From: Leptolyngbya sp. CCY15150
GTDB lineage: Bacteria > Cyanobacteriota > Cyanobacteriia > RECH01
Assembly (NCBI RefSeq): GCF_016888135.1
Contig: NZ_JACSWB010000207.1
Location: 310,001-374,000, forward strand
Direction: 5' to 3'
Length of the DNA stretch: 64,000 bases
Part shown: positions 1 to 64,000 of the stretch, one piece after another
Position numbering within the stretch: position 1 is the first letter of the stretch
Layout of the letters: each line of letters starts with the position of its first letter
Notes under the pieces: generated by a model
Told to the model about the DNA's origin: nothing
Seen by the model: the letters and a program-made list of their open reading frames with translations, nothing else
Database searches by the model: none
Position numbers and translations under genes: made by a program

Positions 1-1191
1 CTAGCCCAACAGCCGGTGACGATTAGTTTCCTCGTGCGCGCCTTGGAAGCAGATCAGCTACAGATCCTAGTGGATGAATTTGAAGCCGATAATCCCGACA
101 TTCGTCTTGATGTGATTCGTGGCCCCAATGCCGCCGATGCCGTGGAGGATTTATATACCGCCTCCTTCCTGCTAGGCGATTCTCCCTATGATCTTATCTT
201 TTCCGATATTGTTTGGATTCCTAAATTTGCAGCGGCGGGCTGGCTTACAGATCTATCCGATCGAGTGTCCGAGGACGATCTAGCAGATTTCCTCACCGCT
301 GATGTGGAAGCGGGGCAGGTCGAGGGAGGGCTGTATCGTATGCCCTTCCGTTCTGATGTGGGAATGCTCTACTACCGCACGGATTTATTGGAAGAAGCCG
401 GGTTAGAGCCACCGGATACCTTTGAGGAACTGCTCGATGCGTCCCGCACCCTCCAGGAGCAAGAGTTAGTGAACTGGGGCTATGTGTGGCAAGGGTTGCA
501 GTATGAAGGTCTAGCCGCCGGTTTTGTGGAAATCCTAGAAGGGCACGGCGGCTTTTGGATTGATCCCGAGAGTCTCGACGTGGGGCTGGATCAACCGGAA
601 GCGATCGCTGCCGTCGAATTTCTCCAAGAAACCATCAGCAGCCGGGTCTCGCCCCCCGGTGTCACCAATTATTTAGAAGAAGACAGTCTGCGGGTGTTCC
701 AAAATGGCAACGCCGCCTTCCTAAGAAACTGGCCCTACGTCTGGCCGGAAGTGAATCGTGAGGGATCGCCCATTCGCGGTCAGGTGGCCCTGAAGCCCAT
801 GGTGTCTGAAGCAGGACGCAGCAGTGGTGCCTGTCAGGGCGGCTGGGGCTTTGGAATTTCGGCCAATACGCCCCACCCCGATGAAGCGTGGCGAGTCGTC
901 GAGTTTTTCACCAGTGAGGAAGCCCAGCGGCAGTTTGTTGTGGAATATGGCTACGTCCCCAGCCGCCGATCGCTCTTCACCGATCCGCAGGTACTCGAAG
1001 CCTACGACCACTATGAGCAACTGCTGGAGGTGGCCGAACAAGCCGTTCTGCGTCCGCCCATTGGTCAATATGCCCAGGCCTCTGATATTTTGCAGCGCTA
1101 CCTCAGTGCCGCTATTACTGGACAGTTGACGCCAGAAGCCGCCATGGAGCGAGCCGCCGGTGAGACTCGTCGGGTTTTGGGTTCTGCCTAA
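1..1191 (+). CDS. Carbohydrate ABC transporter substrate-binding protein (5' end cut by window)
   Basis: Extracellular solute-binding protein of family 1 (maltose/trehalose/glucosylglycerol-type). It would capture a sugar outside the membrane and deliver it to the two permeases that follow. The frame is open from base 1, and the first codons (LAQQPVTISFLV) look like the end of a signal peptide plus the mature N-terminus. The start codon therefore lies outside the window, and the internal GTG at 16 is not the start. Family features include the early VDEFEADNPDI segment, the LIFSDIVW segment and a C-terminal AWRVVEFFTSEEAQ helix. Order and polarity (binding protein, permease, permease, ATPase) indicate one operon. 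The substrate is not determined; in cyanobacteria this layout occurs for glucosylglycerol/sucrose/trehalose (Ggt-type) uptake, which is inference only. Confidence 0.9.
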   Translation, partial: LAQQPVTISFLVRALEADQLQILVDEFEADNPDIRLDVIRGPNAADAVEDLYTASFLLGDSPYDLIFSDIVWIPKFAAAGWLTDLSDRVSEDDLADFLTADVEAGQVEGGLYRMPFRSDVGMLYYRTDLLEEAGLEPPDTFEELLDASRTLQEQELVNWGYVWQGLQYEGLAAGFVEILEGHGGFWIDPESLDVGLDQPEAIAAVEFLQETISSRVSPPGVTNYLEEDSLRVFQNGNAAFLRNWPYVWPEVNREGSPIRGQVALKPMVSEAGRSSGACQGGWGFGISANTPHPDEAWRVVEFFTSEEAQRQFVVEYGYVPSRRSLFTDPQVLEAYDHYEQLLEVAEQAVLRPPIGQYAQASDILQRYLSAAITGQLTPEAAMERAAGETRRVLGSA

Positions 1192-1257
1192 GCGCACCAG
1201 TCCTATTCTTCGGGTCGTCTGCGACCCACCGACCCCCTAGCAAGAGATGCGATCGCT

Positions 1258-2169
1258 ATGAAAGATACGATTCGGATGCGAGAGATGCGTACCGGGTGGC
1301 TGCTGGTCTTACCCGCCATCTTGGTACTGCTCCTCGTCTATGCCTATCCCATTATTCGAGCCTTTGTGCTGAGTCTGTTTACCGAAAACCTCAGCAATGG
1401 TCTCAACGCCGAGTTTACCGGCTTCGACAACTACACGCGCATGGCCCTCGATGGACGATTCTGGGGCAGTATCTGGAACACCTCGATCTTCACCGCCGTG
1501 TCCTTGGTGATTGAGCTAGTCCTAGGGCTGGGCTTTGCCCTAGTGCTCGACCAAACCTTTCGCGGGCGAGGGCTGGTGCGCACCATTGCCATTTTGCCCT
1601 GGGCCTTGCCTACCGCCTTGATCGCCCTGGCCTGGCGCTGGATTTTTAACAGCGAGTATGGCGTCTGGAACGACATGCTGATGAACTGGGTGCCGCTGAT
1701 CGGCAATCCGGTGAACTGGCTGGGCGATCCTGCCTGGGCAATGATTTGCACGATCGCGGCTGACGTATGGAAAACCACCTCCTTTGTCAGCATCCTGCTG
1801 CTGGCGGGTCTACAGTCTATTCCCCAGGATCTTTACGAGGCCCATGCCATTGATGGCGCAAGTCGCTGGCAGAGCTTTCGGCAAATTACCTTGCCCTTGC
1901 TGATGCCGCAAATTTTGATCGCCATGCTCTTCCGCTTTGCCCAAGCCTTCGGCATCTTCGATTTGATCTCCGTCATGACCGGCGGGGGGCCAGGCGGGGC
2001 TACTGAAATGGTGTCGCTCTATATCTATTCCACCGTGATGCGCTACCTCGACTTTGGCTACGGTGCTGCCTTGGTCGTCGTCACCTTCCTGATTTTGATT
2101 GCCGTGGTGGCCGTGGCGATCGCCTACTTCAACAAAGCCCGTTCTGCTGCTACCGGAGCTGACGCATGA
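1258..2169 (+). CDS. Sugar ABC transporter permease, MalF/UgpA type
   Basis: Inner-membrane permease subunit of the carbohydrate importer. About six hydrophobic segments are visible, the first at residues 12-35. The cytoplasmic EAA loop, which docks the ATPase, reads EAHAIDGASRWQSFRQITLP around residues 194-213 and matches the family pattern EAAxxDGAxxxxxFxxIxLP. At 303 aa it has the usual length of the short MalF class, without the large periplasmic insertion of E. coli MalF. It starts 67 bp after the binding-protein gene, and its end overlaps the next permease by 4 bp (ATGA), a sign of translational coupling. Confidence 0.92.
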   Translation: MKDTIRMREMRTGWLLVLPAILVLLLVYAYPIIRAFVLSLFTENLSNGLNAEFTGFDNYTRMALDGRFWGSIWNTSIFTAVSLVIELVLGLGFALVLDQTFRGRGLVRTIAILPWALPTALIALAWRWIFNSEYGVWNDMLMNWVPLIGNPVNWLGDPAWAMICTIAADVWKTTSFVSILLLAGLQSIPQDLYEAHAIDGASRWQSFRQITLPLLMPQILIAMLFRFAQAFGIFDLISVMTGGGPGGATEMVSLYIYSTVMRYLDFGYGAALVVVTFLILIAVVAVAIAYFNKARSAATGADA

Positions 2170-3050
2170 CTACAACCCAAAAGCCTGTGGTGGCCTCCAA
2201 TCCCACCAAAGCCCGCCCCACTTGGGTGCAAGTTACCCTATGGGTGGCGATCGCCTTCATTTTGATCTTCAGTTTGGGGCCGGTGCTATGGGAACTCTTG
2301 ACCTCGATTAAAACCAACGAGGCGATTACCACCGACCCCGTGGTCTATATTCCCGCGTTGGATCAATATACCTTTCAACACTATATTGACCTCTTCGCCC
2401 GAAACCACTTCCACCGCTACCTGTTCAACAGCGCCTTTGTGGCGATTATCTCCACGGTGCTCTGCCTCTGCATTGGCGCACCGGCAGCCTATGCCCTGGC
2501 CCGCCTGCGCATCCCCGGCGAACAGATTATTCTGGCGATGGTCTTAGTGGTCACCCTATTCCCCTACATTTTGCTCTTCCTAGGATTGCTGGAACTGGTG
2601 CGCGCTGCCGGTCTTGCGAACAATTATCTGGCGTTGATTATCCCCTACACCGCCATTAATTTGCCCCTGACCATTTTGGTGATGCGCAGCTTCTTCCAGC
2701 AGTTGCCCCGCGATCTCGAAGATTCTGCCAAGGTCGATGGCTACAACACCCTGCAAATGCTGCAAAAGATTGTCTTGCCCATGACCCTCCCGGCCCTGGC
2801 CACCACCGGCATCTTGGCGTTTATCTTCGCCTGGAATGAGTACATTTTTGCACTCACATTCATCACCCGAGAGAGTATGCAAACCGTTCCCGTGGCTGCT
2901 GCCCAACTGGCTGGCACCACTCTCTTTGACATCCCCTACGGCCCCCTAGCCGCCGCCACCATTATGGGAACCCTACCCCTGATTCTCTTTGTGCTGTTTT
3001 TCCAGCGCCAGATCGTTCAAGGGCTGACCTCCGGTTCCGTCAAAGGCTAA
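2166..3050 (+). CDS. Sugar ABC transporter permease, MalG/UgpE type
   Basis: Second permease subunit of the importer (294 aa). After a polar 17-residue N-terminus there are about six hydrophobic segments. The EAA-like loop EDSAKVDGYNTLQMLQKIVLP lies around residues 184-204, with the expected Asp-Gly pair. The C-terminus FQRQIVQGLTSGSVKG is typical of MalG-type permeases. The ATG lies within the last codons of the preceding permease gene, so the two are probably made in equal amounts. Substrate unknown. Confidence 0.92.
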   Translation: MTTTQKPVVASNPTKARPTWVQVTLWVAIAFILIFSLGPVLWELLTSIKTNEAITTDPVVYIPALDQYTFQHYIDLFARNHFHRYLFNSAFVAIISTVLCLCIGAPAAYALARLRIPGEQIILAMVLVVTLFPYILLFLGLLELVRAAGLANNYLALIIPYTAINLPLTILVMRSFFQQLPRDLEDSAKVDGYNTLQMLQKIVLPMTLPALATTGILAFIFAWNEYIFALTFITRESMQTVPVAAAQLAGTTLFDIPYGPLAAATIMGTLPLILFVLFFQRQIVQGLTSGSVKG

Positions 3051-3139
3051 GGGCGATCGCCTTCCCCAAGGCATTGCCCGCATTTGGTTCTCCTACCCCT
3101 TGATTCACAGTCTGACCCACCGACTACGGAAAAGTTGCT

Positions 3140-4225
3140 ATGGCTAAGCTCGAAGTACAACATCTCAACAAAACCTACGGCCGCACCATTGTCCCCGTCA
3201 AAGACATGAGCTTTACGGTCGATGACGGCGAATTTCTCACCCTTGTGGGGCCCTCCGGTTGCGGAAAATCCACCACCCTGCGCATGGTTGCCGGTCTCGA
3301 ACAGCCGACGCGCGGTCGGGTGATGATTGGCGAACAAGACGTGACCCATGTGAGTGCAGGCGATCGCAACATTGCCATGGTGTTTCAAAGCTATGCCCTC
3401 TATCCCCACATGACCGTCTACGACAACATGGCCTCGGGGCTAAAACTGCGCAATATGTCCACCTCCGCCATCCAAGAACGGGTAGCCGATGCCACTCGGG
3501 TGTTGGGGCTCAACGAGTTGCTCGACCGCAAGCCTGCCAAGCTATCCGGTGGACAGCGGCAGCGGGTGGCATTGGGCCGGGCCCTGGTGCGTCGCCCCGA
3601 TGTTTTTCTGCTGGATGAACCGCTCAGCAACCTCGATGCCCTACTGCGGGAACAGGTGCGGGCAGATTTGAAGCAGATTTTTGATGCCCAAAACACGCCG
3701 GTGGTCTACGTCACCCACGACCAAACCGAAGCCATGACCCTATCCACCAAGGTGGCAGTGCTCCATGAAGGCAACGTGCAGCAGCTCGACTCACCCCGCC
3801 ACATTTACGATCGCCCCGCCAATCGCTTTGTGGCAGGCTTCATTGGCAGCCCCCAGATGAACCTGTTTAACCTCCCCTGTGAAGGCAACACGGCGGTCTT
3901 GGGCAACAGTCGCCTGCGCCTGCCCGATCGCTTTGCGCCCCCGCCCGAGGCTGTTTTGGGTATCCGTCCTGAGCATGTACGCATCGCCCGCCCTGAGGAT
4001 ACGGAAACCCTAGAGGGCAAGGTGTTCCTCGTAGAACATTTGGGCATGAGCAATCTTCTGAGCATCCAGGTGAAGCATAGCGATGTGAAAGTGCGGGCCC
4101 TGCTGCCCAGCGATCAAACCTGGTCAGACGAGATTACCTTGGCCCTTCCCAGCCAGCATCGTCACTGGTTCCATGCCCAAACGGGCGATCGCCTCCCTGA
4201 TGCCGTTCCTAGCCACGTATCGTAG
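3140..4225 (+). CDS. Sugar ABC transporter ATP-binding protein, MalK/UgpC type
   Basis: ATPase that powers the importer from the cytoplasmic side. Walker A GPSGCGKST is at residues 38-46, the Q-loop is in VFQSYALYPHM, the signature LSGGQRQRVALGRAL is near residue 136, and Walker B VFLLDEPLSNLD is followed by the switch His in VTHDQ. The C-terminal third is the OB-fold (TOBE) regulatory domain of MalK-type ATPases, with the GIRPEHVRIA motif. Length (361 aa) is standard. It lies 89 bp after the second permease on the same strand. A small 6-bp hairpin follows the stop at 4226-4240 but has no T-run, so transcription may run into rpmB. Confidence 0.93.
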   Translation: MAKLEVQHLNKTYGRTIVPVKDMSFTVDDGEFLTLVGPSGCGKSTTLRMVAGLEQPTRGRVMIGEQDVTHVSAGDRNIAMVFQSYALYPHMTVYDNMASGLKLRNMSTSAIQERVADATRVLGLNELLDRKPAKLSGGQRQRVALGRALVRRPDVFLLDEPLSNLDALLREQVRADLKQIFDAQNTPVVYVTHDQTEAMTLSTKVAVLHEGNVQQLDSPRHIYDRPANRFVAGFIGSPQMNLFNLPCEGNTAVLGNSRLRLPDRFAPPPEAVLGIRPEHVRIARPEDTETLEGKVFLVEHLGMSNLLSIQVKHSDVKVRALLPSDQTWSDEITLALPSQHRHWFHAQTGDRLPDAVPSHVS

Positions 4226-4341
4226 ACCAGCAAGGCTGGTGGTGGAGCACGACTTCGAGCAACTACTAGCCATCTGGTCAAACCATCCGGTAGAATTGAA
4301 TCTTGCGTGTAAACGCACATTGTCGCGATCGCAGTAGAACC

Positions 4342-4608
4342 ATGTCCCGCAAGTGTCAACTCACTGGCAAAAAAGCCAATAACGCCTACGCGGTGTCTCA
4401 CTCCCACCGTCGTACCAAGAAACTCCAGCACGCCAACCTGCAAGACAAGCGCATTTGGTGGCCCGAGGGCAACTGCTGGGTACGGTTACGTCTATCGACC
4501 AAGGCGATCAAAACCCTAGGTCACAAAGGTATCAATGCCTTGGCAAAAGAAGCAGGCATCGATCTCAATCAGTATGTCTGTGACGTCTATCCAACCCTAG
4601 ACGTATAA
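4342..4608 (+). CDS. rpmB: 50S ribosomal protein L28
   Basis: Large-subunit ribosomal protein L28, 88 aa. The N-terminus [15 protein letters not shown] and the basic segment [14 protein letters not shown] are diagnostic. An upstream in-frame codon at 4303 would add 13 residues without family support, so the ATG at 4342 is used. The cyanobacterial form carries the [22 protein letters not shown] stretch in the middle. It is transcribed alone here, and a hairpin about 100 bp downstream (4711-4732) may end the transcript. Confidence 0.97.
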
Positions 4609-4710
4609 ACGCAACCCTAGCTTCTTACCCTAGAAGCACATTTCACCGGATTTAACGGGTCAAAGCCGTGCCAATTCAAGTTATATGCCCGACTGTTTCG
4701 GGCCCCACAG

Positions 4711-4738
4711 CGAGATGTAGCAATACATCTCGTTTGTT
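4711..4738 (+). terminator. Hairpin with GCAA loop after rpmB
   Basis: Perfect 9-bp inverted repeat CGAGATGTA/TACATCTCG closed by the tetraloop GCAA, followed by a short T-rich run (TTTGTTGT). The run is weak for an intrinsic terminator, but the position after rpmB and the stable GNRA-type loop make it the likeliest 3' end. Confidence 0.5.
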
Positions 4739-5349
4739 GTATGCGCGGCTATAGGCCTACTGACGTGAATCAACACATCCGCATTTCCATGGAATCCCTG
4801 ATCAGTTTCATGCCGCACCTGGGTAGGCTGGCTCTAGACCTTGAATAGATCTGATCTCTACAGAGCGATCGCTGTCCATGGTGGGCAAGCCAGGAGATGG
4901 GCCACGACCATGGGAAGCAAGGAGGGCGATCGCATCCCGCATCTTCAGACATCATCAGGTCATCGTGCAACGTCATTTAGATCTTTCAAATCCTTGGTCT
5001 GCAACCGTTTCATCCCGCATTGACGCCACGATTCAACAAGATTTCAAAAAAGATTTCAAAAAAGAATCAACCTTTGCGGAATCGGCTCATTCCAACTTGA
5101 ATCACAAGTTAATTCTTTAGGGTTCTGCCTTTAAGTCCCAAGACGCAGATTAGGATTTGGCGCAACCCGAGCATCTACGCCTGCGCCCACCTGCCTGCAA
5201 ATCTAGGCGGCGTATTCTATCTCGATCTCTCTCTGGTTTTCCCCTGGTTTTCCCCAACCAAGTGGGCGATCGCCCCCGACAATCTACCCTATTTATTCCA
5301 CTATTCTCCGTTTGTTCCAAGGCACCCAAATTCCGACAGGAAGGCAGTT
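4739..5349. other. Long leader region upstream of hpsA
   Basis: About 610 bp with no convincing gene; short open frames here lack family features and ribosome binding sites. It contains HIP1 sites and a tandem repeat (5040-5063). Just before the hpsA ATG there is a clear Shine-Dalgarno sequence, AGGAAGG, at about 5337-5343. The length suggests that the hpsA promoter and a long 5' UTR lie here; no specific operator was recognised. Confidence 0.5.
5040..5063. repeat. Tandem 12-bp repeat, two copies
   Basis: The unit GATTTCAAAAAA occurs twice in direct succession and is followed by GAATCAA, in the hpsA leader region. It is AT-rich against a GC-rich background. Confidence 0.7.
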
Positions 5350-8300
5350 ATGTCAACCCGTAAGTTAATTCAAGCACTCGGCAAGCTGCTGCGACAGGTT
5401 CGTCAGTTTGCCAAGCAGCTCACCAAAACATTTGTGAACTGGGTTTTGAAAACCCTATTTTTGCTAGGTCGCCACTCTGTGATGGGCAGGGCTGGCGGTT
5501 TCGTCTTGCCTACCACTATTCTTCTTTTGCTGGTGGTGAGCCTTAGCGTTGGAGCCATCAGCTATCGCAGCTTTAGCCGCACCAATGACACCATTGCCGA
5601 TCGCCAGCAGCGGGTTGTGTATAACACCGCCACGCCTGCCATCGACCGGGCCAAGGCTAAGCTAGAGTACATGTTCAACCGAGAGCGAGACAGCCGCCTC
5701 CCGAGCGGGATTCCGCCAGAATTGTCGCTGTACGAGATGATGGCGAACAGCACGCCTGGCAACCAGCGACTGCTGCCCGGCGGACAAGATCCCTACACGT
5801 TTCCTGCCGACCCAACTGGCACCTACGGCCCAGAAGAGCGCATTGACCTCAATGGCGATGGCGACATCGATAACGCTTGGCGCTATCGGGCTGACACCGA
5901 TGGAGACGGCACCGATGACGCTTGGGTTGCCTACTCGCTGATTTTCCGCACCCCAGCGAACTTCCAAGACCTCAACAACCAAACCCGTCCGGCTCTAGAA
6001 ACCCGCTCCAACGCCCTGCAAATCCGCAACGGGCCGTTGAGCAACAGCTCCCAAGCCAACCCCGCCTGCGCCACTAACACCGGTACCCAGCCGGAGGCCG
6101 GTTGGTTCCCCGACCAAGCCAACACCTCCATGGTGCGGAAAAACTTCCAGGTGAGTGTTTACGTGCTGCCGGATGAACGCAACCGCACGGTCTCGACCTT
6201 AGAGTTTCAGCAAGACCGGGAATATAGCCGGGGCAACAAGTGGGGAGCATGGTTCCGGAATGACCTAGAAATCTTCCCTGGCCCAGAATTTAACTGGAAC
6301 GGGGCGATGCACACCGAAGGTAGCCTAGTTGTTGGCAACAACTCCTATAATGCTTACCTGATCAGCTCTCCAGCCTCTTGTCTCTACACCCGCCAGGCCT
6401 CCGAAGTCACGGTGGGTGATCTGGATGACACCGACCCCAACACCGATGGCAACCAACCCTTCCAAGGGCAGGCCATGAGTGGCAAGATTGGGACGGATCG
6501 CTTTGAAAACCAAAACCGTTTCCACGTCTATCGCGAAGGTGAAGCGCCGCTCATTGGCAACAACAACGCCATTTTGTTCAACCGCGATCGCGACTCTGTA
6601 GCCAACAACGGGCCTTCTCCTTCTGACTATTCCCTTGACCCCGTTTTTCTATTCACCCAAGATCGTTCCAAGCCCCGCAACGTTCCTGGTGATGACACAA
6701 GCGTTTATCGTGAAGCACGCTGGAACCGTGAGCAAGACAATATCTTCCTGCGGGAAGGACGGATTTATAACCAATCAGAAGATACGCCCTTCGTAGACGA
6801 CTCCTTCCGAGCCGATAACCGCTTTGGGCCAAACCCCCGGGTCAAAGGTGTCCCGATTCCTGGCTTGGGTATTCCTATCGACGGTGATTTAGCCACCGCT
6901 GACGGCAGCTTGGTGGTTACTGAAGCAGACCTGACCCGCACAGAAGCCCTCACGGGTGATGCCAACGCCGCCAACGTTGGTCTAGATGGCTACTGGGAAC
7001 GCCGGGCCGATGCGGAAGGCATGAAGATTGTGGTTAGCCAGCGTTTGGAGCTGGGCAACCCCGTGGGCTGGGGCGGCATCCTCAATGCAAGAGGGTTGCC
7101 CCCTGAACGAAACGTCACAGGGCTTAACGAAGCCGACATCAGTGACCTCGACCCCCTACGGCCTTGGAATACCTGCACCGGCGGCAATGCCAACCGCTGC
7201 CATGAAGCTCGGCAACGACGCACCTTGCGGGATAACCTAGCAGCGGTGCAGTCTATGGCGGTCTATCACTTTGAAGATGCTACCGACCTACCCACGGCCT
7301 GCATGGCGCTCACGACCCACCCCGGAACGCCGGAAACCCTAGCCCGAGCGGCAACCTTCCAGAACTTAAACTTGGGCAACTGGGGCGGCATTGGCACAGA
7401 ATACCCCTTGGTGATCAGCAACTTCTTTGCGGGCACCGGCACCAATGGCTGGGAATTTGAAGCTCCGGCACGGAACGCCTTCAACCCTGGAACGCCCATG
7501 ATGCGGGCCTTGGCCAACCTAGCCAACTATGCGGGCGACCCCAACGGCGGCGCTCCCTCCTTCCCGCCCGTGCAAGACAACACGGTGCATCCCTATCCCA
7601 GCATGGCCATGTGGGGAGACTTCTCCATTCTTCGTCGCATCCTCAATAGCGACGGCGGTGGCATTGCCGATGCGGACTTCAATGGCTACGACGACCTCAG
7701 CCCTGCGGATCAAGCCACCTTGCATACGGCGGCTTGCACCCTAGGGATGTTGGCCTACAACGTAGACTACATGCTGAAGTTTGACTATACCGCCAATGCC
7801 AACACCCGCAATGACATGCAGTTGCTGGCAAATCGGATTCTTCAACTGTATGGGGTTGATGCACAGTCTCCTCTGGGTGGTGCTGGCTATGGTCTACCTG
7901 CTGTACCGGCAGGGGCTCCAGGAGGTCAACCCACAAAGGCTACTGACAACGCTACCAACTATCAATTTTATAACCTCCGTCCAGAAAGCTTTACCCCAGA
8001 CAACATTATCTATGGGCTGAAGCTATGGCGGCACCAAACGGCCGGAGCCAACCGTCCAGAATTTGATCGGTTGATTGCGCTTGCGGAAATTGTCTCCACT
8101 CGCGAACAGATTATTCGCGATTTGCGCCGGGGCTTTTCATCTGGGCCTAGCCCACAGCCGGGATGTTTTGATCCCTCCAACCCCGCCAACAGCAGCCCCT
8201 TCTATGGTTTGGCTGCTACTGAATCCCTAGGTGGGCTCTGCACAGCCTATCCTAAGTACCCGATTCTCTATGCGCTGTTCCCAGGACGCGATCGCAGCGA

Positions 8301-10068
8301 TCGGGCCGGCGGCACAGATAACGCAAACCTCCGTGATGCGCGAGATCGGGCAGCGGGTACCAACTACCGCGCCTACATCCAAAGCGTCAACAACGCCAAC
8401 ATCGTTTACCGGGAGATGGCCTACGACACCAGCTTCGTAGATCTCACCAACGATAGCGATATCTCCGAGGTGGTTCTGCGTCCTCTGCCCCGAGCTGACT
8501 GGAGCCTCCCGAATGCAAACGTAGGCAACGGCAATAACCCGACCCACCCCATCGAAGTGCGGATCAAGGAATGTTTGACAGGGCTATGCGATAGTGTTGA
8601 CCCTCGTACGGCTAGCGGCGTGAGCCCCGATGCTGGCACCTTGGTGCGAGTGCCGTTCAAAGATTCCGCCTTGATGAATGGTCGGGAAATGATGAGCGTG
8701 CGAGTGCTCGACATTGATCTTGAGTTGCTCAAAGATAGCACCTATCGCGGCAACTTCTGGATGCCCGTGAACGGCAACGATACCGGGGGTGTGGTGTATG
8801 CCTTCCGTGAAGATGCTGTCTCGGAGGGGGCGATTATCCGTCCTCGCAGCGGCGGTAGCTGGGCAGCCTGTGGCAACAACACTGCCCTGCAAAACAACCA
8901 AAACTGTCGGATGCGGGCGGGCGGAGATACCTATCTCTCAACGGATCCACCGCTGAATGCCGACAACAACATCAGCCCCAAACCTGTGGATTATGCCCCC
9001 GACCCCGATCGCCGTCCCCATGGCTTCCGGCTGCGTAAGGGTGCTGTGCTGATGCGTCCAAACCGGGCTCAGTCAGGTTTGACCTTCATCTCGGATAACC
9101 CTGTGTATATCCAAGGCGACTTCAACCTGCATCAAACCAACGGTGGACAGCGGCTAGAAGAATTTGAGCAATTGCTCAACGAAAACTTCAACAACTTCTA
9201 CAACCGCGCCACACTCGATCGCCGCTTCTCTCGTCCAGATACCGATCTATGGCGGCCCTCGGAAGTGCTAGCTGATGCTATCACCACCTTGCCCGACAAC
9301 TTCTGTGATGGCTCCATTGAAGAAGGGTTCTTGACCGCAGGGAACAACGGTAACGCTGGTAACACCACCGCTAAATACAACTGCGCGGGCAACAACAGCG
9401 TCACCTCCTACCTCAACCAAAACCGTCCGCGTACCTTGCCCCCGGCACGCAACGAAACCACCATGCCCAGCACCGTTCGCGGGCAGCGCTGGATGCGGGA
9501 AGTTCCTATGGATCTGACCTCGCCCATTAAGGTGACCAACAATGCCAACCCCGTGCAGGTGGCTGACAACTACTGGGTTGCACAAAACCGAGAATATGGG
9601 CTCACCAACCGAGAAACCTACTACGACTTCTCAGACGGCAAGTCGTTGATTGTAGGGGATGAGGTTCGCCAAAATGCGATCGTAGTCAGCGGTCTGGTGC
9701 CCTCTCGTCCCAACCAATCCTACGGTGGACTGCACAACTTCCCTCGGTTTATTACCACTTGGCCGCGGCAGTTTCTCACTGGGTCGTTTATTCAGCTCTC
9801 CTTCAGCCGCTATGCCACGTCACCGTTTGACCAAAGCGCTTGGGAACCAGGTGCCGTGCCACCTAACGCTGAGCAAATCAGGTACTACAGCCCACCTAAT
9901 CGACGTTGGGGGTATGACGTAGGCTTGCAGTATGCACCGGCTGGGCCCCTGGCATCTCGCTTTATCTCAGCGGAAAACACCCGTAACGAGTTCTATAGCG
10001 AGCCCCCGGCGGATGATCCTTACATGCTGACGCTCTGTCGAGCTATCCCAGACTCCAACTGTAACTAG
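5350..10068 (+). CDS. hpsA: Hormogonium polysaccharide biosynthesis protein HpsA
   Basis: Very large (1572 aa) membrane-anchored surface protein of the HpsA family, which in Nostoc punctiforme is needed for gliding motility and secreted polysaccharide. Residues 1-45 are basic and amphipathic. A single membrane segment (FVLPTTILLLLVVSLSVGA) lies at 51-69, followed by the conserved RQQRVVYNTATPAIDRAKAK at 86-105. The rest is Asn/Asp/Gly/Pro-rich, exported and repetitive in tone. Two acidic loops of calcium-binding type, DLNGDGDID (167-175) and DTDGDGTDD (183-191), lie close together. The start is supported by AGGAAGG 7 bp upstream. The three pseudopilin genes that follow match the hpsABCD order, so the product is probably handled by a type IV pilus-like machine. 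Confidence 0.88.
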   Translation: MSTRKLIQALGKLLRQVRQFAKQLTKTFVNWVLKTLFLLGRHSVMGRAGGFVLPTTILLLLVVSLSVGAISYRSFSRTNDTIADRQQRVVYNTATPAIDRAKAKLEYMFNRERDSRLPSGIPPELSLYEMMANSTPGNQRLLPGGQDPYTFPADPTGTYGPEERIDLNGDGDIDNAWRYRADTDGDGTDDAWVAYSLIFRTPANFQDLNNQTRPALETRSNALQIRNGPLSNSSQANPACATNTGTQPEAGWFPDQANTSMVRKNFQVSVYVLPDERNRTVSTLEFQQDREYSRGNKWGAWFRNDLEIFPGPEFNWNGAMHTEGSLVVGNNSYNAYLISSPASCLYTRQASEVTVGDLDDTDPNTDGNQPFQGQAMSGKIGTDRFENQNRFHVYREGEAPLIGNNNAILFNRDRDSVANNGPSPSDYSLDPVFLFTQDRSKPRNVPGDDTSVYREARWNREQDNIFLREGRIYNQSEDTPFVDDSFRADNRFGPNPRVKGVPIPGLGIPIDGDLATADGSLVVTEADLTRTEALTGDANAANVGLDGYWERRADAEGMKIVVSQRLELGNPVGWGGILNARGLPPERNVTGLNEADISDLDPLRPWNTCTGGNANRCHEARQRRTLRDNLAAVQSMAVYHFEDATDLPTACMALTTHPGTPETLARAATFQNLNLGNWGGIGTEYPLVISNFFAGTGTNGWEFEAPARNAFNPGTPMMRALANLANYAGDPNGGAPSFPPVQDNTVHPYPSMAMWGDFSILRRILNSDGGGIADADFNGYDDLSPADQATLHTAACTLGMLAYNVDYMLKFDYTANANTRNDMQLLANRILQLYGVDAQSPLGGAGYGLPAVPAGAPGGQPTKATDNATNYQFYNLRPESFTPDNIIYGLKLWRHQTAGANRPEFDRLIALAEIVSTREQIIRDLRRGFSSGPSPQPGCFDPSNPANSSPFYGLAATESLGGLCTAYPKYPILYALFPGRDRSDRAGGTDNANLRDARDRAAGTNYRAYIQSVNNANIVYREMAYDTSFVDLTNDSDISEVVLRPLPRADWSLPNANVGNGNNPTHPIEVRIKECLTGLCDSVDPRTASGVSPDAGTLVRVPFKDSALMNGREMMSVRVLDIDLELLKDSTYRGNFWMPVNGNDTGGVVYAFREDAVSEGAIIRPRSGGSWAACGNNTALQNNQNCRMRAGGDTYLSTDPPLNADNNISPKPVDYAPDPDRRPHGFRLRKGAVLMRPNRAQSGLTFISDNPVYIQGDFNLHQTNGGQRLEEFEQLLNENFNNFYNRATLDRRFSRPDTDLWRPSEVLADAITTLPDNFCDGSIEEGFLTAGNNGNAGNTTAKYNCAGNNSVTSYLNQNRPRTLPPARNETTMPSTVRGQRWMREVPMDLTSPIKVTNNANPVQVADNYWVAQNREYGLTNRETYYDFSDGKSLIVGDEVRQNAIVVSGLVPSRPNQSYGGLHNFPRFITTWPRQFLTGSFIQLSFSRYATSPFDQSAWEPGAVPPNAEQIRYYSPPNRRWGYDVGLQYAPAGPLASRFISAENTRNEFYSEPPADDPYMLTLCRAIPDSNCN

Positions 10069-10074
10069 CAAGGT

Positions 10075-10154
10075 ATGGGGGTTGGCGGTTTCTGCCTCCC
10101 CCATGCTGTGCTTCCTGTCCCTTTCCAGGCATGGAGGGGGACGGGACAGCAGGA
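10075..10154 (+). promoter_or_regulatory. Two stacked hairpins between hpsA and hpsB
   Basis: Hairpin 1 is ATGGGGG (10075-10081) with CCCCCAT (10098-10104). Hairpin 2 is CCTGTCCC (10114-10121) with GGGACAG (10143-10149). Neither is followed by a T-run, so they look more like mRNA processing or stability elements that could separate hpsA from the pseudopilin genes than simple terminators. The function is inferred. Confidence 0.45.
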
Positions 10155-10234
10155 AGCCAGGCTAATCAACCAGCCTGAGTTGGGCCGCTACAGATACTTA
10201 TTTATTTACTGTGCCACTGTGTTCGAGGATGCGG

Positions 10235-10936
10235 ATGATGTCAGTTCCTTTTACCAAACACCTCCAAGCAAGCGATCGCCCCTCTGAATCGGGGTTAACA
10301 ATTATAGAATCCCTCGTCGCGATTATCATGATTGGAATTGTGGGGGCCATGATTACCCCACCCATTGTGATTGCCGTCGCCACACGCCTGCAAAACCAAC
10401 GGACTCAGCAGGCCTACCAGATAGCCCAGGGTGAATTTGACCGAGTGCGCGGGATGGTCAACAATGGTCGCCATGAGCCTGCTGCCTTGCCAGTCGCCGT
10501 TGGCAACGGCCCTCTAGCAGATCAAGGGCCGCCCACCGGCACTGTCAACCAACTTCAATCCATCGACCCTGGCTGCAATAGCTATGACGGTGGTCAACTG
10601 CCGGCCAACCGAGCCCTACCCATTGACATTACCGGCGACTGCGAACCTGACTTTATCATGCAGGTCTTTCGCAACAATGGCGTCGTCTCAGACCGCGAGC
10701 AAAACGGTCTCAACCGTCCCACCAACTTTTACATGGCGGTGCGGGTCTATGCCGTCCTAGATAACCCGGTGAATTGGGGAGATCTTGAAACAGAAGAAGC
10801 GGGACTCGGGTTTACGAGCGGCGATAGCAGCCAAAGCACTCGTCCCCTTGCCGTGATTAATACCCAGGTGAACTGGAGTGATACCCGTGACTCCCTATGT
10901 GAGTTTCACAGTGCCCAAGGCGGTTGTGACGGCTAG
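10235..10936 (+). CDS. hpsB: Hormogonium polysaccharide secretion pseudopilin, HpsB-like
   Basis: Type IV pilin-like protein. The prepilin peptidase site is ESG/LTIIESLVAIIMIGIVGAMI: Gly at -1, hydrophobic +1 and Glu at +5, followed by the hydrophobic assembly helix. The globular part carries Cys residues and many Asn/Pro, with no further domain recognised. Starts at 10235 or 10238 are favoured over the upstream GTG at 10211 because GAGG at 10225-10228 is correctly spaced. It is the first of three pseudopilin genes on the same strand after hpsA. The role is secretion of hormogonium polysaccharide through a pilus-like apparatus, taken from the described Nostoc locus. Confidence 0.78.
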   Translation: MMSVPFTKHLQASDRPSESGLTIIESLVAIIMIGIVGAMITPPIVIAVATRLQNQRTQQAYQIAQGEFDRVRGMVNNGRHEPAALPVAVGNGPLADQGPPTGTVNQLQSIDPGCNSYDGGQLPANRALPIDITGDCEPDFIMQVFRNNGVVSDREQNGLNRPTNFYMAVRVYAVLDNPVNWGDLETEEAGLGFTSGDSSQSTRPLAVINTQVNWSDTRDSLCEFHSAQGGCDG

Positions 10937-11027
10937 CTTAGGGTTACACAGCGCTCCGTCAAACGTTCACCCAGCCATTTAATTCTTTGTTTCACCACTG
11001 AGCACCGTCCACCCTGAGTCACGAACC

Positions 11028-11999
11028 ATGGTCACATTCTTCTCTCACCTCTTTCGTCGTTATGCCCGCCGCTCTCAACAGGCCTCTGCCGGCTTCACCA
11101 TGATGGAAGTTTTAATTGCGGCAGCGTTGGCAGGCATGATTATTTCTGGCTTGCTGTATTTGGTCTTAGAACTCATGGGTACCAACCAGCGAGAAGCGGC
11201 CCGCGATGAAACCCAACAGGATATGCAAAATGCGCTGGACTACATCAGCACCGAACTGCGTGAGGCGGTCTACGTCTATGAACCTGTCTGCATAACCGGA
11301 CGAGGCGCTCCGGGCACCGATGACTTCTGTCCTGGCATTGTCAACCACTTACCCGCCAATCTCACCCAAAACAGCGTGCCGGTGGTGGCCTTTTGGAAGC
11401 AAGATCGGTTTCCAGATGCGATCTTACAAGCCTGTGCCAACGGCAATGCGCCTGAGGACACCAACTGCATTAACGGTCACTCCTATTCACTTGTGGTCTA
11501 TCTGTTAAGTGATGGCGCGGGCTGGGATGGACAGGCTCAGCTAACTCGCTATTCGCTCACCGAGTTTACCCAAGGGGGAGCGCGCCGTCCTGGTTATGCT
11601 AACCCAGGAGCCCAACAGAACTTCAGAACCTGGCCGTTCCTAGGGGACGAGAATTTGCAAGTCGGGAATGCTGATGGTCGTCCTGATGTGTTAGTTGATT
11701 TTGTCGATGGCGGAGAGGGTGCAAACGCTCAATTTGTTTCAGCTGACCAATCTGTGTGTCCCACCGGCTTTAACGTTAGCCCATCGGATCAACTCTTAGG
11801 CACTACAAGCTTGGACGGAGTCCGCAGTTTTTATGCCTGCGTGGGCCCCTCAGCCACCAACCGCAATACCGAGGTGATTCTTCGCCTGCGCGGCAATGCG
11901 GATGGACGGTCTGGGGCTCAAAATGAAGATTCCTTTATGACTGCCCTAGAAACCAGAGTCCTAAGCCGTGGGGTGATTGGCAAAACACCCATTGACTAA
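11028..11999 (+). CDS. hpsC: Hormogonium polysaccharide secretion pseudopilin, HpsC-like
   Basis: Pseudopilin of 323 aa with a basic leader (RRYARRSQQASAG) and cleavage motif SAG/FTMMEVLIAAALAGMII, with Glu at +5. The long C-terminal globular domain is larger than in major pilins, as in GspJ/PilW-like minor subunits; it contains YISTELREAVYVYEP and several Cys residues that may form disulfides. It lies 91 bp after the HpsB-like gene and 89 bp before the third pseudopilin, so the three probably share a transcript. The exact equivalence to HpsC rests on order and size. Confidence 0.78.
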   Translation: MVTFFSHLFRRYARRSQQASAGFTMMEVLIAAALAGMIISGLLYLVLELMGTNQREAARDETQQDMQNALDYISTELREAVYVYEPVCITGRGAPGTDDFCPGIVNHLPANLTQNSVPVVAFWKQDRFPDAILQACANGNAPEDTNCINGHSYSLVVYLLSDGAGWDGQAQLTRYSLTEFTQGGARRPGYANPGAQQNFRTWPFLGDENLQVGNADGRPDVLVDFVDGGEGANAQFVSADQSVCPTGFNVSPSDQLLGTTSLDGVRSFYACVGPSATNRNTEVILRLRGNADGRSGAQNEDSFMTALETRVLSRGVIGKTPID

Positions 12000-12088
12000 A
12001 TAATGTAAGCCTTGATTGATGAGAAGAGGGCAGCCTCAACCTGGGTGCAAGAACAAGCAGTACTACCGGCAGTCGGAGATTTAAACCA

Positions 12089-12655
12089 ATGTTAACGAAT
12101 TTACAGTCATGGGCTTGGAGAACCACCATGAGAGCAAAACTGCTTCGCCAACCAGCCAACGCCGGCTTTACCCTGATTGAGGTTTTGGCAGTCGTGATTA
12201 TCGTGGGCATTCTGGCAGCGATCGCTGCTCCAGGATGGGTTGCCTTTGCCAATTCCCGCGAGGCTAATCAGCTTGCCGACCAAGTATTTCAGCGTATCCG
12301 CCAATCGCAAACTGATGCAGGGCGCTTGCGCAGCAATCAGGTAGTCGAGTTCAATGATGGAAATCCACCGGAGTTACTCTATGGCTCTGCAGGGGGTGGG
12401 GGGCGTAACACCGAGCTTTTGGGTGAAGGACGGCTGGCCAATGGAATGGCTAGCTTAGACGTCTTTGATGGCAACGGTGCCGAGGTCGATTCGGTCGTGT
12501 TTGACCCCAATGGCATCTTGGTCTCAGATGGCAATCTACCGATCACTGTGGTCGTTCAAGTGCCGGCAGATGGCTCTGGATCTACCCGCTGTGTGATCCT
12601 CAAAACGTTGCTGGGCGCATCTGAACTTGCCCAGGGTGATGCCTGCACCCCTTAG
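12089..12655 (+). CDS. Pseudopilin of GspH/FimT type, third gene of the hps cluster
   Basis: 188-aa pseudopilin with cleavage motif NAG/FTLIEVLAVVIIVGILAAIAAPGW, the pattern typical of GspH/FimT minor pseudopilins. The conserved helix that follows (ANQLADQVFQRIRQSQTDAG) also fits. By position it corresponds to HpsD of the Nostoc cluster; the identity is inferred from order. A second in-frame ATG at 12128 would give a shorter leader (MRAKLLRQPANAG) and may be the true start. The stop codon coincides with the left edge of a dispersed repeat (12651-12776). No glycosyltransferase genes follow, unlike the longer Nostoc hps locus. Confidence 0.72.
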   Translation: MLTNLQSWAWRTTMRAKLLRQPANAGFTLIEVLAVVIIVGILAAIAAPGWVAFANSREANQLADQVFQRIRQSQTDAGRLRSNQVVEFNDGNPPELLYGSAGGGGRNTELLGEGRLANGMASLDVFDGNGAEVDSVVFDPNGILVSDGNLPITVVVQVPADGSGSTRCVILKTLLGASELAQGDACTP

Positions 12656-12776
12656 GAATGCAAGACAGAAGAACGAAGATAGAAGAGCGAAGATAGAAGA
12701 ACGAAAAGGAATTCTAGGACAAACCAGGTTTCCCGCCTCAGCACCTAGGCGGGTCACTTAGGCCTCAGAGTACTAG
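12651..12776 (+). repeat. Dispersed CTAG-bounded heptad/hairpin element, copy 1
   Basis: Left boundary CTTAG (degenerate CTAG) overlaps the TAG stop of the pseudopilin gene. Six heptads follow, of types AAGACAG, AAGAACG, AAGATAG and AAGAGCG, then the conserved AAAAGGAATT. Next is a hairpin CCCGCCT/AGGCGGG with an 8-nt loop, and the element ends CTCAGAGTACTAG. It is related to four other copies in this window. No coding capacity. It resembles a MITE or a short tandemly repeated cyanobacterial repeat, and may also act as a 3'-end element for the hps transcript. Confidence 0.85.
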
Positions 12777-12983
12777 TTCTTGCTCTTGGATCTGATGTGG
12801 GTCACGCGGAGCGACCTATAGCCAGAACCACCCAGGATGGGCCTGATCCCATAGTTACCCTACCCCATAGCTACTCTACCCTTCGGTACCGTGGCAACTT
12901 GGGGCTATGGCATACCATATAGCGATCGCAGCTAGCCTGATAGGGGCATCCATGGCGGTTGGAGCATGCCCCCATCAGATTAG
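12777..12983. other. Intergenic stretch after repeat copy 1
   Basis: Together with the repeat it forms a 328-bp gene-free interval between convergent genes. It contains a degenerate direct repeat (CCATAGYTACYCTACCC, twice, around 12850-12881) and one HIP1 site. No promoter or RNA gene recognised. Confidence 0.5.
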
Positions 12984-13658
12984 CTAGGCCGGAACAGGTT
13001 GCTCGCTCTCTACCTCACTGCGACGCAGCCACACGCCGCGCAGGCCAGCGGCCCTGGCCCCTTCATAGTCTTGGCGGAAGCTATCGCCAATGTGCCAAGC
13101 ATCTTCTGGCGCGCAGTCATGTTTTGCTAGAGCGATTTCAAAGATACGGGGGTCGGGCTTCGCCGATCCTGCCTGGGTGGACAGGGTGACGGAGGAAAAG
13201 AAGCCATCGAGCTTCAGCGCCGGTAAAACGCGGTGCAGCCGAGAGTCAAAGTTGGAGATGATGCCCAGCTCAATATCTTGGCTTTGCCAATGTTCTAGGG
13301 CCCAGCGCACGTCTGCATAGACGAACCACGGATCAGCGGTGGCAAAGTGGGCATAGAGGGAGGCAAAAAAGCCGGCAAAGTTATCAAACTGGTCTAGCAC
13401 GCCAGCCCGCTGGAAGGTCTGAGCAGCGATCGCCCACCACCAGCCAAACTCCCGCTCTTCAATTTCATCTTCGTCAATACCGGGAAAGGCCATGGTTGAA
13501 GCGGCCTTAAAACTATCGTAAAAGGCCTCGTTCACGGCGATTGGATCCGCCTGGACGCCATAGACCTTCGCAATATCGCAATAGACTTCACCAACGGTTC
13601 CACGGACGCCAATGAGGGTGCCGACCGCGTCCAGAAAAATAACTTTAGGACGTTTCAT
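12984..13658 (-). CDS. HAD superfamily hydrolase, REG-2-like
   Basis: 224-aa HAD-like protein. Motif I is FLDAVGTL near residue 8, motif II is SNFD, the motif III Lys is in AKPDPRIF, and motif IV is IGDSFRQDYEGA. The helical cap between motifs I and II includes FGWWWAIAAQTF. The second motif-I acid (DxD) is replaced by Val, as in other REG-2-like members. Classical phosphatase activity is therefore doubtful and the substrate is unknown. The start MKRPKVIFLDAV is chosen over an upstream in-frame codon because motif I should sit at the extreme N-terminus. It lies 37 bp downstream of ndbB on the same strand and is probably co-transcribed. Confidence 0.8.
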   Translation of the reverse strand: MKRPKVIFLDAVGTLIGVRGTVGEVYCDIAKVYGVQADPIAVNEAFYDSFKAASTMAFPGIDEDEIEEREFGWWWAIAAQTFQRAGVLDQFDNFAGFFASLYAHFATADPWFVYADVRWALEHWQSQDIELGIISNFDSRLHRVLPALKLDGFFSSVTLSTQAGSAKPDPRIFEIALAKHDCAPEDAWHIGDSFRQDYEGARAAGLRGVWLRRSEVESEQPVPA

Positions 13659-13695
13659 CGCAAGTTGAATACCATCAACGGAAAGACTTGAGCAA

Positions 13696-14889
13696 TCAGG
13701 TAGATAGCAACTCCCGCAGGGGACGGGCAATCCAATTTAAGCCTACTTTGAGTTGATGATCAAAGGTGGGCATGCGATAAAGATAGGCCAAGCGACGGAA
13801 AATGTGGGCCAGTTGTCCATCTAACGTTAAACCCAAGCCCATTAATGTTGCGTTATCGATACCTAAGGTCATCATTTCGCCTAGGTTTTGGTAGCGGAAG
13901 GGCAGCAGGGGGCGATCGCTCAAGTCAGCCCAGATGTTCCAGGCGGCATAGTCGGCTTGCTGGAAGGCGGCTTGGGCGGTGGCGGGAATGCGTTGCCCAG
14001 CGGCGTCTTCACAGGCGGCTAAATCACCAAGGGCGAACACGTGGGGATGTTCTACAACCTGGAGAGTGGGGGTAATGGTGAGCTGCCCCTGATCATTGTG
14101 GGGGACGGGCAGCGATCGCACCACCTCGGCCACCTGGGTGCCCACGGTCCAGAGAACAATATCAACGGGAATGGTGTCGATCTGCCCCCGATAGTCGAGG
14201 GATAGGCTATCGCTGGTGACTTGGGTGACCTGGGTTTCTAGATCGAGCCACACACCGCGATCGCTGAGGGCCTTGCGAGACGCCTCGCGGTTAAACTCGG
14301 GCGATCGCTTCAGCAGATCTTCGCCCCGTTCTACCAACCGCAGCCGTCCTCGTTTTCCAAGGCGATCGGCCAGCTTGCAGGCCAGCTCCACGCCGCTGGT
14401 GCCGCCCCCCACAATCGCCACGCGAATTTTGTCTACCTCGGAGGTTTCCAGCAGCCGCAAACGTTCATCGAGGCGATAGGCATCATGAACCGTGCGGAAG
14501 GGAATGGCGTGCTCTTGGGCACCGGGCACTTGATCCACGGGCGTTTCTCCGCCCAGAGCCAGGACGAGGCGATCGTAGTCCAAGGAGGATCCATCGGCGA
14601 GGTCAACCCGTTGGTTCGCCAAATCCACTTGGTTAACAGCGGTTTGGCGAAACTGAATCCGGGTTTCGGACAGGAGTTCGGCATAGGGCGGTGCCACTTC
14701 CCAGGTTTGCAGTTCGCCGGTCAGCAGTTCGTAGAGCAACGGCGCAAAGGTAAAGCGATCGCGCTGATCCACTAGGGTAATGCGGGGATGCTGGAGCGGT
14801 GGCCAGGGAAGGCGATCCAGCGCCAGCGCTGTATAGAGACCCCCGAAGCCTCCACCGAGAATACAGATATGGGCAGGTTGCTGAGTCAT
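13696..14889 (-). CDS. ndbB: NAD(P)H-quinone oxidoreductase, NdbB/NDC1 type
   Basis: Type II NAD(P)H dehydrogenase (397 aa), a flavoprotein that reduces quinones without pumping protons. The FAD-binding Rossmann motif ILGGGFGGLYTALAL is at residues 8-22. The second nucleotide-binding motif VAIVGGGTSGVELA is mid-protein, and the C-terminal FAD contact reads VFALGDLAACED. The segments ERFxF..LLYELLTGE..WEVAPPY and FRYQNLGEMMTLG match the plant NDC1/cyanobacterial NdbB group, in which demethylphylloquinone/plastoquinone reduction has been shown; that subgroup call is from memory of the family. The start MTQQPAHICILGGG follows family N-termini. The HAD gene lies directly downstream. Confidence 0.82.
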   Translation of the reverse strand: MTQQPAHICILGGGFGGLYTALALDRLPWPPLQHPRITLVDQRDRFTFAPLLYELLTGELQTWEVAPPYAELLSETRIQFRQTAVNQVDLANQRVDLADGSSLDYDRLVLALGGETPVDQVPGAQEHAIPFRTVHDAYRLDERLRLLETSEVDKIRVAIVGGGTSGVELACKLADRLGKRGRLRLVERGEDLLKRSPEFNREASRKALSDRGVWLDLETQVTQVTSDSLSLDYRGQIDTIPVDIVLWTVGTQVAEVVRSLPVPHNDQGQLTITPTLQVVEHPHVFALGDLAACEDAAGQRIPATAQAAFQQADYAAWNIWADLSDRPLLPFRYQNLGEMMTLGIDNATLMGLGLTLDGQLAHIFRRLAYLYRMPTFDHQLKVGLNWIARPLRELLST

Positions 14890-15173
14890 GGTTATCCAGT
14901 AGACGGCAAAATAAGGGGTGAGGGCAATGAAGCGATCGCCATCTTCTCTATTGTGTACCACGTCCCAACAGGTGTGTACTCTGCCCCGTGGCAGAACCCC
15001 GAGATCGCGCCACAAACCTGTGTTTGGCAGGGGCTATCATGGGATCGCCCCTGCGCTGTCTAAGCGATCGCTGCCCGATAGACCAAGACGTCCCGCGATG
15101 CCCGCAATCTTCGGTAGGGCGCTCCTCCAGCCATAGGTGGACAGCCCATGCTGCACCGCAGGTCAGCAGCGGG

Positions 15174-15947
15174 TTACGAATGCCGATGTACCAAAGTGGA
15201 GCTAGACTGATCCGTCGGCAACACCAAGATCTCGCTGAGGTTCACATGGGGCGGACGGGTAGCGCAAAACAGAACGACCTCCGCCACGTCCTCTGGCGTT
15301 AGAGGCGTCACATGGGCATAGACCTGGGCAGCCCGATCCTGGTCGCCATGAAAGCGCACCTGGCTGAATTCTGTTTCCACCAACCCCGGATCCACGGAGC
15401 TGACCCGCACGGGCGTTCCAGACAGATCCATCTTCAGGCTATGGCTGAGGGCCCGCACCGCCGCCTTGGTGGCGCAATAGACATTGCCCTTGGGGTAGGG
15501 CTGATGTCCTGCGATGGAGCCAATGTTGATCACATGCCCTCGCCCCCGTTCCACCATGCCCGGCAGCACGGTACGAGTGACGTAGAGCAGCCCCTTGAGG
15601 TTGGTGTCGATCATCTCGTCCCAATCCTCTATACTGCCTTGCTGGAGCGGCTCTAATCCGCGACTCAGACCAGCATTGTTCACCAGCACATCAATCGCCT
15701 GCCAGTCTGCCGGCAGGCCCTGCAAGACGGCTTCCACCTGAGCGCGATCGCCCACATCCATAACCACGGGATGAACCGCAATCCCATACTGCTCGACCAA
15801 CGCAGGGGCGATCGCCTCCAAGCGCTCCCGCCGCCGGGCCGCGAGAATCAGCCGAGCCCCCGCTTCAGCAAAGGCTGACGCACAGGCCGCCCCAATGCCG
15901 CTGCTTGCCCCTGTAATCAGCACCGTCTGATGTTGGATAGAAACCAT
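15174..15947 (-). CDS. SDR family NAD(P)-dependent oxidoreductase
   Basis: Classical short-chain dehydrogenase/reductase, 257 aa. The cofactor motif GASSGIG is near residue 13, NNAG is near 92, the catalytic Ser is in INIGSIAG and the active-site pair is YCATK. The ARRRERL segment after the second strand favours NADP(H). Its nearest look is the YdfG-type 3-hydroxy acid dehydrogenases; the substrate is unknown. The ATG at 15947 is preferred over an upstream TTG because AAAGG lies just upstream. Confidence 0.88.
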   Translation of the reverse strand: MVSIQHQTVLITGASSGIGAACASAFAEAGARLILAARRRERLEAIAPALVEQYGIAVHPVVMDVGDRAQVEAVLQGLPADWQAIDVLVNNAGLSRGLEPLQQGSIEDWDEMIDTNLKGLLYVTRTVLPGMVERGRGHVINIGSIAGHQPYPKGNVYCATKAAVRALSHSLKMDLSGTPVRVSSVDPGLVETEFSQVRFHGDQDRAAQVYAHVTPLTPEDVAEVVLFCATRPPHVNLSEILVLPTDQSSSTLVHRHS

Positions 15948-15988
15948 AGACCTTTGATCAAACAACTATGCACCAGTATTCAGCTTTC

Positions 15989-16855
15989 CTAGGAACCTTC
16001 ACCAGGGCGGACGATATGCAGCCGTCGCGTCACCATCGTGATGCCATCTTCCCGCACCAAGACCGCCGAAATCCAGCGGCTGCCGGGGGTGCTTGGAGCT
16101 TGGCCAATTTTGAACAGCCCGCCAGCCGGCAAAACGGTCAATTCCACATCCATGGGGTCAAGATAGCCAGCCAAATCCACGGGCTCATCAATGGCGACTC
16201 CCATTAACCGTTCTCCTGCCAACGGTTCTATGACAATGGCGTCGAAGGTAAAGGAGCGACCCATGGTCACCGATGCAGGCAGGTTAATTTGCACCGTGGG
16301 CGGATTGCTGCCCGACATCAGCACCGTTTCCTCCGCAAGAATCTCCTGCTCAACAATTTCTGAACCCACTAACCGCTGTCGAGCTTCTAGGGTAGATGTG
16401 AAGTCAAAAGAGCGATCGCCCACCAGGGGCGTGCCGGTAATCAAGGTCATGGTTTCCGTGACAATGGCGTCGCCGTCCTGCTCCCAAGACAAAAGCTGGG
16501 TTTCATAGGTGAGCCCTGGATATTGCTCCCACAGCGTAGTCAGAGCATTTTCCATATCGCGGTAGCTGAGTCCGTCGGCGCTGCGAAACTCTGGGCTATA
16601 GTACTGCATCACCTGACTCACATCCGCTTGGCTGGCGGCGGCATCCAAGTCAGCAACAAATTCCAGCACAGCGGCAGGGGCGGTTTCTGGCGGTGCTGCC
16701 AGGACGCGATCGCTGCTCCCCACCACTGCTGACAGCACAACGGCGGACGAGAGAGACAGGCTCTGCATCCAGGGAAGCCATCGCCGACGAGGGTTGACAG
16801 GGGCAAGGGCAGACCAATCAGGGACAGCGGCTTCGGGGGATTGTGGCATGGACAT
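15989..16855 (-). CDS. Exported NTF2-like domain protein of unknown function
   Basis: About 288 aa. A basic segment (NPRRRWLPW) precedes a hydrophobic stretch (SLSSAVVLSAVVGSS) ending near VLAAPPE, consistent with a signal peptide or single anchor. Residues about 65-150 (AVLEFVADLDAAASQADVSQVMQYYSPEF...) look like an NTF2/SnoaL-like fold, and the remainder is beta-rich. No catalytic motif recognised. It lies 41 bp upstream of the SDR gene on the same strand. The start is taken as the ATG at 16855; the frame extends to a TTG at 16870. Confidence 0.6.
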   Translation of the reverse strand: MSMPQSPEAAVPDWSALAPVNPRRRWLPWMQSLSLSSAVVLSAVVGSSDRVLAAPPETAPAAVLEFVADLDAAASQADVSQVMQYYSPEFRSADGLSYRDMENALTTLWEQYPGLTYETQLLSWEQDGDAIVTETMTLITGTPLVGDRSFDFTSTLEARQRLVGSEIVEQEILAEETVLMSGSNPPTVQINLPASVTMGRSFTFDAIVIEPLAGERLMGVAIDEPVDLAGYLDPMDVELTVLPAGGLFKIGQAPSTPGSRWISAVLVREDGITMVTRRLHIVRPGEGS

Positions 16856-17115
16856 AGTGTAGGGTTTCAAAGGTCAAGGTTATGAAGTGGGGAGGGATAG
16901 GCATCGCTATCCGCACGCGCCCTAGTTTTTCTATAGATGCACGTTCAATTATGATCCCAGCGATAGGGGAACGACAAGGGAACCGTCGATCAGGTCAGCG
17001 CCATGGGGCGGCGATCGCCCAACTGTTGCATTTCACGACCAAGGCGATCGCATCGTCATCGAAGTGCTGTATCGTGACGGAGGAATGCCCTAACTCGGCA
17101 ACATAGCGTTTGACG

Positions 17116-18189
17116 ATGACCATGGCACATACTTCTAAGCTTTTGATCGCCGCCAGTGGCACCGGCGGTCACCTATTTCCAGCGATCGCGACGGCAGCCC
17201 ACCTTTCAGACTACAGCATTGAATGGCTAGGGGTTCCTGATCGCCTAGAAACCCAATTGGTTCCCCAAACCTATCCCCTACACCTGATTAACTTTGAGGG
17301 GCTACAGCGCCGGGGGCTGGCCACCGTCCAAGTTTTTGGCAAACTCGCCAACGCAATCATCGTTACCCGCCGTCTGCTAAGTCAAGGGCAGTTTCAGGGC
17401 GTGTTTACCACCGGTGGCTACATTGCCGCCCCGGCGATTATTGCCGCCCGCTCCCTGGGGCTGCCGGTCATTCTCCACGAATCCAACGCCCTCCCCGGCA
17501 AAGTCACCCGCTGGTTTAGCCCCTGGTGTACGGCCGTGGCCCTGGGCTTTGAAGCCGCAGCGGCCTACCTGCCCCGCACCCAGACCATCTGCGTGGGCAC
17601 CCCGGTTCGAGATGCTTTTCGGCAAACTGAGCGATCGCCCCTCGTAGACCTGCCGATTCCCGATGACGTACCGCTGATCGTGGTGGTTGGCGGCAGCCAG
17701 GGCGCGGTCGCCGTCAATCGTCTGGTACGCAATGCTGCTTCCGCCTGGTTTGAAGCTGGAGCCTGGGTGGTGCATTTAACCGGCACCAACGATCCTGATG
17801 TCGATACCCTCAAGCACCCCCACTACATTGCCCGCCCCTTCTATGACGACATGGCCGGTCTACTGCGTCGTGCAGATCTAGCCATCAGCCGTGCCGGAGC
17901 TGGCACCCTCACAGAATTTGCCATCACCGCCACCCCCTCCATCCTCATTCCCTATCCTTTTGCCGCCGAAGATCACCAAACCTACAACGCAGCAGTCTTT
18001 GCGGCGACCGGCGCAGCTCAAGTTTGCCAACAATCTGCCCTGAAAGCCGAACACCTGCAAGAAAAGGTGTTGAATTTGTTACGTTCACCGGAGCAGCTAC
18101 AGCAAATGGCCAAAGCGACCCAAGCCTTAGCGATCGCTGACAGTGCGGAACAACTTGCCCTATTTATTCAAAAAGTTCTCAACACTTAG
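17116..18189 (+). CDS. murG: UDP-N-acetylglucosamine--lipid I transferase MurG
   Basis: Glycosyltransferase that adds GlcNAc to lipid I to form lipid II, at the cytoplasmic face of the membrane. Family motifs are the G-loop SGTGGHLFPA near the N-terminus, HESNALPGKVTRW, VVGGSQGAVAVN (second G-loop) and the UDP-GlcNAc site SRAGAGTLTEF followed by PYPFAAEDHQTYNA. Length about 357 aa is typical. Start options are TTG 17110, ATG 17116 and ATG 17122; no strong ribosome binding site decides between them. It stands alone here rather than in a division cluster, which is common in cyanobacteria. Confidence 0.93.
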   Translation: MTMAHTSKLLIAASGTGGHLFPAIATAAHLSDYSIEWLGVPDRLETQLVPQTYPLHLINFEGLQRRGLATVQVFGKLANAIIVTRRLLSQGQFQGVFTTGGYIAAPAIIAARSLGLPVILHESNALPGKVTRWFSPWCTAVALGFEAAAAYLPRTQTICVGTPVRDAFRQTERSPLVDLPIPDDVPLIVVVGGSQGAVAVNRLVRNAASAWFEAGAWVVHLTGTNDPDVDTLKHPHYIARPFYDDMAGLLRRADLAISRAGAGTLTEFAITATPSILIPYPFAAEDHQTYNAAVFAATGAAQVCQQSALKAEHLQEKVLNLLRSPEQLQQMAKATQALAIADSAEQLALFIQKVLNT

Positions 18190-18510
18190 TTACATCCAAA
18201 CCGATGATTTCAACCTTCTCCACGATGAAGTTCAGCTATTAGCAACATTCCGAAAAAAGCAGCCGGTTTTTATGAATCAATGTCACAAATTACGATGATT
18301 AACTTATCAAGATTTAATGACAGAGCAGCAGTGAGACATCTATGATGAAGAGGTAGGGGATCAAGAGCTTTGTTCACTCAACTCAGACATTATCACCCAC
18401 TCGCCGTTCTCGATCGCCTGCCATCAACAACACTAGCCCAATGCATAGTCCCTAAATCTAGGGCGATTTGTTTCACCGCTGTCCCTGTTGTAAAACGGCT
18501 GAGAGGCTTT
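18190..18510. other. Intergenic region between murG and the small conserved protein
   Basis: 321 bp with lower GC than its neighbours. A TATGAT box at 18340-18345 could be a -10 element for the downstream small gene; no matching -35 was identified. GAGAGG at 18501-18506 is the ribosome binding site of the next gene. Nothing else recognised. Confidence 0.4.
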
Positions 18511-18672
18511 ATGAACATCCTTAAACTGACCCAAAACGCCCTTCAATATATCTCCGAAGGAGCTGCTCGTTTATTCAGTCCTAGAGACGATCAATATCCT
18601 GATATTGGCGTTCAACCTTTTGAAGGAGAACCGCTCTCTGAATGGGTTGATTTATCTAACACCAAGTCCTAG
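18511..18672 (+). CDS. Small conserved cyanobacterial protein, 53 aa
   Basis: 53-residue protein with amphipathic N-terminus MNILKLTQNALQYISEGAARLF and acidic C-terminus GVQPFEGEPLSEWVDL. The pattern of an NALQYIxEGAARIF helix followed by GVQPFxGEP is, to my recollection, shared by small proteins of unknown function in many cyanobacteria. The start is fixed by GAGAGG 4 bp before the ATG. No transmembrane segment or metal-binding motif. It is monocistronic, with a strong terminator about 215 bp downstream. Confidence 0.65.
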   Translation: MNILKLTQNALQYISEGAARLFSPRDDQYPDIGVQPFEGEPLSEWVDLSNTKS

Positions 18673-19089
18673 GTTTTATCCTGTACACATTACGTCATTA
18701 ACGACGTTGCATATCGCGATCAAACAACGTTTGCGCAGGATCCAAACTTGCTCGTCACCACCAATGCCGCACCTCATGCTTGAGGTTGTGATGCCCAACC
18801 ACAGCCTCAGACATCCGCTCTCCACATCAGCGCGTTGGTTATGAACTCCGAAGTTTACGTTGGGCAGTTGCTGCATGGATAGGCAAACAGGTCAGGTTCC
18901 TTCAGGGAAATGGCCTGTTTTTTTATGCCCATTCACCACACCTGCCTCGGCATAGGCCCTTCAGCCCAATCCCTAGTCCTTCAGAGATGACTATATGTAG
19001 GCAAAAGGCAACATCTCTTTGCAAAACGTAAAGAAAGTTGTTAGCTTACAGACAAGCATCCAACAATTTCAATTTGAAAGGACTAAACC
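18673..19089. other. Gene-free interval with long 3' transcript and rhodanese-gene leader
   Basis: 417 bp without a convincing gene. The left half runs to a strong terminator at 18886-18924, so either the small gene has a 200-nt 3' UTR or a separate small RNA is made here. The right half is the leader of the rhodanese-like gene, with GAAAGGA about 8 bp before its ATG. Confidence 0.45.
18886..18924 (+). terminator. Intrinsic terminator
   Basis: Stem AACAGGTCA/TGGCCTGTT (nine pairs with one G-U wobble) followed directly by a run of T. This is the clearest rightward terminator in the region. It would end transcription from the 53-aa gene or from an RNA starting between 18680 and 18880. Confidence 0.8.
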
Positions 19090-19464
19090 ATGAGCGCATT
19101 TCTAGGACTGATTCCTACACCCGGCCCGATTCAACCTCAATCCCGCGTCTATGACCTGAAAGCCCGTCTTGACTGGGGCGAGCCTGCCTTGACCATCGTA
19201 GACGTGCGCGATCGCCAAGATTTCAACGCTTGCCACATCACCGGCGCTGTTTCCATCCCCCTAGACAACTTGGTGGCCCAATCCGGCAGCAACTTCGAAG
19301 TGGATCGGGACATCTATGTCTACGGCGAAACGGATGATGAAACCGCGATCGCTGCCACCACGCTGCGGGATGCCGGTTACACCCACGTGTCAGAACTACG
19401 CGGTGGCTTGGCGGCATGGAAGGCCGTGAGCTACCCCGTCGAAGTGACCACCCCTGCCGCTTAG
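19090..19464 (+). CDS. Rhodanese-like domain protein lacking the catalytic cysteine
   Basis: 124 aa, a single rhodanese homology domain. The CH2A-like strand TIVDVRDRQDFNACHITGAVSIPLDNL and the C-terminal HVSELRGGLAAWKA are family hallmarks. Active rhodaneses have Cys at the start of the active-site loop (VYCxxGxRS); here that stretch reads VYGETDDET, with no Cys. Sulfur transfer by the usual mechanism is therefore unlikely, and a binding or regulatory role is more plausible. It is monocistronic, with its own ribosome binding site and a terminator about 95 bp downstream. Confidence 0.85.
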   Translation: MSAFLGLIPTPGPIQPQSRVYDLKARLDWGEPALTIVDVRDRQDFNACHITGAVSIPLDNLVAQSGSNFEVDRDIYVYGETDDETAIAATTLRDAGYTHVSELRGGLAAWKAVSYPVEVTTPAA

Positions 19465-19558
19465 ATCCTCAGGGTAGTCTTGTCTTAAGCCGTCCTAGCT
19501 GGACGCATTCAGATCACCAGCTCTTTTATTCAGAAACTGTGACACAACATCAGTGAAG

Positions 19559-19599
19559 CACCCGCAGGCGATCGCCATGATTGACTGCGGGTGTTTTTT
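19559..19599 (+). terminator. Intrinsic terminator after the rhodanese-like gene
   Basis: Perfect 9-bp stem CACCCGCAG/CTGCGGGTG with a loop containing a HIP1 core, followed by six T. On the opposite strand the stem is not followed by T, so it acts mainly rightward, although it sits just past the ispH stop. Confidence 0.85.
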
Positions 19600-19603
19600 G
19601 GGA

Positions 19604-20812
19604 TTAATTCACCCCAGCCAGGGTCTTGATGGCGAAGATTTGCTCAATGATTGTAGCCACCACCTTATCGGGAGTGGAAGCTCCGGAGGTGACACCGATG
19701 GTCAAGGGGCCATCCGGTAGCCAGTTAACCTGGGTCTCCAACGCTCGGTGCAGCGGCTTATGCTCCACCTGATTGCCCGGGCCAATGCGATCGCCACTGT
19801 CGATGTGGTAGGACGGAATGCCGCGTTCGGTGGCAATTTCCTGTAGGTGGGTGGTGTTGGATGAATTGAAGCCACCAATCACCACCATCAGATCTAGATT
19901 TTTTTCCACCAGATCAAACATGGCATCCTGACGCTCTTGGGTGGCATCACAGATGGTGTTGAAGCTGAGGAAATGTTGATTGAGATCAATGGGGCCATAC
20001 TTTTTCATCATGGTGCGTTCAAACAGCTTGCCGATTTGCTCTGTTTCCCCTTTGAGCATGGTGGTTTGGTTGGCAATGCCCACGCGATCTAGGTCGCGAT
20101 CGGGATCGAAACCTTCGGAACAGGCAAGCCGGAATTTCTCCATGAAGACTTGGCGATCGCCCCCGTTGAGAATGTAATCACACACATACTGGGCTTCCGC
20201 CAGGTTCAGCACAATCAAATAGGTGCGGGCAAAGGAGCTAGTGGCGATGGTTTCTTCGTGGTTATATTTGCCGTGGATGATGGAGGTATGGTTGCCCTTC
20301 TTGTGCTTTTCCACCGTATTCCACACCTTAGAAACCCAGGGGCAGGTGGTGTCTACAATGGTGCAGCCGCGATCGTTGAGGAGCTGCATCTCCGGCACAC
20401 TTGCGCCAAAGGCAGGCAAAATCACCACATCCCCTTGGTCTACGACGGAGAAATCTTTTTGCCCATCCCGCACTTCAATGAAGCCCACCTTCATATCCCG
20501 CAGATGCTGGTTCACAGATGGATTATGGATAATTTCGTTGGTAATCCAAATGCGCTCTGTGGGGAACTGCTGACGGGTTTCATAGGCCATGGCCACCGCC
20601 CGCTCCACGCCCCAGCAAAACCCGAAGGCTTCTGCTAGGTGAATCGTCACATCGCCCTGGGTTAGGGTATAGTCGTGGTCGCGAATGTACTGAATGAGAT
20701 CACTTTGATACTCTGACTTCATTGCGCCCGAGACATCTTCATCGTGCCCGAAGCCTTTGCGGTGATACTTCTGAGATTGATTAAGCGATCGCTTAAAGGC
20801 TTTGGTATCCAT
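19604..20812 (-). CDS. ispH: 4-hydroxy-3-methylbut-2-enyl diphosphate reductase IspH
   Basis: Last enzyme of the MEP pathway, an iron-sulfur protein that reduces HMBPP to IPP and DMAPP for carotenoid, chlorophyll phytyl and quinone side chains. Cluster-ligand regions are visible: [27 protein letters not shown] and [14 protein letters not shown]. The substrate-contact segment [12 protein letters not shown] is also present. The 402-aa length with an N-terminal extension ([21 protein letters not shown]) is typical of cyanobacterial and plastid IspH, and fixes the start at 20812 rather than further upstream. Confidence 0.95.
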
Positions 20813-21072
20813 GCTTGCTATACCCCTGGATTCTGCAACAACATTGGTATGATTGGGCCGGCTCACTGACAGCAACGGTCATTCACTAGCCTATCAGACA
20901 GTCGGAAGCCCTGCCTTAACTGTAGGATAGGAACTTCACTACACCAATCATTAGCCTAGCCATGCATAGATGGACGGTTTATCCCCAAGGAGTCCAGACC
21001 TAGTGCCTGGCTCCGGGTCTCCCTAACCCGATTCCATCCCTTCTTGATCTGCCCTGCCTTGATAAATCTGCC

Positions 21073-23085
21073 ATGAACATTCAATTTGGTCGAGAGATTT
21101 GCGGACATCTGCACAGCGCTGAAGAGCGTGAATGGTTAGTCACCAACGGCATCGGTGGCTATGCCTCCGGCACCGTGGCTGGTCTGCTGACCCGTCGCTA
21201 CCACGGGGTTTTGATTGCTGCTCTAAACCCACCGGTGCGGCGCACGCTGTTGGTGACCCAGCTCAGCGAGACTCTGGAATACGACAGCAACTACTTTCCC
21301 CTACACACCAGCCGCTGGACGAACGAGCAGGTGGATCCCACAGGGTATAACCACATTCAGCAGTTTGCCCTGGAGGGCAGCATTCCCACCTGGACATTTG
21401 CCTGCGCTGATGTGCTGCTTGAGAAGCGGATTTGGATGGAGCAGGGAGCCAATACCACCTACGTGTCTTACCATGTGAAGCGATCGCCCCAGCCGATCAA
21501 GCTCTACCTCAAGGTGCTCACCAACTACCGCGATCATCACAGCAGTACCCAGGTCGGCTTCTGGAAAATGTCGATCGAGGCAGCCGAGCACGGCGTTAAG
21601 GTGACGGCTTTCCCCAAGGCGCAGCCGGTCTATGTGCTAGCCGAGCAGGCTGAGGTCTATCTTTGCAACGAATGGTACCAAGATTTTAATCTCGCCCAAG
21701 AACACTATCGCGGGCTCCCAGCCCATGAAGATCATCTCCATGTGGCAGATTTGGCCATCACCCTAGAGCCAGGGCAAACGGTGACTGTGGTGGCTACAAC
21801 CGATGCCAATGCCAGCCTCAATGGTCAAGAGGCGATCGCCCGCCAACGAGCCCACGAACAGCACCTGCAGGAATGCTGGGCCTCCACCTCCCATAGCCAA
21901 ACAGCTCCCGACTGGATGCAGCCCCTGGTTCTAGCTGCCGATCAGTTTATTGTGAAGCGATCGCTCCCCGAGGAACCCAATGGCCGCAGCATCATCGCTG
22001 GCTATCCCTGGTTTAACGACTGGGGGCGCGACACCATGATCAGCCTGACTGGCCTGACCCTCTACACCGGGCGATCGGACATTACCGCCACCATTCTGCG
22101 CACCTATGCCGGCTACCTCGACCAAGGCATGTTGCCCAATGTCTTTCCCGATCTGGGCAAAAAACCTGGCTACAACACCGTTGATGCCGTGCTGTGGTAC
22201 TTCGAAGCCATTCGCGCCTACTATGCCGAAACGGGGGATCTGGAGCTAGTGCGCGACCTATTTCCCTTGCTGCAATCGGTGATCGACTGGCACCAGAAGG
22301 GAACTCGCTTCCAAATTCAGGTGGATCCCGATGACGGCCTGCTCTATGCAGGACAGCCTGGCAGTCAGTTGACCTGGATGGATGCCAAGATTGGCAAGTG
22401 GGTGGTCACACCTCGGGCAGGTAAGCCGGTGGAAATCAATGCCCTCTGGTATAACGCCCTCGGCACCATGGCCCAGTTGGCGATCGCCCTCGGTAAATCT
22501 ACTGAGGACTATCGAGCCCTGGCCCAGCAGACTGGAAAAGGATTCCAGCGTTTTTGGAACCCAGAGTATGGCTATTGCTACGATGTGCTCGATCCATTGG
22601 ACATGGAGGAACATGACGCATCGCTGCGCCCTAACCAACTACTGGCGATCGCCTACCCCCATAACTCCCTAGGTCTAGCCCCCTTACTCACCCCCGAGCA
22701 ACAAAAAGCCGTGGTGGATGTCTGTAGCCGTAAGCTGCTCACCTCCCACGGTTTGCGCTCCCTCAGCCCCGATGATGAACGCTACTGCGGTCACTATGGC
22801 GGCGGCTCTCGCGAGCGGGATGCCGCCTATCACCAAGGTACGGCCTGGGGTTGGCTGCTCGGCCCCTTGGTGCAAGCCCACCTCAAGGTGTATGGCGATC
22901 CTCAGCAAGCCCTGGCCTATTTAGATCCCATGGCTAGCCAGCTTCGCGCCCAGTGCATCGGCTCCCTAGGCGAAATTTTCGACGGGGATCCACCCATGCA
23001 TTCCCGAGGAGCAATCGCCCAAGCCTGGACGGTAGCCCAGGTGATCCAGGGCTGGGTGGCGATCGCCAACGCATCGGCATCGTAA
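21073..23085 (+). CDS. Glycogen debranching enzyme (amylo-alpha-1,6-glucosidase family)
   Basis: 670-aa GDE-family protein. The N-terminal domain begins with EWLVTNGIGGYASGTVAGL and RRYHGVLIAAL (residues about 18-50), the substrate-domain signature of the archaeal-type debranching enzymes. The C-terminal (alpha/alpha)6 domain carries IIAGYPWFNDWGRDTMISL (residues about 305-323) and the HQGTAWGWLLGP motif. It is expected to release glucose from alpha-1,6 branch points of glycogen in the cytosol. It ends 26 bp before the L,D-transpeptidase gene on the same strand. Confidence 0.9.
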   Translation: MNIQFGREICGHLHSAEEREWLVTNGIGGYASGTVAGLLTRRYHGVLIAALNPPVRRTLLVTQLSETLEYDSNYFPLHTSRWTNEQVDPTGYNHIQQFALEGSIPTWTFACADVLLEKRIWMEQGANTTYVSYHVKRSPQPIKLYLKVLTNYRDHHSSTQVGFWKMSIEAAEHGVKVTAFPKAQPVYVLAEQAEVYLCNEWYQDFNLAQEHYRGLPAHEDHLHVADLAITLEPGQTVTVVATTDANASLNGQEAIARQRAHEQHLQECWASTSHSQTAPDWMQPLVLAADQFIVKRSLPEEPNGRSIIAGYPWFNDWGRDTMISLTGLTLYTGRSDITATILRTYAGYLDQGMLPNVFPDLGKKPGYNTVDAVLWYFEAIRAYYAETGDLELVRDLFPLLQSVIDWHQKGTRFQIQVDPDDGLLYAGQPGSQLTWMDAKIGKWVVTPRAGKPVEINALWYNALGTMAQLAIALGKSTEDYRALAQQTGKGFQRFWNPEYGYCYDVLDPLDMEEHDASLRPNQLLAIAYPHNSLGLAPLLTPEQQKAVVDVCSRKLLTSHGLRSLSPDDERYCGHYGGGSRERDAAYHQGTAWGWLLGPLVQAHLKVYGDPQQALAYLDPMASQLRAQCIGSLGEIFDGDPPMHSRGAIAQAWTVAQVIQGWVAIANASAS

Positions 23086-23111
23086 AGACTTTTATTCATG
23101 CATCCAACATC

Positions 23112-23705
23112 ATGACCCTGTTGCACCCTTCCAGGTACCTCGTTGGTCTCGGTCGAGCTGTGGCGATCGCCCTCCTACTGAACGGTGGGGCAGCGATCGC
23201 CGAGGGACGACCGGCTGAACCAGGACAGGGGAACCTTAGCCCCGACCAGGTCACCCTCTCCCAACCCGATCTGCCCGCGCTGGGAACCTGGGATCTTTAC
23301 CTACCCGAGGAGCAGATTCAGCCCCGTATCCTCATCCGTCTCAGCGATCGGCGGGTTTACCTCTACCACGGGGATGAGGTCGTGGCCAGCTATCCCGTCG
23401 CTATCGGCCATCCCGACACCCCCACCCCCACCGGCACCTACGAAGTGTTTCAAATGGTAGTTGATCCAGCCTGGCAAAGCCCTTGGACAGGAGAGGTGCA
23501 TCCGCCAGGGCCCAACAGCGCCCTGGGCGTTCGCTGGATTGGCTTTGCCGAGATGCCCAACGGTGTCATTGGTCTCCACGGCACGCCGACGGTTTCATCC
23601 ATTGGTCAAGCCGCTTCCAATGGCTGTGTGCGCATGCACAATGCCGATGTGATGGCCCTGTTTGACCAAGTTGGCGTCGGCACTATGGTGGTCGTGGTTC
23701 CCTAG
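23112..23705 (+). CDS. L,D-transpeptidase (YkuD domain), exported
   Basis: 197 aa with an N-terminal signal-like segment (GRAVAIALLLNGGAAIAEG). The YkuD domain starts with ILIRLSDRRVYLYHGDE, and the catalytic motif is HGTPTVSSIGQAASNGCVRM with His near residue 156 and Cys near 171. It would cross-link peptidoglycan (3-3 links) or modify it in the periplasm. The start is taken at the ATG at 23112, since the longer frame overlaps the debranching gene. Its TAG stop lies in the CTAG boundary of repeat copy 2. Confidence 0.88.
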   Translation: MTLLHPSRYLVGLGRAVAIALLLNGGAAIAEGRPAEPGQGNLSPDQVTLSQPDLPALGTWDLYLPEEQIQPRILIRLSDRRVYLYHGDEVVASYPVAIGHPDTPTPTGTYEVFQMVVDPAWQSPWTGEVHPPGPNSALGVRWIGFAEMPNGVIGLHGTPTVSSIGQAASNGCVRMHNADVMALFDQVGVGTMVVVVP

Positions 23706-23812
23706 CGCCACAAGACAGAAGAAAGAAGATAGAAAAACGAAAAGGAATTTCAGGACACATAAGGTTTCCCACCTTAGCAACTAGGCGGGTTACGTCCGCC
23801 TCAGAGTACTAG
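23702..23812 (+). repeat. Dispersed CTAG-bounded heptad/hairpin element, copy 2
   Basis: The left CTAG contains the stop codon of the L,D-transpeptidase gene. Only four heptads are present, the shortest of the family. In the core the first stem is mismatched (CCCACCT against AGGCGGG), while the second, alternative stem AGGCGG/CCGCCT is perfect. It ends CTCAGAGTACTAG, and its last CTAG is also the first CTAG of the adjoining 86-bp element. Confidence 0.88.
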
Positions 23813-23894
23813 GGCGTGTTTTAAAACTCATCCAAACCCCGATTCTCTCGTACGAAAGATCAAGAGATTTAGCAGGTTTTAAAACAGAGCCTAG
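23809..23894. mobile_element. 86-bp MITE-like element with TGTTTTAAAAC inverted ends
   Basis: Both ends carry CTAG. Inside, the left end GGCGTGTTTTAAAAC and the right end (reverse complement GCTCTGTTTTAAAAC) form imperfect terminal inverted repeats with 12 of 15 bases identical. CTAG duplication and this size fit a non-autonomous element mobilised by a transposase with a YTAR target, such as IS5-group elements. No transposase is present in the window. It adjoins repeat copy 2 and shares its CTAG. Confidence 0.6.
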
Positions 23895-23966
23895 GATGAT
23901 CTCCCACCGAGCTAGGTTGAGGTGGGAGTATCTTAGACCAGCTTGAGGCGATCCCTAAGCCATCCG

Positions 23967-25118
23967 TTAAAAATCGACCCCGCGCTTCAGGTCAATGCCC
24001 TTCTCGGCATAGTGTTTATGGCAAAACACCTCCGAGTGGATGCTGGCAATATCAAAATAGGCTGGGGGATTTTTGCAGCGCCCGGTGATGATGATTTCCG
24101 TATCCCTTGGTTTGCGCAGCAGGGCCTGCACAATCGGCGGCTGGGGCAAAAGCTCTAGATCCACCGTGGGGTTGAGTTCGTCCAGGATAATGGTTTTGTA
24201 GAGTCCCGAAGCGATCGCTGCTCGGGCCAGTTCCCAGCCCCGCTCCGCTTCGACATAATCCAACTCCTGCTGCTGTCCCCGCCATACGATCGCATCTCGG
24301 CCGCAGCGCTGATGATCCACCAAACTGGGATAGCTCTGGCGCAGGGCAGCGATCGCCGAGTCTTCGGTGTAGCCGGTGCCGCCCTTCAGCCATTGCAGGA
24401 TCAGCACCCGGTGGGATTTGTCTTGGCTGATGCCTTTACCAATGGCCTGCAACGCTTTACCCAAGGCACTGGTAGACTTGCCCTTGCCTGCCCCGGTGTA
24501 GATTTCAATCCCTTCAATTCCATGGGCGACGGCATTGGGATGGTGGTGGGCCCGCATTTCTGAATGCAGATCGGCAATATCCAATAGCGGCTGGGGTGCG
24601 CCCCGGCCCGTGGCAATTACTTCCATGAAATCAGGCTTGCGCTTGAGAGTGCGCGCTACTTCATCCACAGGCAAGAGCCCCAGATCGAGCACCGGATTCA
24701 GTTCATCCAGCACCACCACCGAATAGAGCCCCGAGGCGATCGCCCCCTTGGCCACATCCCAGCCTCGCTGGGCCTCCTGTTGGTCAAACCGGGTAATTTC
24801 ATCGGGGCCAAAATATTCTGCCCGCCCCGTACGCACTTGGTCGATTAAATGGGGAAAGCCATGCTGCAGAGCTTCAATGGCGGCATCTTCATCGTAGGTG
24901 CGCCCCGGCCCTTTCAAAAATCGTAGCAGCAAGACCCGCGTTGGCTCTAGGGCATGGATACCCAGACCAATCGATCGCAGCACTACCCCCAAAGCAGCCT
25001 GGGATTTACCCTTCCCCGCCCCGTCATAGACATGGATTTGACCGGCAATGCGCTCGGATCGGTGTTGGGCCGTGCGAATACCGATGCCATTTCGAGAAAC
25101 TGCTCTGAGATTCGTCAT
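23967..25118 (-). CDS. Tandem CobO/BtuR-type P-loop protein (corrinoid adenosyltransferase-like)
   Basis: 383 aa built of two homologous CobO-type domains. Domain 1 has P-loop VYDGAGKGKSQAALG near residue 32, and domain 2 has IYTGAGKGKSTSALG near residue 222. Each repeats the AQRGWDVAKGAIASGLYSVVVLDELNPVLDLGLLP or AERGWELARAAIASGLYKTIILDELNPTVDLELLP pattern and then the ATGRGAP or ITGRCKN strand. Single-domain CobO adenosylates corrinoids in B12 synthesis; whether both halves are active here is not known. The start is the ATG at 25118, since the frame extends only to a TTG. It is flanked by inverted copies of the CTAG-bounded repeat. Confidence 0.82.
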   Translation of the reverse strand: MTNLRAVSRNGIGIRTAQHRSERIAGQIHVYDGAGKGKSQAALGVVLRSIGLGIHALEPTRVLLLRFLKGPGRTYDEDAAIEALQHGFPHLIDQVRTGRAEYFGPDEITRFDQQEAQRGWDVAKGAIASGLYSVVVLDELNPVLDLGLLPVDEVARTLKRKPDFMEVIATGRGAPQPLLDIADLHSEMRAHHHPNAVAHGIEGIEIYTGAGKGKSTSALGKALQAIGKGISQDKSHRVLILQWLKGGTGYTEDSAIAALRQSYPSLVDHQRCGRDAIVWRGQQQELDYVEAERGWELARAAIASGLYKTIILDELNPTVDLELLPQPPIVQALLRKPRDTEIIITGRCKNPPAYFDIASIHSEVFCHKHYAEKGIDLKRGVDF

Positions 25119-25498
25119 AGTTGCTGAGCTCAATCAACCCATAGAATACCAAATCAATGCAATCGGCATCTGTTTGATGGTAACACTAGGTATAGAGGAG
25201 AGCAGGAGGCGATCGCAAATCTTATTTCTAGATATAGCGTTGACGCCGAGTTGATCTCCAGTTCCCCTGTAGGCCAACATCTGTTGTGCCTTGAGCAAGC
25301 TGAAGAGATGGAGCGGGAAACTAGCTAGAATGATTGGCCAGATAGGCATCGATGGCTCTTGAAGTTGGTTGGCAAGCTGTATTGCCACATTGCTCAATGC
25401 TCAAACCTTGATAAAAAGAGGGTTGGGCCTCTATGAGAAGAGGGTTGAGCGTAGCCGAAACCCGGCCAGAGCCGCTGTGACTTGAGTCCACCTCCTGA
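25119..25498. other. Intergenic region upstream of the tandem CobO gene
   Basis: 380 bp without a supported gene. It contains a direct repeat of AGAGGGTTG (around 25417-25450) and one HIP1 site. No cobalamin riboswitch core was recognised upstream of the CobO-like gene on either strand. Confidence 0.4.
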
Positions 25499-25616
25499 CT
25501 AGTACTCTGAGGCGGACGTACCCCACCTAGTTGCTAAGGTGGAAAACCTGGTTTGTCCTAGACTTCCTTTTCGTTCTTCTGTCTTCTATCTTCGTTCTTC
25601 TATCTTGCGTTACTAG
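25499..25616 (-). repeat. Dispersed CTAG-bounded heptad/hairpin element, copy 3 (inverted)
   Basis: Reads on the minus strand: CTAGTAACGCAAGATAG, five heptads, AAAAGGAAG, then the hairpin CCACCT/AGGTGG. The AGGTGG arm pairs fully with CCACCT, whereas copies 1 and 5 use CCGCCT/AGGCGG, so both sides of one pair have changed together. It ends CTCAGAGTACTAG. This is the only copy whose left boundary does not overlap a recognisable gene end. Confidence 0.88.
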
Positions 25617-25674
25617 GTTGCAACATTGACCCATCAACCATCCCTGGGGCAACAAGCATCAAGAGAGGCGTTAT

Positions 25675-26241
25675 ATGGTCTGGGTATTGCCGCTGCGGGC
25701 AGTGGTGTTACAAAGCTTGTTTTTATTGATCGCGATCGCCACCGAGGCCGCTATCCTGCACTGGGAATTGAAGCTGTCCTACAAGCGCAGCATTGAATAT
25801 GCCACCTCCCTCAATTTGCTGTCGGTGGTCATGGGCTGGCTCGTGTTTTTCCTCGTGCTGCCTATCCTCGATGAAGGCCTTGAGCAAGCTCTGGTGGGCT
25901 ACGTCTTGTTTGATCGCCTACCAGACAGGCTGCTTCTCATTGGCGTGAGTGGGTTCATTACCTTTATGCTGAGTTTCTTCGTGAAGCTTCAGGGGCTGAA
26001 TCTGCTGGAACGCTTGCTGGAACGGGTTGAGGCTACTCCCACGACCAACGAGCCGCCTCCCCAAGCCCAAGCACGCCGCACGTTTATTTCGTCAGCCACC
26101 AGCTACAAAGGCAGCGATCGCTCCCAATTTCTCCAGCAGCCCGATAAGCGTGATGCGGTCTTGCTGGCCAATGCGGCTAGCTATACAGCCATTTCCGTAG
26201 TGCTGCTCCTGCGGTTTCTCTTCTATCGCGACCTTTCATAA
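25675..26241 (+). CDS. FraC-like filament integrity membrane protein
   Basis: 188 aa with three hydrophobic segments near residues 4-27, 43-63 and 85-103, a polar Pro/Ala-rich linker with TNEPPPQAQARR, and a C-terminal hydrophobic helix. The N-terminus (VLPLRAVVLQSLFLLIAIATEA) and the overall plan resemble FraC, a septal protein that keeps cyanobacterial filaments intact. The match is from memory and cannot be aligned here. No fraD- or fraE-like gene follows. An alternative is an unrelated small membrane protein. Confidence 0.55.
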   Translation: MVWVLPLRAVVLQSLFLLIAIATEAAILHWELKLSYKRSIEYATSLNLLSVVMGWLVFFLVLPILDEGLEQALVGYVLFDRLPDRLLLIGVSGFITFMLSFFVKLQGLNLLERLLERVEATPTTNEPPPQAQARRTFISSATSYKGSDRSQFLQQPDKRDAVLLANAASYTAISVVLLLRFLFYRDLS

Positions 26242-26244
26242 CAT

Positions 26245-26286
26245 AAAAAATCTCCCTAGCTCCAGGACAAACCAGGGACTAGGGAG
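26245..26286 (-). terminator. Intrinsic terminator for sigF
   Basis: Read leftward: stem CTCCCTAG/CTAGGGAG (8 bp) followed by ATTTTTT. The T-run is on the minus-strand transcript, so it ends the sigF message and lies immediately beyond the stop of the convergent FraC-like gene. Confidence 0.82.
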
Positions 26287-26354
26287 GATCGTATTGATCG
26301 CGAAAATCGGTTATATCTGCAGGGCTTCAAGGATTCCTGCCTATGGAAGGCATC

Positions 26355-27137
26355 TTACGGATCGCCAACCGGTGTGCTCATGATGGTGCGCAGGACGGTC
26401 AGCCCTTTTTTCACCCGGCGCGATACCGTCACCGCACTAATACCCAGGCGTTCTGCCGTTTCCTTTTGGGTCAGATCTTGCAGGAAGACAAATTCCAACA
26501 CCTCGCGGGTGCGGTTCTCCAACTGCAGCAGCGCTTGCTGGAGACGGATTTGGTCTTCTTGAGCCAGTTGGAAGCTGCGATACTGGTTATCCGGCAACAG
26601 CTCACCCAACGATGTTGCGCCACTATCCTCTTCGCACATGGGTGCATCTAGGCTGAGGGGAGAGCGATTGCGATAGGCAAGCTTGATGTCTTGCCATTCT
26701 GCCAGGGGAATGTCTAGAACGGTAGAGATTTCGACATCCGTTGGTTGGCGGTCAAGCTGCGTCCGCAGTTCACGGGTCACATGGGCGGCTTGGCGATAAA
26801 TGGTTTGCCAGCGTCGAGGAATCCGGACGGGGCTGCCCTTGTCGCGGAGATAGTGTTGGATTTCGCCTCGAATGTAGGGGATAGCAAAGGAGCTAAAGGC
26901 GTGTCCTTTCGACATATCAAAACGCTCAATCGCCCGGATTAAGCCCATGCTGCCCACTTGCATCAGGTCTTCGTAGGACTCGGTGCATTGATTAATCCAG
27001 TGGTGGGCTTCCCGACGAACTAAACCAAGATTTAATTGAACTAATTTGTTACGCAGATTGGCTGAAGGCGTATCTTGGTACTGCCGCAACAGTTGCAAAC
27101 TTTCGCTTTTCAGTTCAGTGGTGATTGTAATAGCCAT
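26355..27137 (-). CDS. sigF: RNA polymerase sigma factor SigF (group 3)
   Basis: 260-aa alternative sigma factor of the sigma-37/SigF group. Region 2 includes LVRREAHHWINQCTESYEDLMQVGSMGLIRAIERFDMSKGHAFSSFA with its -10-binding helix, region 3 begins near PRRWQTIYRQA, and region 4 is LTQKETAERLGISAVTVSRRVKKGL, the -35-binding helix-turn-helix. In Synechocystis SigF controls pilA and motility, and in filamentous species sigma factors of this type act in hormogonium development. A link to the hps cluster in this window is plausible but inferred. A leftward terminator follows. Confidence 0.88.
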   Translation of the reverse strand: MAITITTELKSESLQLLRQYQDTPSANLRNKLVQLNLGLVRREAHHWINQCTESYEDLMQVGSMGLIRAIERFDMSKGHAFSSFAIPYIRGEIQHYLRDKGSPVRIPRRWQTIYRQAAHVTRELRTQLDRQPTDVEISTVLDIPLAEWQDIKLAYRNRSPLSLDAPMCEEDSGATSLGELLPDNQYRSFQLAQEDQIRLQQALLQLENRTREVLEFVFLQDLTQKETAERLGISAVTVSRRVKKGLTVLRTIMSTPVGDP

Positions 27138-28127
27138 GACGAGCTCAGGAGTTTACGTTAGTTTTCCGAATAGCAACTTCAATGAATCGAAAACTAAAAG
27201 ATGGCGCTGGTTAGAGATGCACAGGTTGGCAGACTACGACGCTGGGACGAACATCCCAACTAGGGCACACCTGGCAAAACTCGGAGTTGTGTAGATGCAA
27301 AGCCGTATGGGCGATCAACATATATCCTGGGTTGTCACTCGTTCCTATGGGATACAGACTTGTTAATCGCGTTTTCTGAAGGGTTTACAAAAATGATGGT
27401 GGGCTACATCAACGGCGTTAACCGTGAGTGCTTTACCCAGTGAGATGCTCTGACGCTGCACATTTAAGGTATTCGCTTAAGGGTTGTTACAACAACTGCA
27501 TTTTTACTGAACCCAATCCCCCCTGCAAAGATGCGATCGCCGCCATGCACAGCTTTTGACGCCTCTTATCCTATGCCATCCCTAGGGAAAATGGGACATC
27601 ATTGCCCCTAGCATTACACTTTCTTTAAACTCAACCCGCCTTATAACAAGACCAGAGGCTACTATCCGGGATTATCACAGCCCTGCTTGAATAAAGGGGA
27701 TCAACACAACCGCCTTTTTGCAGGCTATAAACCTGATTAAATCGCTGAATCCTTTGATTTAACAGGCGATCGCAGCTTTAAACCTTGCGCTTCGTATCAA
27801 ATCTTGAAACTATGTAAACGAGATCGTGGGTTTTACGTAGATGCCTACCCATATCCACCCTTCTATTGAAATGCTGAAGTACATTTGTTACAACTCTCAA
27901 CATATGTTCTTCACCCTACGTTGTTCTCAACCTACGTTTCTCAACATAAACCCATCGACTAGACCCTACCCATTCAAGCCCCTACCATGCCCCTACAATA
28001 GTGCTGTGTTCCACAACTTGGGCATCCAACGTACGGTATATCGATAGGTAGTCGAATTCGGGCCGTTCAGGGCTTGAAGATCGATGGTTTGGATGTATTA
28101 GCGATATCAGGGAGATCCTTAGTAACG
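27138..28127. other. Long divergent intergenic region (sigF / FAD oxidoreductase)
   Basis: About 990 bp, AT-richer than its surroundings, between divergent genes. It should hold the promoters of both. Short frames, for example at 27841-28047, have no ribosome binding site or family signal and end without context. No tRNA or known small RNA was recognised, but the length leaves room for one. Confidence 0.45.
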
Positions 28128-29474
28128 ATGACCTCAGCGATGCTCACCCGCTCCGATGATTTTTTAAATGCGATCGCCGGCATTGAGACCATTCAAGATG
28201 CCAACCAAATCTTGAAGCTATCTCAGGACTACTACACCTTTAGCCCTGTATTACAGCCCTTACTCACCGGCAAGGTGGGAGATTTGGTAGTCAGACCAGC
28301 GAATGAGGCCGAGGTGCTGCGGGTGGCGCAAGCTTGCGTTCAGTTCAGCATTCCGCTGACAGTGCGGGGAGCAGGCACGGGCAACTATGGGCAATGTGTT
28401 CCCCTAGAAGGGGGCGTGATTTTAGACATGACCCGAATGCAGGCGGTGCGCTGGATTCAGCCAGGGATGGCCTGTGTGGAACCGGGGGTGAAGATGGCCA
28501 TGCTCGACAAGCAGGCGCGGGAGACCGGGTGGGAATTGCGCATGGTGCCCTCCACCTACCGCACCGCAACGGTGGGTGGCTTCATTGCCGGTGGCAGTGG
28601 CGGCATCGGGTCGATTACCTACGGACAATTGCGCGATCGCGGCAACCTCCAGGCTCTGCGCGTGGTGACCATGGAGGATACGCCCCGCGTGGTGGAGCTA
28701 CGGGGCGATGATGTGCAGAAAGTGAATCATGCCTACGGCACCAACGGCATCATCACCCAGTTAGAGGTGCCCTTGGGGCCTGCCTATCCCTGGATGGATT
28801 GTATGGTCACCTTTCCAGACTTCATGACGGCGGCCCGCTTTGGCCAGGCCCTTGGAGATGCTGATGGCATTATCAAAAAGCTAATCACCATTTGCGCCTG
28901 GCCGATTCCCAGCTACTTCACCGCTCTACGCCAGGCCTTGCCCGAGGGGCAGCATGGCGCATTGCTGATCATTGCTGAATCTAGCCTAGAGCCTCTCACC
29001 GCCTTGATTGCTGAGTTTGGCGGCACCCTGGCCTACCAAAAAGGCGCAAAAGATGCGGGGAAGGGAGCGGTGTTGATGGAATATACCTGGAATCACACCA
29101 CTCTCCATGCCCGGAATGTGGATGCCTCCCTCACCTATCTGCAAACTCTCTTCCCTTGGGATCCCAAGCTGTCCATGGTGGAGCATATGTACCATCACTT
29201 TGGGGATGAGGTGATGATGCATCTCGAATTTATTCGGGTGAACGGGAAGGTGATTCCTGCTGCTCTGCAACTGGTGCGCTATACCACCACTGAGCGACTG
29301 CAGGAGATTATTCAGTATCATGAAGCGCAGGGAGCCTTTATTGCCAATCCTCATACCTATATTTTGGAAGATGGGGGACGGAAAACGGCCGATCCTGTGC
29401 AACTGGCCTTCAAGCGACAGATGGATCCCTACGGTCTCTTGAATCCAGGCAAGATGAAGGCCTGGACGCAGTAG
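28128..29474 (+). CDS. FAD-binding oxidoreductase (GlcD/BBE-like)
   Basis: 448-aa cytosolic flavoprotein with a PCMH-type FAD domain. VVRPANEAEVLRVAQACVQF and LTVRGAGTGNYGQ form the FAD pyrophosphate region, followed by GVILDMTRM, VEPGVKMAML and ATVGGFIAGGSGGIGSITYG. The C-terminal cap ends with the usual PYGLLNPGKMKAW motif. Substrate unknown; relatives include glycolate/lactate dehydrogenase subunits. The ATG at 28128 is chosen, with 28140 as an alternative; the frame extends upstream only to a TTG. Confidence 0.85.
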   Translation: MTSAMLTRSDDFLNAIAGIETIQDANQILKLSQDYYTFSPVLQPLLTGKVGDLVVRPANEAEVLRVAQACVQFSIPLTVRGAGTGNYGQCVPLEGGVILDMTRMQAVRWIQPGMACVEPGVKMAMLDKQARETGWELRMVPSTYRTATVGGFIAGGSGGIGSITYGQLRDRGNLQALRVVTMEDTPRVVELRGDDVQKVNHAYGTNGIITQLEVPLGPAYPWMDCMVTFPDFMTAARFGQALGDADGIIKKLITICAWPIPSYFTALRQALPEGQHGALLIIAESSLEPLTALIAEFGGTLAYQKGAKDAGKGAVLMEYTWNHTTLHARNVDASLTYLQTLFPWDPKLSMVEHMYHHFGDEVMMHLEFIRVNGKVIPAALQLVRYTTTERLQEIIQYHEAQGAFIANPHTYILEDGGRKTADPVQLAFKRQMDPYGLLNPGKMKAWTQ

Positions 29475-29599
29475 GGGCGATCGCCAGCCACAGGAGTGGG
29501 CAACGTCTAGGGGTGGGGTGAGGTCTACGCATACAACGATGTAGTTACGACGCTGTAATGACAACGCTGTGCATCTTTACCTTGTTGAGTTCTTAAACC

Positions 29600-30505
29600 A
29601 TGAACCAAATCTCATCCCAAGCATGGCGATGTGTGCAAACATTGACCGGACATTCCGCCTGGGTTAGAGCCCTAGCCCTCGATCCTCAAGGCCAATGGTT
29701 GGTTAGCGGTAGTGGCGACAAAACGGTGAAACTTTGGTCTCTGAAAACGGGCGAGTTAGCGCGATCGCTGGAGGGGCATGAAGCATGGGTGCGGGATGTG
29801 GCCATTAGCTACGATGGCACCCGCGTGGCCAGTTGCAGCAATGATAAAACCGTGCGCCTTTGGCAACCGGCAACCGGTAGCCTAGAGAGCGTTCTCACCG
29901 GCCATGGAGACTGGGTGCGATCGGTGATCTTCATCCCCGGCGATCGGGCGATCGCGACGGCGAGCCACGACAAAACCATTCGCCTATGGAAACTGGCAAC
30001 CGGCAGCCTACACCGCACCTTGCAGGGCCATGACCACTGGGTGCTGTCCTTAGCGGTAAACCCCAAGCAGCCGATGCTGGTCAGCGGTAGCCATGACCAG
30101 ACTTTGGGCATGTGGACACTCAGCAGTCGTAAACCGGTGCGCTTCCTGTCAGGGCACCAGGGGGAAGTGCTGTCGGTCTGTGTCAGTCCCGACGGAAAAG
30201 CGATCGCCAGCGGTAGCGCCGACAACACCATTCGCCTGTGGGACTGGGATACGGGGCAGGTGATCTACACCTTGGATACCCACAATCAATCTGTCAACTC
30301 GGTAGCCTTTAGCCGAGATGGTCGCCTTTTGGTGAGTGCCAGCAGCGATCGCACCATTCGCCTCTGGGATGCCCGCACCGGCAGCTTGCTGCATGTGATG
30401 AGTGATCATGATAGTTGGGTTTGGTCGGCGGTGTTTGCGCCCTTCAGCAACCTCCTAGCCAGTGGCTGCTGGGACGGGCAGATTAAGCTATGGCAGGCAA
30501 CCTAG
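29600..30505 (+). CDS. WD40 repeat protein, single seven-bladed propeller
   Basis: 301 aa consisting almost entirely of seven WD40 repeats, each of the form LxGHxxWVxxxAxxxxGxxxxSxSxDKTxRLWxxxTG. Examples are LTGHSAWVRALALDPQG and LDTHNQSVNSVAFSRDG. No kinase, NACHT or other effector domain precedes the propeller, unlike many cyanobacterial WD40 proteins. It is probably a cytosolic scaffold whose partner is unknown. It stands alone, 125 bp after the oxidoreductase. Confidence 0.9.
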   Translation: MNQISSQAWRCVQTLTGHSAWVRALALDPQGQWLVSGSGDKTVKLWSLKTGELARSLEGHEAWVRDVAISYDGTRVASCSNDKTVRLWQPATGSLESVLTGHGDWVRSVIFIPGDRAIATASHDKTIRLWKLATGSLHRTLQGHDHWVLSLAVNPKQPMLVSGSHDQTLGMWTLSSRKPVRFLSGHQGEVLSVCVSPDGKAIASGSADNTIRLWDWDTGQVIYTLDTHNQSVNSVAFSRDGRLLVSASSDRTIRLWDARTGSLLHVMSDHDSWVWSAVFAPFSNLLASGCWDGQIKLWQAT

Positions 30506-30727
30506 GAGATCACTAGGGACGATGCTAGGAAACAGCAGACAAGGGTACGCCATTCGGGGGAGCCCATTGGGTGGAGGTGCAATTCAGCCATTGGGCGATC
30601 GCATTCCACCCCAATTCTTGCTAAGACTGTAAAAGGGTTACTCTGCCACCCCTAGATTACGCAACATCATCTGCCTAAGACCAGTGCAACCTGTTTTTCT
30701 ATTTTGGCTACCTAGGATCAATCCTTT

Positions 30728-32491
30728 ATGAGTCCGATTCCCTACAAGCTTCAGCCTCACGATACGCTGTGTTTTGTTCACGTGCCCAAAACCGCAGGAA
30801 CCACCCTCATCTCCCTGCTAGACGCCAAGTTCCACCATCAAGACATTTGTCCATCTCAGCTTTGGTGTCACCTGGCCACCGCTCCGTTCCTTTCCTCAAA
30901 CTATCGGTTAATTCGCGGTCATTTCACCTGGGATGACTACACCCAATATGTGGCATCCCCCGTATTTATTTCCATGTTTCGAGATCCCGTGCAGCGCACT
31001 ATCTCGGAATACAATTTCATGAACGACTACCCCGATTCATGGAAACATCAGCAAGAACACGTAGACGCCGTCTATCAGTTCAAGCATCAGGCTGGCGTGG
31101 CCCTCGAAACCAGAATTAAGCTACAGCAGCGAGCGATCGCCACCGATCTAGACAGCTTTGTGCGCGATCCCTTCGTGCAAGAGGCCATGCGCGACCCCCA
31201 CCTGCGAGCCATGGCCACCGCCACCACCGATGCCAGCCAGGCCCCCACGGAAAATCTGCTTGATATTGCCACAAAACGCCTTGACGATCTGGTCTTTTTT
31301 GGCATCTTGGAGGATTTTCGGGCGTCCATGGCGCTGCTGTCCTACAGCTTTGGCTGGTATCCAATTGTGCAATACCAGAAGCTGATGATTGCCAAGACAT
31401 CCGACTACCTCCAAGGTGTATCGAGCGGTACCCTCGACTGCCTGCGCGACATGAACCAGGGCGATCTGGTTCTCTACGATCGTGCCGTTGAGCAGTTTCG
31501 CGATCGCTTCCGCCAGATGCAGACCACCCTCGAAGCCACCTACGGATCGCCAGACTCCCAAACCCAGACGGCTCCAGAGTCTTGGCTAGAGCGTCATTAC
31601 ATCGACTGCTACACCGCTCACCAGCACACCAAAATCCATCAGCTTGACCTCACCTTTGACCAACCGATTTCCGGCACCGGCTGGCATTTGCGCGAGGGCA
31701 ATGCGGACACCGATACGCTCTTCCGCTGGACTGGCCCTGCTACGGAATCTACCCTGGATCTACCCCTGGCCAGCGGCCAGGATCTCACCCTGCGCATGAA
31801 GGTCGTCGGCGGCATTACGCCAGAGGTCGTCAATGGTCTGACCCTCACCGTGGGCGATCGCCCCATTCCGCTCACCAAGGTCTGTCATGTTCAAGATGAC
31901 GGTCTATTTCTGGTGATCTACCAAGGCACCATTCCCCAAAGCGTGATTGAGAGCGATCGCCCCTTCACCCGCCTGCGCTTCCAGGTGCCGCGTACGCAAT
32001 CCCTGCAATCCTTGGATCCTAGCAATCCCGACTACCGCCCCGTAGGGCTGGCCGTGAACCAGATCCGCCTTAGCCCCAGGGTCGAACCGTTAGCCGAGGG
32101 CGATCGCCCCTTCTTGTTTCCTCTAGATGACGTGTATTGGCGAGAAACGGCGCAGTTTGTTCGTCAGCACTGGCTCACGAGCGAAAAAATTGTTGCCCCC
32201 ATAGAATTCGCCGAGTATTTTCCAGGGCAACTGACGCCCTATCTACACATCGTGAAAGAGCCGATGGGCCCTACCCAGTGGGTGATTATCCATAAAGGAC
32301 AGATATCCTCCCTACCGCTGCATCTGTTTTCCGCGATGAAGACTTGGACACTAGTCTTTGCCAACCCGGTGTTCGCCGTCCTCACCGCCCATGAAAACTG
32401 GAACGCGTTAGACCCCGCCAACCATGCCGACGCCAACGCCTATCACCAAGCCGTCCTGGCAAGGTTGGAGTCTGCAGCGATCGCTCCCTAA
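30728..32491 (+). CDS. Sulfotransferase-family protein with a large unassigned C-terminal region
   Basis: 587 aa. The N-terminal third is a sulfotransferase: PAPS 5'-phosphosulfate loop FVHVPKTAGTTLISLL (residues 15-30) and the 3'-phosphate motif FISMFRDPVQRTISEYNFM near residue 80. This is the family 2 type that modifies carbohydrates. Residues about 290-587 have no motif I recognise; they look beta-rich (LTLRMKVVGG, LTLTVGDRPIPLTKV) and may bind or position a glycan. It overlaps the convergent glycosyltransferase gene at the stop codons. A role in sulfated extracellular polysaccharide is inferred from the neighbour. Confidence 0.75.
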   Translation: MSPIPYKLQPHDTLCFVHVPKTAGTTLISLLDAKFHHQDICPSQLWCHLATAPFLSSNYRLIRGHFTWDDYTQYVASPVFISMFRDPVQRTISEYNFMNDYPDSWKHQQEHVDAVYQFKHQAGVALETRIKLQQRAIATDLDSFVRDPFVQEAMRDPHLRAMATATTDASQAPTENLLDIATKRLDDLVFFGILEDFRASMALLSYSFGWYPIVQYQKLMIAKTSDYLQGVSSGTLDCLRDMNQGDLVLYDRAVEQFRDRFRQMQTTLEATYGSPDSQTQTAPESWLERHYIDCYTAHQHTKIHQLDLTFDQPISGTGWHLREGNADTDTLFRWTGPATESTLDLPLASGQDLTLRMKVVGGITPEVVNGLTLTVGDRPIPLTKVCHVQDDGLFLVIYQGTIPQSVIESDRPFTRLRFQVPRTQSLQSLDPSNPDYRPVGLAVNQIRLSPRVEPLAEGDRPFLFPLDDVYWRETAQFVRQHWLTSEKIVAPIEFAEYFPGQLTPYLHIVKEPMGPTQWVIIHKGQISSLPLHLFSAMKTWTLVFANPVFAVLTAHENWNALDPANHADANAYHQAVLARLESAAIAP

Positions 32492-33822
32492 AGCACGAGC
32501 TGGTAGGCCTGCTGCAGACGTTCGTTATAGCGCTCTAGGCTAAACCGCTCTGCATTTTGCCTGCCAGCTTTGGCTAGATCCTTTTGCAAGGCTTCGTCGC
32601 CCAAGAGTTGGGATAGCTTCTGCTCAATATCCGACACACTGTAGGGGTCTACATAAAGCGCCGCTTCCCCGCAAACCTCCGGCAGCGACGACACGTTGGA
32701 GGTGATGACCGGACAACCAAAGGACATGGCCTCCAGCGGCGGGAGCCCAAAGCCTTCGTATAGCGAAGGAAATGCTAGGCAGGTTGCCCCGGCGTAGAGA
32801 TGGCGCAGATCTTCCGTGGTGACATAATCGAGAATACGAAACTTTGCTTTGGCTACGTCTACCCCAAAAATGGTGTCGATCGCGCCGATTTCGTTTTCCC
32901 ACAGCCAGCCTCGCTTACCCACAATCACAAACTGCGTATCGGTTTCTAACCGAGCATAGGCATCAATCAACCGGCCCAGATTTTTCTTGGGTTCGATCGC
33001 CCCCACAAACAAAATGTAGTTTTTATGCTCAATGCGAAACCGTTTGATATAGCGCTGGATCTCTTCCGGTGTTTTATCTAACGGCTCCAGGGCAATGGGC
33101 TGATACGTTACCTGAATCTTATCGGGATGGACATCGAATAAATCCACCATATCTCGCTTGGAATGTTCAGATACGGTAACGACTAGAGCAGAATCCTTGA
33201 GACAGCGTTTCACAACCTTATAAAACAGCCGCTTATTGTCCAAGGTGGTATAGGGCAAGCGCAGGGGAATCAGATCGTGGATGGTGGTGATTTTCTTGGC
33301 ACCGGGCACCGTCATCGGCAGGGTATAGGTGGCGTGGAAAATATCAACCTTCTTCGGCAATGTGACGCCCATGGCAAGCCCTAGACGGAATAGAGCAGAG
33401 GCCGTTCGGTAGCAGCCAGGCAGGTTATAGGTTCCTGTAATATCCAGCAAATTCGTGATTGAGGCCATAAAACTACCCCGCACAGAGCCACGTATTACCA
33501 CCTGCCCTACATCAATCGGGCGGGCAGTAAACGACTGGTGGCTAAGGGTGCGGCCAACATCCAGCATCAAGCGGGCCGATCGCTTCAGATAAGATCCATC
33601 TAAATATCGATGGGGGCCTTCATTTACATCAAAGAATAAGACCTCCTCCAAGGATGCATCTTTTAAGCTAGGAATATTACGCCCATAGAGCACGTTGACG
33701 TCTGCGCCTAGGTCTTTGAGCGATCGCACCAAGCTAATCCCATAGGTTTTGATGCCAGTTCCTTGGCTGAGTTGCAGGTTATAACCATCAACTAAAACAT
33801 TCACTCCCGCTAAGTTGCTCAT
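32488..33822 (-). CDS. Glycosyltransferase family 4 protein
   Basis: 444-aa GT-B retaining glycosyltransferase. The C-terminal nucleotide-sugar domain shows [24 protein letters not shown], then [43 protein letters not shown] with the E-x7-E motif. The N-terminal acceptor domain ends in the [16 protein letters not shown] segment. It is likely cytosolic, assembling extracellular or lipopolysaccharide glycans. It is convergent with the sulfotransferase gene; the sequence CTAA holds both stop codons. Acceptor and donor are unknown. Confidence 0.88.
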
Positions 33823-34348
33823 GGGTCTTGCCTATCAGTATTGCTGGTATAGAGTTGGAACATGGCCCTTTAGAACCTACCACGCCTCATCTTCACCTGT
33901 CAGAACGTTCCAGATGAAGGAGTATGTTCCCATCCATTGCTGAATCCGTTGTTGATCAGAGTCGGTTGGTTGAGCGGTAGGACGGTAGGACATAGAGTTC
34001 CGTCCGAGTGTAAAGCAGGTTTCTGAAAATGGGAGGATTTTGCAGGTTTTCGCCATCTTCCGTTAAAGCTTGATGAAGTCCAGCACGTTTCCGAGTGACC
34101 TAAGGCACACTGATGGAAGATTTGTTACCGATCATTTGGTGGACTGACCAACGTTGCGTTTCCTCACTCCCCAACGCTGCACCTTAAGGACTAGGCGAGC
34201 CGATTCCTGCTTCTCCTCTTCCTAAGGATCAACGGTTACGGTGCGAGGCGGCTAACGCTATGATTCCACCCTGTGTTCCCATCGTGGGTCAGTCCATCAG
34301 CCCAATATCTGTCCGGTCACCTGTTTGCATCGTACCGAGAGGAAACCC
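33823..34348. other. Divergent intergenic region (GT4 / M23 peptidase)
   Basis: 526 bp between divergently oriented genes, presumably holding both promoters. GAGAGGAAA precedes the M23 gene start. No small gene, RNA or repeat recognised. Confidence 0.4.
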
Positions 34349-35287
34349 ATGAAACTGACGACGCTTGGCACTACGTTTTTCAAAGCTAAACCGGTTCAAT
34401 CAACCCAGCTATCCGACACAGACAAGACGGCGATCGCTGCCAATACCACCCTCGACATTGTTGCCTATACCGAAGAAGCGGATCACTTCAACGTCCAGCT
34501 GGCGGCGGCTCTCCAGGGGCGCGATCGCTGGTATGTCTACGCCCCCCACGTTCGGATTGTGGATGCTGCCGCACCGCCGAAACTCAAGCTGCAGGTGATC
34601 GACAGTACGCTACTCAAGCTCAAGCCCATTCAGGGATCGGAGCTAGCCGACACCGAAAAGGCTGCCCTGCGTGGAGGCGTCGAACTTGGTCTGCTGGAGT
34701 ACAACGAAAACGAGATGAACCATTACCAGGTGAAGCTTGCCGAAGCGATCCAGGGGCAAGATACCTGGTATGTCTATGTGCCCCATGTGCGCGTGCTTGG
34801 GCAAGATGGCAAACCGGTGATTGTCCAGCGGGCGGCCATGGGCATTCCCTCCGACACCGGCTGGGCTTGGCCGATGAAGGGCACAAGCTGCGGCCCCAAG
34901 TGTGAATTTGGATTTGCCCGCGGACGCCTCCATGCGGGCGTAGACATTGGCGGCTACACCCCAGACGAATGCTACGCGGCCAGCGATGGAGTCGTTAAAA
35001 CCGTCAAAAATGACACCTCCGGGGCGGAGGGACGCGCCATTTACATCCAGCGAGCGGATGGTTGGCAGCATGTCTACTTCCACATGCGCTCCATTGCTGT
35101 AAAGCCGGGGCAAGCCGTGAAGCGCGGTCAATTGATTGGCATCCGGGGCGGGTCGGGATTCGACGGCGAAGGGCGCGAGATCGACGGCGGCGGCTATTCC
35201 ATTCACCTACATTTTGAAATCCGTAAGCCGGATGGGGAGCCGGTCGATCCACGGACTATCTTGCCTAAGGACAATAGCTGCCCCTAG
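34349..35287 (+). CDS. M23 metallopeptidase with two SH3-like repeats and no signal peptide
   Basis: 312 aa. Two homologous segments of about 58 residues precede the peptidase: one starts KPVQSTQLSDTDK and ends WYVYAPHVRI, the other starts KPIQGSELADTEK and ends WYVYVPHVRV. The C-terminal LytM/lysostaphin-type domain has zinc ligands in LHAGVDIGG (H, D) and YSIHLHFEI (HxH), with the catalytic His in VYFHM. It would cleave peptidoglycan cross-links. No hydrophobic N-terminal segment is visible from MKLTTLGTTFFKAKPVQ, so export is unexplained. GAGAGGAAA supports the ATG at 34349. Confidence 0.85.
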   Translation: MKLTTLGTTFFKAKPVQSTQLSDTDKTAIAANTTLDIVAYTEEADHFNVQLAAALQGRDRWYVYAPHVRIVDAAAPPKLKLQVIDSTLLKLKPIQGSELADTEKAALRGGVELGLLEYNENEMNHYQVKLAEAIQGQDTWYVYVPHVRVLGQDGKPVIVQRAAMGIPSDTGWAWPMKGTSCGPKCEFGFARGRLHAGVDIGGYTPDECYAASDGVVKTVKNDTSGAEGRAIYIQRADGWQHVYFHMRSIAVKPGQAVKRGQLIGIRGGSGFDGEGREIDGGGYSIHLHFEIRKPDGEPVDPRTILPKDNSCP

Positions 35288-35317
35288 GCTGAATCTAGGG
35301 CGATCGCTTTCCCACCC

Positions 35318-35362
35318 TCGAACCCTGTAGCGATCGCCCTCGGCAACCCCTACAGGGTTCGA
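35318..35362. repeat. Strong inverted repeat after the M23 gene
   Basis: Thirteen-base perfect stem TCGAACCCTGTAG/CTACAGGGTTCGA with a 19-base loop that carries a HIP1 core. There is no T-run on either side, so it is not a classic terminator; it could be a 3'-end stability element or a protein-binding palindrome. Confidence 0.7.
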
Positions 35363-35437
35363 TCCCTTGCCAGACGGCGGAGAAACCCGCATCATGTCGG
35401 TAAACTTGATGGAGTCTAGCTGAATCTCGTTGCATCT

Positions 35438-35740
35438 ATGGTGATTGCACTGCTCATTCTCTTGATTGGACTCTCGCCATCCATTGCCTCTTGGCTCGTC
35501 CTGCGCCGGGCCGATGCCCGTGCCCAGGCACGGCTGCAATTAGCCCTCGACTCGCTGGCATCTCGGGGGCTGCCATCCCTAGAACACCACCCCGATCGCC
35601 AGTATGTGGAAGGCTTGGGCTATGTGATGGGTGATATCAGTTGTCGTTTTAATGCGCGATCGCCCTATGTGCGCTGTGCCGTGAATCCTACCGGCCCCTG
35701 CCAGGATTGCCGCGCCTACGAATCGACACTGCTGGAGTAG
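35438..35740 (+). CDS. Small membrane-anchored cyanobacterial protein, DUF6464-like
   Basis: 100 aa. An N-terminal hydrophobic segment (MVIALLILLIGLSPSIASWLVL) is followed by a short helix and a Cys-rich C-terminal motif YVEGLGYVMGDISCRFNARSPYVRCAVNPTGPCQDC. Four Cys spaced C..C..C..C could bind a metal or form disulfides. The motif resembles a cyanobacteria-specific family that I recall as DUF6464; function unknown. It lies between two M23 peptidase genes on the same strand. Confidence 0.65.
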   Translation: MVIALLILLIGLSPSIASWLVLRRADARAQARLQLALDSLASRGLPSLEHHPDRQYVEGLGYVMGDISCRFNARSPYVRCAVNPTGPCQDCRAYESTLLE

Positions 35741-36104
35741 CCTCTAGCCCCCTGGGTGAACCAGAAGCGATCGCTCGGGAACTTTTGGGAGGACATCAAC
35801 GATCTACACCCAGGGGTTCTCGCCTGCCAACCGGATGATACCGAGATGCTCCTTGGAGTGTTACAGTTTGTGTTGTACTGCGATGATTCGCTAGGATAAT
35901 TCGAGATTATTCTTTGTCTTAACTCATTCACCTCCCCTGTGCTCGTCCCAAGGCTGGTATCCCCCAACCTAATGAACCGATAGTAGGACGATCGTTCGTC
36001 ATCCCATCGGTCATCATGCGGACAGATCAATATTTCTCTGAAATGAGAGATCAGGTGATACGTTCGATCGCGTTCTTCAGTGCTATGCCAAGTGATAATC
36101 CGCA
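35741..36104. other. Intergenic region upstream of the second M23 gene
   Basis: 364 bp, probably promoter and leader of the exported M23 peptidase. A frame on the opposite strand (35716-36138) lacks family features and is judged spurious. Nothing else recognised. Confidence 0.4.
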
Positions 36105-37454
36105 ATGACTCAGCGACGTTCTTTTCAGTCTGTTTCATCTAGCCTGATTCAATGGACTCCCCAGCGCGTGGGTGCCGCTTGCCTCATTGGCGGGGCAAGT
36201 CTTTTGGTCCACAGTGCAGCGATCGCCCAAACCGCTGCTGATCTCGATCCAGGCCTGGAGCTTGATTATTCCACCGAGGTGCAAGAGGTTCCTTCGGCCA
36301 ACGATCTGCTAGACTCTGTGCCCATGCCGGCTGAGCGCCCCGTCTCCGAAGCGCCTCAACCTGTCTACTCCAACACTCCGGATGTCATGTTTGAGGACAA
36401 TGGAGCTGATGTGTCAGCGCCCATGTCGGTTGATGACCTGATGCAAAGCCCACCTAGCTTGGCTGGCAGTGATATTGACACCGCCAATGACTACAACCTC
36501 GGCGCAACCTACGCCCCTGACCAGGTTGGCTCTGTTGTTCTATCCGAGCGCTCCACCGGCTGCCAAACGACCCTAGAACGCGGGCAAGACTTAGCGTCTC
36601 TATGTGCGCCGTCGGCTAGCAGCAGCGGGCAGTCGGTCAACCTTGGCCCCGTTTCAGTCGGGCCAGACGGCGTCAGCCTCAACCCCATCCCATCCTTCGA
36701 CAACTTTTACAACGTTACGACTCGCCCCATCAGCCAGCCTAGCAATGGCGATCGCAGCCTGCTTTTCCCCCTTTCCATTCCAGCTCCCATTACCTCCCTC
36801 TTTGGCTGGCGGCAGCATCCCATCTTCGGCGATGCTCGCTTCCACTCAGGGATTGACCTAGGAGCGCCCATGGGAGCGCCGGTGGTGGCAGCCTTTAGTG
36901 GACAAGTGGTCACCGCTGAGTTTCTTCAAGGCTATGGGTTGACCGTCGTTTTGACGCACAACGACGGCACCCAGGAAACCCTCTATGCCCACCTATCCGA
37001 AATCTTTGTGAAGCCGGGCGATACGGTGGCCCAGGGTGATGTGGTGGGACGGGTTGGCAGCACCGGCAACTCCACCGGCCCTCACCTGCACTTTGAAGTA
37101 CGCGAGCTAGAAAACGGTACTTGGGTCACCCTCAACCCAGCAGGATCGTTACAAGTCGCGCTCAACAACTTCGTCAATGGTTTTGATGGTCTGCAAGTGG
37201 CCCAAACCTGGTCGAAGACAGGGCTTCAGGCTGGATTAGCGCGATCGGAGAAACATCACGAGATCTGGATGCCCCTGGCAGTCCAAGTCGGCATGTTTGC
37301 CCCCGTTCCCCAAAAGCCAGACCTGATTCCACCGGAGCAGATGGAACGGGTGGTGGTCAGCAAGTCGATTCCTGGCAGTGAAGCGATGGTGAGCAGCGAT
37401 CGCCCTGAACTCTCCCCTGAACTGATCGTAAGCGATCGCTCTGATGACCGCTAG
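36105..37454 (+). CDS. Exported M23 family metallopeptidase
   Basis: 449 aa with a signal-like hydrophobic segment (VGAACLIGGASLLVHSAAIAQ, residues about 22-42), a long low-complexity acidic/Ser/Pro region, then a LytM domain. Zinc ligands are FHSGIDLGAPMG (H, D) and GPHLHFEVRE (HxH), with the catalytic His in LYAHLSEIF. It is likely a periplasmic peptidoglycan endopeptidase or an activator of an amidase, as in NlpD/EnvC relatives. A clear terminator follows. Confidence 0.88.
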   Translation: MTQRRSFQSVSSSLIQWTPQRVGAACLIGGASLLVHSAAIAQTAADLDPGLELDYSTEVQEVPSANDLLDSVPMPAERPVSEAPQPVYSNTPDVMFEDNGADVSAPMSVDDLMQSPPSLAGSDIDTANDYNLGATYAPDQVGSVVLSERSTGCQTTLERGQDLASLCAPSASSSGQSVNLGPVSVGPDGVSLNPIPSFDNFYNVTTRPISQPSNGDRSLLFPLSIPAPITSLFGWRQHPIFGDARFHSGIDLGAPMGAPVVAAFSGQVVTAEFLQGYGLTVVLTHNDGTQETLYAHLSEIFVKPGDTVAQGDVVGRVGSTGNSTGPHLHFEVRELENGTWVTLNPAGSLQVALNNFVNGFDGLQVAQTWSKTGLQAGLARSEKHHEIWMPLAVQVGMFAPVPQKPDLIPPEQMERVVVSKSIPGSEAMVSSDRPELSPELIVSDRSDDR

Positions 37455-37474
37455 ACGCTAAGGCTGAGGATAAG

Positions 37475-37514
37475 GGTCTGCCTGTTGAAGATGGAACGGG
37501 CAGACCTAGTTTTA
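37475..37514 (+). terminator. Intrinsic terminator after the exported M23 gene
   Basis: Perfect 8-bp stem GGTCTGCC/GGCAGACC followed by TAGTTTTA, 20 bp beyond the stop codon. It separates the peptidase from the toxin-antitoxin genes. Confidence 0.75.
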
Positions 37515-37583
37515 TGGGCCATAATGGCGATATAAGGCGTAAAAATCCTATTAGTACGCCTATCCTCAATGGGATGTGTGCCG

Positions 37584-37937
37584 ATGCAGGTTACTAAGTT
37601 ATCGATTTCCCTGTCGCAGTCTTTGCTGGCGTTTGTAGAAGACTATCAGCACAACCACGCTTTTAGCTCACACTCGCAGGTGATCGAAAAAGCACTGGAA
37701 CTGTTGCGTGAGCAAGAACTAAAAGCAACTCACATCCAGGTTGATGACACAACCCAACCCCAGAATGTAGCCATAGGCTGTGAGCCGACTATACCCACAC
37801 AGGCTCAGGAAACAATCTTGCAGCGGATGGGTGGTATGCCCAAACATCTACTCTCCACGGGAGGCTTATCCGATCGAGAGACCCGCCAAGCTCTCATCGC
37901 TGAAAGAATTCAGGCGCGCTATCAAGCTCGATCCTAA
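37584..37937 (+). CDS. Ribbon-helix-helix antitoxin of a VapBC-like pair
   Basis: 117 aa. The N-terminal RHH DNA-binding motif is VTKLSISLSQSLLAFVEDYQ with helix SHSQVIEKALELLREQEL. The variable tail (residues 60-117) would wrap the toxin and ends in RQALIAERIQARYQARS. It probably represses its own promoter. It overlaps the PIN-domain gene by one base (TAATG), the usual antitoxin-toxin coupling. An in-frame ATG at 37569 would add five residues. Confidence 0.8.
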   Translation: MQVTKLSISLSQSLLAFVEDYQHNHAFSSHSQVIEKALELLREQELKATHIQVDDTTQPQNVAIGCEPTIPTQAQETILQRMGGMPKHLLSTGGLSDRETRQALIAERIQARYQARS

Positions 37938-38356
37938 TGGCACAGGCGGCTATTTTGATTGACACGGGACTGATGGTCGCCTTCTACGATTCTGCTGATC
38001 GCCATCACGACGCTGTGGTAAAGTTTTTTGCAACTTGCACCAGCCAACTGATAACCACGGTGGGCTGTGTGACGGAGGTTATGTGGCTGCTAGCGTCAGA
38101 CTGGCGGGTGCAGAATGAGTTTTTGGCTCATTTGTCCTGTGGGATCTACAACTGCGAGCCATTGCTACCTGAAGATTTCTCGCGTATTGCTGAGTTGAAT
38201 GCCCAGTATGCTGATTTGCCAGGAGATTTTTCTGATTTAGCGCTGGTAGCGATTTCTGAACGCTGTCATATTGCAGCTATTGCAACGCTAGACAAAGACT
38301 TTGATGTTTACCGACGCTACCGCAAGCAACCCTTTGAGCGTGTATTTCGCCCTTGA
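37937..38356 (+). CDS. PIN-domain toxin, VapC-like
   Basis: 139 aa PIN domain, a Mg-dependent ribonuclease fold. Acidic residues expected at the active site are visible: Asp in ILIDTGLMVAFYD, Glu in VTEVMWLL, Asp in GDFSDLALVAISE and the terminal Asp pair in ATLDKDFDVYR. VapC toxins cleave tRNA or rRNA; the target here is unknown. It directly follows the RHH antitoxin. The P-loop ATPase/TPR module lies immediately beyond, on the opposite strand. Confidence 0.85.
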   Translation: MAQAAILIDTGLMVAFYDSADRHHDAVVKFFATCTSQLITTVGCVTEVMWLLASDWRVQNEFLAHLSCGIYNCEPLLPEDFSRIAELNAQYADLPGDFSDLALVAISERCHIAAIATLDKDFDVYRRYRKQPFERVFRP

Positions 38357-38426
38357 GGGCAGAAGCCGGTTTTTTCGATCCGCGATGGTGTGGTGTTCTG
38401 TTAGAGTCGCATTCAGAAACCGGGTT

Positions 38427-40223
38427 CTAGGCGCTGGCAGCGGTAAAGCGTTGCTGCACTTCATCGGGGGTGATGTTGAGGCACTGGGCGACAGTGGTGA
38501 GCAGGCTGTCGTCTTGGGTGGTTTGGTAAAGGCGGGCAAGGTTTCTCAGGACGAAAGCAATTCGGTGTTGGTCGTTGAACTCGACTGAAATCTGTAGGTC
38601 TTGCAGATGATGAGCTTTAGCTTGATCTAGCTCATTGAGTTCTTCTGCCAGCAGACCTAACTGAGAATAGGTGCGGGCTTGGCTGTAGCGATCGCCATAC
38701 TCAATTTTGATATCGAGCGACTGCTGATAGTACGATCGCGCCTGCTCATACTCCTGCAGTTTTTCCGCCACCATGCCTAAGTTATGGTGATCGAGAGCTT
38801 GGTTATATCGGTCATTGAACTCGATATGAATCTCAAGAGCTTTCTGAAAATGCTCTCCTGCTTGCTGATATTCTCGAAGACTTTTTGTAAGATTCCCTAG
38901 CTGGCCGTATGTGCTGGCTTGGCTGTAGCGATCGCCAAACTCAATTTTGATATCGAGGGCCTGCTGATAGTGCGATCGCGCCTGCTCATACTCCCGCAGT
39001 TCTTGCGCCACGATGCCCAACTGGTGGTAGATGTCTGCTTGACCATAGCGATCGCCATACTCAATGTAGATATCGAGCGCCTGCTGATAGTGCGATCGTG
39101 CCTGCTCATACTCCCGCAGTTCTTGCGCCACGATACCTAAGTTGTGGTGAGTGACCGCTTGGCTGTAGCGATCATTGCGGGCCTCTTTCAGTGCCAAACT
39201 TTGCTCATAGTAAGCTTTTGCCTGGTCAAACTGGCGTTGTTGCAAGGCAATATCACCCAAGTCATGCAGTAGAGTAGATTCCATTGAGGAGCGCTTGGTC
39301 GCTCGGGCTAGGTCTAGGGCAGTGGTGTAGGCAGCTATAGCCGTATCAAACTGGCGTAGGTCTTCGTAGGCATTGCCCAGCCTGCGGTAAAGATCCTGTT
39401 CTAGGGTTGGGTTGGGGTGCCGCTTCAGCAGGTCTAGCCCTGCCAGCAGGTAGTCTCTGGCTTTTGCGGGCTGCTTTTGGGTGTAGTATGCAGAGCCAAT
39501 TTTGTAATAAAGTTCGCAGCACTGGGCCAGATCCTGGGGGGCGATGGGCTTGCCGGTGGGGTTTAGCTCCATCAAGAGCTGCTTGAGCTGCTCAATCTGT
39601 TCCTGGTTATCGGTGGAGGCAATATAGGGCAAGGGGCGCTCAAATGCCTCGGTGCGCAGTTGCTCTACCGTCTGGGCAGAGGTTTTGAAGCGAAATAGGC
39701 CCGACTGCCAGGCCCAAAAATCTGGAGCGTATTGGCTAATGCGGGTGAGGGCATAGTCGGGCAACACAAACAGCAGCGGATGGGGAACTATGTCGCGGTA
39801 GGCATCGCGGACAAAGTTGAGGTCTTGCAGCATGGGCGGATAGGCTCCCACCCCGTCGGTGCCGATCGCTGTCTCTAGCCCCTGGAGATAAAGCACTAGC
39901 TTTTGATCGGCCTTGGGGGGCGATGATGCGTGGAGCTGGGCCAACCGCTGCCGCAGTTCGTCTAGCAGGTAGCGCAGATCGGGCTGACGGGAGAAGTTCA
40001 TCACCTCAATATGGATCTCTGTATCTGCCAAATGCTGGCGCAGGGCCTCAGCCAGCAGGATTCTGTCTTGCTCTTGGTTGATTTCCACAAAGCCGATGGT
40101 CAGCCCTTCGGCAAAGTCAATAAACGTCAACAGCTCGGCAAACTCCTGCTGATTTTCCTCCACTAAGGTCTCGCTTGTGGAAGGGCTGGGAGATGTCGGG
40201 GCAGGCGGAGGGGCTTCAGACAT
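38427..40223 (-). CDS. TPR protein with a degenerate NTPase-like N-terminal domain
   Basis: 598 aa. Residues about 40-190 resemble a P-loop NTPase core without a Walker A: FVEINQEQDRILLAEALRQHL replaces the nucleotide loop, and KLVLYLQGLETAIG looks like a relic Walker B. The segment HPLLFVLPDYALTRI follows. Residues about 230-580 are eight or so tetratricopeptide repeats of about 40 aa, such as QALDIKIEFGDRYSQASTYG. The gene starts inside the end of the ATPase gene (8-bp overlap, ATGTCTGA), so the two are translationally coupled. Function unknown; a sensor or scaffold for the ATPase is the simplest reading. Confidence 0.8.
   Translation of the reverse strand: MSEAPPPAPTSPSPSTSETLVEENQQEFAELLTFIDFAEGLTIGFVEINQEQDRILLAEALRQHLADTEIHIEVMNFSRQPDLRYLLDELRQRLAQLHASSPPKADQKLVLYLQGLETAIGTDGVGAYPPMLQDLNFVRDAYRDIVPHPLLFVLPDYALTRISQYAPDFWAWQSGLFRFKTSAQTVEQLRTEAFERPLPYIASTDNQEQIEQLKQLLMELNPTGKPIAPQDLAQCCELYYKIGSAYYTQKQPAKARDYLLAGLDLLKRHPNPTLEQDLYRRLGNAYEDLRQFDTAIAAYTTALDLARATKRSSMESTLLHDLGDIALQQRQFDQAKAYYEQSLALKEARNDRYSQAVTHHNLGIVAQELREYEQARSHYQQALDIYIEYGDRYGQADIYHQLGIVAQELREYEQARSHYQQALDIKIEFGDRYSQASTYGQLGNLTKSLREYQQAGEHFQKALEIHIEFNDRYNQALDHHNLGMVAEKLQEYEQARSYYQQSLDIKIEYGDRYSQARTYSQLGLLAEELNELDQAKAHHLQDLQISVEFNDQHRIAFVLRNLARLYQTTQDDSLLTTVAQCLNITPDEVQQRFTAASA
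38701..39136. repeat. 120-bp tandem nucleotide repeats inside the TPR gene
   Basis: Stretches starting at 38701, 38941 and 39061 are nearly identical over about 75 bp and spaced by multiples of 120 bp, that is one 40-residue TPR unit. The unit at 38821 is more diverged. This indicates recent expansion by unequal recombination. Several HIP1-like cores fall at the same place in each unit. Confidence 0.85.
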
Positions 40224-41547
40224 CGGCAGCCTCCTGAAGTGCAGCTTGAAAGAGTTGGCTTTGGCGCACTGCTGGGTTGGGGTAGTTCCAACGGTCAAGG
40301 CCGTTATATTCCAGCACCGACGTGTTGTACAGCATCAACTGCCCCACCTCATCTTTGGTGATGTTTTTGGTTAGGCAAACCCTGGCCAGGAGGGGATAGT
40401 GCTCATCGGGCACAAAGCGCTCAAAGTTAAACTGCTGCTGCTTAATGGCATACTCCACATCCTCCGGCTGCACTTTAGCGTGCTTGCGGGTGCTAGCAGT
40501 TTGGCAAGCGCTGCGCACCATCTGCATCAGTTGGCGCACGTGGCCACCGCTGGCTTTTACCAAGTCCAGCACCTGCTGATCGGAGGCAAACAGCAGCTCC
40601 GTATCGATTCGTCGTTTAATAATTTCGGACACCTGGGTCAGCCCTTCGTCCATGTAGTCTAGGTCGCAGCGCTGACGCTCCAATTGGTAGATATTCACCA
40701 TGGAAACAATGTGGGGCTCGCCAAAAAAAGTATTGATGATATTTTTGGCAGAGCACAGCACCGAAATTGGCACGGTGTAGATCAGGGTACAGTTGAGGTC
40801 TTGCAACTGAGCCGCATAGTCAAAGAATAGGTGATCGCCCACCCGAGGCGGCACGCGATCCAAGTTATCAAAAATTACCAAAAACCCTTTGGGATAGAGA
40901 GGCGAAACTTTTTGGTAGGCATCGAGCAGCAAGGCATTCACATCCGCCTTCAGGCGCGAAATATCTCGCTGGAGGATCTGGCGAATCACGGTTTTTTGCT
41001 TGTCGGCCCCCTTGATCTGAGCTAGCAGCTTCACCATCAGCTTGGCCAAAAACGGAGCCTCTGCCCCCAACGTAGCCTCCGCATTCACGCTCACCGAGCT
41101 TTCCACGGTGCGCTCATCTTCACGGGTGATTTCTTTAAACCAGTCTTCAACCCTTGTTTGCAGCGTTGCATCAAACCGCAACTCTAGTTGCCGCAGAGCA
41201 AATTCAATCTGCTTGATGATGATTAAATAAAAATCGGTATATTCCGCATCGTTGGGATCAGTTTCTTCGTTAGCTTCCAGGTAGATCACCCAGTAGTCTT
41301 TTTCCCACTGGCGGCGAATGCGTTGGAGTTCGGTACTTTTGCCACAGCCCCGATGGCCGGTAAACAGAATGGTGCAAAACTCCCCCGGCTCTTGGAAGTC
41401 CAGCACTGTGTTCACCCCCTCGATCGCCTCCGTTTTGCGCACCGGAGTCAAATCGACGTAGTAGCGCTCTAGCCCAGCCCCCGACAGCGGGTTCACATCA
41501 CATAGCCGAAACCCTTCTTTTAATGTTTTTGCCCGAAAATCTTCCAT
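40216..41547 (-). CDS. P-loop ATPase (AAA/STAND-like), partner of the TPR protein
   Basis: 443 aa. Walker A is FTGHRGCGKST at residues 62-72, and Walker B is in GFLVIFDNLDRVPP. The sensor-like Arg in GGHVRQLMQMVRSAC and the C-terminal helical/winged-helix-like part (DEVGQLMLYNTSVLEYNG) complete an ORC/STAND-like layout. The N-terminal 55 residues include RYYVDLTPVRKTEAIEGV, a segment that seems conserved in this family. It is the first gene of the pair and overlaps the TPR gene by 8 bp. Not recognised as any named system; NTP-dependent switching is inferred. Confidence 0.82.
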   Translation of the reverse strand: MEDFRAKTLKEGFRLCDVNPLSGAGLERYYVDLTPVRKTEAIEGVNTVLDFQEPGEFCTILFTGHRGCGKSTELQRIRRQWEKDYWVIYLEANEETDPNDAEYTDFYLIIIKQIEFALRQLELRFDATLQTRVEDWFKEITREDERTVESSVSVNAEATLGAEAPFLAKLMVKLLAQIKGADKQKTVIRQILQRDISRLKADVNALLLDAYQKVSPLYPKGFLVIFDNLDRVPPRVGDHLFFDYAAQLQDLNCTLIYTVPISVLCSAKNIINTFFGEPHIVSMVNIYQLERQRCDLDYMDEGLTQVSEIIKRRIDTELLFASDQQVLDLVKASGGHVRQLMQMVRSACQTASTRKHAKVQPEDVEYAIKQQQFNFERFVPDEHYPLLARVCLTKNITKDEVGQLMLYNTSVLEYNGLDRWNYPNPAVRQSQLFQAALQEAADV

Positions 41548-42150
41548 ACAAGCTAGTGATGTTTAAGAGCGATGGACAAAACGCGTTGAATCTATCCTAA
41601 GTCTACATGGCCCACTTCATATAGCTCACGTCACTTTTCAAAAGATGCCTAACGCTCACTTGCGACATATCGCCCTTGCTGCAAATCCCTTCTCCAGAGA
41701 ACAAGGAGCGATGACAGCTATCGAATGAACCAATTTCAGGGGCACGAAGCTTAACATTTCTTGATTTTCCGTGCGCTCCCGGGTATACTCGGCACCACAA
41801 ATCCTTTAACCACAGATTTTACAGGACTTAAACTTCCCGGCAATTTACACCTTCCAGAGAACAAGTTAGGATAAGCACATGAATGAGAGACAAAACCATG
41901 ACTACTATTCAATCTTATTCTGATATTTTTGGTTTGCGGCTTCCCGCTGGCCAATTAAGGGACATTGAGTCACCAGCACATCGGTTGAGCATCAGTCACC
42001 ATCAACTGATGCAGAGAGATTCACTCACCGACTCAGAAGTATCTTACCGAGTATACCAGGAATCTGTAACCACAGTTTTTTTGGTCTATTGGCTTCCTGA
42101 AAAACATGTTAGAATGAGCCAGGGAAGAATCACTGTTGCTCATTGACTTG
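41548..42150. other. AT-rich accessory interval upstream of the ATPase
   Basis: About 600 bp of lower GC than the flanks. A 13-bp direct repeat TCCAGAGAACAAG occurs at 41693-41705 and 41853-41865, and a diverged third version (TTCCTGAAAAACATGTTAG) lies near 42098. A possible small frame at 41883-42146 has no family signal and is not called. The ATPase promoter (leftward) must lie here. Confidence 0.45.
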
Positions 42151-42522
42151 ATGGCAATCCCAAAAATTAGAATGACCATGGGCTATTACGCCTATGGTCA
42201 CCCATGTAAAGCCTGGATTTTGAGACAGTTTGGCGACCGGGCTCAAAACCAGGGAACAATCGCAATAATTGCGCACAAACATATGGTACCAAACATAGCT
42301 CTTTTGGTCTATTTGCTGTGTAGAGCCTATCGGGACAATCAGCAGGTTTTAGATCTAAGCTGGGCTCTGATGCTTGATGCACTTGAACAGATGGAGGGAT
42401 ATCTAAAAGAAGCAATGGACTACGAAGCCCTAGCCCAGTCTGAATCCCAGTATTTTCGCGATTGGATTACCCAAATGGGTTATAACCCCGATAATTTACC
42501 AAATCTAAGTGATGAAACATAG
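42151..42522 (+). CDS. Hypothetical protein, AT-rich orphan
   Basis: About 123 aa beginning MAIPKIRMTMGYYAYGHPCK, with a helical middle (NIALLVYLLCRAYRDNQQVLDLSWALMLDAL) and an acidic C-terminus ending NPDNLPNLSDET. No domain recognised. Lower GC and no clear ribosome binding site set it apart from its neighbours, so it may be acquired or a decaying gene. A 27-bp hairpin lies directly after its stop. Confidence 0.4.
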   Translation: MAIPKIRMTMGYYAYGHPCKAWILRQFGDRAQNQGTIAIIAHKHMVPNIALLVYLLCRAYRDNQQVLDLSWALMLDALEQMEGYLKEAMDYEALAQSESQYFRDWITQMGYNPDNLPNLSDET

Positions 42523-42532
42523 TTAATGCATT

Positions 42533-42559
42533 GCATCGCATCAATTTCTGATGCGATGC
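42533..42559 (+). terminator. Hairpin after the orphan gene
   Basis: Perfect 11-bp stem GCATCGCATCA/TGATGCGATGC with loop ATTTC, 10 bp after the stop codon. The T-run is missing (TTGCAGG), so termination would be inefficient or factor-dependent. Confidence 0.55.
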
Positions 42560-42712
42560 TTGCAGGACAAGACTAAAGATTTTGAGGAATCCGTGAATGA
42601 GAGATTGTCCAATTGTCCATAGAATGCTTCAATCATGGGATCAATCTAACGAAGGCTGCAAAAAACAGGCTTGATGTGTACCATGACAGTGCAGCACCCG
42701 TCAGGAGCCTCC

Positions 42713-44158
42713 ATGGGAATTCAGACACCAAGCTGGGTTAAGCACGCGGTTTTTTACCAGATCTTCCCCGATCGCTTTGCCCAAGGTACGCCCCCAACCA
42801 ACGCCGACCAACCCTGGGCCACCGTCCAACCCATCCCCTACGAACCATGGGTGGCAGAACCAACGCTTCAGGGCTACAAGGGCGGCAACCTCTGGGGGGT
42901 GATTGAAAAACTCGACTATCTTCAAGATCTGGGCATTAACGCCCTCTACTTCACGCCCATTTTCCAATCCGCCAGCAATCATCGCTACCACACCCACGAC
43001 TACTACCAAGTCGATCCAATTTTGGGCGGCAATACCGCCTTTCACGCATTGCTGCAGGCGGCCCACCAACGAGAGATAAAAGTGGTGTTAGACGGCGTGT
43101 TTAACCATGCCAGCCGTGGCTTTTATTTTTTCAACGATATTTTAGAGAATGGCCCCTATTCGCCCTGGGTCGATTGGTTCAAAATCGAAGCCTGGCCCCT
43201 CTCTGCCTACGATGGTTCTTTGCCTGCCAACTATCGAGGCTGGGCAGGCAATCGTGCCTTGCCTGAGTTCAACCATGATCATCCTGCGGTGCGGGAATAT
43301 ATCATGCAGATTGGAGAATATTGGATCCGCCAAGGCATTGATGGTTGGCGCTTAGATGTACCCTTTGAAGTGAAAACACCGGGATTTTGGCAAGAGTTTC
43401 GCGATCGCATCAAGGCGCTCAATTCCGAAGCCTATATTGTGGGTGAAGTGTGGACAGATTCTCGCCATTGGCTGGATGGCACCCAGTTTGATGGAGTGAT
43501 GAACTATTTGTTCACCGGGCCAACCATTGCCTTTACGGCAGGCGATCGCGTCATCCGAGAGCATGTGGAAGCACCGGCCTATGAACCCTACCCAGCCCTC
43601 GATGCCGCCGCCTATGCCGCGAAGATGCAGGATCTGTTGGAGCTCTACGATTGGGAAATTCAGCTCACCCAGTTGAATAGCTTGGCCAGCCATGACACGG
43701 CGCGATTGATGACCATTGTGGGCAGCGATCGCCCCAGCATTGAGCTGGCCACCCTGCTGCAGTTTACGTTCCCCGGTGCGCCCTGCATCTACTATGGCGA
43801 TGAGGTGGGTCTGCCCGGCGGCTTTGATCCAGACTCGCGGCGCAGTTTTCCAGAACCCGCCGATTGGGATCAGGACTTGCTCGACTGCCACCGCGCCCTG
43901 ATTGCCCTGCGCCATCAGTATGAAGCGCTGCGGGTGGGCACCTACCAATCGCTCTATAGCCATGACCTGCTGTATGTATTTGAGCGATCGCTGCCCGAGC
44001 AACAGATGTGGGTGGCGGTAAATGCCTCGGATGGAGTTCAGGCACTGCCCCTTGCCAAGCTGGGATTACCGGCTCTTCGTCAAATCGTCTACGGCAGCGG
44101 CACCTTGGAGGGCGAAACCCTCACCCTGCCACCCCGCTCCGGTGTGGTGGTGGTCTAG
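42713..44158 (+). CDS. GH13 alpha-amylase family protein (cyclomaltodextrinase/neopullulanase-like)
   Basis: 481-aa glycoside hydrolase with a TIM barrel. It begins at VKHAVFYQIFPDRFAQG, with conserved region I VVLDGVFNHAS, the nucleophile Asp near residue 214 in GWRLDVPFEV, the acid/base Glu near 244 in VGEVW, and the third Asp in LASHDTAR. The YYGDEVGLPGGFDPDSRR segment fits the cyclomaltodextrinase/neopullulanase side of GH13. No signal peptide, so it probably acts on cytosolic maltodextrins together with the debranching enzyme. AGGAG at 42703-42707 supports the ATG at 42713 over upstream ATGs. Confidence 0.88.
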   Translation: MGIQTPSWVKHAVFYQIFPDRFAQGTPPTNADQPWATVQPIPYEPWVAEPTLQGYKGGNLWGVIEKLDYLQDLGINALYFTPIFQSASNHRYHTHDYYQVDPILGGNTAFHALLQAAHQREIKVVLDGVFNHASRGFYFFNDILENGPYSPWVDWFKIEAWPLSAYDGSLPANYRGWAGNRALPEFNHDHPAVREYIMQIGEYWIRQGIDGWRLDVPFEVKTPGFWQEFRDRIKALNSEAYIVGEVWTDSRHWLDGTQFDGVMNYLFTGPTIAFTAGDRVIREHVEAPAYEPYPALDAAAYAAKMQDLLELYDWEIQLTQLNSLASHDTARLMTIVGSDRPSIELATLLQFTFPGAPCIYYGDEVGLPGGFDPDSRRSFPEPADWDQDLLDCHRALIALRHQYEALRVGTYQSLYSHDLLYVFERSLPEQQMWVAVNASDGVQALPLAKLGLPALRQIVYGSGTLEGETLTLPPRSGVVVV

Positions 44159-44272
44159 ATCGAAAAAGCCCACCCGCCTCCCCGGAGGGAGGATTAAGCT
44201 GACGGATGAGCGTCAGGGGTGGGACAGTTCGTTAGGGAGATATGAACTTAGCGCTGTGCCGTTGCCTTACGT

Positions 44273-44524
44273 CTATACGTCATAAAGACGAGACTCTAGG
44301 GCATCGGGATAGTCATCGCAATATTGTTCAAAGTGGCTCTTGGTTGGATGATCGTGGCGTTGGTGCGAGAGTTCTGCTTGGAGTTCTTCAACCACATCCC
44401 AGGCGGCGGCGCAGGCCTTGGGATCGTTACCTTGCTTAGAAATGGCGCGGGCTTGAGCGATCGCTGCCTGAAGTTCTTGCTCAACCTTAGCCCAGTCAAA
44501 TACGTGGTTTGCAACAGTAGACAT
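44273..44524 (-). CDS. CP12-type Calvin cycle regulator with only two cysteines
   Basis: 83-aa CP12 homologue. The core ACAAAWDVVEELQAELSHQR and the C-terminus FEQYCDDYPDALESRLYDV are diagnostic. CP12 is a disordered redox switch that joins GAPDH and phosphoribulokinase into an inactive complex in the dark. In the canonical C-terminal loop two Cys form a disulfide (C-x8-C ending ECRxY); here the second is Ser (codon TCT), and only one Cys remains in the N-terminal part. Redox control by intramolecular disulfides therefore seems lost. AGGAGG at 44533-44538 fixes the ATG at 44524. Confidence 0.88.
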   Translation of the reverse strand: MSTVANHVFDWAKVEQELQAAIAQARAISKQGNDPKACAAAWDVVEELQAELSHQRHDHPTKSHFEQYCDDYPDALESRLYDV

Positions 44525-44723
44525 GAGGCGTTGCCTCCTGGTCATGGATAAGAATCAATCAACAACTGATGTTGCGAGAGCTGTCGTTTGATCGGTACAT
44601 ATCTACTGTAGCTCCGTTAAGCAACATGAGAGAAGGCGGAAAACCCGTAGATTCCGAGAGATAATAGCCCTAGACGGATCAAAGCCGCCTATTGTCTACC
44701 TTTGAGACATTGTTGAAAAAAGC

Positions 44724-47495
44724 ATGAAATATTCATCAGTTTCAAACCTGATTGTCATTGCGCTGTTTCTTGGATTCATCAGCGCCTCCAGCCTCGTGCA
44801 TGTGCTTACCGAATCATGGTGGTTTGAAGCTGTAGGATTTTCTCAGGTTTTTTGGACGAGGCTCACCTGGCAGGTTGGTCTTTGGTTCGGGCTGTTGGGG
44901 CTCTACCTGGTGGTGCTCTTGGGCAACTATTTCTGGGCGATGCACCTCACCCGCCATCGCATTTTTCGGGTCTTGGTGGAAAGTGGGCGCTGGAATCCTC
45001 GCAGTGAATCCTTGCCCAATGTGGTGGCGATCGCCCTAGCCCTATTTCTGTCCTTCACCGCCGCCACCACCAGCGGCAGCGCATGGGAAACGGTGCTGCA
45101 ATACCTGAATCCTTCCAGCTTTGCCGTCCAAGATCCTATCTATCAACAGGATGTGGGGTTTTACCTCTTTCGTCTGCCGTTGTACCAATGGCTGCAGCAG
45201 GTGGTGCTTTCTCTAGGGCTGTGGAGTTTGGTGCTCGCGGTGGCGGTCTATAGCCTCAAGGGTGAGTTGAGTATCGGCCGGGGCTGGCAACATCTGGTCA
45301 CCGGCGGTGCCAAAATTCACCTGGGTCTGCTGCTGGCAGCGATCGCCTTGGCGGTGGCAACGGGCTTTTGGCTAGAGCGCTACGAGCTACTCTATTCCGC
45401 CGATGGCGTTGTTTATGGGGCAGGCTTTACCGATATCCATGCGCGGCTCTCGGCCTATTGGTTTATGGGCATCAGCACCTTGGTTTTAGCGGCGTTGTTT
45501 ATTGGTTCCCTTTGGCAGCGCAGCGTCGCGTTGCCGGTGTTTGGCATGGGTGTCTATGTGCTTGCCTTGGTCTTAGTCAGCGGTCTATACCCCTGGTTCC
45601 AGCAGGAGTTTATCGTAAAGCCGAATGAACTGACGAAGGAAGCGCCCTACATTGCCCATAGCATTGACTTAACCCGCAAGGCCTACAATCTGGAAACCGT
45701 GGAGCGGCAAGACTATCCGGTGGAAAATCAACTGGATCAAGCAGCGATCGCCGCCAAGCAATCCACCCTGCAAAATATTCGCCTTTGGGACTATCGCCCC
45801 CTGCTGTCTACCTACCAGCAACTCCAGGAAATTCGTCTATACTACCGCTTCAGCGACGTCGATGTGGATCGCTACACCCTCGATGACGACTACCAGCAGG
45901 TGATGCTGGCGGCTCGGGAGCTGGACTATAGCCGCGTGCCCACGGAGGCAAAAACCTGGGTGAACCAGCGGCTGAAATATACCCATGGGTTTGGGGCGGT
46001 GATGAGTCCGGTGAACCGCGTCACCCGCAATGGCCTACCCGAATTTCTCATTCAAGATATTCCACCGGTCTCCAACACCAGCCTAGAGATTACCCAGCCC
46101 CGGCTGTACTACGGCGAAACAACCGATAGCTACATTTTTACCGGCACCAGCACCGATGAATTTGACTATCCTCGCAGCGAGGAGAATGCGGCCAATCGCT
46201 ACGATGGGCTGGGGGGCGTGCCCATGCCGACCTGGTTCCACCGTCTGGCCTATGCCCTTGATTTGGGCAACTTCACGGTGCTGATTTCCAACTATTTCAC
46301 CCCCGAGTCGCGCATTCTCTACCATCGCCCAATCCTAGAACGGGTGCAGCAGATTGCGCCGTTCCTCAGCTACGACAATGACCCCTACCTGACCATTGTG
46401 GACGGTCGCCTCCAGTGGATCATTGACGCCTACACGGTGAGCGATCGCTTTCCCTACTCGGCACCAGTGGCCCGCAGTCCAGACTTTACCCAGGCGTTTC
46501 AGGGGAGCAACATTAGCCAGGTGCTCCAGTCTAATACCAACTACATTCGCAACTCGGTGAAAGTGGTGGTTGATGCCTACGATGGCGTGCCCCAGTTCTA
46601 CGTGGTGGACGATCAAGATCCGCTGCTGAATACCTATCGCCAGATCTTCCCGAACCTGTTTCGCGATCGCGACCAAATTCCCGAAACGCTGCAGGCCCAT
46701 TTCCGCTACCCGGTGGATCTCTTCAAGATTCAGTCGCAGATGTATGCGGTGTACCACATGAGCAACCCGGAGGAGTTTTATAACCGGGAAGATGTGTGGC
46801 GCTTTCCCTTGGAGATCTACGAAGGCCGCCAAGAGGTAATGGAGCCGTACTACGTGATCATGGATTTACCAGGGGGCGATCGCCCTGAATTTACCCTGAT
46901 CCTGCCGTTTACGCCCACCAACCGCGACAACATGATTGCCTGGATGGCAGCGCGCTCCGATGGCAGCAACTACGGCAAGCTGCTGCTCTACGAATTTCCT
47001 AAGCAGGAGTTAATCTATGGGCCTCGACAAATTGAAGCTCGGATTGACCAAGATCCCGAGATTTCCCAGCAGCTCACCCTCTGGAGCCAGGAAGGATCGC
47101 GGGTGATTCGTGGCGACTTGCTGGTGATTCCTATTCAGCAATCGTTGCTCTACGTGGAGCCAGTGTATCTCCGGGCCGAGCAAGGCGAATTGCCAGAACT
47201 GCGGCGGGTGATCATTTCCTATGGCGATCGCACCGTCATGGAACCGTCCTTGGATGAGGCGATCGCCGCCATCTTCGGCAGTCCTGTTCCGGTGGCTGAG
47301 GCTCGCCCTGACACCGGCGCAGCAGACACCCCCGTGCTGCCCGCGTTGGTGGACGATGCTCTCACGGCTTATCAAAATGCCCAGAACGCTCTGCAGCAAG
47401 GGGATTGGGCTAGCTACGGTCGCTATCAACAGGAGCTAGGAGATCTGCTAGAGCGCCTGAATCAGCCCAGTGGCGAACCGCTGCCTACTCCGTAA
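44724..47495 (+). CDS. UPF0182 family large membrane protein
   Basis: 923 aa. About seven transmembrane segments occupy residues 1-300, starting with NLIVIALFLGFISASSLVHVL and the conserved WWFEAVGFSQVFWTRL. A large extracytoplasmic domain follows (FIVKPNELTKEAPYIAHSIDLTRKAY, then the PLLSTYQQLQEIRLYYRF and GPRQIEARIDQDPEISQQLTLW signatures). The family is widespread in cyanobacteria and actinobacteria and has no established function. The C-terminus overlaps the convergent cupredoxin gene by 11 bp. Confidence 0.92.
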   Translation: MKYSSVSNLIVIALFLGFISASSLVHVLTESWWFEAVGFSQVFWTRLTWQVGLWFGLLGLYLVVLLGNYFWAMHLTRHRIFRVLVESGRWNPRSESLPNVVAIALALFLSFTAATTSGSAWETVLQYLNPSSFAVQDPIYQQDVGFYLFRLPLYQWLQQVVLSLGLWSLVLAVAVYSLKGELSIGRGWQHLVTGGAKIHLGLLLAAIALAVATGFWLERYELLYSADGVVYGAGFTDIHARLSAYWFMGISTLVLAALFIGSLWQRSVALPVFGMGVYVLALVLVSGLYPWFQQEFIVKPNELTKEAPYIAHSIDLTRKAYNLETVERQDYPVENQLDQAAIAAKQSTLQNIRLWDYRPLLSTYQQLQEIRLYYRFSDVDVDRYTLDDDYQQVMLAARELDYSRVPTEAKTWVNQRLKYTHGFGAVMSPVNRVTRNGLPEFLIQDIPPVSNTSLEITQPRLYYGETTDSYIFTGTSTDEFDYPRSEENAANRYDGLGGVPMPTWFHRLAYALDLGNFTVLISNYFTPESRILYHRPILERVQQIAPFLSYDNDPYLTIVDGRLQWIIDAYTVSDRFPYSAPVARSPDFTQAFQGSNISQVLQSNTNYIRNSVKVVVDAYDGVPQFYVVDDQDPLLNTYRQIFPNLFRDRDQIPETLQAHFRYPVDLFKIQSQMYAVYHMSNPEEFYNREDVWRFPLEIYEGRQEVMEPYYVIMDLPGGDRPEFTLILPFTPTNRDNMIAWMAARSDGSNYGKLLLYEFPKQELIYGPRQIEARIDQDPEISQQLTLWSQEGSRVIRGDLLVIPIQQSLLYVEPVYLRAEQGELPELRRVIISYGDRTVMEPSLDEAIAAIFGSPVPVAEARPDTGAADTPVLPALVDDALTAYQNAQNALQQGDWASYGRYQQELGDLLERLNQPSGEPLPTP

Positions 47496-47967
47496 CCGTT
47501 AGGCGTCCCACCATGCCCGCTTCCCTATGCCCCGCAATCACGCAGCGGAGTTCATACTCGCCGGGCTTCATGGCAACAAAAAACCATTCTGCCTGGGTGC
47601 CGGGGCGCAGTTCTAGCTCGTGGATAGCACCCTTGATTTCCACATTGCCCGCCTCCACCTTCTTCGTCCAAATGGCATCGGCGAAGTCTTTGGCGGTGAA
47701 GTAGTGTTTCTCAGGACTAGGATTATCCAGCACCAGCCTGTAGAGCTTGCCGGCCTGGAACTCTAGGTGGTTGGGCACAAACTTCAGTTCATCTGCCGAG
47801 GTGCCCAGATTTATATGCACCGTAGTGGGTGCGGGAGCAGCGATCGCCCCTCCAGGCAGCAGTCCTAACCCGATGACAAGGGCCAGCAGCCAGCCCAGCA
47901 GTCGAGGCAGCGATCGCTGTAGTCTCCATCGGGGAAATCGGAGCTGAGGGAAGGCTTGATAGGTCAT
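47485..47967 (-). CDS. Exported cupredoxin-domain protein
   Basis: 160 aa. A signal peptide (LLGWLLALVIGLGLLPGGAIAAPAP) is followed by a plastocyanin-like fold. Copper ligands expected for a type 1 site are visible: His in SPEKHYFTAKDF, then Cys, His and Met in RCVIAGHREAGM (C-x4-H-x4-M). It is probably a periplasmic or lumenal copper protein involved in electron transfer or copper handling. It overlaps the UPF0182 gene tail to tail. Confidence 0.85.
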   Translation of the reverse strand: MTYQAFPQLRFPRWRLQRSLPRLLGWLLALVIGLGLLPGGAIAAPAPTTVHINLGTSADELKFVPNHLEFQAGKLYRLVLDNPSPEKHYFTAKDFADAIWTKKVEAGNVEIKGAIHELELRPGTQAEWFFVAMKPGEYELRCVIAGHREAGMVGRLTVTE

Positions 47968-48037
47968 AGCGTCACATCCTGATCGATCTGATCAATTGTT
48001 TATGCTCAGTTTATCAGGACTGGTTGACGGACAAAAT

Positions 48038-48092
48038 TGAAGACCCTCACCCCAAACCCCTCTCCCAGAGCGGGCGAGGGGCTTTGAAAGCA
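48038..48092. repeat. Dispersed intergenic repeat, copy A
   Basis: About 55 bp containing CCCTCACCCCAAACCC, CGGGCGAGGG and TTGAAAGCA. An inverted, slightly shorter copy (CTCTCCC missing) lies at 53111-53156. Sequences of this style are common between genes in cyanobacteria; no function is assigned. Confidence 0.75.
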
Positions 48093-48138
48093 AGTGAACG
48101 TTCTTGCTACCCTTGTGGGGATAGGGGATAAAGATGGG

Positions 48139-48921
48139 TTAACGATGGGTGAGGGAATGGGGCTTTTCCAGACCGTGGCTCTCCATCCACTCCGCCTGGC
48201 CCATCACGTCAACAGCAGGGCCATCGGCTACCAATTGCCCGTTGTTGATGACTAAGACGCGATCGCATACCTCTAGGATAAATTCCAAATCATGGGACGA
48301 GATCAGCATGGCCTGGGGCGATCGCTGCAGAAACTGAATCAACCTGCGCCGCGCCCGTAAGTCTAGATTGGCCGAGGGTTCGTCGTAGATCATCACCCGA
48401 GGCTGCATGGCCAAAATGCCCGCGATCGCCACCATGCGTTTTTCGCCCCCCGAGAGATGGTGGGGCGGCCGGTTGGCCAGGGCCGTCATCCCCGTGAGGG
48501 CGAGGGCATGGCTCACCCGTTGCTCCACCTCCTGGTCAGACAAGCCCATATTCTGGGGCCCAAAGGCCACGTCATCCCACACCGATGAGGCGAGCAGTTG
48601 GTCATCGGGATTTTGAAACACCAGCCCAATATCAGGATGGAACTGCCCCACCCGCACCGGCTGCTCAAACAGGGTGATCTGTCCCGTAATAGGTCGCAGC
48701 AAGCCGCAGAGCAGCATAAACAGGGTGGTTTTCCCAGCTCCGTTGGGGCCAATGACCCCAACGCGCTCACCGGGGGGCAAGGTAAAGGAGATATCCCGCA
48801 GTGTATCGGGGCAATCGGGATAGGAAAAACTCACCTGGGACACCGCGATCGCTTCATCGAGTCCGTCTAATGCCATCTGCTCAGCAGCTAGGGAAACCGT
48901 GGGAGAGTTGAGACGATCCAT
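48139..48921 (-). CDS. cbiO: Energy-coupling factor transporter ATPase, CbiO/NikO type
   Basis: 260 aa ABC ATPase of an ECF-type metal importer. Walker A GPNGAGKTT is at residues 58-66, the Q-loop is in VFQNPDDQLLASSVWDDVAFGP (the LLASSVWxDVAFGP segment is typical of CbiO), the signature is LSGGEKRMVAIAG, Walker B is VMIYDEPSANLD and the switch is ISSHD. It lies 4 bp after cbiQ in a leftward cbiM-cbiQ-cbiO operon. The substrate is cobalt or nickel; sequence alone does not decide. Confidence 0.92.
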   Translation of the reverse strand: MDRLNSPTVSLAAEQMALDGLDEAIAVSQVSFSYPDCPDTLRDISFTLPPGERVGVIGPNGAGKTTLFMLLCGLLRPITGQITLFEQPVRVGQFHPDIGLVFQNPDDQLLASSVWDDVAFGPQNMGLSDQEVEQRVSHALALTGMTALANRPPHHLSGGEKRMVAIAGILAMQPRVMIYDEPSANLDLRARRRLIQFLQRSPQAMLISSHDLEFILEVCDRVLVINNGQLVADGPAVDVMGQAEWMESHGLEKPHSLTHR

Positions 48922-48925
48922 CGCG

Positions 48926-49729
48926 TTATGCCTTCATTCCTATCCAATAGTCAGCGGCGACCAAGGCGATCGCCATCGTTAAACTCAAGCCCGTGGCGAT
49001 CGCGCTCCAGGAATCTAAGCGGGGGCGATCGCGTTCAGCTAAAGGACTGCGCGCCTGGCCATAGCCCCGCAGCCGCATGGCTTGATAGACCCGCTCCGAC
49101 TGTTCGTAGCTGCGAATCAACAGGGTTCCGGCTAGAGATGCAAACACCTGCAAATCTCGCCGCTGGGGTATCAAGGGAATCCGCCGCGTGGGTGCATAGC
49201 CAAATCCACGCAGGCGCATGGCCTGCTTCATGCGCAGCAGTTGATCGGCAATTTCATAGAGGTAACGGTAGGACAACAGCAGCATATCGGTGAGGATGGC
49301 GGGCAGCCCCAGCGATCGCATCGCCTTGACGGTTTGCAAAAAAGGAGCCGTGCCAAACAGCAGCAGGCTGAGGGTAATGATCGACAAAAACCGTCCCACG
49401 ATCAAGACCACGGCCCAGCAGCCCTCCTGCCGCAGGGTCAGCGGGCCCCATTGCCATAGCACCGTCTCCCCAGACATGAGGGGCAAGACCAGGATCACCC
49501 CAAGTAAAAAAAAACTTGGATAGCGCAGCCGCTGTAGCCAATAGCCCCAAGGTATACGCGACAGGCCATAGAGCAATGCCGTCAGCCCCATCACCACCGG
49601 CACAAGCCATAGCGTTTCCACCATCGCCACCGCAAACATCAGTGCGCCTAGCCCGATGAGCTTATAGCGTGGCTGCCATGCATGGATGGGCGATCGCAGA
49701 TGGGCATATTCATCAATGTCTAGCTTCAT
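48926..49729 (-). CDS. cbiQ: Energy-coupling factor transporter transmembrane protein, CbiQ/NikQ type
   Basis: 267 aa T-component that couples the ATPase to the substrate-binding CbiM. Several hydrophobic segments lie in residues 25-130. The two cytoplasmic coupling motifs are KQAMRLRGFGYA and YQAMRLRGYGQA (Ala-Arg-Gly type), near residues 170 and 217. The ATG overlaps the cbiM stop by 4 bp (ATGA). Confidence 0.9.
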   Translation of the reverse strand: MKLDIDEYAHLRSPIHAWQPRYKLIGLGALMFAVAMVETLWLVPVVMGLTALLYGLSRIPWGYWLQRLRYPSFFLLGVILVLPLMSGETVLWQWGPLTLRQEGCWAVVLIVGRFLSIITLSLLLFGTAPFLQTVKAMRSLGLPAILTDMLLLSYRYLYEIADQLLRMKQAMRLRGFGYAPTRRIPLIPQRRDLQVFASLAGTLLIRSYEQSERVYQAMRLRGYGQARSPLAERDRPRLDSWSAIATGLSLTMAIALVAADYWIGMKA

Positions 49730-50379
49730 GGTGTGCCGTGATGCCCTAGGAGATCGGGCTTAACTTGATGTAAGAATAACACCAGCATAGCGGTAAAGCC
49801 GCCTTCAATCAGCATCACCGGGATGTGGGCCAGGGTGAGCCCATAGACAGCGGTGCGCTCGGCTTGGGCATCCATCGCGGCTGGAATATTGGTCATCACC
49901 AACGCGAAAAAGATCAGCGCGGCCAGCCCCAACCCAAGGGCTCCGGCGACAAAGGCGAAGATGCCTAATCGCGGGCGATCGCTACCCCAAGGACAAAACC
50001 GCTGCAGTTGAAACACGTGATAGGCCACCAAGGCCGGCACGCCCATCATGACGGCATTGACCCCTAAGACCGTCATGCCCCCATGGCCCAAAATCACCGC
50101 TTGAAACAAGAGACCAATCAAAATGGCTGGAAAGGCATAGTAGCCCAACACCGTCCCTAGTAAACCATTGAGCACTAAATGCACGCTGGTCGGGGGAATG
50201 GGGATATGGATCGATGATGCTACAAAAAAAGCTGCCGTTAGCAGTGATGCTTTGGGCATATTTCGGCTCACATCCGGATCGCGCTGAATCTGCCGTAGGG
50301 AATACCAGGTGGCTAGCCCGGTGAGCCCATAGCCGCCCAGGCAGACGGGAGCCGAAAGAAGACCATCAGGAAGGTGCAT
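49726..50379 (-). CDS. cbiM: Cobalt/nickel ECF transporter S-component, CbiM/NikM type
   Basis: 217 aa substrate-specific membrane subunit. The N-terminus MHLPDGLLS, with His2 as metal ligand, is the family hallmark, together with the HIPIPPTSVHLVLNGLLG segment, which carries a second His ligand, and GHGGMTVLGVNAVMMG. Five to seven membrane segments. It is the first of the cbiMQO genes, 37 bp after the NikL/CbiN-like gene. Confidence 0.92.
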   Translation of the reverse strand: MHLPDGLLSAPVCLGGYGLTGLATWYSLRQIQRDPDVSRNMPKASLLTAAFFVASSIHIPIPPTSVHLVLNGLLGTVLGYYAFPAILIGLLFQAVILGHGGMTVLGVNAVMMGVPALVAYHVFQLQRFCPWGSDRPRLGIFAFVAGALGLGLAALIFFALVMTNIPAAMDAQAERTAVYGLTLAHIPVMLIEGGFTAMLVLFLHQVKPDLLGHHGTP

Positions 50380-50416
50380 AGACAGGTATAAATCACGGTA
50401 AGACTAGGGCTATGCA

Positions 50417-50998
50417 TTACGCTTCGCCTGCTGGATCTGAGACTGATGTGCGTGAGGCAAAAAAGAAAGCTGTGCCTACAAACCCCCAAATGATAGCGCC
50501 AATCATCGTCCAGCGCTGCATCGGCGATAATTGTGATGATCTAGGTTGGGACGACATGGGCATCACAGATGGACTGAGATCCACCGGGGCTGAAGCTGCT
50601 TCTGGATTCTCCGTTGCTGCTTCGGAGCTACTGGATGGGGCTGGACTTTCGGTGGCCGGTGGCTGGGCCGCGACGGGGATCACCACTAGTTCTCCATGAC
50701 CAGCCTGGCGTACCTGCACTTCCCAGTCGCCGGTTATGGAGGGGTCGGGCATGAAGATAAAATTACCCTGGGAGTCTGTGGTGCCGGTGATCCAAGGCGT
50801 GGCCACATCATCGGGCGAGAACACGGACACCTGCGCATCGACCATGGGTTCGCCCGTGTCATAGAGGGCAGATACGGCAACAGCGGGGGCGACGGTGTAG
50901 TCCAACGCCGTGCCATGGGCCAAGGAGGGAAGGGCGATCGCTAGTCCTGATAAGGTGGCTATCGGCACGAGGAGCGATCGAAGGGGATTGACATGCAT
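50417..50998 (-). CDS. NikL/CbiN-like auxiliary component of the metal ECF transporter
   Basis: 193 aa. A signal or anchor segment (LLVPIATLSGLAIALPSLAHG) precedes an extracytoplasmic beta domain of carboxypeptidase-regulatory/DUF4198 style (VAVSALYDTGEPMVDAQVSVFSPDD, TDSQGNFIFMPD), a Pro/Ser/Glu linker, and a C-terminal membrane helix (WTMIGAIIWGFVGTAFFFASR). Two-helix topology with an outside domain matches NikL/CbiN partners of CbiM/NikM, which supports nickel over cobalt only weakly. The mature N-terminus would begin near His-Gly after cleavage. Confidence 0.75.
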   Translation of the reverse strand: MHVNPLRSLLVPIATLSGLAIALPSLAHGTALDYTVAPAVAVSALYDTGEPMVDAQVSVFSPDDVATPWITGTTDSQGNFIFMPDPSITGDWEVQVRQAGHGELVVIPVAAQPPATESPAPSSSSEAATENPEAASAPVDLSPSVMPMSSQPRSSQLSPMQRWTMIGAIIWGFVGTAFFFASRTSVSDPAGEA

Positions 50999-51074
50999 TG
51001 AAAAGTTGCCTCATCGTGGATTAAACATCCTGGAGAGCGATCGCCCTCCAGGAAAGCAATTGATGTAGCGCGGA

Positions 51075-51932
51075 TTAGGTCATATCCTGCAGAGCACAAT
51101 GGCCTTCACCCACATGGCCAAGACCAGCAATGGTGTCCTGCAGGCGGGCATAGTCCTCGGGGGAAAGCTGTTCTTCCAGCATGGTCATATCCACATCTAG
51201 GGTGTCACCCTGGGCGATCGCTGCCAGCGGCTCAAATCCAAGGGCACCCGTGTTAATGGAATCGTCCGGAGCTGCCTCGCCATCCCCAAAAATGTGATCA
51301 AAGTGGAAGGTGGCTTCCAGATCCGCCATGCTGCCTGGCTCCAGAATGCCCTTGCGTTCATCGCCCACAAAGTCACCGCAGACGTAGCGCATTTCTTGAT
51401 CGAGACGCAGGGTGAAGTTCACCACTTGCCCATCCTTCTCGGCGGTGCCCACCAGCATCAACACATGACCAGCAGCCTGGCCATCAGTTGCTTTCGGCAT
51501 CGTCCACTCTAGGGCATTGTAGCGACCGGCTGGAGCTGACACCTCTGCCAACAGAATGGGATCGGCATCGGCTTCACCCTCCGCTAGGTCTACGGTCTGC
51601 TGTTCCACCACCATCACATCTTGGTTGGGCTCCAGAGTCGTATCGACTTCTGGATCAAACGACGCGTCGGTTTGGTAGGCTTTTACATTGGCCAGACTGA
51701 CATAGACGTGGTCGAAGCCAATCTCCCATCCATCCTTAGACACAAATCCTTCTCGGACAAAATCTTCCCCATTGGCGCGGACTTGGAGCAGTCCCTCCTC
51801 GGTCTCGGGCGCATCACTGACCGCAGACGTGTCTGGAGTCGTAGACGAGGGAGCATTGCTTGACGCGCAACCATAGGACACAGATACCATCACAGCTGCT
51901 GTACCCAGAGCCATCCATACTGATCGATGCAT
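51075..51932 (-). CDS. Acidic lipoprotein next to the metal ECF transporter
   Basis: 285 aa. Starting at MHRSVWMALGTAAVMVSVSYGC there is a lipobox-like VSYGC at residue 22, so the mature protein is probably lipid-anchored. The body is rich in Asp and Glu, with strand-like segments FDHVYVSLANVKAY, LAEVSAPAGRYNALEW and FHFDHIFGDGE that recall DUF4382-type extracellular beta proteins. It is the first gene of a leftward set leading into the ECF transporter, 76 bp before the NikL-like gene, so a role in metal capture is inferred. Precise family not recognised. Confidence 0.65.
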   Translation of the reverse strand: MHRSVWMALGTAAVMVSVSYGCASSNAPSSTTPDTSAVSDAPETEEGLLQVRANGEDFVREGFVSKDGWEIGFDHVYVSLANVKAYQTDASFDPEVDTTLEPNQDVMVVEQQTVDLAEGEADADPILLAEVSAPAGRYNALEWTMPKATDGQAAGHVLMLVGTAEKDGQVVNFTLRLDQEMRYVCGDFVGDERKGILEPGSMADLEATFHFDHIFGDGEAAPDDSINTGALGFEPLAAIAQGDTLDVDMTMLEEQLSPEDYARLQDTIAGLGHVGEGHCALQDMT

Positions 51933-52170
51933 CAATAATTCTCGCAAGTTTTTAGGGGCATAGCTTGAACATGACTCATCCAAGTCATGCACAGTGTTAG
52001 TAAACCTCGCCCCTTTCTAAATTTCAATGCGGCTAGGGGGGATACGGTCATGTGTTCGTTACCCAATCCACCCCACTCCGTTCACCTAGGTCAGACCAGC
52101 GGATGGTGCGCAGTAGCACTAAAAACGATAGAGTCAAGCTGAGAACTATGCAGATGTAACGGGAAGGTCT

Positions 52171-53016
52171 ATGCGGCTGTTTTTAGTGCTGGCGATCGCC
52201 ATCGCCTTGTTGGCAGTAGTGTTCGCGCTACAAAATACGATGGTGGTAGCACTCAGCTTCCTGCCTTGGCAGTTTGAAGGTTCCCTTGCCCTAGTTTTGT
52301 TGATCACCCTAGCGTTGGGTATTGGGGTAGGGCTTTTGGTCTCGGTGCCAGCCGTAGTGCGGCGAAGCTGGAGTTTATCTCGCCAAACCCATCAGGTGGA
52401 GAGCCTCTCGCAGCAACTGCTAGATAAGGATCAAGAGCGAGAGACTCAGCTTGCGACAGCTCGGCGCGATCGCTTGGCCCTGAAAGCCGCTCACCAAAAT
52501 CTGCTTACCGCCTTGGCGATCGCTGAGCCCCGAACGGGTCTGCTCAAGCAAGACTGGCTTTCTCCGGGCGTGCAGTATTGGCTAAAGCAGCGGGCAACCT
52601 CTACCGATAGCCCATCCTCCCTTTGTCTCTACCTGTTGGAAGGACGAGCCAGCGACCCCAATCCCACGGATCAACAGGCGCTTTACCTGGCCATGGCCGA
52701 TCGCCTGCAAAGCCAAGAGCCGGCCCATAGCTGGTTATTTACCGATGGCACCGCTCAGTTTGCTTGCCTCACCCCCGACCTGAACGTCAAAGCCGCCCAT
52801 GAATTTGGCGATCGCCTGCGGGAGGCCCTGACTCAAACCCCATTGATGATCAACGGCACCTCCACCACCGTTGAGGTGAGCATTGGTGGCGTGATTGCCC
52901 ATCCCCCCGACGGGATCAATGCCGATCAGCTCGTTCAGCAGGCCCAAGCCGCCATCGACCACGCCAAGCAACGCGGTCGTAACCGAGTTCGCTTAGTCGA
53001 AGCACAGCGCGCCTGA
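52171..53016 (+). CDS. LapA-domain membrane protein with degenerate GGDEF domain
   Basis: 281 aa. Residues 1-65 form two membrane helices of the LapA/DUF1049 type (FALQNTMVVALSFLPWQFEGSLALVLLITLALGIG). A coiled region (residues about 70-115) leads to a GGDEF-like domain. Its C-terminal signature ADQLVQQAQAAIDHAKQRGRNRVRL is intact, but the active-site GG(D/E)EF is replaced by FTDGTAQFACL, so cyclic-di-GMP synthesis is unlikely. Possibly a membrane signalling or scaffold protein. GGAAGG precedes the ATG. Confidence 0.78.
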   Translation: MRLFLVLAIAIALLAVVFALQNTMVVALSFLPWQFEGSLALVLLITLALGIGVGLLVSVPAVVRRSWSLSRQTHQVESLSQQLLDKDQERETQLATARRDRLALKAAHQNLLTALAIAEPRTGLLKQDWLSPGVQYWLKQRATSTDSPSSLCLYLLEGRASDPNPTDQQALYLAMADRLQSQEPAHSWLFTDGTAQFACLTPDLNVKAAHEFGDRLREALTQTPLMINGTSTTVEVSIGGVIAHPPDGINADQLVQQAQAAIDHAKQRGRNRVRLVEAQRA

Positions 53017-53110
53017 GCATCAATCCTGATGGACTGATGACCCATCGTTTTCCCCTCATCCCCCAGCCCCTTCTCCCACAAGGGGAGCAGGGGAGCAGGA
53101 AAGTTTATGT

Positions 53111-53156
53111 GCTTTCAACCCTCGCCCGTTCTGGGTTTGGGGTGAGGGACTTCAAG
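53111..53156. repeat. Dispersed intergenic repeat, copy B (inverted relative to 48038)
   Basis: Reverse complement reads TTGAAGTCCCTCACCCC, AAACCC, CGGGCGAGGG and TTGAAAGC, matching copy A except for a short internal deletion. It lies between the LapA/GGDEF gene and the PRC-barrel gene. Confidence 0.75.
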
Positions 53157-53196
53157 GTTTGTCTGTTAACCAGGAATCAATCTGAGACTAACAAGC

Positions 53197-54003
53197 CTAA
53201 ACCTTCGGATCGGTCTCTGTCGGAACGTCTGTCGGAGAATCGGTCGAATCTGCCGCAGGTTCTTCCGTGCTAGAGGCTTCAGGAGTAGGCTCTGCATCGG
53301 TCGCTGATGGGTTACCAGGGAAGCGATCGCCCAAATCGGCAACCTTTTCCTGGGCCTGATCAGCTAGTTTTTGCCCTTGAGACTGCACCTGGGAAGCGAT
53401 CGCCTGGGTGCCTTCCAGCGCCGCTTTCATATCGTCCTTTGTTCGGGACAAATCGTCTTTGAGAAACTCCTTCATCTTGGTGACCCGATCTGCCAACCCG
53501 GCAGACACCTGCTCCGGCTCTTCCACCGCCGTCTTGTTCACAATCATGCGCTTGCTGCCCACACTGATCACTGCGGTTGGGCTCAAGCGATAGACGCCAT
53601 CCAGCCTGCCCTGCCAGCCGTTGGACACAAACAGGTAATCCACCACCGCGCCGGTGGCCACATCAAACTGATAATCGACAACTGTGCCGGCCCGATTGCC
53701 GCCATCTGTCCACACTTCATGACCAATAATCAGCTCCGTATCTGGCGGCCGCTGGGTTTCAGTACCCGCAACATAGCTGACCAAAACACTTTCTTGGCCA
53801 ATCGTCTCAATTTGTCCCCAAGCAAACTCCGTATGCTTGCGTCCCAACAGCCCAGATTTGCAGCTCAGTCCAACGATTTGGTGGGTTTTATGGGCTAGCC
53901 AAACCTGATCCACTCGCCCCAGATCATCCGTTGTGTTGCGATCGATGACTAGGCGACCGAGCAGGTCACTGTGTTGGATAACCGATGGTTCTATATCAGC
54001 CAT
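53197..54003 (-). CDS. PRC-barrel domain protein
   Basis: 268 aa. Two PRC-barrel-like units: residues about 10-80 (LLGRLVIDRNTTDDLGRVDQVWL...) and 88-160 (ELIIGHEVWTDGGNRAGTVVDYQF...). A helical segment (DRVTKMKEFLKDDLSRTKDDMKAAL) and an acidic, Ser/Thr/Pro-rich tail follow. PRC barrels act as protein or RNA interaction modules, for example in photosynthetic reaction centre H subunits and RimM. The specific partner is unknown. Soluble, no signal peptide. Confidence 0.8.
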   Translation of the reverse strand: MADIEPSVIQHSDLLGRLVIDRNTTDDLGRVDQVWLAHKTHQIVGLSCKSGLLGRKHTEFAWGQIETIGQESVLVSYVAGTETQRPPDTELIIGHEVWTDGGNRAGTVVDYQFDVATGAVVDYLFVSNGWQGRLDGVYRLSPTAVISVGSKRMIVNKTAVEEPEQVSAGLADRVTKMKEFLKDDLSRTKDDMKAALEGTQAIASQVQSQGQKLADQAQEKVADLGDRFPGNPSATDAEPTPEASSTEEPAADSTDSPTDVPTETDPKV

Positions 54004-54145
54004 GGGAGCCTCCTAATAGCGGGCGATCGCCCCCTTATGTTGTCCATATAATAACGACTCTATCCAGCTCTGGCCACTACGAAATATGTCTATCCCACAA
54101 GGGCGGTTGGCGATGAGTCTGGCTCGGGCGCTGTCATTCTGGGGC

Positions 54146-54269
54146 CTAGTACTCTGAGACGAAGTAATCCGTCTAGTTGCTAAAGCGGAAAACTTTGGTT
54201 TTCCTAGAATTCCTTTTCGTTCTTCTGTCTTCGTTTTTCTATCTTCGTCCTTCTGTCTTACGGCACTAG
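54146..54269 (-). repeat. Dispersed CTAG-bounded heptad/hairpin element, copy 4 (inverted)
   Basis: Read on the minus strand: CTAGTGCCGTAAGACAG, six heptads, AAAAGGAATT, then the core. The left CTAG holds the TAG stop of the DUF4912 gene. The first stem is weak (CCGCTT against AGACGG), but the alternative second stem AGACG/CGTCT is perfect and differs from copy 2 on both sides of the pair. It ends CTCAGAGTACTAG. Confidence 0.88.
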
Positions 54270-55513
54270 AACCATGGATCCTCTTCTAGGTCTTGCCCAT
54301 GGGTTTGATCCGTCGGCGTGGTGCGTTCAAACTCTAAGCGTATCAGGCGTTCCTGCTCACCGTCAGCAGCGATCGCTCGAATTGCATAGCGAATCTGTCC
54401 ATCGGGAAACGGTACCTGCCATTGAAAAGTGCCATCGGGCTGGAGGAGTTTGGGTTGACCATTCACCGCCACATGGGCGTCCGACTCGGTGGATCCATAC
54501 ACAATCAGTTCCGCATCGGCCACCAGCCAAAAACGACGCGATCGCTGCGGCGGCATGGAGGCGGTCAGCCCAATTCCCGATGCCCCAGATTGAATGCCCG
54601 ACCATCCCATACCCGACGGGGTCGGCAGCATCCATCCCCCTCCCCCGGATAATGCAATGGAGTCGGTCATCGTCTCTAGACCGGCGGTAGCTAAGTGAAA
54701 AAGCTGTTCGTGGATCACCGGCTGGACGGCGTCGTGGTGTTGCTCAGTCAGGGAGGCTGGTGCCGGGGTCGGAGCAGCACGCAGCACGGGCGATCGCGCC
54801 AGAGTCACCCACTGCCCATCGCCAGTCAGGTAGCCGATATCGGCCACATAATCGCGATCGCCCATCGGTAGAGGCATCCAATAATCTTGCTGACCAGCAC
54901 AGTCAAACTGCTGCAGGCTATGGGGATTTTGTCGGTCTAGATCGCGATCGGTAGCGTCGTAGAGGCGCAGCGCTAGGGATCCATGGTTCTGTAATGCTGT
55001 TTGATCCTGGGTGCTTAGCTGCCAAGCGGCATGAGCCCAATCCTGCTGCTGCGTCAGGCTGAGACGGCTACGGTTGGGCACCAACGGCGTCAGATCTGTA
55101 TCGACCGGGGCGACATCTGGAACTCTTGCAACATCTGGCTGCGGCTGAACCGGGGTCGCTGCTCCTAGGCGTCCAGCTCGATCGGCCGCTACCACGGTAC
55201 CAATTCGTTGGGTGGCGATCGCTGCTCCCGAGGGTGGTGCATCAGGATGGGTACGTTCCGCTGCTGCCACCTGCTGTTCCTGTCGCCTGCGCCATAGCCC
55301 TAGGGCCAGCCAGCCAATGGGCATCACTGCGACAATGCCCCAAAACCACTTGGGTGAGGTTTGCCCCGAGGGTGGTGACGCCTGAGCCTGGGCTAGCATG
55401 GGTTGCGACAGGGCCAGCACCCGAGGCGACAGGTCATTCGACAGGCCAACTAGGGCTAGAAACAGTAGCCCATACAGGGGGGAACAGAGCAGTTGGAAAC
55501 TACGGGGCATCAT
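54266..55513 (-). CDS. DUF4912 domain protein with N-terminal signal and membrane anchor
   Basis: 415 aa. Residues 1-41 look like a signal peptide (LYGLLFLALVGLSNDLSPRVLA), followed by a second hydrophobic segment (FWGIVAVMPIGWLALGLW) and then a Pro/Ala linker. The DUF4912 core lies around residues 155-250 (QDWAHAAWQL, LALRLYDAT, RDYVADIGYLTGDGQWVTLARSPVL). A C-terminal segment (RRFWLVADAELIVYGSTESDAHVAVNG...) repeats the carbohydrate-binding-like fold found in some homologues. Function unknown. The stop codon overlaps repeat copy 4. Confidence 0.78.
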   Translation of the reverse strand: MMPRSFQLLCSPLYGLLFLALVGLSNDLSPRVLALSQPMLAQAQASPPSGQTSPKWFWGIVAVMPIGWLALGLWRRRQEQQVAAAERTHPDAPPSGAAIATQRIGTVVAADRAGRLGAATPVQPQPDVARVPDVAPVDTDLTPLVPNRSRLSLTQQQDWAHAAWQLSTQDQTALQNHGSLALRLYDATDRDLDRQNPHSLQQFDCAGQQDYWMPLPMGDRDYVADIGYLTGDGQWVTLARSPVLRAAPTPAPASLTEQHHDAVQPVIHEQLFHLATAGLETMTDSIALSGGGGWMLPTPSGMGWSGIQSGASGIGLTASMPPQRSRRFWLVADAELIVYGSTESDAHVAVNGQPKLLQPDGTFQWQVPFPDGQIRYAIRAIAADGEQERLIRLEFERTTPTDQTHGQDLEEDPWF

Positions 55514-55833
55514 CGTAACATCAACCTAGGTTTGCAAACAGGCGATCGCAGTGGGTAGACTGCACCATGCATCCAATCTAGAGCGTCGATGCTGGAGCCC
55601 AAAGCCGTTGACGAATGCTCCCGGCGCGATCGGCGATCAAAATGTTCGTTAGAGGGCAGAACGGCGCGGGATTATCATCTCACACTTAGGGGGTTAATCC
55701 ATGGGCGATCGCTTTCTCCCAGTTCTATCTGTAGCTCCATTTGTAGCTCTATCTGTGCATCCATCTGTAACTCCAAGGGCCAGCGATCGCCTGCAGGAGT
55801 GGGTACAAGACCAACAACGATTTCCCAGGGCTT
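55514..55833. other. Divergent intergenic region before ackA with tandem 12-mers
   Basis: 320 bp between the divergent DUF4912 and ackA genes. It carries four degenerate 12-base tandem units at 55728-55775 and two HIP1 sites. Promoters of both genes are expected here; none was recognised with confidence. Confidence 0.5.
55728..55775. repeat. Four tandem degenerate 12-bp units upstream of ackA
   Basis: The successive units are TCTGTAGCTCCA, TTTGTAGCTCTA, TCTGTGCATCCA and TCTGTAACTCCA. The array ends about 58 bp before the ackA ATG. Confidence 0.8.
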
Positions 55834-57048
55834 ATGAAAATCTTGGTGCTCAATGCCGGTTCCAGCAGTCAGAAAAGCAGTCTGTATGATTTAACAGCCC
55901 CCTTGCCCCAGGATCCGCCTAAACCCATGTGGACAGCGCAACTGGATTGGGGTCGCCAGCCCGGCCTGGTGGATCTGAAGGTGCAGGGAGCGGCTGGTGT
56001 GCAGCGCTGGCAACTTCAGACATCGCCTAGCGAGGGCACCCAAATCATGCTGCAAACGATCTGGCAGGGCGAGCAGGCCGTCTTGCCCGATGCCAGCGCG
56101 ATTGATGGCGTGGGGCATCGGGTGGTGCATGGAGGGCAGGACTACAGCCAAAGTGTACGGGTGACCAAGGCGGTGAAGGAGGCGATCGCCCGTCTGATTC
56201 CCCTCGCGCCGGCCCATAATCCCGCCAATCTCAAGGGCATCACCGCGATTGAGGAGATTCTTGGAACCGACCTGCCCCAAGTTGCCGTGTTTGATACCGC
56301 CTTCCATCGCCAAATGCCCGCCGCCGCCGCCACCTATCCCATTCCCTACGCCCTCACCCAGCAAGGCATGAAGCGCTACGGTTTCCACGGCATCAGCCAT
56401 CGCTACTGCGCCCAGCGAGCTGCCCAATTGCTAGAACGGCCCCTAGACAGCCTGCGGTTGATCACCTGTCACTTGGGCAACGGGGCATCCCTGGCGGCGA
56501 TCGCCCAGGGGCACAGCGTGGATACCACCATGGGTTTCACGCCCCTAGAAGGCTTGATGATGGGCAGTCGCTCGGGTTCGGTGGATCCCGGTCTCCTGAT
56601 TCATCTCCTGCGCCAAGGAGACTATGGCGTGGATGACTTGGATCGATTGCTGAATCGCGAATCCGGCTTGTTGGGCGTTTCCGGAGTCTCGTCTGATATG
56701 CGCGATGTTCTAGCCGCGATCGCCACCGGCAACGAGCAGGCCCAGCTTGCCCTGGATGTCTATATCCATCGCCTGCGCTACTACGTAGGCGCTATGCTCA
56801 TGAGCTTGGGGGGGCTGGATGGTCTGGTGTTCACGGCGGGCATTGGGGAGCGATCGCCCGAGGTACGAGCGGCTGTTTGTGAGTCCCTTGGCTTCCTCGG
56901 CGTCAGGTTGGATGGCGATCGCAATCAAGAGAGTCCTGCCGATGCCCTCATTTCCACCCCAGATTCCGCCGTGCCGGTGCTGGTTATTCAAACCCAGGAA
57001 GATTGGGCGATCGCTCAAGAGTGCTGGCACCTGCTGGAGCATTCCTAG
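55834..57048 (+). CDS. ackA: Acetate kinase
   Basis: 404-aa ASKHA-fold kinase interconverting acetate + ATP and acetyl phosphate. Family motifs are ILVLNAGSSSQKSSLYDL at the N-terminus, GHRVVHGG, VAVFDTAFH, ITCHLGNGASLAAI, DTTMGFTPLEGLMMGSRSGSVDPG and FTAGIGERSPEVR. All expected active-site segments are present. Its pathway partner phosphotransacetylase is not in the window. The TAG stop lies in the left CTAG of repeat copy 5. Confidence 0.95.
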   Translation: MKILVLNAGSSSQKSSLYDLTAPLPQDPPKPMWTAQLDWGRQPGLVDLKVQGAAGVQRWQLQTSPSEGTQIMLQTIWQGEQAVLPDASAIDGVGHRVVHGGQDYSQSVRVTKAVKEAIARLIPLAPAHNPANLKGITAIEEILGTDLPQVAVFDTAFHRQMPAAAATYPIPYALTQQGMKRYGFHGISHRYCAQRAAQLLERPLDSLRLITCHLGNGASLAAIAQGHSVDTTMGFTPLEGLMMGSRSGSVDPGLLIHLLRQGDYGVDDLDRLLNRESGLLGVSGVSSDMRDVLAAIATGNEQAQLALDVYIHRLRYYVGAMLMSLGGLDGLVFTAGIGERSPEVRAAVCESLGFLGVRLDGDRNQESPADALISTPDSAVPVLVIQTQEDWAIAQECWHLLEHS

Positions 57049-57182
57049 TACCGTAAGACAGAAGAACGAAGATAGAAGAACGAAAACAGAAGAACGAAGA
57101 CAGAAAAACGAAAAGGAATTCCAGGAAAAACAAGGTTTCCCGCCTCAGCCATAGGCGGGTTACTTACCCCTCAGAGTACTAG
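57045..57182 (+). repeat. Dispersed CTAG-bounded heptad/hairpin element, copy 5 (longest)
   Basis: CTAGTACCGTAAGACAG, then eight heptads, AAAAGGAATT, a perfect stem CCCGCCT/AGGCGGG with 7-nt loop, and the end CTCAGAGTACTAG. The outermost CTAGTAC and GTACTAG form a 7-bp inverted repeat. The left CTAG holds the ackA stop codon. It lies in opposite orientation to copy 4, the two flanking DUF4912 and ackA. Confidence 0.9.
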
Positions 57183-57220
57183 AATGCCAGCCCTAGGAGC
57201 CTGGCACCTCAACCATCCAT

Positions 57221-57257
57221 AAAAAACGCGATCGCCGTCCACAGGGGAGCGATCGCG
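57221..57257 (-). terminator. HIP1-based intrinsic terminator for chlP
   Basis: Read leftward, two HIP1 sites form the 9-bp stem CGCGATCGC/GCGATCGCG with a 13-base loop, followed by six T. It lies 40 bp beyond the chlP stop. Confidence 0.85.
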
Positions 57258-57296
57258 GGAAGTGGGTTCCAATTGACAATGTTGAACGCAGCGTCT

Positions 57297-58520
57297 CTAG
57301 GGAGCTAGAGCATTACCGCGTAGCAAGCTACCAATGGTCTTGGCGGTAATCTTCAGTTGCACCAAGGGGTTAGCCGGTACAACCGTTTTGTAGAGGTAGC
57401 TATCAAAGGTGAGCTTTTGCACGTCGATGTCCGAGCACATTTCCACAAAGGCTTCCCGAGTAGCATCGGAACGGTAGAATACCGTTTGCAGCAGATCCAA
57501 CACCTTGTAGGTCATGCCATACTGCTTGTCCCAGCGCTTCAGGTAGATTTTTAGCTCATGTTCCGTCGGCACCCGCTGACCACCGTTGGAAAATTCCACA
57601 ATGGTTTCCGCACACATGCGCGCCGACTTAGCGGCAAAGTAAATGCCTTCACCCGACGACTTGGTCACCGTACCAGCGGCATCACCCACGAGGGCCACCC
57701 GACCCACGACCCGGCGAGGACGGGGATGTTCGGGAATGGGATGAGCTTCCACTTTGATGATTTCGCCACCTTCCAAGCGCTTCGCAGCCCGAGCCCGAAT
57801 GCCCGCCTGCAGTTGCTTGATCTTGGTTTTGTTCACCTTCATGGTGCCGGTGCCCACGGCCACGTGGTCGTATTTGGGGAACACCCAAGCGTAGAAGTCA
57901 GGGGAAACGTCATCACCGACGTACATTTCCGCCAACTCTTCGTAGTAGTCCATCTTGTCTTGGGGCAAGCGAATCCGCTCTTGGAAAGCGATCGCATAGT
58001 TGTAATCGCCCGCATCGATGGCCTTGGCAACCCGTGAGTTAGCGCCATCTGCCCCAATGACTAGGTCTACCTTGAGGGTCTTGTTTTCCCCTTCTAGGCT
58101 GCCATTGGAATGGTCTGCATAGTGGAGAACGTAGGGATCCGTGTTGTTTGAGGGAATCTCTAGCTTATGAACGGTGCCATTGATGAGAATGGCTCCTAGC
58201 TTTGCTGCCCGTTCCCGCATGAAGCTATCCATCACTTCACGACGGCACATGCCAATATATTCGTCATCCTTAAGCGTGCTGCCGATGTTCACCTCAACAT
58301 TGGAGGGTGAGATCATCTTCATTTTGCGCACGCGGCGATCGATAATTTCCGGAGGCAAATCAAATTCTTCCACCATGCAGAGCGGAATGGCACCGCCGCA
58401 GGGCTTGGCGTTGTCTAATTTGCGTTCGAATAAATAGGTTTCAATACCTGCTTTTGCTAATGTCTCAGCAGCGGAGGAACCTGCCGGACCGGATCCAACA
58501 ACAGCAACCCGTAATGCCAA
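57297..58520 (-). CDS. chlP: Geranylgeranyl reductase ChlP
   Basis: 407-aa flavoprotein that reduces geranylgeranyl groups to phytyl for chlorophyll, tocopherol and phylloquinone. The N-terminal FAD motif is VVGSGPAGSSAAETLAKAG. The KPCGGAIPLCMVEEFDLP, VDLVIGADGANSRVAKAID and RVALVGDAAGTVTKSSGEGIYFAAKS segments are highly typical of ChlP. A HIP1-stem terminator follows. It marks the organism as a chlorophyll-making phototroph. Confidence 0.95.
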   Translation of the reverse strand: MALRVAVVGSGPAGSSAAETLAKAGIETYLFERKLDNAKPCGGAIPLCMVEEFDLPPEIIDRRVRKMKMISPSNVEVNIGSTLKDDEYIGMCRREVMDSFMRERAAKLGAILINGTVHKLEIPSNNTDPYVLHYADHSNGSLEGENKTLKVDLVIGADGANSRVAKAIDAGDYNYAIAFQERIRLPQDKMDYYEELAEMYVGDDVSPDFYAWVFPKYDHVAVGTGTMKVNKTKIKQLQAGIRARAAKRLEGGEIIKVEAHPIPEHPRPRRVVGRVALVGDAAGTVTKSSGEGIYFAAKSARMCAETIVEFSNGGQRVPTEHELKIYLKRWDKQYGMTYKVLDLLQTVFYRSDATREAFVEMCSDIDVQKLTFDSYLYKTVVPANPLVQLKITAKTIGSLLRGNALAP

Positions 58521-58912
58521 AGGTTTTCTCCCAATCTCTAAAAGCCGTCGGCAAAGATACTATCACGGAAGATTAAGGCGCTGCTGGGTCATCCGGGGAG
58601 ATGTAATCGAAATGAAACAGACCTTAACATATCTACATCAAATACAGAAAATCGGCGCAGAATCAGGGGTTTAGCATTGACGTTATCTAATCCTTGCCCA
58701 AGGATTTCCCTATCCTTTGATAGCAGATGTCTAAACCAAGCATCTCCGATCTGAGGTGTGAGGCTGGCGGGCTCGATCGAGGGAGCTGCCCTCATCCATG
58801 GAACAGCTCCCAAATGTCTAGGATAGAGTTCAGTCTTGGTTCTCCAAGCTGGGACTGCAAACTGAGGCTACAATAAATCTTGGCATGACAACTGGTGGAT
58901 TTCTGGAGGCAC
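58521..58912. other. Divergent region between chlP and the NurA operon
   Basis: 392 bp that should carry the chlP promoter leftward and that of the small gene/NurA operon rightward. No repeat or RNA gene recognised; frames on either strand have no family support. Confidence 0.4.
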
Positions 58913-59083
58913 ATGAGCGCTCTCGGTGAGGCAAGTTCCAGGGTTGTGTCGTGCTGGTCGCTATTCGGCATCGAGAGCTTGGTGTTGATAAAAGTGATGA
59001 CGGTCGATCCTGGTGTAGCGATCGCCGCTCGTGAGGGGCAGGTAGTTTTAACCAGCCCATTGGTAACACAATCGTTTAGATGA
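58913..59083 (+). CDS. Possible small protein coupled to the NurA gene
   Basis: 56 aa beginning MSALGEASSRVVSCWSLFGIESLV. Support is structural only: GGAGG lies 3 bp before the ATG (tight spacing), and its stop overlaps the NurA-domain gene by 4 bp (ATGA), as in translational coupling. No domain recognised, and the residue pattern is not clearly that of a known family. It could be a leader peptide for the nuclease gene. Confidence 0.35.
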   Translation: MSALGEASSRVVSCWSLFGIESLVLIKVMTVDPGVAIAAREGQVVLTSPLVTQSFR

Positions 59084-60258
59084 CGCCCATGTCCTTAAAG
59101 CCGTCTCGTATTCGCCGAATTCTTGACCAAAAACGGGAAAATTTTAGCAGCTTCGATCGCAAAACGCTACAGCAGTTGCAGCGCTACCGCTCAGCACTGG
59201 CTGACCTGGCCGCCCTGCCGCCGGACGATCTTGACTCCAAGCTGAGTACGGCCGACGGGGATGTGGGTGCCCGGCCGCTGGAAGATTTAGCATCGTCGGA
59301 TCATTGCGTGCAGCACTGTAACCTGGTTTGGAAAAACCGTGAGCAGAGCTTATCTTGGGTGCGCGATCGCCTCACGGGTATTGCTACTTTTGCCGTAGAT
59401 GGCTCACAAATCTACCCCAGCAAGGATCTCTCTATTCCCGTAGCGCTGGTGCAGGTGGGCTGGTTTGAGAACCTGCATTTGCCCACCGGCGATTATGAGA
59501 AAGATATCGAGTTAGATATCATGACGCCCCAAGAATTACAGATGGGGGATGGTAGCCCCGCCGATCGCCAAGTGAACATGCGCCGCTTTGAAATGGAAAC
59601 CCAAAAGCTGGTGCAGTATATGAAGGCCCATGCCCACAACCAAGATTGCCTGGTATTTTTGGACGGCTCCCTGGTGGCATCCTTTGCGGAGGTGTTTGAT
59701 GCCGACAGCCGGGCCTTTTACGTCCACTGCTTACTGGAACTGCTGCGAACGAGCGAAACCTATCGCGTGCCGCTGATAGCCTATATCGCCACCTCCGCCG
59801 CCGATGACCTGACCGTACTGCTGAAAAGCCTGTTCCATTTACCCGACTGCAACCACATCCACGACTCCCAAGTTCTGAATCAATTTATGCAGTGGGGCGA
59901 TCGCACCGCTCTATTCCGCTGTCAGCGAGCCGGCATTCTGAGCGTCTATGCCGAACAAAGCGATCGCATTGCCTTCACCTACCTCAAAACCACCCGAGAA
60001 GGCTACCCAGCCCGCCTAGAGATGCCCATCTGGATGCACGAAGAGCCCGGTCTGGTAAACCGAGTGATGGACTGGGTGCGCGGTGAGGTGGTGATCGGCA
60101 GCGGCTATCCCTATGTGATTGAAACTGCCGACCAAGTTGCTGTCCTGCAGGCCGAAGACCGGCAAAACTTCTACCGCATCCTGCAGGATTGGTCAGAACA
60201 GGAAGCCCTAAATCTGCGCTTCTCTCAGAAAATGATCAGCAAAGTGCGTCGCCGGTGA
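59080..60258 (+). CDS. NurA domain nuclease
   Basis: 392 aa with a NurA 5'-3' nuclease fold. The first acidic motif is FAVDGSQIYPSKD, followed by LVFLDGSLVASFAEVF and IETADQVAVLQAEDRQNFYRIL near the C-terminus. In archaea NurA works with the HerA helicase in DNA end resection; no herA is present in this window. An alternative ATG three codons downstream (59089) is possible. Confidence 0.85.
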   Translation: MTPMSLKPSRIRRILDQKRENFSSFDRKTLQQLQRYRSALADLAALPPDDLDSKLSTADGDVGARPLEDLASSDHCVQHCNLVWKNREQSLSWVRDRLTGIATFAVDGSQIYPSKDLSIPVALVQVGWFENLHLPTGDYEKDIELDIMTPQELQMGDGSPADRQVNMRRFEMETQKLVQYMKAHAHNQDCLVFLDGSLVASFAEVFDADSRAFYVHCLLELLRTSETYRVPLIAYIATSAADDLTVLLKSLFHLPDCNHIHDSQVLNQFMQWGDRTALFRCQRAGILSVYAEQSDRIAFTYLKTTREGYPARLEMPIWMHEEPGLVNRVMDWVRGEVVIGSGYPYVIETADQVAVLQAEDRQNFYRILQDWSEQEALNLRFSQKMISKVRRR

Positions 60259-60554
60259 CCTGCTCCCGGCATCCATGTAAACCTAGTAAACCTACGGGTG
60301 GAATCCACGGCGCAAGGATGACAACCTCGCCATTCAGTCCCAATCATTGAATGGCTATAAGAACGCCAGATTTCCACTCATAATGATTGGCAAACAACAC
60401 TCCTGCGAGCTTGATTCTCTCGTAGCTTGGGTTAGCGTCAGCGTAACCCAACGAAATCTAAGCTGGTGCTGGGTTTTACGTTGCTCCACCTAGCCTCGGC
60501 AACAAGGTTGGTCAGTCAACCAGCTCATAACCTCATCCCTACAAAAATCAGGAC
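60259..60554. other. Intergenic region between the convergent NurA and linker genes
   Basis: About 300 bp containing a palindromic repeat (60427-60451). No gene or RNA recognised; the leftward terminator of the linker gene lies at its right edge. Confidence 0.45.
60427..60451. repeat. Palindromic intergenic repeat
   Basis: TTGGGTTA/TAACCCAA, an 8-bp perfect stem around GCGTCAGCG. The motif with flanking GTAGCTTGGGTTAGCG resembles palindromic repeats I recall as widespread between genes in cyanobacteria. Only one copy was noticed here. Confidence 0.65.
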
Positions 60555-60588
60555 AAAAATCGGGGCAGCTTTTGTCTAATCTACCCCG
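60555..60588 (-). terminator. Intrinsic terminator for the linker gene
   Basis: Read leftward: stem CGGGGTAG/CTGCCCCG (eight pairs, one G-U) followed by ATTTTTG. It lies 31 bp beyond the stop of the phycobilisome linker gene. Confidence 0.75.
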
Positions 60589-60618
60589 ACTCATGGTGAC
60601 GGATTGCCGTCTAATGAC

Positions 60619-61353
60619 CTAAGCGCGATCCTGTTTGCGATGCAGGGATGCCACTAAGCGCTGGGCCTCAACGGCATCCAGACCATGGAGCAACTCCAGC
60701 AGCTCTTGCTGAATTCTCGTTCCTTGAGGAGCTTCCGCTTCCTTCATCTCAGGATGGTAGTTCTGGAGAGCTGGATTTTCACCTTCAATCGTTATACAAA
60801 CGCCGCCCTCACAGTTGAGACCCAACTGATGCCAGTAGAGGGTGGGTACGGCCCGACCCCGCTGGGCAACGTGCTCATGGTTGAGAATGTCAGACTCCAG
60901 ATAGGCCTTGGGCGACTCGTAGTATTTGGTCTGCCGCGCATAGGGAACCGTAAAGCAACCAAACACCTTGCGGTATTCTTCGGAGTCCAAGATGGCGGTA
61001 ATCACATGATGAACACCTTGCTTCATCAGAATGTCGCAATAGTCGCGAATTTCATCGCGATTGAGTGGTGCCCGTCCCATGAAATGCTTGAAACAGAGTT
61101 CCAAAAACTTCAGGTTGGCCGAACTGTAGTAGAAGGAATCAAGGTACACACGGGAATGGCCTAGTTCCTTCAAAAAGCGGCGCACGCCAATTTTGTCGGA
61201 GAGAAAATCACGCTCGGCTTTCGCCATGGCCTTGCGTTCATAGCTGTAGGGAACCCGTTCTAGAACTTGGCGGTAAATCTGCATCAACGCAATTTCCCGC
61301 TCTTCCCGCGAAGACCGACGGCTGACCGTAATCGGCTGAAATTCATTCATCAC
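60619..61353 (-). CDS. Phycobilisome rod-core linker family protein (CpcG-like)
   Basis: 244 aa. The phycobilisome linker domain spans residues about 20-160: REIALMQIYRQVLERVPYSYER, FLSDKIGVRRFLKELGHSRVYLDSFY, CFKHFMGRAPLNRDEIRDYCDILMKQG, and AILDSEEYRKVFGCFTVPYARQ. The C-terminal 80 residues are not the hydrophobic anchor of CpcL-type linkers. The N-terminus MMNEFQPITVSRRSSREERE differs from typical CpcG. It lies downstream of a divergent phycobiliprotein gene on the same strand, suggesting a dedicated pair. Confidence 0.82.
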   Translation of the reverse strand: MMNEFQPITVSRRSSREEREIALMQIYRQVLERVPYSYERKAMAKAERDFLSDKIGVRRFLKELGHSRVYLDSFYYSSANLKFLELCFKHFMGRAPLNRDEIRDYCDILMKQGVHHVITAILDSEEYRKVFGCFTVPYARQTKYYESPKAYLESDILNHEHVAQRGRAVPTLYWHQLGLNCEGGVCITIEGENPALQNYHPEMKEAEAPQGTRIQQELLELLHGLDAVEAQRLVASLHRKQDRA

Positions 61354-61607
61354 TCAAGTCTCCAAAATTTCTGAAACAGGCGATGCATCGCGATTGAATG
61401 CTGACCCCATAGATCTGAATCAAGGCAGATCCCTCGTTGTGCATCAGATCAACTGGTTGGGTCAGTGATATCTACTGGTTGTTTGGGCAGCGATCGCCCC
61501 GGACAAACCTTCAACCTGGAGCAATCAAAACCTTCGGCTTACGACGGGGGAATCGTTCACGATTGCGAATGGCTAGGGCTGGGAGCGACACCCCCAGCCC
61601 TGGGTTG

Positions 61608-62081
61608 TTACGCGTGGGATTGGAGCGTAGAAATCACGCTATCCAAATAGGGACGGATCAAATCACTCTCTGCCGGTGGCAGGGTATGGTTCACGATATC
61701 TTGCAAGTAACGATAGGCCGTGGAGCAATGGTGGGTGCGTCGATAGGCCAAAATAATCGTATCTAGCCACGACATCATTTGCTCGTTGAAAAACACCTCA
61801 TCATCACGCAGGATAGCCAAAGCCGTGTAGCGAAGAACTTCGCTCATATCATACTGACAGCGCTTGCCATGGGTCTTAATGATCTCTGGGTTAGACTGCG
61901 CCATTTTCTGTAGGGCTTGCAGCACCATCTTGGCGCTATGTTCCCGCAGATGCTCGTAGGCATTCACCCGATTGGCATAGCTTTGCAGATACGCTTCTAA
62001 CGGGGCCAGCTCAGCCGTATCAAGATAGCGTCCATCAGCTTCGATAATGCTCTTTTCCAGGGTTTGATTGATGGCGTACAT
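61608..62081 (-). CDS. Divergent phycobiliprotein (phycobilisome protein family)
   Basis: 157 aa from MYAINQTLEKSIIEADGRYLDTAEL, the phycobiliprotein N-terminal pattern. The chromophore region reads GKRCQYDMSEVLRYTALAILRDDE. The Cys aligns with the conserved bilin-binding Cys84 and the Asp of the RDM motif is kept, but the preceding Arg is Tyr. The C-terminal half (LPPAESDLIRPYLDSVISTLQ) keeps the globin-like helices. Standard ApcA, ApcB, CpcA and CpcB are clearly different. It lies 254 bp upstream of the linker gene. Probably an allophycocyanin-like or regulatory member; function unknown. Confidence 0.78.
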   Translation of the reverse strand: MYAINQTLEKSIIEADGRYLDTAELAPLEAYLQSYANRVNAYEHLREHSAKMVLQALQKMAQSNPEIIKTHGKRCQYDMSEVLRYTALAILRDDEVFFNEQMMSWLDTIILAYRRTHHCSTAYRYLQDIVNHTLPPAESDLIRPYLDSVISTLQSHA

Positions 62082-62727
62082 GGCAAATATTGGGAAATGA
62101 GAGTACAGGGATAAATGAATCAACATCAAGGCAGTTCAACAACCATCAGGGCGATCGCGCCCATTATGCTGCTAACGTACTGAAGTAAGCACCCCTCTCG
62201 ATTGGCATACATGCCAGCGTGATCACGACCTGACCCAACTCCTGAGGATATTAGATGGTAGACTCTTAGCGCTGTTGCCTACCCAATCAGGTGGTTGCCA
62301 GGAATCTAAACCATGACGAGCCTAGAAAACGACAGCGCCTTAGATGCTCAGTCATGCAGGGTAGATGAGTGGATCTGTAGACAGGTGATGCAGTTATCCC
62401 AATCACAGACAACATCAAACGGAACGAGAACCAGGCGGTTGGACATCAAGGGGCGAGATGGGTCAACGATCCTGCTGAACCACTGCACCATTGGGAACGA
62501 TACCGTGGTTGAGAACTCATGTTTGACTGTCCTATATTCAAGATTGCCCTAGTCGCTTCCGTTGAGCATCAGTTCGATGTATTTCTCAACACTTTGGATA
62601 ATTTGTAACATGGATCTGAGAAATTCCCTGGATGCGATCGCCGTTAAGTCTCAGTATTTCGTGAGAGCCATCAGGGTTGATACTCAGGACGTTACAAATA
62701 GTGATAAACGGTTTGTTACAAAAGCCT
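62082..62727. other. Divergent intergenic region before the RHH/permease genes
   Basis: About 645 bp without a supported gene. A 79-codon frame (62313-62552) has no ribosome binding site or domain signal. It should contain the phycobiliprotein promoter leftward and that of the RHH gene rightward. Confidence 0.45.
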
Positions 62728-62925
62728 ATGACCAAGCAGCAAGTTTCTGTATACATTGATACTCATCTATTAGCCGCCGTCGATCGACTCACTCCAGATC
62801 GTGATGTGGCTATTGAAGATGCCCTCGCAGCTTGGTGCGATCGCCAAATGAAAGCTCGCGCCCACAATTCCTTTGAGGCCCAGCGTCGCCGCCAAGATCA
62901 AGATGAAACGGGTTGGTTAGTGTGA
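62728..62925 (+). CDS. Small ribbon-helix-helix-like protein
   Basis: 65 aa. MTKQQVSVYIDTHLLAAVDRL followed by AIEDALAAWCDRQMKARA fits an RHH DNA-binding unit of antitoxin/CopG style, with a charged C-terminus. No toxin follows; instead it overlaps the permease gene by 4 bp (GTGA). It may regulate the operon. Start at the ATG at 62728; an upstream in-frame ATG at 62677 is less likely. Confidence 0.6.
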   Translation: MTKQQVSVYIDTHLLAAVDRLTPDRDVAIEDALAAWCDRQMKARAHNSFEAQRRRQDQDETGWLV

Positions 62926-63572
62926 CTCTTTTAACAGATGCCTTTCAGTATGCCGTCATGAACTCCGATCGCTTGCTGTCAGCCCTGCAGGAGCATATGC
63001 TGCTGGTCTTGGTGCCCCTGATCATTGGCATGGGGTTGGGATTGCCCCTTGGGTTTTGGACAGCGCGATCGCCCTGGGCGTCGGTCGTGTTTATCAATGG
63101 GTTCAATGCTCTACGGGTGATTCCTAGCTTGGCTATTCTTTTCCTGGCTATTCCCTACCTAGGGCTGAGTACGCAGTCTGCCATGCTCGCCCTGACGATT
63201 CTGGTGATCCCGCCGATTTTGATTAGCACCGATGCCGCCTTTCGCACCATTGATCCCGCCATTCGCGAAGCAGCCCGAGGCATGGGTATGCCAGCTCCCC
63301 AAGTGCTGCGCCGCATTGAAATTCCCTTAGCTCTGCCGGTGGTGATTGCGGGCATCAAAACCGCGACGGTGGAAGCGATCGCCAGCGCTACCCTAGCGGC
63401 CTTCATTGGAGCTGGTGGTCTCGGCAGTTTCGTCGTCCTAGGCTTCGCCCTCTACGATAATTCGGTGCTTTTGGTGGGAGCCGTGCCGGTGGCGATTCTG
63501 TCCTTGGGAGCAGAGATCAGCTTCAGCGCATTACAGCGATGGGTACAGCCTCCTAGCCGCTCAGACGCCTAA
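62922..63572 (+). CDS. Osmoprotectant ABC transporter permease, OpuB/OpuC type
   Basis: 216 aa (GTG start at 62922 overlapping the previous stop; ATG at 62958 is an alternative). A membrane permease with about five helices. The OpuB/YehW signatures include LGLPLGFWTARSP, NGFNALRVIPSLAILFLAIPYLG, the EAA loop REAARGMGMPAPQVLRRIEIPLALPV and ATLAAFIGAGGLGSFV. It would import glycine betaine, choline or a related solute with ATPase and binding subunits that are not in the window. Confidence 0.88.
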   Translation: MTLLTDAFQYAVMNSDRLLSALQEHMLLVLVPLIIGMGLGLPLGFWTARSPWASVVFINGFNALRVIPSLAILFLAIPYLGLSTQSAMLALTILVIPPILISTDAAFRTIDPAIREAARGMGMPAPQVLRRIEIPLALPVVIAGIKTATVEAIASATLAAFIGAGGLGSFVVLGFALYDNSVLLVGAVPVAILSLGAEISFSALQRWVQPPSRSDA

Positions 63573-63609
63573 GAGACGTCTAAGATAAGTGAGGCGCTGG
63601 AAGGGATAT

Positions 63610-64000
63610 ATGACCATAGACTACGATCTGGTGATTTTGGGGGGTAGTGCAGCCGGACGCAGCATGGCGCAACGGGCCGTGCAACGGGGCCTACGAGTTG
63701 CCCTGGTAGACGGCTGGCCCGAGGTGGATCGTCTACAGCAAACGGCTCAAGGTAGCCATGCTGCCTTGGTGCAGGCAGCTCGCTTGGCCCAGCAGCAGGC
63801 GCAACAGGGATGGGCGATCGCTCCTCGTCCCGCGCTCCGTGATTTACAAACCTGGGGACAGCAGCTCCCCTCCAGCAGCCTAGCCAGCTTGGCAGAACTG
63901 GGGGTGGATGTGGTAGCGGGGCCAGCAGAGTTTCGGCGGCGACCCGTGGCGGTGGTGGCAGGGGGACGAATTCTGCGATCGCGGGCCTATGGTCTTGCCA
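63610..64000 (+). CDS. FAD/NAD(P)-dependent oxidoreductase, 3' end cut by window
   Basis: First 130 codons of a flavoprotein disulfide reductase-like protein. The FAD motif YDLVILGGSAAGRSMAQRAV is at residues 5-24 and RVALVDGW follows. In mercuric/lipoamide reductases a GGTCxNxGC redox disulfide follows here; this protein instead reads PEVDRLQQTAQGSHAAL, with no Cys in the visible part. It lies 37 bp after the permease gene. AAGGGA precedes the ATG. Substrate unknown. Confidence 0.75.
   Translation, partial: MTIDYDLVILGGSAAGRSMAQRAVQRGLRVALVDGWPEVDRLQQTAQGSHAALVQAARLAQQQAQQGWAIAPRPALRDLQTWGQQLPSSSLASLAELGVDVVAGPAEFRRRPVAVVAGGRILRSRAYGLA

Follow-up and report, generated by a model that had tools for sequence, protein, structure and literature searches.

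What does it mean that a short repeat in the genome of Leptolyngbya sp. CCY15150 begins at the stop codon of an L,D-transpeptidase gene: does such an element seek out stop codons, or is it kept where genes end? We looked into this question in the 64-kb window around the locus, meaning the whole stretch of DNA that was analyzed (64,000 nucleotides, to which the coordinates below refer), then in the source genome as a whole (G000; 5.75 Mb in 304 contigs) and in other genomes. The window contains five copies of the element, with a typical length of ∼110 bp. A sequence-only reading had claimed that four of these hold the TAG stop of the adjacent gene in their left CTAG (CTTAG in copy 1, whose left tetramer is TTAG), and this proved correct: for copies 1, 2, 4, and 5, open reading frames (ORFs) and Pfam confirmed that a genuine gene terminates at the TAG within the left tetramer. 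With 82 of 657 non-genic CTAG sites lying on stops, four of five copies at stops have a chance probability of ∼0.001. The features are as follows.

12652..12776, plus strand: element copy 1, both tetramers counted; left TTAG is the stop of a pilin-like gene; empty in G002
12653-12655, plus strand: stop TAG of the N-methylated pilin-like ORF, in the left tetramer of copy 1
22953..23705, plus strand: L,D-transpeptidase (YkuD) ORF; its stop TAG (23703-23705) lies inside copy 2
23702..23812, plus strand: element copy 2, the copy first noted; the L,D-transpeptidase gene stops in its left CTAG; present in G000, G001, and G002
23712..23743, plus strand: tandem array of AAGAYAG AARAACG-type heptamers that follows the left end of copy 2
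23768..23789, plus strand: copy 2 hairpin, CCCRCCT-loop-AGGCGGG; covariation weak over 156 copies
23809-23894, no strand assigned: MITE2, a second palindromic CTAG-flanked repeat, occupying the right CTAG of copy 2; G002 lacks it at this site
25499..25616, minus strand: element copy 3, off any stop, upstream of fraC; empty in G001
54146..54269, minus strand: element copy 4; a DUF4912 gene stops in its left CTAG; empty in G002
54266-54268, minus strand: stop TAG of the DUF4912 ORF, in the left tetramer of copy 4
55834..57048, plus strand: acetate kinase ORF; its stop TAG (57046-57048) lies inside copy 5
57045..57182, plus strand: element copy 5; left CTAG is the stop of the acetate kinase gene; empty in G001

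A MITE-like element with tandem heptamers and a hairpin

Measured between the left TA and the right TA, the element is most often 107 nt long, and the 86 copies of that length gave the consensus TAGTACCGCAAGACAGAAGAACGAAGACAGAAAAACGAAAAGGAATTCCAGGACACACAAGGTTTCCCGCCTTAGCAACTAGGCGGGTTACTTCCGCCTCAGAGTACTAG. An array of 7-nt tandem units makes up the left half and the hairpin the right half, and the number of heptamers varies from copy to copy, giving length classes. As possible terminal inverted repeats, the two ends, GTACCGCAAGACAGAAG and GTACTCTGAGGCGGAAG, match at 11 of 17 positions when the consensus is compared by eye, and one degenerate pattern fitting both ends occurs at 116 places genome-wide, against 1 for a control pattern. 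All copies derive from one consensus, and the element is short, multi-copy, and devoid of a protein gene, as expected of a MITE. A profile search of G000 gave 87 matches at an E value of ≤0.01 and 82 at ≤1e-4 among the candidates scored; 81 copies were analyzed, weak partial matches and G000:C278:16033 being left out.

Covariation in the hairpin is weak (1,011 of 1,090 pair cells, versus 1,002 ± 2.7 after shuffling, with 5 of 500 shuffles reaching 1,011), and 16 double changes were found across copies. An alternative second hairpin sharing the middle arm was unsupported, its score being reached by 124 of 500 shuffles. RNA folds of the sense strand of two copies were weak or unremarkable (z scores of -2.4 and -0.4). 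No Rfam 15 family matched above its gathering score in the window, and near copy 5 terminator matches occurred at chance level only and no promoter was found.

A search of 59 genomes found the element in just three, all of one genus: G000, G001, and G002, the last of which we judge to be Leptolyngbya sp. DLM2.Bin15. Three of four genomes of the order have it. G001 and G002 both align to the window at ∼90% identity. We examined 66 of 90 matches in G002 and 22 of 24 in G001, and three copies cut by contig ends were dropped (two in G002 and one in G001). In another genus, Nodosilinea sp. P-1105 has two decayed right halves of the element (L145:60-118 and L139:4411-4440).

We then examined empty alleles, which support the earlier supposition that the element inserts at CTAG and doubles it, since they hold one tetramer. 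At the locus of copy 5, G001 is empty and its acetate kinase gene ends in the identical, single CTAG; at those of copies 1 and 4, G002 is empty and has the same stops. At the locus of copy 3, which is not a stop, G001 lacks the element and has just one CTAG, and at G000:C244:47234 the G001 allele is empty with the stop present (TTAG). Because empty alleles carry the stop, it predates the insertion at four of the five stop sites with an empty allele, and to that extent the idea that the upstream frame keeps its stop codon stands. It fails at the fifth, G000:C244:42296 (minus strand), where the element lies in the last codons and introduces a stop of its own, so that the protein ends three codons sooner than in the relatives.

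CTAG flanks both sides in 91 of the 146 copies with both ends scored. Such flanks fit a duplication of TA or of 4 bp alike, because CTAG is a palindrome that contains TA. One G002 copy, located inside a repeated unit, has CTAC on both sides and an uninterrupted twin of that unit at the same locus. This single CTAC/CTAC case favors a duplication that is probably of 4 bp, with 3 bp or TA only also possible. Nine pairs of TTAG on the left and CTAG on the right would fit TA only, yet several of their orthologues show CTAG. A TA-only duplication (the IS630 model), our first reading, was weakened by the CTAC/CTAC copy and further by the orthologues, according to which the variants with TTAG or TAA have often arisen secondarily. 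Excision footprints were considered as the cause of a stop-plus-2-nt spacing (TAG AC TAG) and dropped for lack of evidence.

Placement and orientation genome-wide

To place copies relative to genes, we used a codon-usage gene caller written for this analysis and run on 733 kb of G000 sequence. Control CTAG sites came from 466 kb of long G000 stretches: of 2,036, 82 were on a called gene stop, 575 between genes, and 1,379 within genes. In the same 466 kb, window included, TAG is the commonest stop codon (185/354) and CTAG the commonest stop tetramer (89/354).

Comparison of genome-wide copies with other CTAG sites, proposed in the sequence-only reading as the check on its claim, did reveal an excess at stops. 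In G000, the left end lies exactly on a gene stop in 40 of 81 copies and the right end in 5, one copy having both; the 44 copies with an end on a stop correspond to an odds ratio of 8.3 relative to non-genic CTAGs (Fisher p of 2e-16). The bias toward the left end is strong (39 copies against 4, p of 3e-8, the copy with both ends on stops being excluded), so that the element mostly reads in the direction of the gene it follows, and a test independent of the caller, which required an open frame of at least 60 codons ending at the left TAG, gave similar counts. The relatives have 24 left ends and 4 right ends on stops among 66 copies (G002) and 15 and 1 among 22 (G001), with one copy in each having both. 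No copy intrudes into a called gene body beyond the last codons. When the number of CTAG stop sites in G000 is estimated at ∼1,025 by scaling from the 83 in 466 kb, ∼4% of them carry the element in the same orientation (40 copies).

The arrangement of downstream genes is about equal at occupied and unoccupied CTAG stops (tandem to convergent, 18:22 versus 49:38). Convergent genes may share one palindromic CTAG as both stops, and an insert there gives each side a stop; G000:C217:84848 and a few others are of this kind.

The stop codon itself is not what sets occupied sites apart. We counted sense CTAGs by distance past the stop, in bins of 0, 1 to 12, 13 to 35, 36 to 100, 101 to 300, and >300 nt. 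The control sites numbered 83, 28, 62, 125, 178, and 101, respectively; the sense elements numbered 40, 7, 5, 2, 1, and 1 in G000 and 24, 8, 2, 2, 3, and 1 in G002. Occupancy at ≤12 nt relative to >35 nt gave odds ratios of 43 (G000) and 19 (G002), while 0 and 1 to 12 nt did not differ significantly (G000, odds ratio of 1.9, p of 0.21; G002, odds ratio of 1.0, p of 1.0), the G002 ratios resting on the G000 control sites. The cases at 1 to 12 nt include TGA and TAA stops. Since near-stop CTAGs are occupied about as often as those on stops, the common feature is the 3' end of a gene, in the sense orientation, and the exactness at stops arises largely because CTAG is the commonest stop tetramer. 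A target rule of insertion exactly at stop codons is therefore not supported: half of the copies lie off stops, and sites at 1 to 12 nt are occupied about equally often.

Retention, targeting, and other explanations

The age of the copies bears on how this pattern arose. Orthologous copies form 39 shared groups, of which 26 have a sense copy on a stop when any member is counted and 25 with one member per group. The proportion among the species-specific copies of G000 and G002, i.e., those absent among the copies examined in the other genomes, is lower (25/79; Fisher p of 4e-4 versus shared groups); some of these may in fact be shared, because only the matches stated above were examined (66/90 in G002 and 22/24 in G001). 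In the youngest G002 set (species-specific and at least 90% like the consensus), 4 of 27 copies are in sense on a stop, against 6.3% expected (p of 0.09). The young G000 set, which is small, goes against the age trend (5/10 on a stop), and a nearest-neighbor proxy of age gave no clear trend. The ratio of sense to antisense copies is 25:7 for species-specific copies versus 26:1 for shared ones (p of 0.06). The share on stops thus climbs with age, which indicates retention more than targeting; the pooled species-specific copies nevertheless exceed chance (25/79 against 6%, p of 9e-12), so targeting may contribute.

We lean toward the view that the element is a non-autonomous, CTAG-duplicating MITE and that its copies are preferentially retained when they lie in sense at the 3' end of a gene. 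We propose that a mini-transposon would insert at CTAG and double it, probably as a 4-bp target duplication, with new copies landing on non-genic CTAGs with a modest bias at most, as one young set of 27 suggests. On a CTAG stop, insertion would leave the end of the reading frame unchanged, as seen at four of the five stop sites with an empty allele, because CTAG carries its own TAG. With a palindromic target that has a built-in stop codon, the element could in this way enter the last codon of a gene and leave the protein unchanged. Copies with their heptamer end within ∼12 nt past the stop and in the direction of the gene would then outlast those in other placements or in the other orientation, in line with the age trend. 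As a selective reason, we infer that a sense element next to the terminating ribosome would be harmless or a mildly useful 3' untranslated region (3' UTR), putatively an unstructured AG-rich array followed by a hairpin, and that other placements would be lost more often.

Another reading, which we consider possible but not likely, gives the element an active part, either as a portable 3' UTR acting on the finished message or through insertion coupled to the termination of translation or transcription. In its first form, the AG-rich array and hairpin, lying in sense within about the reach of a ribosome from the stop, may affect how stable the message is, how its 3' end forms, or how the ribosome is released; the host lineage is assumed to lack Rho. 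The spread to dozens of genes would then be a mobile-element route to shared 3' ends. Stop-site copies and their hairpins are not measurably better conserved, which argues against a maintained RNA function: the hairpin is no better kept at stop-site copies (91% of pair cells versus 94%). The pooled median divergence of orthologues is 6.7% for stop-site copies (29 pairs) and 11.6% for others (10 pairs; p of 0.09), but this difference is not significant within any genome pair, and we rejected it as evidence of constraint.

The rival closest to retention is targeted insertion, in which the machinery would insert preferentially, and in one orientation, into a CTAG where a translated or transcribed gene ends, for instance by coupling to termination. 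The sharp gradient over 0 to 12 nt, the 39:4 orientation, the 25/79 already reached by species-specific copies, and the 5/10 of the youngest G000 copies all speak for it. The near-chance 4/27 of the young G002-only copies and the fraction that climbs with age do not, and because CTAGs next to TGA or TAA share in the excess, the machinery would not be reading a stop motif in the DNA; we are not aware of any DDE transposase coupled to termination in this way. We consider targeting possible but doubtful. Plain purifying selection, under which insertions in genes, promoters, and operons are purged and gene ends are simply what remains, brings no benefit into play and accounts for the sparing of gene bodies beyond the last codons, even though 1,379 of 2,036 control CTAGs are genic. 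It is unlikely, given that the excess is still 8-fold with genic CTAGs already excluded, that CTAGs at least 36 nt past a stop are equally non-genic and almost unoccupied in sense, and that orientation is left unexplained.

Two further explanations carry very little weight. The stops could be an artefact if the left TAG of the element created a new stop wherever it inserted in a gene, and G000:C244:42296 is one clear case. We scanned ten further stop-site genes (encoding a riboflavin kinase, an amidase, an FtsX-type permease, a T2SSE ATPase, and others), and a LuxR-type protein may be truncated at its end (44 of 57 GerE positions). In 7 of these 10 proteins, however, the domain is complete to the last or next-to-last profile position, the right flank retains CTAG, and the same stop in the empty alleles of four of five sites refutes the artefact as a general cause, which makes it improbable in the extreme. 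Still less credible is an immobile, inherited 3' UTR element passively lost in some species: its confinement to one genus among the 59 genomes sampled would suit this view, which is refuted by single-CTAG empty sites, near-identical copies at unrelated loci, and copies off gene ends.

Known elements and neighboring repeats

Descriptions of most bacterial mini-transposons go no further than calling them intergenic. Tandem 7-nt units are also found in the short tandemly repeated heptamers (STRR) of cyanobacteria; unlike in STRR, the heptamers here belong to a mobile element with fixed ends. IS630 reportedly prefers TA within CTAG, a likeness to the present element. The IS630/Tc1-mariner group, with IS630 and ISY100, has cyanobacterial members and duplicates TA only according to the available text of PMC2170065, while the CTAC/CTAC copy with its repeat twin favors 4 bp here. 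In its manner of insertion, the element is closest to IS5-type MITEs such as MITEPsy1 of Pseudomonas syringae, which, in the part of PMC3189936 at hand, is likewise ∼100 bp long and gene-free; it has terminal inverted repeats, is of the IS5-family type, and targets CTAG or YTAA with a 4-nt duplication. The present element differs from MITEPsy1 as there described by its terminal sequence, internal tandem heptamers, proposed sense retention at gene ends, and a partner insertion sequence that was not found.

Other systems resemble it in placement or build. ERIC/IRU is, from the available sections of the review PMC2229807, small, non-coding, and located in transcribed regions; its orientation to the gene matters for the upstream mRNA, with an RNase E site exposed in a ribosome-dependent manner, and a possible effect of the present element on the upstream message would be analogous. 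ERIC/IRU differs in its TA duplication, sequence, and host (PMC2229807, same sections). Coxiella QMITE2, as portrayed in the available portions of PMC5896051 and the review PMC10969869, lies mostly in 3' untranslated regions, with several copies overlapping gene ends by 1 to 10 bp, and has another element nested in it. It has variable repeats of 7 to 11 nt and a GTAG palindrome, unlike our element, and those portions describe no stop-codon rule or orientation bias. BrickBuilt of Porphyromonas gingivalis also carries a tandem-repeat array within a MITE but is strictly intergenic, 49 to 591 nt from genes, in the available text of PMC4596501. In the literature, covered in part, we found no MITE described as being retained at stop codons in a single orientation. 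Between species that are ∼90% identical, the presence and absence alleles form natural pairs that differ in whether they have a defined 3' UTR; these pairs can be used to ask about the fate of insertions at gene ends and the role of 3' UTRs in cyanobacteria.

We then searched G000 for a partner transposon. Among the places listed for the pattern that fits both ends, no orphan end with 0 or 1 mismatch was found, and therefore no intact partner is seen in G000; an autonomous partner may have been lost or may be unassembled. DDE_3 had four matches in G000, and element-like ends were not seen at the two loci read. A DDE_3-type (IS630-like) transposase at a contig end, G000:C244:1-900 (L075), adjoins a CTAG-like boundary, and its ends are unlike those of the element.

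MITE2, with inner ends GGGCGTGTTTTAAAAC and GTTTTAAAACAGAGCC, has 17 copies in G000, 6 of which are nested in the right CTAG of the stop-codon element; copy L322, flagged as nested by a loose match, was counted as non-nested after reading. Only 2 of the 11 non-nested copies are on a stop, which is near the rate of non-genic CTAGs and below that of the element (p of 0.05). Small as this control is, it suggests that a preference for gene ends is peculiar to the element under study and not a property of CTAG insertion generally.

The window contains further repeats. Dispersed repeats at about 48018-48120 and 53024-53173 recur in G001, and a repeat of ∼140 bp at about 60384-60523 occurs >30 times in G002 and many times in G001 and G003.

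Follow-up and report, generated by a model that had tools for sequence, protein, structure and literature searches.

A probable IS630-type MITE family inserted in CTAG, with an internal 14-bp repeat array, in Leptolyngbya sp. CCY15150

Results

Five related repeats occur in the window (the whole 64-kb stretch of DNA analysed here) and, together with their relatives elsewhere in the genome, they very probably belong to a single MITE family that a transposase of the IS630 (Tc1/mariner) family mobilises in trans. This proposal draws on what the sequences show: insertion that is precise and duplicates TA, ends in common with IS630-family elements, and an internal array that varies; that a transposase of this type moved the present copies, we infer from the shared ends and the target. 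The initial annotation had located the five elements correctly, apart from the start of element 1, which is 12652 and not 12651, and the family that they represent is far beyond chance. It had also given each element CTAG at or near both ends. This holds for most copies, the left end of element 1 being TTAG. The elements, and the parts of element 5, are as follows.

12652..12776, plus strand: element 1, flanking target included; the target on the left is TTAG
23702..23812, plus strand: element 2, flanking CTAG included; the left TAG serves as stop codon for the gene at 23232-23705
25499..25616, minus strand: element 3 with flanking CTAG
54146..54269, minus strand: element 4, flanking CTAG included; the left TAG serves as stop codon for the minus-strand gene at 54266-55498
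57048..57179, plus strand: element 5, body without target, 132 bp, GTAC...GTAC
57046..57047: element 5, left TA of the target duplication, within CTAG 57045-57048
57046-57048: TAG, stop codon of the gene upstream of element 5 (55882-57048)
57180..57181: element 5, right TA of the target duplication, within CTAG 57179-57182
57048..57064, plus strand: element 5, left terminal inverted repeat GTACCGTAAGACAGAAG, an imperfect match to the right end
57055..57110, plus strand: element 5, variable-number tract, 14-bp unit GAAGACAGAAGAAC
57139..57159, plus strand: element 5, conserved hairpin CCCGCCT...AGGCGGG, adjoining the right terminal repeat
57159..57179, minus strand: element 5, right terminal inverted repeat, inwards GTACTCTGAGGGGTAAGTAAC; family consensus GTACTCTGAGGCGGAAGTAAC

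The copies share defined ends and a variable 14-bp array

The family consensus reads CTA-[GTACCGCAAGACAGAAGAAC-(GAAGACAGAAGAAC)n-GAAAAGGAATTCCAGGACACACAAGGTTTCCCGCCTnAGCAnnTAGGCGGGTTACTTnCGCCTCAGAGTAC]-TAG, and its copies fall into length classes of 109-111, 123-125, 136-138, 151 and 167 bp. Since the lengths cluster in 14-bp steps, the unit of variation is GAAGACAGAAGAAC, that is, two of the heptads first described taken together. The copies are short (109-167 bp), numerous and without a transposase gene, in agreement with the lack of coding capacity noted at the outset. Their ends (GTACCGCAAGACAGAAG on the left, GTACTCTGAGGCGGAAGTAAC on the right) form imperfect inverted repeats of about 17 bp, GTAC...RAGRCRGAAG, which are weak in this genus and clearer in distant full-length homologues, where the left end is GTACCGCAAGGCAGAAG. 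In these homologues the left arm GTACCGCAAGGCAGAAGG corresponds to the right end, which read inwards is near GTACTCTGAGGCGGAAGTAAC, and this makes the 17-bp imperfect inverted repeat plain. The right end had been called invariant; it is strongly conserved, but not invariant.

A search of the CCY15150 genome with the right-end core GCCTCAGAGTACTAG, allowing at most two mismatches, gave 59 matches, against 4 for the reversed control, and 40 copies were scored by BLAST with E values from 1e-20 to 1e-67. The covariance-model search of the genome and its relatives that the initial annotation had suggested was run, and it identified 81 copies in this genome (G000), 24 and 88 in the congeners G001 and G002, and no family copy in the sister genus G003. 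The named relatives are the metagenome-assembled genomes Leptolyngbya sp. DLM2.Bin15 and Leptolyngbyaceae cyanobacterium CSSed165cm_216. Among 390 Cyanobacteriia genomes the core is carried by 18; several of these are from other families, with matches that span the full model. An Rfam scan of the window at the gathering threshold returned no matches, and no viral carriers with the family core pattern were found.

Orthologous copies differ in length (137 vs 111, 111 vs 153 and 125 vs 111 bp), and the ortholog of element 4 in G001 has one 14-bp unit fewer. Because the number of units differs between orthologous copies, the array changes after insertion. Cyanobacterial STRRs are heptad arrays, and the tract had been likened to them. 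The resemblance stands, as the purine heptads are similar and the tract is indeed a minisatellite of variable length; the terminal inverted repeat, however, makes up its 5' part. STRRs differ, moreover, in being free arrays that lack the CTAG ends, the hairpin and the inverted repeats; in G005 and G026, GAAGAAC arrays were detected on their own, with no other part of the element. Assignment of the family to the STRR heptad arrays was rejected, the array being internal to an element with defined ends.

Several other repeats lie close to the copies or elsewhere in the window. A second MITE of roughly 80 bp (GGCGTGTTTTAAAACTCATC...GGTTTTAAAACAGAGC) is found at window positions 23813-23894, at the right CTAG of element 2; it is absent in G002, and it also adjoins main-family copies at L013, L016, L027 and L038. 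Element 3 is adjoined at 25405-25469 by a 65-90-bp unit (AGAGGGTTGAGCGTAGCCGAAACCCGGCC), which is tandemly expanded at the G002 ortholog (L084). A dispersed repeat, about 130 bp long, occupies positions 53039-53175 and has several matches in G001. An abundant repeat of about 140 bp (GATTGACGGACAAAACTCCTGCGATCTTGA...TTTGTCAGTCAACCAGG) at 60385-60524 has inverted ends and is not CTAG-bounded; dozens of copies occur in G002, and it is present also in G003. In G189, a distant homologue (L183) is directly adjoined on its right by a MITE, about 103 bp long, whose ends are related (TACTCGACGGCGGAAATAAACC...CTTCTGCTTTTCAGTA) and which has a CTAG in common with it; several further paired copies of this MITE occur in the same genome.

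Insertion duplicates TA within a CTAG target

Empty orthologous sites, for which the initial annotation had proposed to look, were found in four cases, each with a single CTAG or a mutated form of it. The site of element 5 is empty in G001, with one CTAG, and occupied in G002. That of element 3 is also empty in G001, where a short local tandem duplication lies next to it. For two G002 copies the orthologous sites are empty in CCY15150, and at one of the two the target is now CTGG. All three genomes carry element 2; elements 1 and 4 are occupied in G001 as well and absent in G002, where the flanks are too diverged to define the junction.

CTAG had been taken for the element's own end. It proved instead to be the target, of which only TA is duplicated around a body GTAC...GTAC. 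As most copies (50 of 92) have CTAG on both sides, they could be read as a MITE of IS5 or IS701 type that duplicates all 4 bp of CTAG, and a duplication of CTAG or YTAA has been reported for MITEPsy1, which is possibly related to IS5 (PMC3189936). However, in nine of nine copies with an off-consensus left target base (T or A, with TA at both borders; some could be later mutations), the right border keeps C. Since the left base is never copied to the right, C belongs to the element and the duplication is TA inside CTAG; the 4-bp duplication that this alternative calls for did not appear. The same left-target T was observed in two genomes for element 1 and for the L146/L096 pair. Furthermore, the matching ends belong to IS630-family elements (see below), and IS701-type (DDE_5) elements of related genomes have other ends and were absent from G000-G003. 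An IS5- or IS701-type origin is consequently highly unlikely.

IS630-family elements of related cyanobacteria carry matching ends

The initial annotation had proposed to look for an autonomous partner with the same ends, and one exists in the form of IS630-family elements in related cyanobacteria, but no close one was found in the genus itself. In G154, a DDE_3 search and the end pattern converged on a 1291-bp IS630-family element whose product, encoded in two frames, has matches to NCBIfam IS630 and Pfam DDE_3. All 11 copies examined are located at CTA-[GTACTGGGTGGC...GCCAAGCAGTAC]-TAG (CTA-[GTACTGGGTGGCTGAAATGACC...GGCCACTTCCGCCAAGCAGTAC]-TAG in a longer reading of the ends), and this element often directly adjoins MITEs. 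The end pattern of the distant homologues gave 287 matches in G154, itself a distant genome, against none for the reversed control, and these are the ends of a larger CTAG-MITE group. Homologues of the G154 element at E 1e-30 or better were detected in 51 of the 390 genomes, and those with readable paired ends lie mostly in CTAG. The left end GTACTCTGAGGCGGAAGTA of an IS630-family homologue at CTAG in G339 (L267) is the same as the MITE right end over 19 of 19 bp (E 9.6e-6), a best match reached by none of 100000 shuffles. Two other elements, L266 and L264, match the MITE at one end over 18 of 19 bp, and the left terminal repeat of element 5 resembles the right end of the IS in L264. Beyond the ends, MITE and IS have no clear common sequence. 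The two co-occur in 5 of the 18 MITE-carrying genomes, vs 2.4 expected over the 390 genomes (Fisher p 0.07), which is only suggestive.

No close relative of the transposase (E up to 1e-30) was detected in the draft assemblies G000, G001 and G002, and G000 has four DDE_3 genes, which are unrelated; the actual driver was therefore not found in the genus. An autonomous copy with MITE ends in the CCY15150 genome was rejected as a candidate, the unpaired left ends being diverged or truncated copies or chance matches. A partner within the same genome is usual for MITEs of the IS630/Tc1-mariner type without being required. The source element of the genus has presumably been lost, or is missing from the draft assemblies.

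The internal sequence is asymmetric, with one hairpin near the right end, and the copies show an orientation bias relative to genes. Both features would suit an element transposed as a single strand (IS200/IS605 or REP/RAYT), which would insert on the 3' side of CTAG and bring a CTAG of its own. Elements of the IS200/IS605 or REP type have subterminal hairpins at both ends and no terminal inverted repeats, whereas the present copies have no left-end hairpin, and the inverted repeats at both of their ends match an IS630-family element. Such an origin is thus extremely improbable. The description of the copies as non-autonomous mobile elements, offered from the five sequences at first, is borne out by the empty sites and by the existence of an autonomous partner type with the same ends.

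Copies lie preferentially behind stop codons

The gene context of 80 copies, some orthologous copies being counted in more than one genome, was analysed with a simple hexamer gene caller. None of the 80 was located inside a called gene. The left-hand gene pointed towards the element in 59 copies and away from it in 13; the stop codon TAG was found at the left CTAG in 37 copies and at the right CTAG in 8 (binomial p 1.5e-5), and same-strand tandem pairs numbered 24 vs 6 (p 0.0014). A separate frame test on 85 copies gave 47 left stops and 9 right stops, with 9 of 340 for the control frames. Of the window CTAGs outside called genes, 10 of 85 are stop codons; CTAG stop sites are thus also over-used by the copies, by a factor that is rough because the gene caller misses some genes. 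Young and old copies, with left to right stops of 25:9 and 25:5, showed no significant trend.

Transposition into a palindromic target would not lead one to expect this strong orientation bias. Since G is the first base at both element ends, insertion into a CTAG stop rebuilds TAG either way round, and effects on the protein thus do not explain the bias. The bias may stem from selection acting on transcripts or from a transcription-linked preference in insertion.

The same counts could point to a structured 3' UTR or small-RNA module that is maintained by the host and spreads only because it is useful behind genes, and a different CTAG-MITE in G154 displays little bias (11 vs 6). Yet the empty sites and transposon ends show mobility, so that a host module is possible only as an added role. 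In the stem, C-to-T and G-to-A changes match the background seen elsewhere in the element, giving no sign of selection for RNA pairing; an apparent excess of G.U-compatible changes (34 vs 22), considered as a mark of selection on RNA structure, was rejected as such, since the C-to-T bias outside the stem is at least as strong. Nor was the sense hairpin called as an intrinsic terminator by a simple scan. As the explanation of the family, then, a host-maintained module has very little indeed to recommend it. As a role added to the IS630-type MITE, host co-option is a tentative and rather doubtful proposal: the element would be a directional 3'-end module, copies of which persist mainly with the purine-repeat end after a same-strand stop, and in this orientation it would protect, end or insulate the transcript. 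The CTAG target and the first-base G, which rebuild TAG, would allow its delivery without damage to the protein.

Discussion

The family had looked undescribed. This stands for its name only: no paper naming it was found among the open-access literature searched, while the kind, an IS630-type MITE at TA in CTAG, is known. The initial annotation had stated that its view would fall if the ends matched a known insertion sequence, and at the level of the IS630 family they do. We are therefore dealing with what appears to be a new family of a known kind, with an internal minisatellite. Nezha, likewise a cyanobacterial MITE, is mentioned in PMC3049150 as having been proposed to be mobilised by ISNpu3-like elements.

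The 107-bp RUP of Streptococcus pneumoniae, a MITE with ends like those of IS630-Spn1 (PMC3049150), is also small and non-coding, has about 100 copies and matches an IS630-family element at its ends. Its sequence is unrelated, no minisatellite is mentioned for it, and it is densest 50-150 bp from genes, while the present family abuts stop codons. Another repeat of the same species, SPRITE, is enriched at the 3' ends of genes (PMC3049150). BrickBuilt of Porphyromonas gingivalis has a minisatellite inside a MITE (PMC4596501) and is intergenic, as here, but with a 23-nt unit and at 49-591 nt from genes. ISY100 of the Tc1/mariner family, on which there is in vitro work (PMC2170065), duplicates a TA target, and IS630 prefers TA within 5'-CTAG-3', according to the title of Tenzen and Ohtsubo (1991) as cited in PMC2170065. 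TA target and duplication are common to these elements and the present family; IS630 and ISY100 are, in contrast, autonomous and about 1 kb long, and neither is the same element as the partner found.

On the evidence of ends and target, an IS630-type transposase would recognise the imperfect terminal repeats GTACYNNRAGRCRGAAG, excise the element and insert it at the TA of CTAG, duplicating TA, to give CTA-[GTAC...GTAC]-TAG. The internal 14-bp array afterwards expands and contracts in place, and selection on transcript ends would, by inference, let copies persist mostly one way round behind stop codons.

An abundant cyanobacterial repeat would thereby be given an origin of known type, and the 14-bp array inside it offers a variable marker. 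The one odd feature of the family is that its copies sit directionally behind stop codons. In this mobile element the target (CTAG) and the first base (G) between them restore the TAG stop, so that insertion at a gene end is harmless to the protein, and the orientation bias makes the effect of insertions on transcript 3' ends directly testable.
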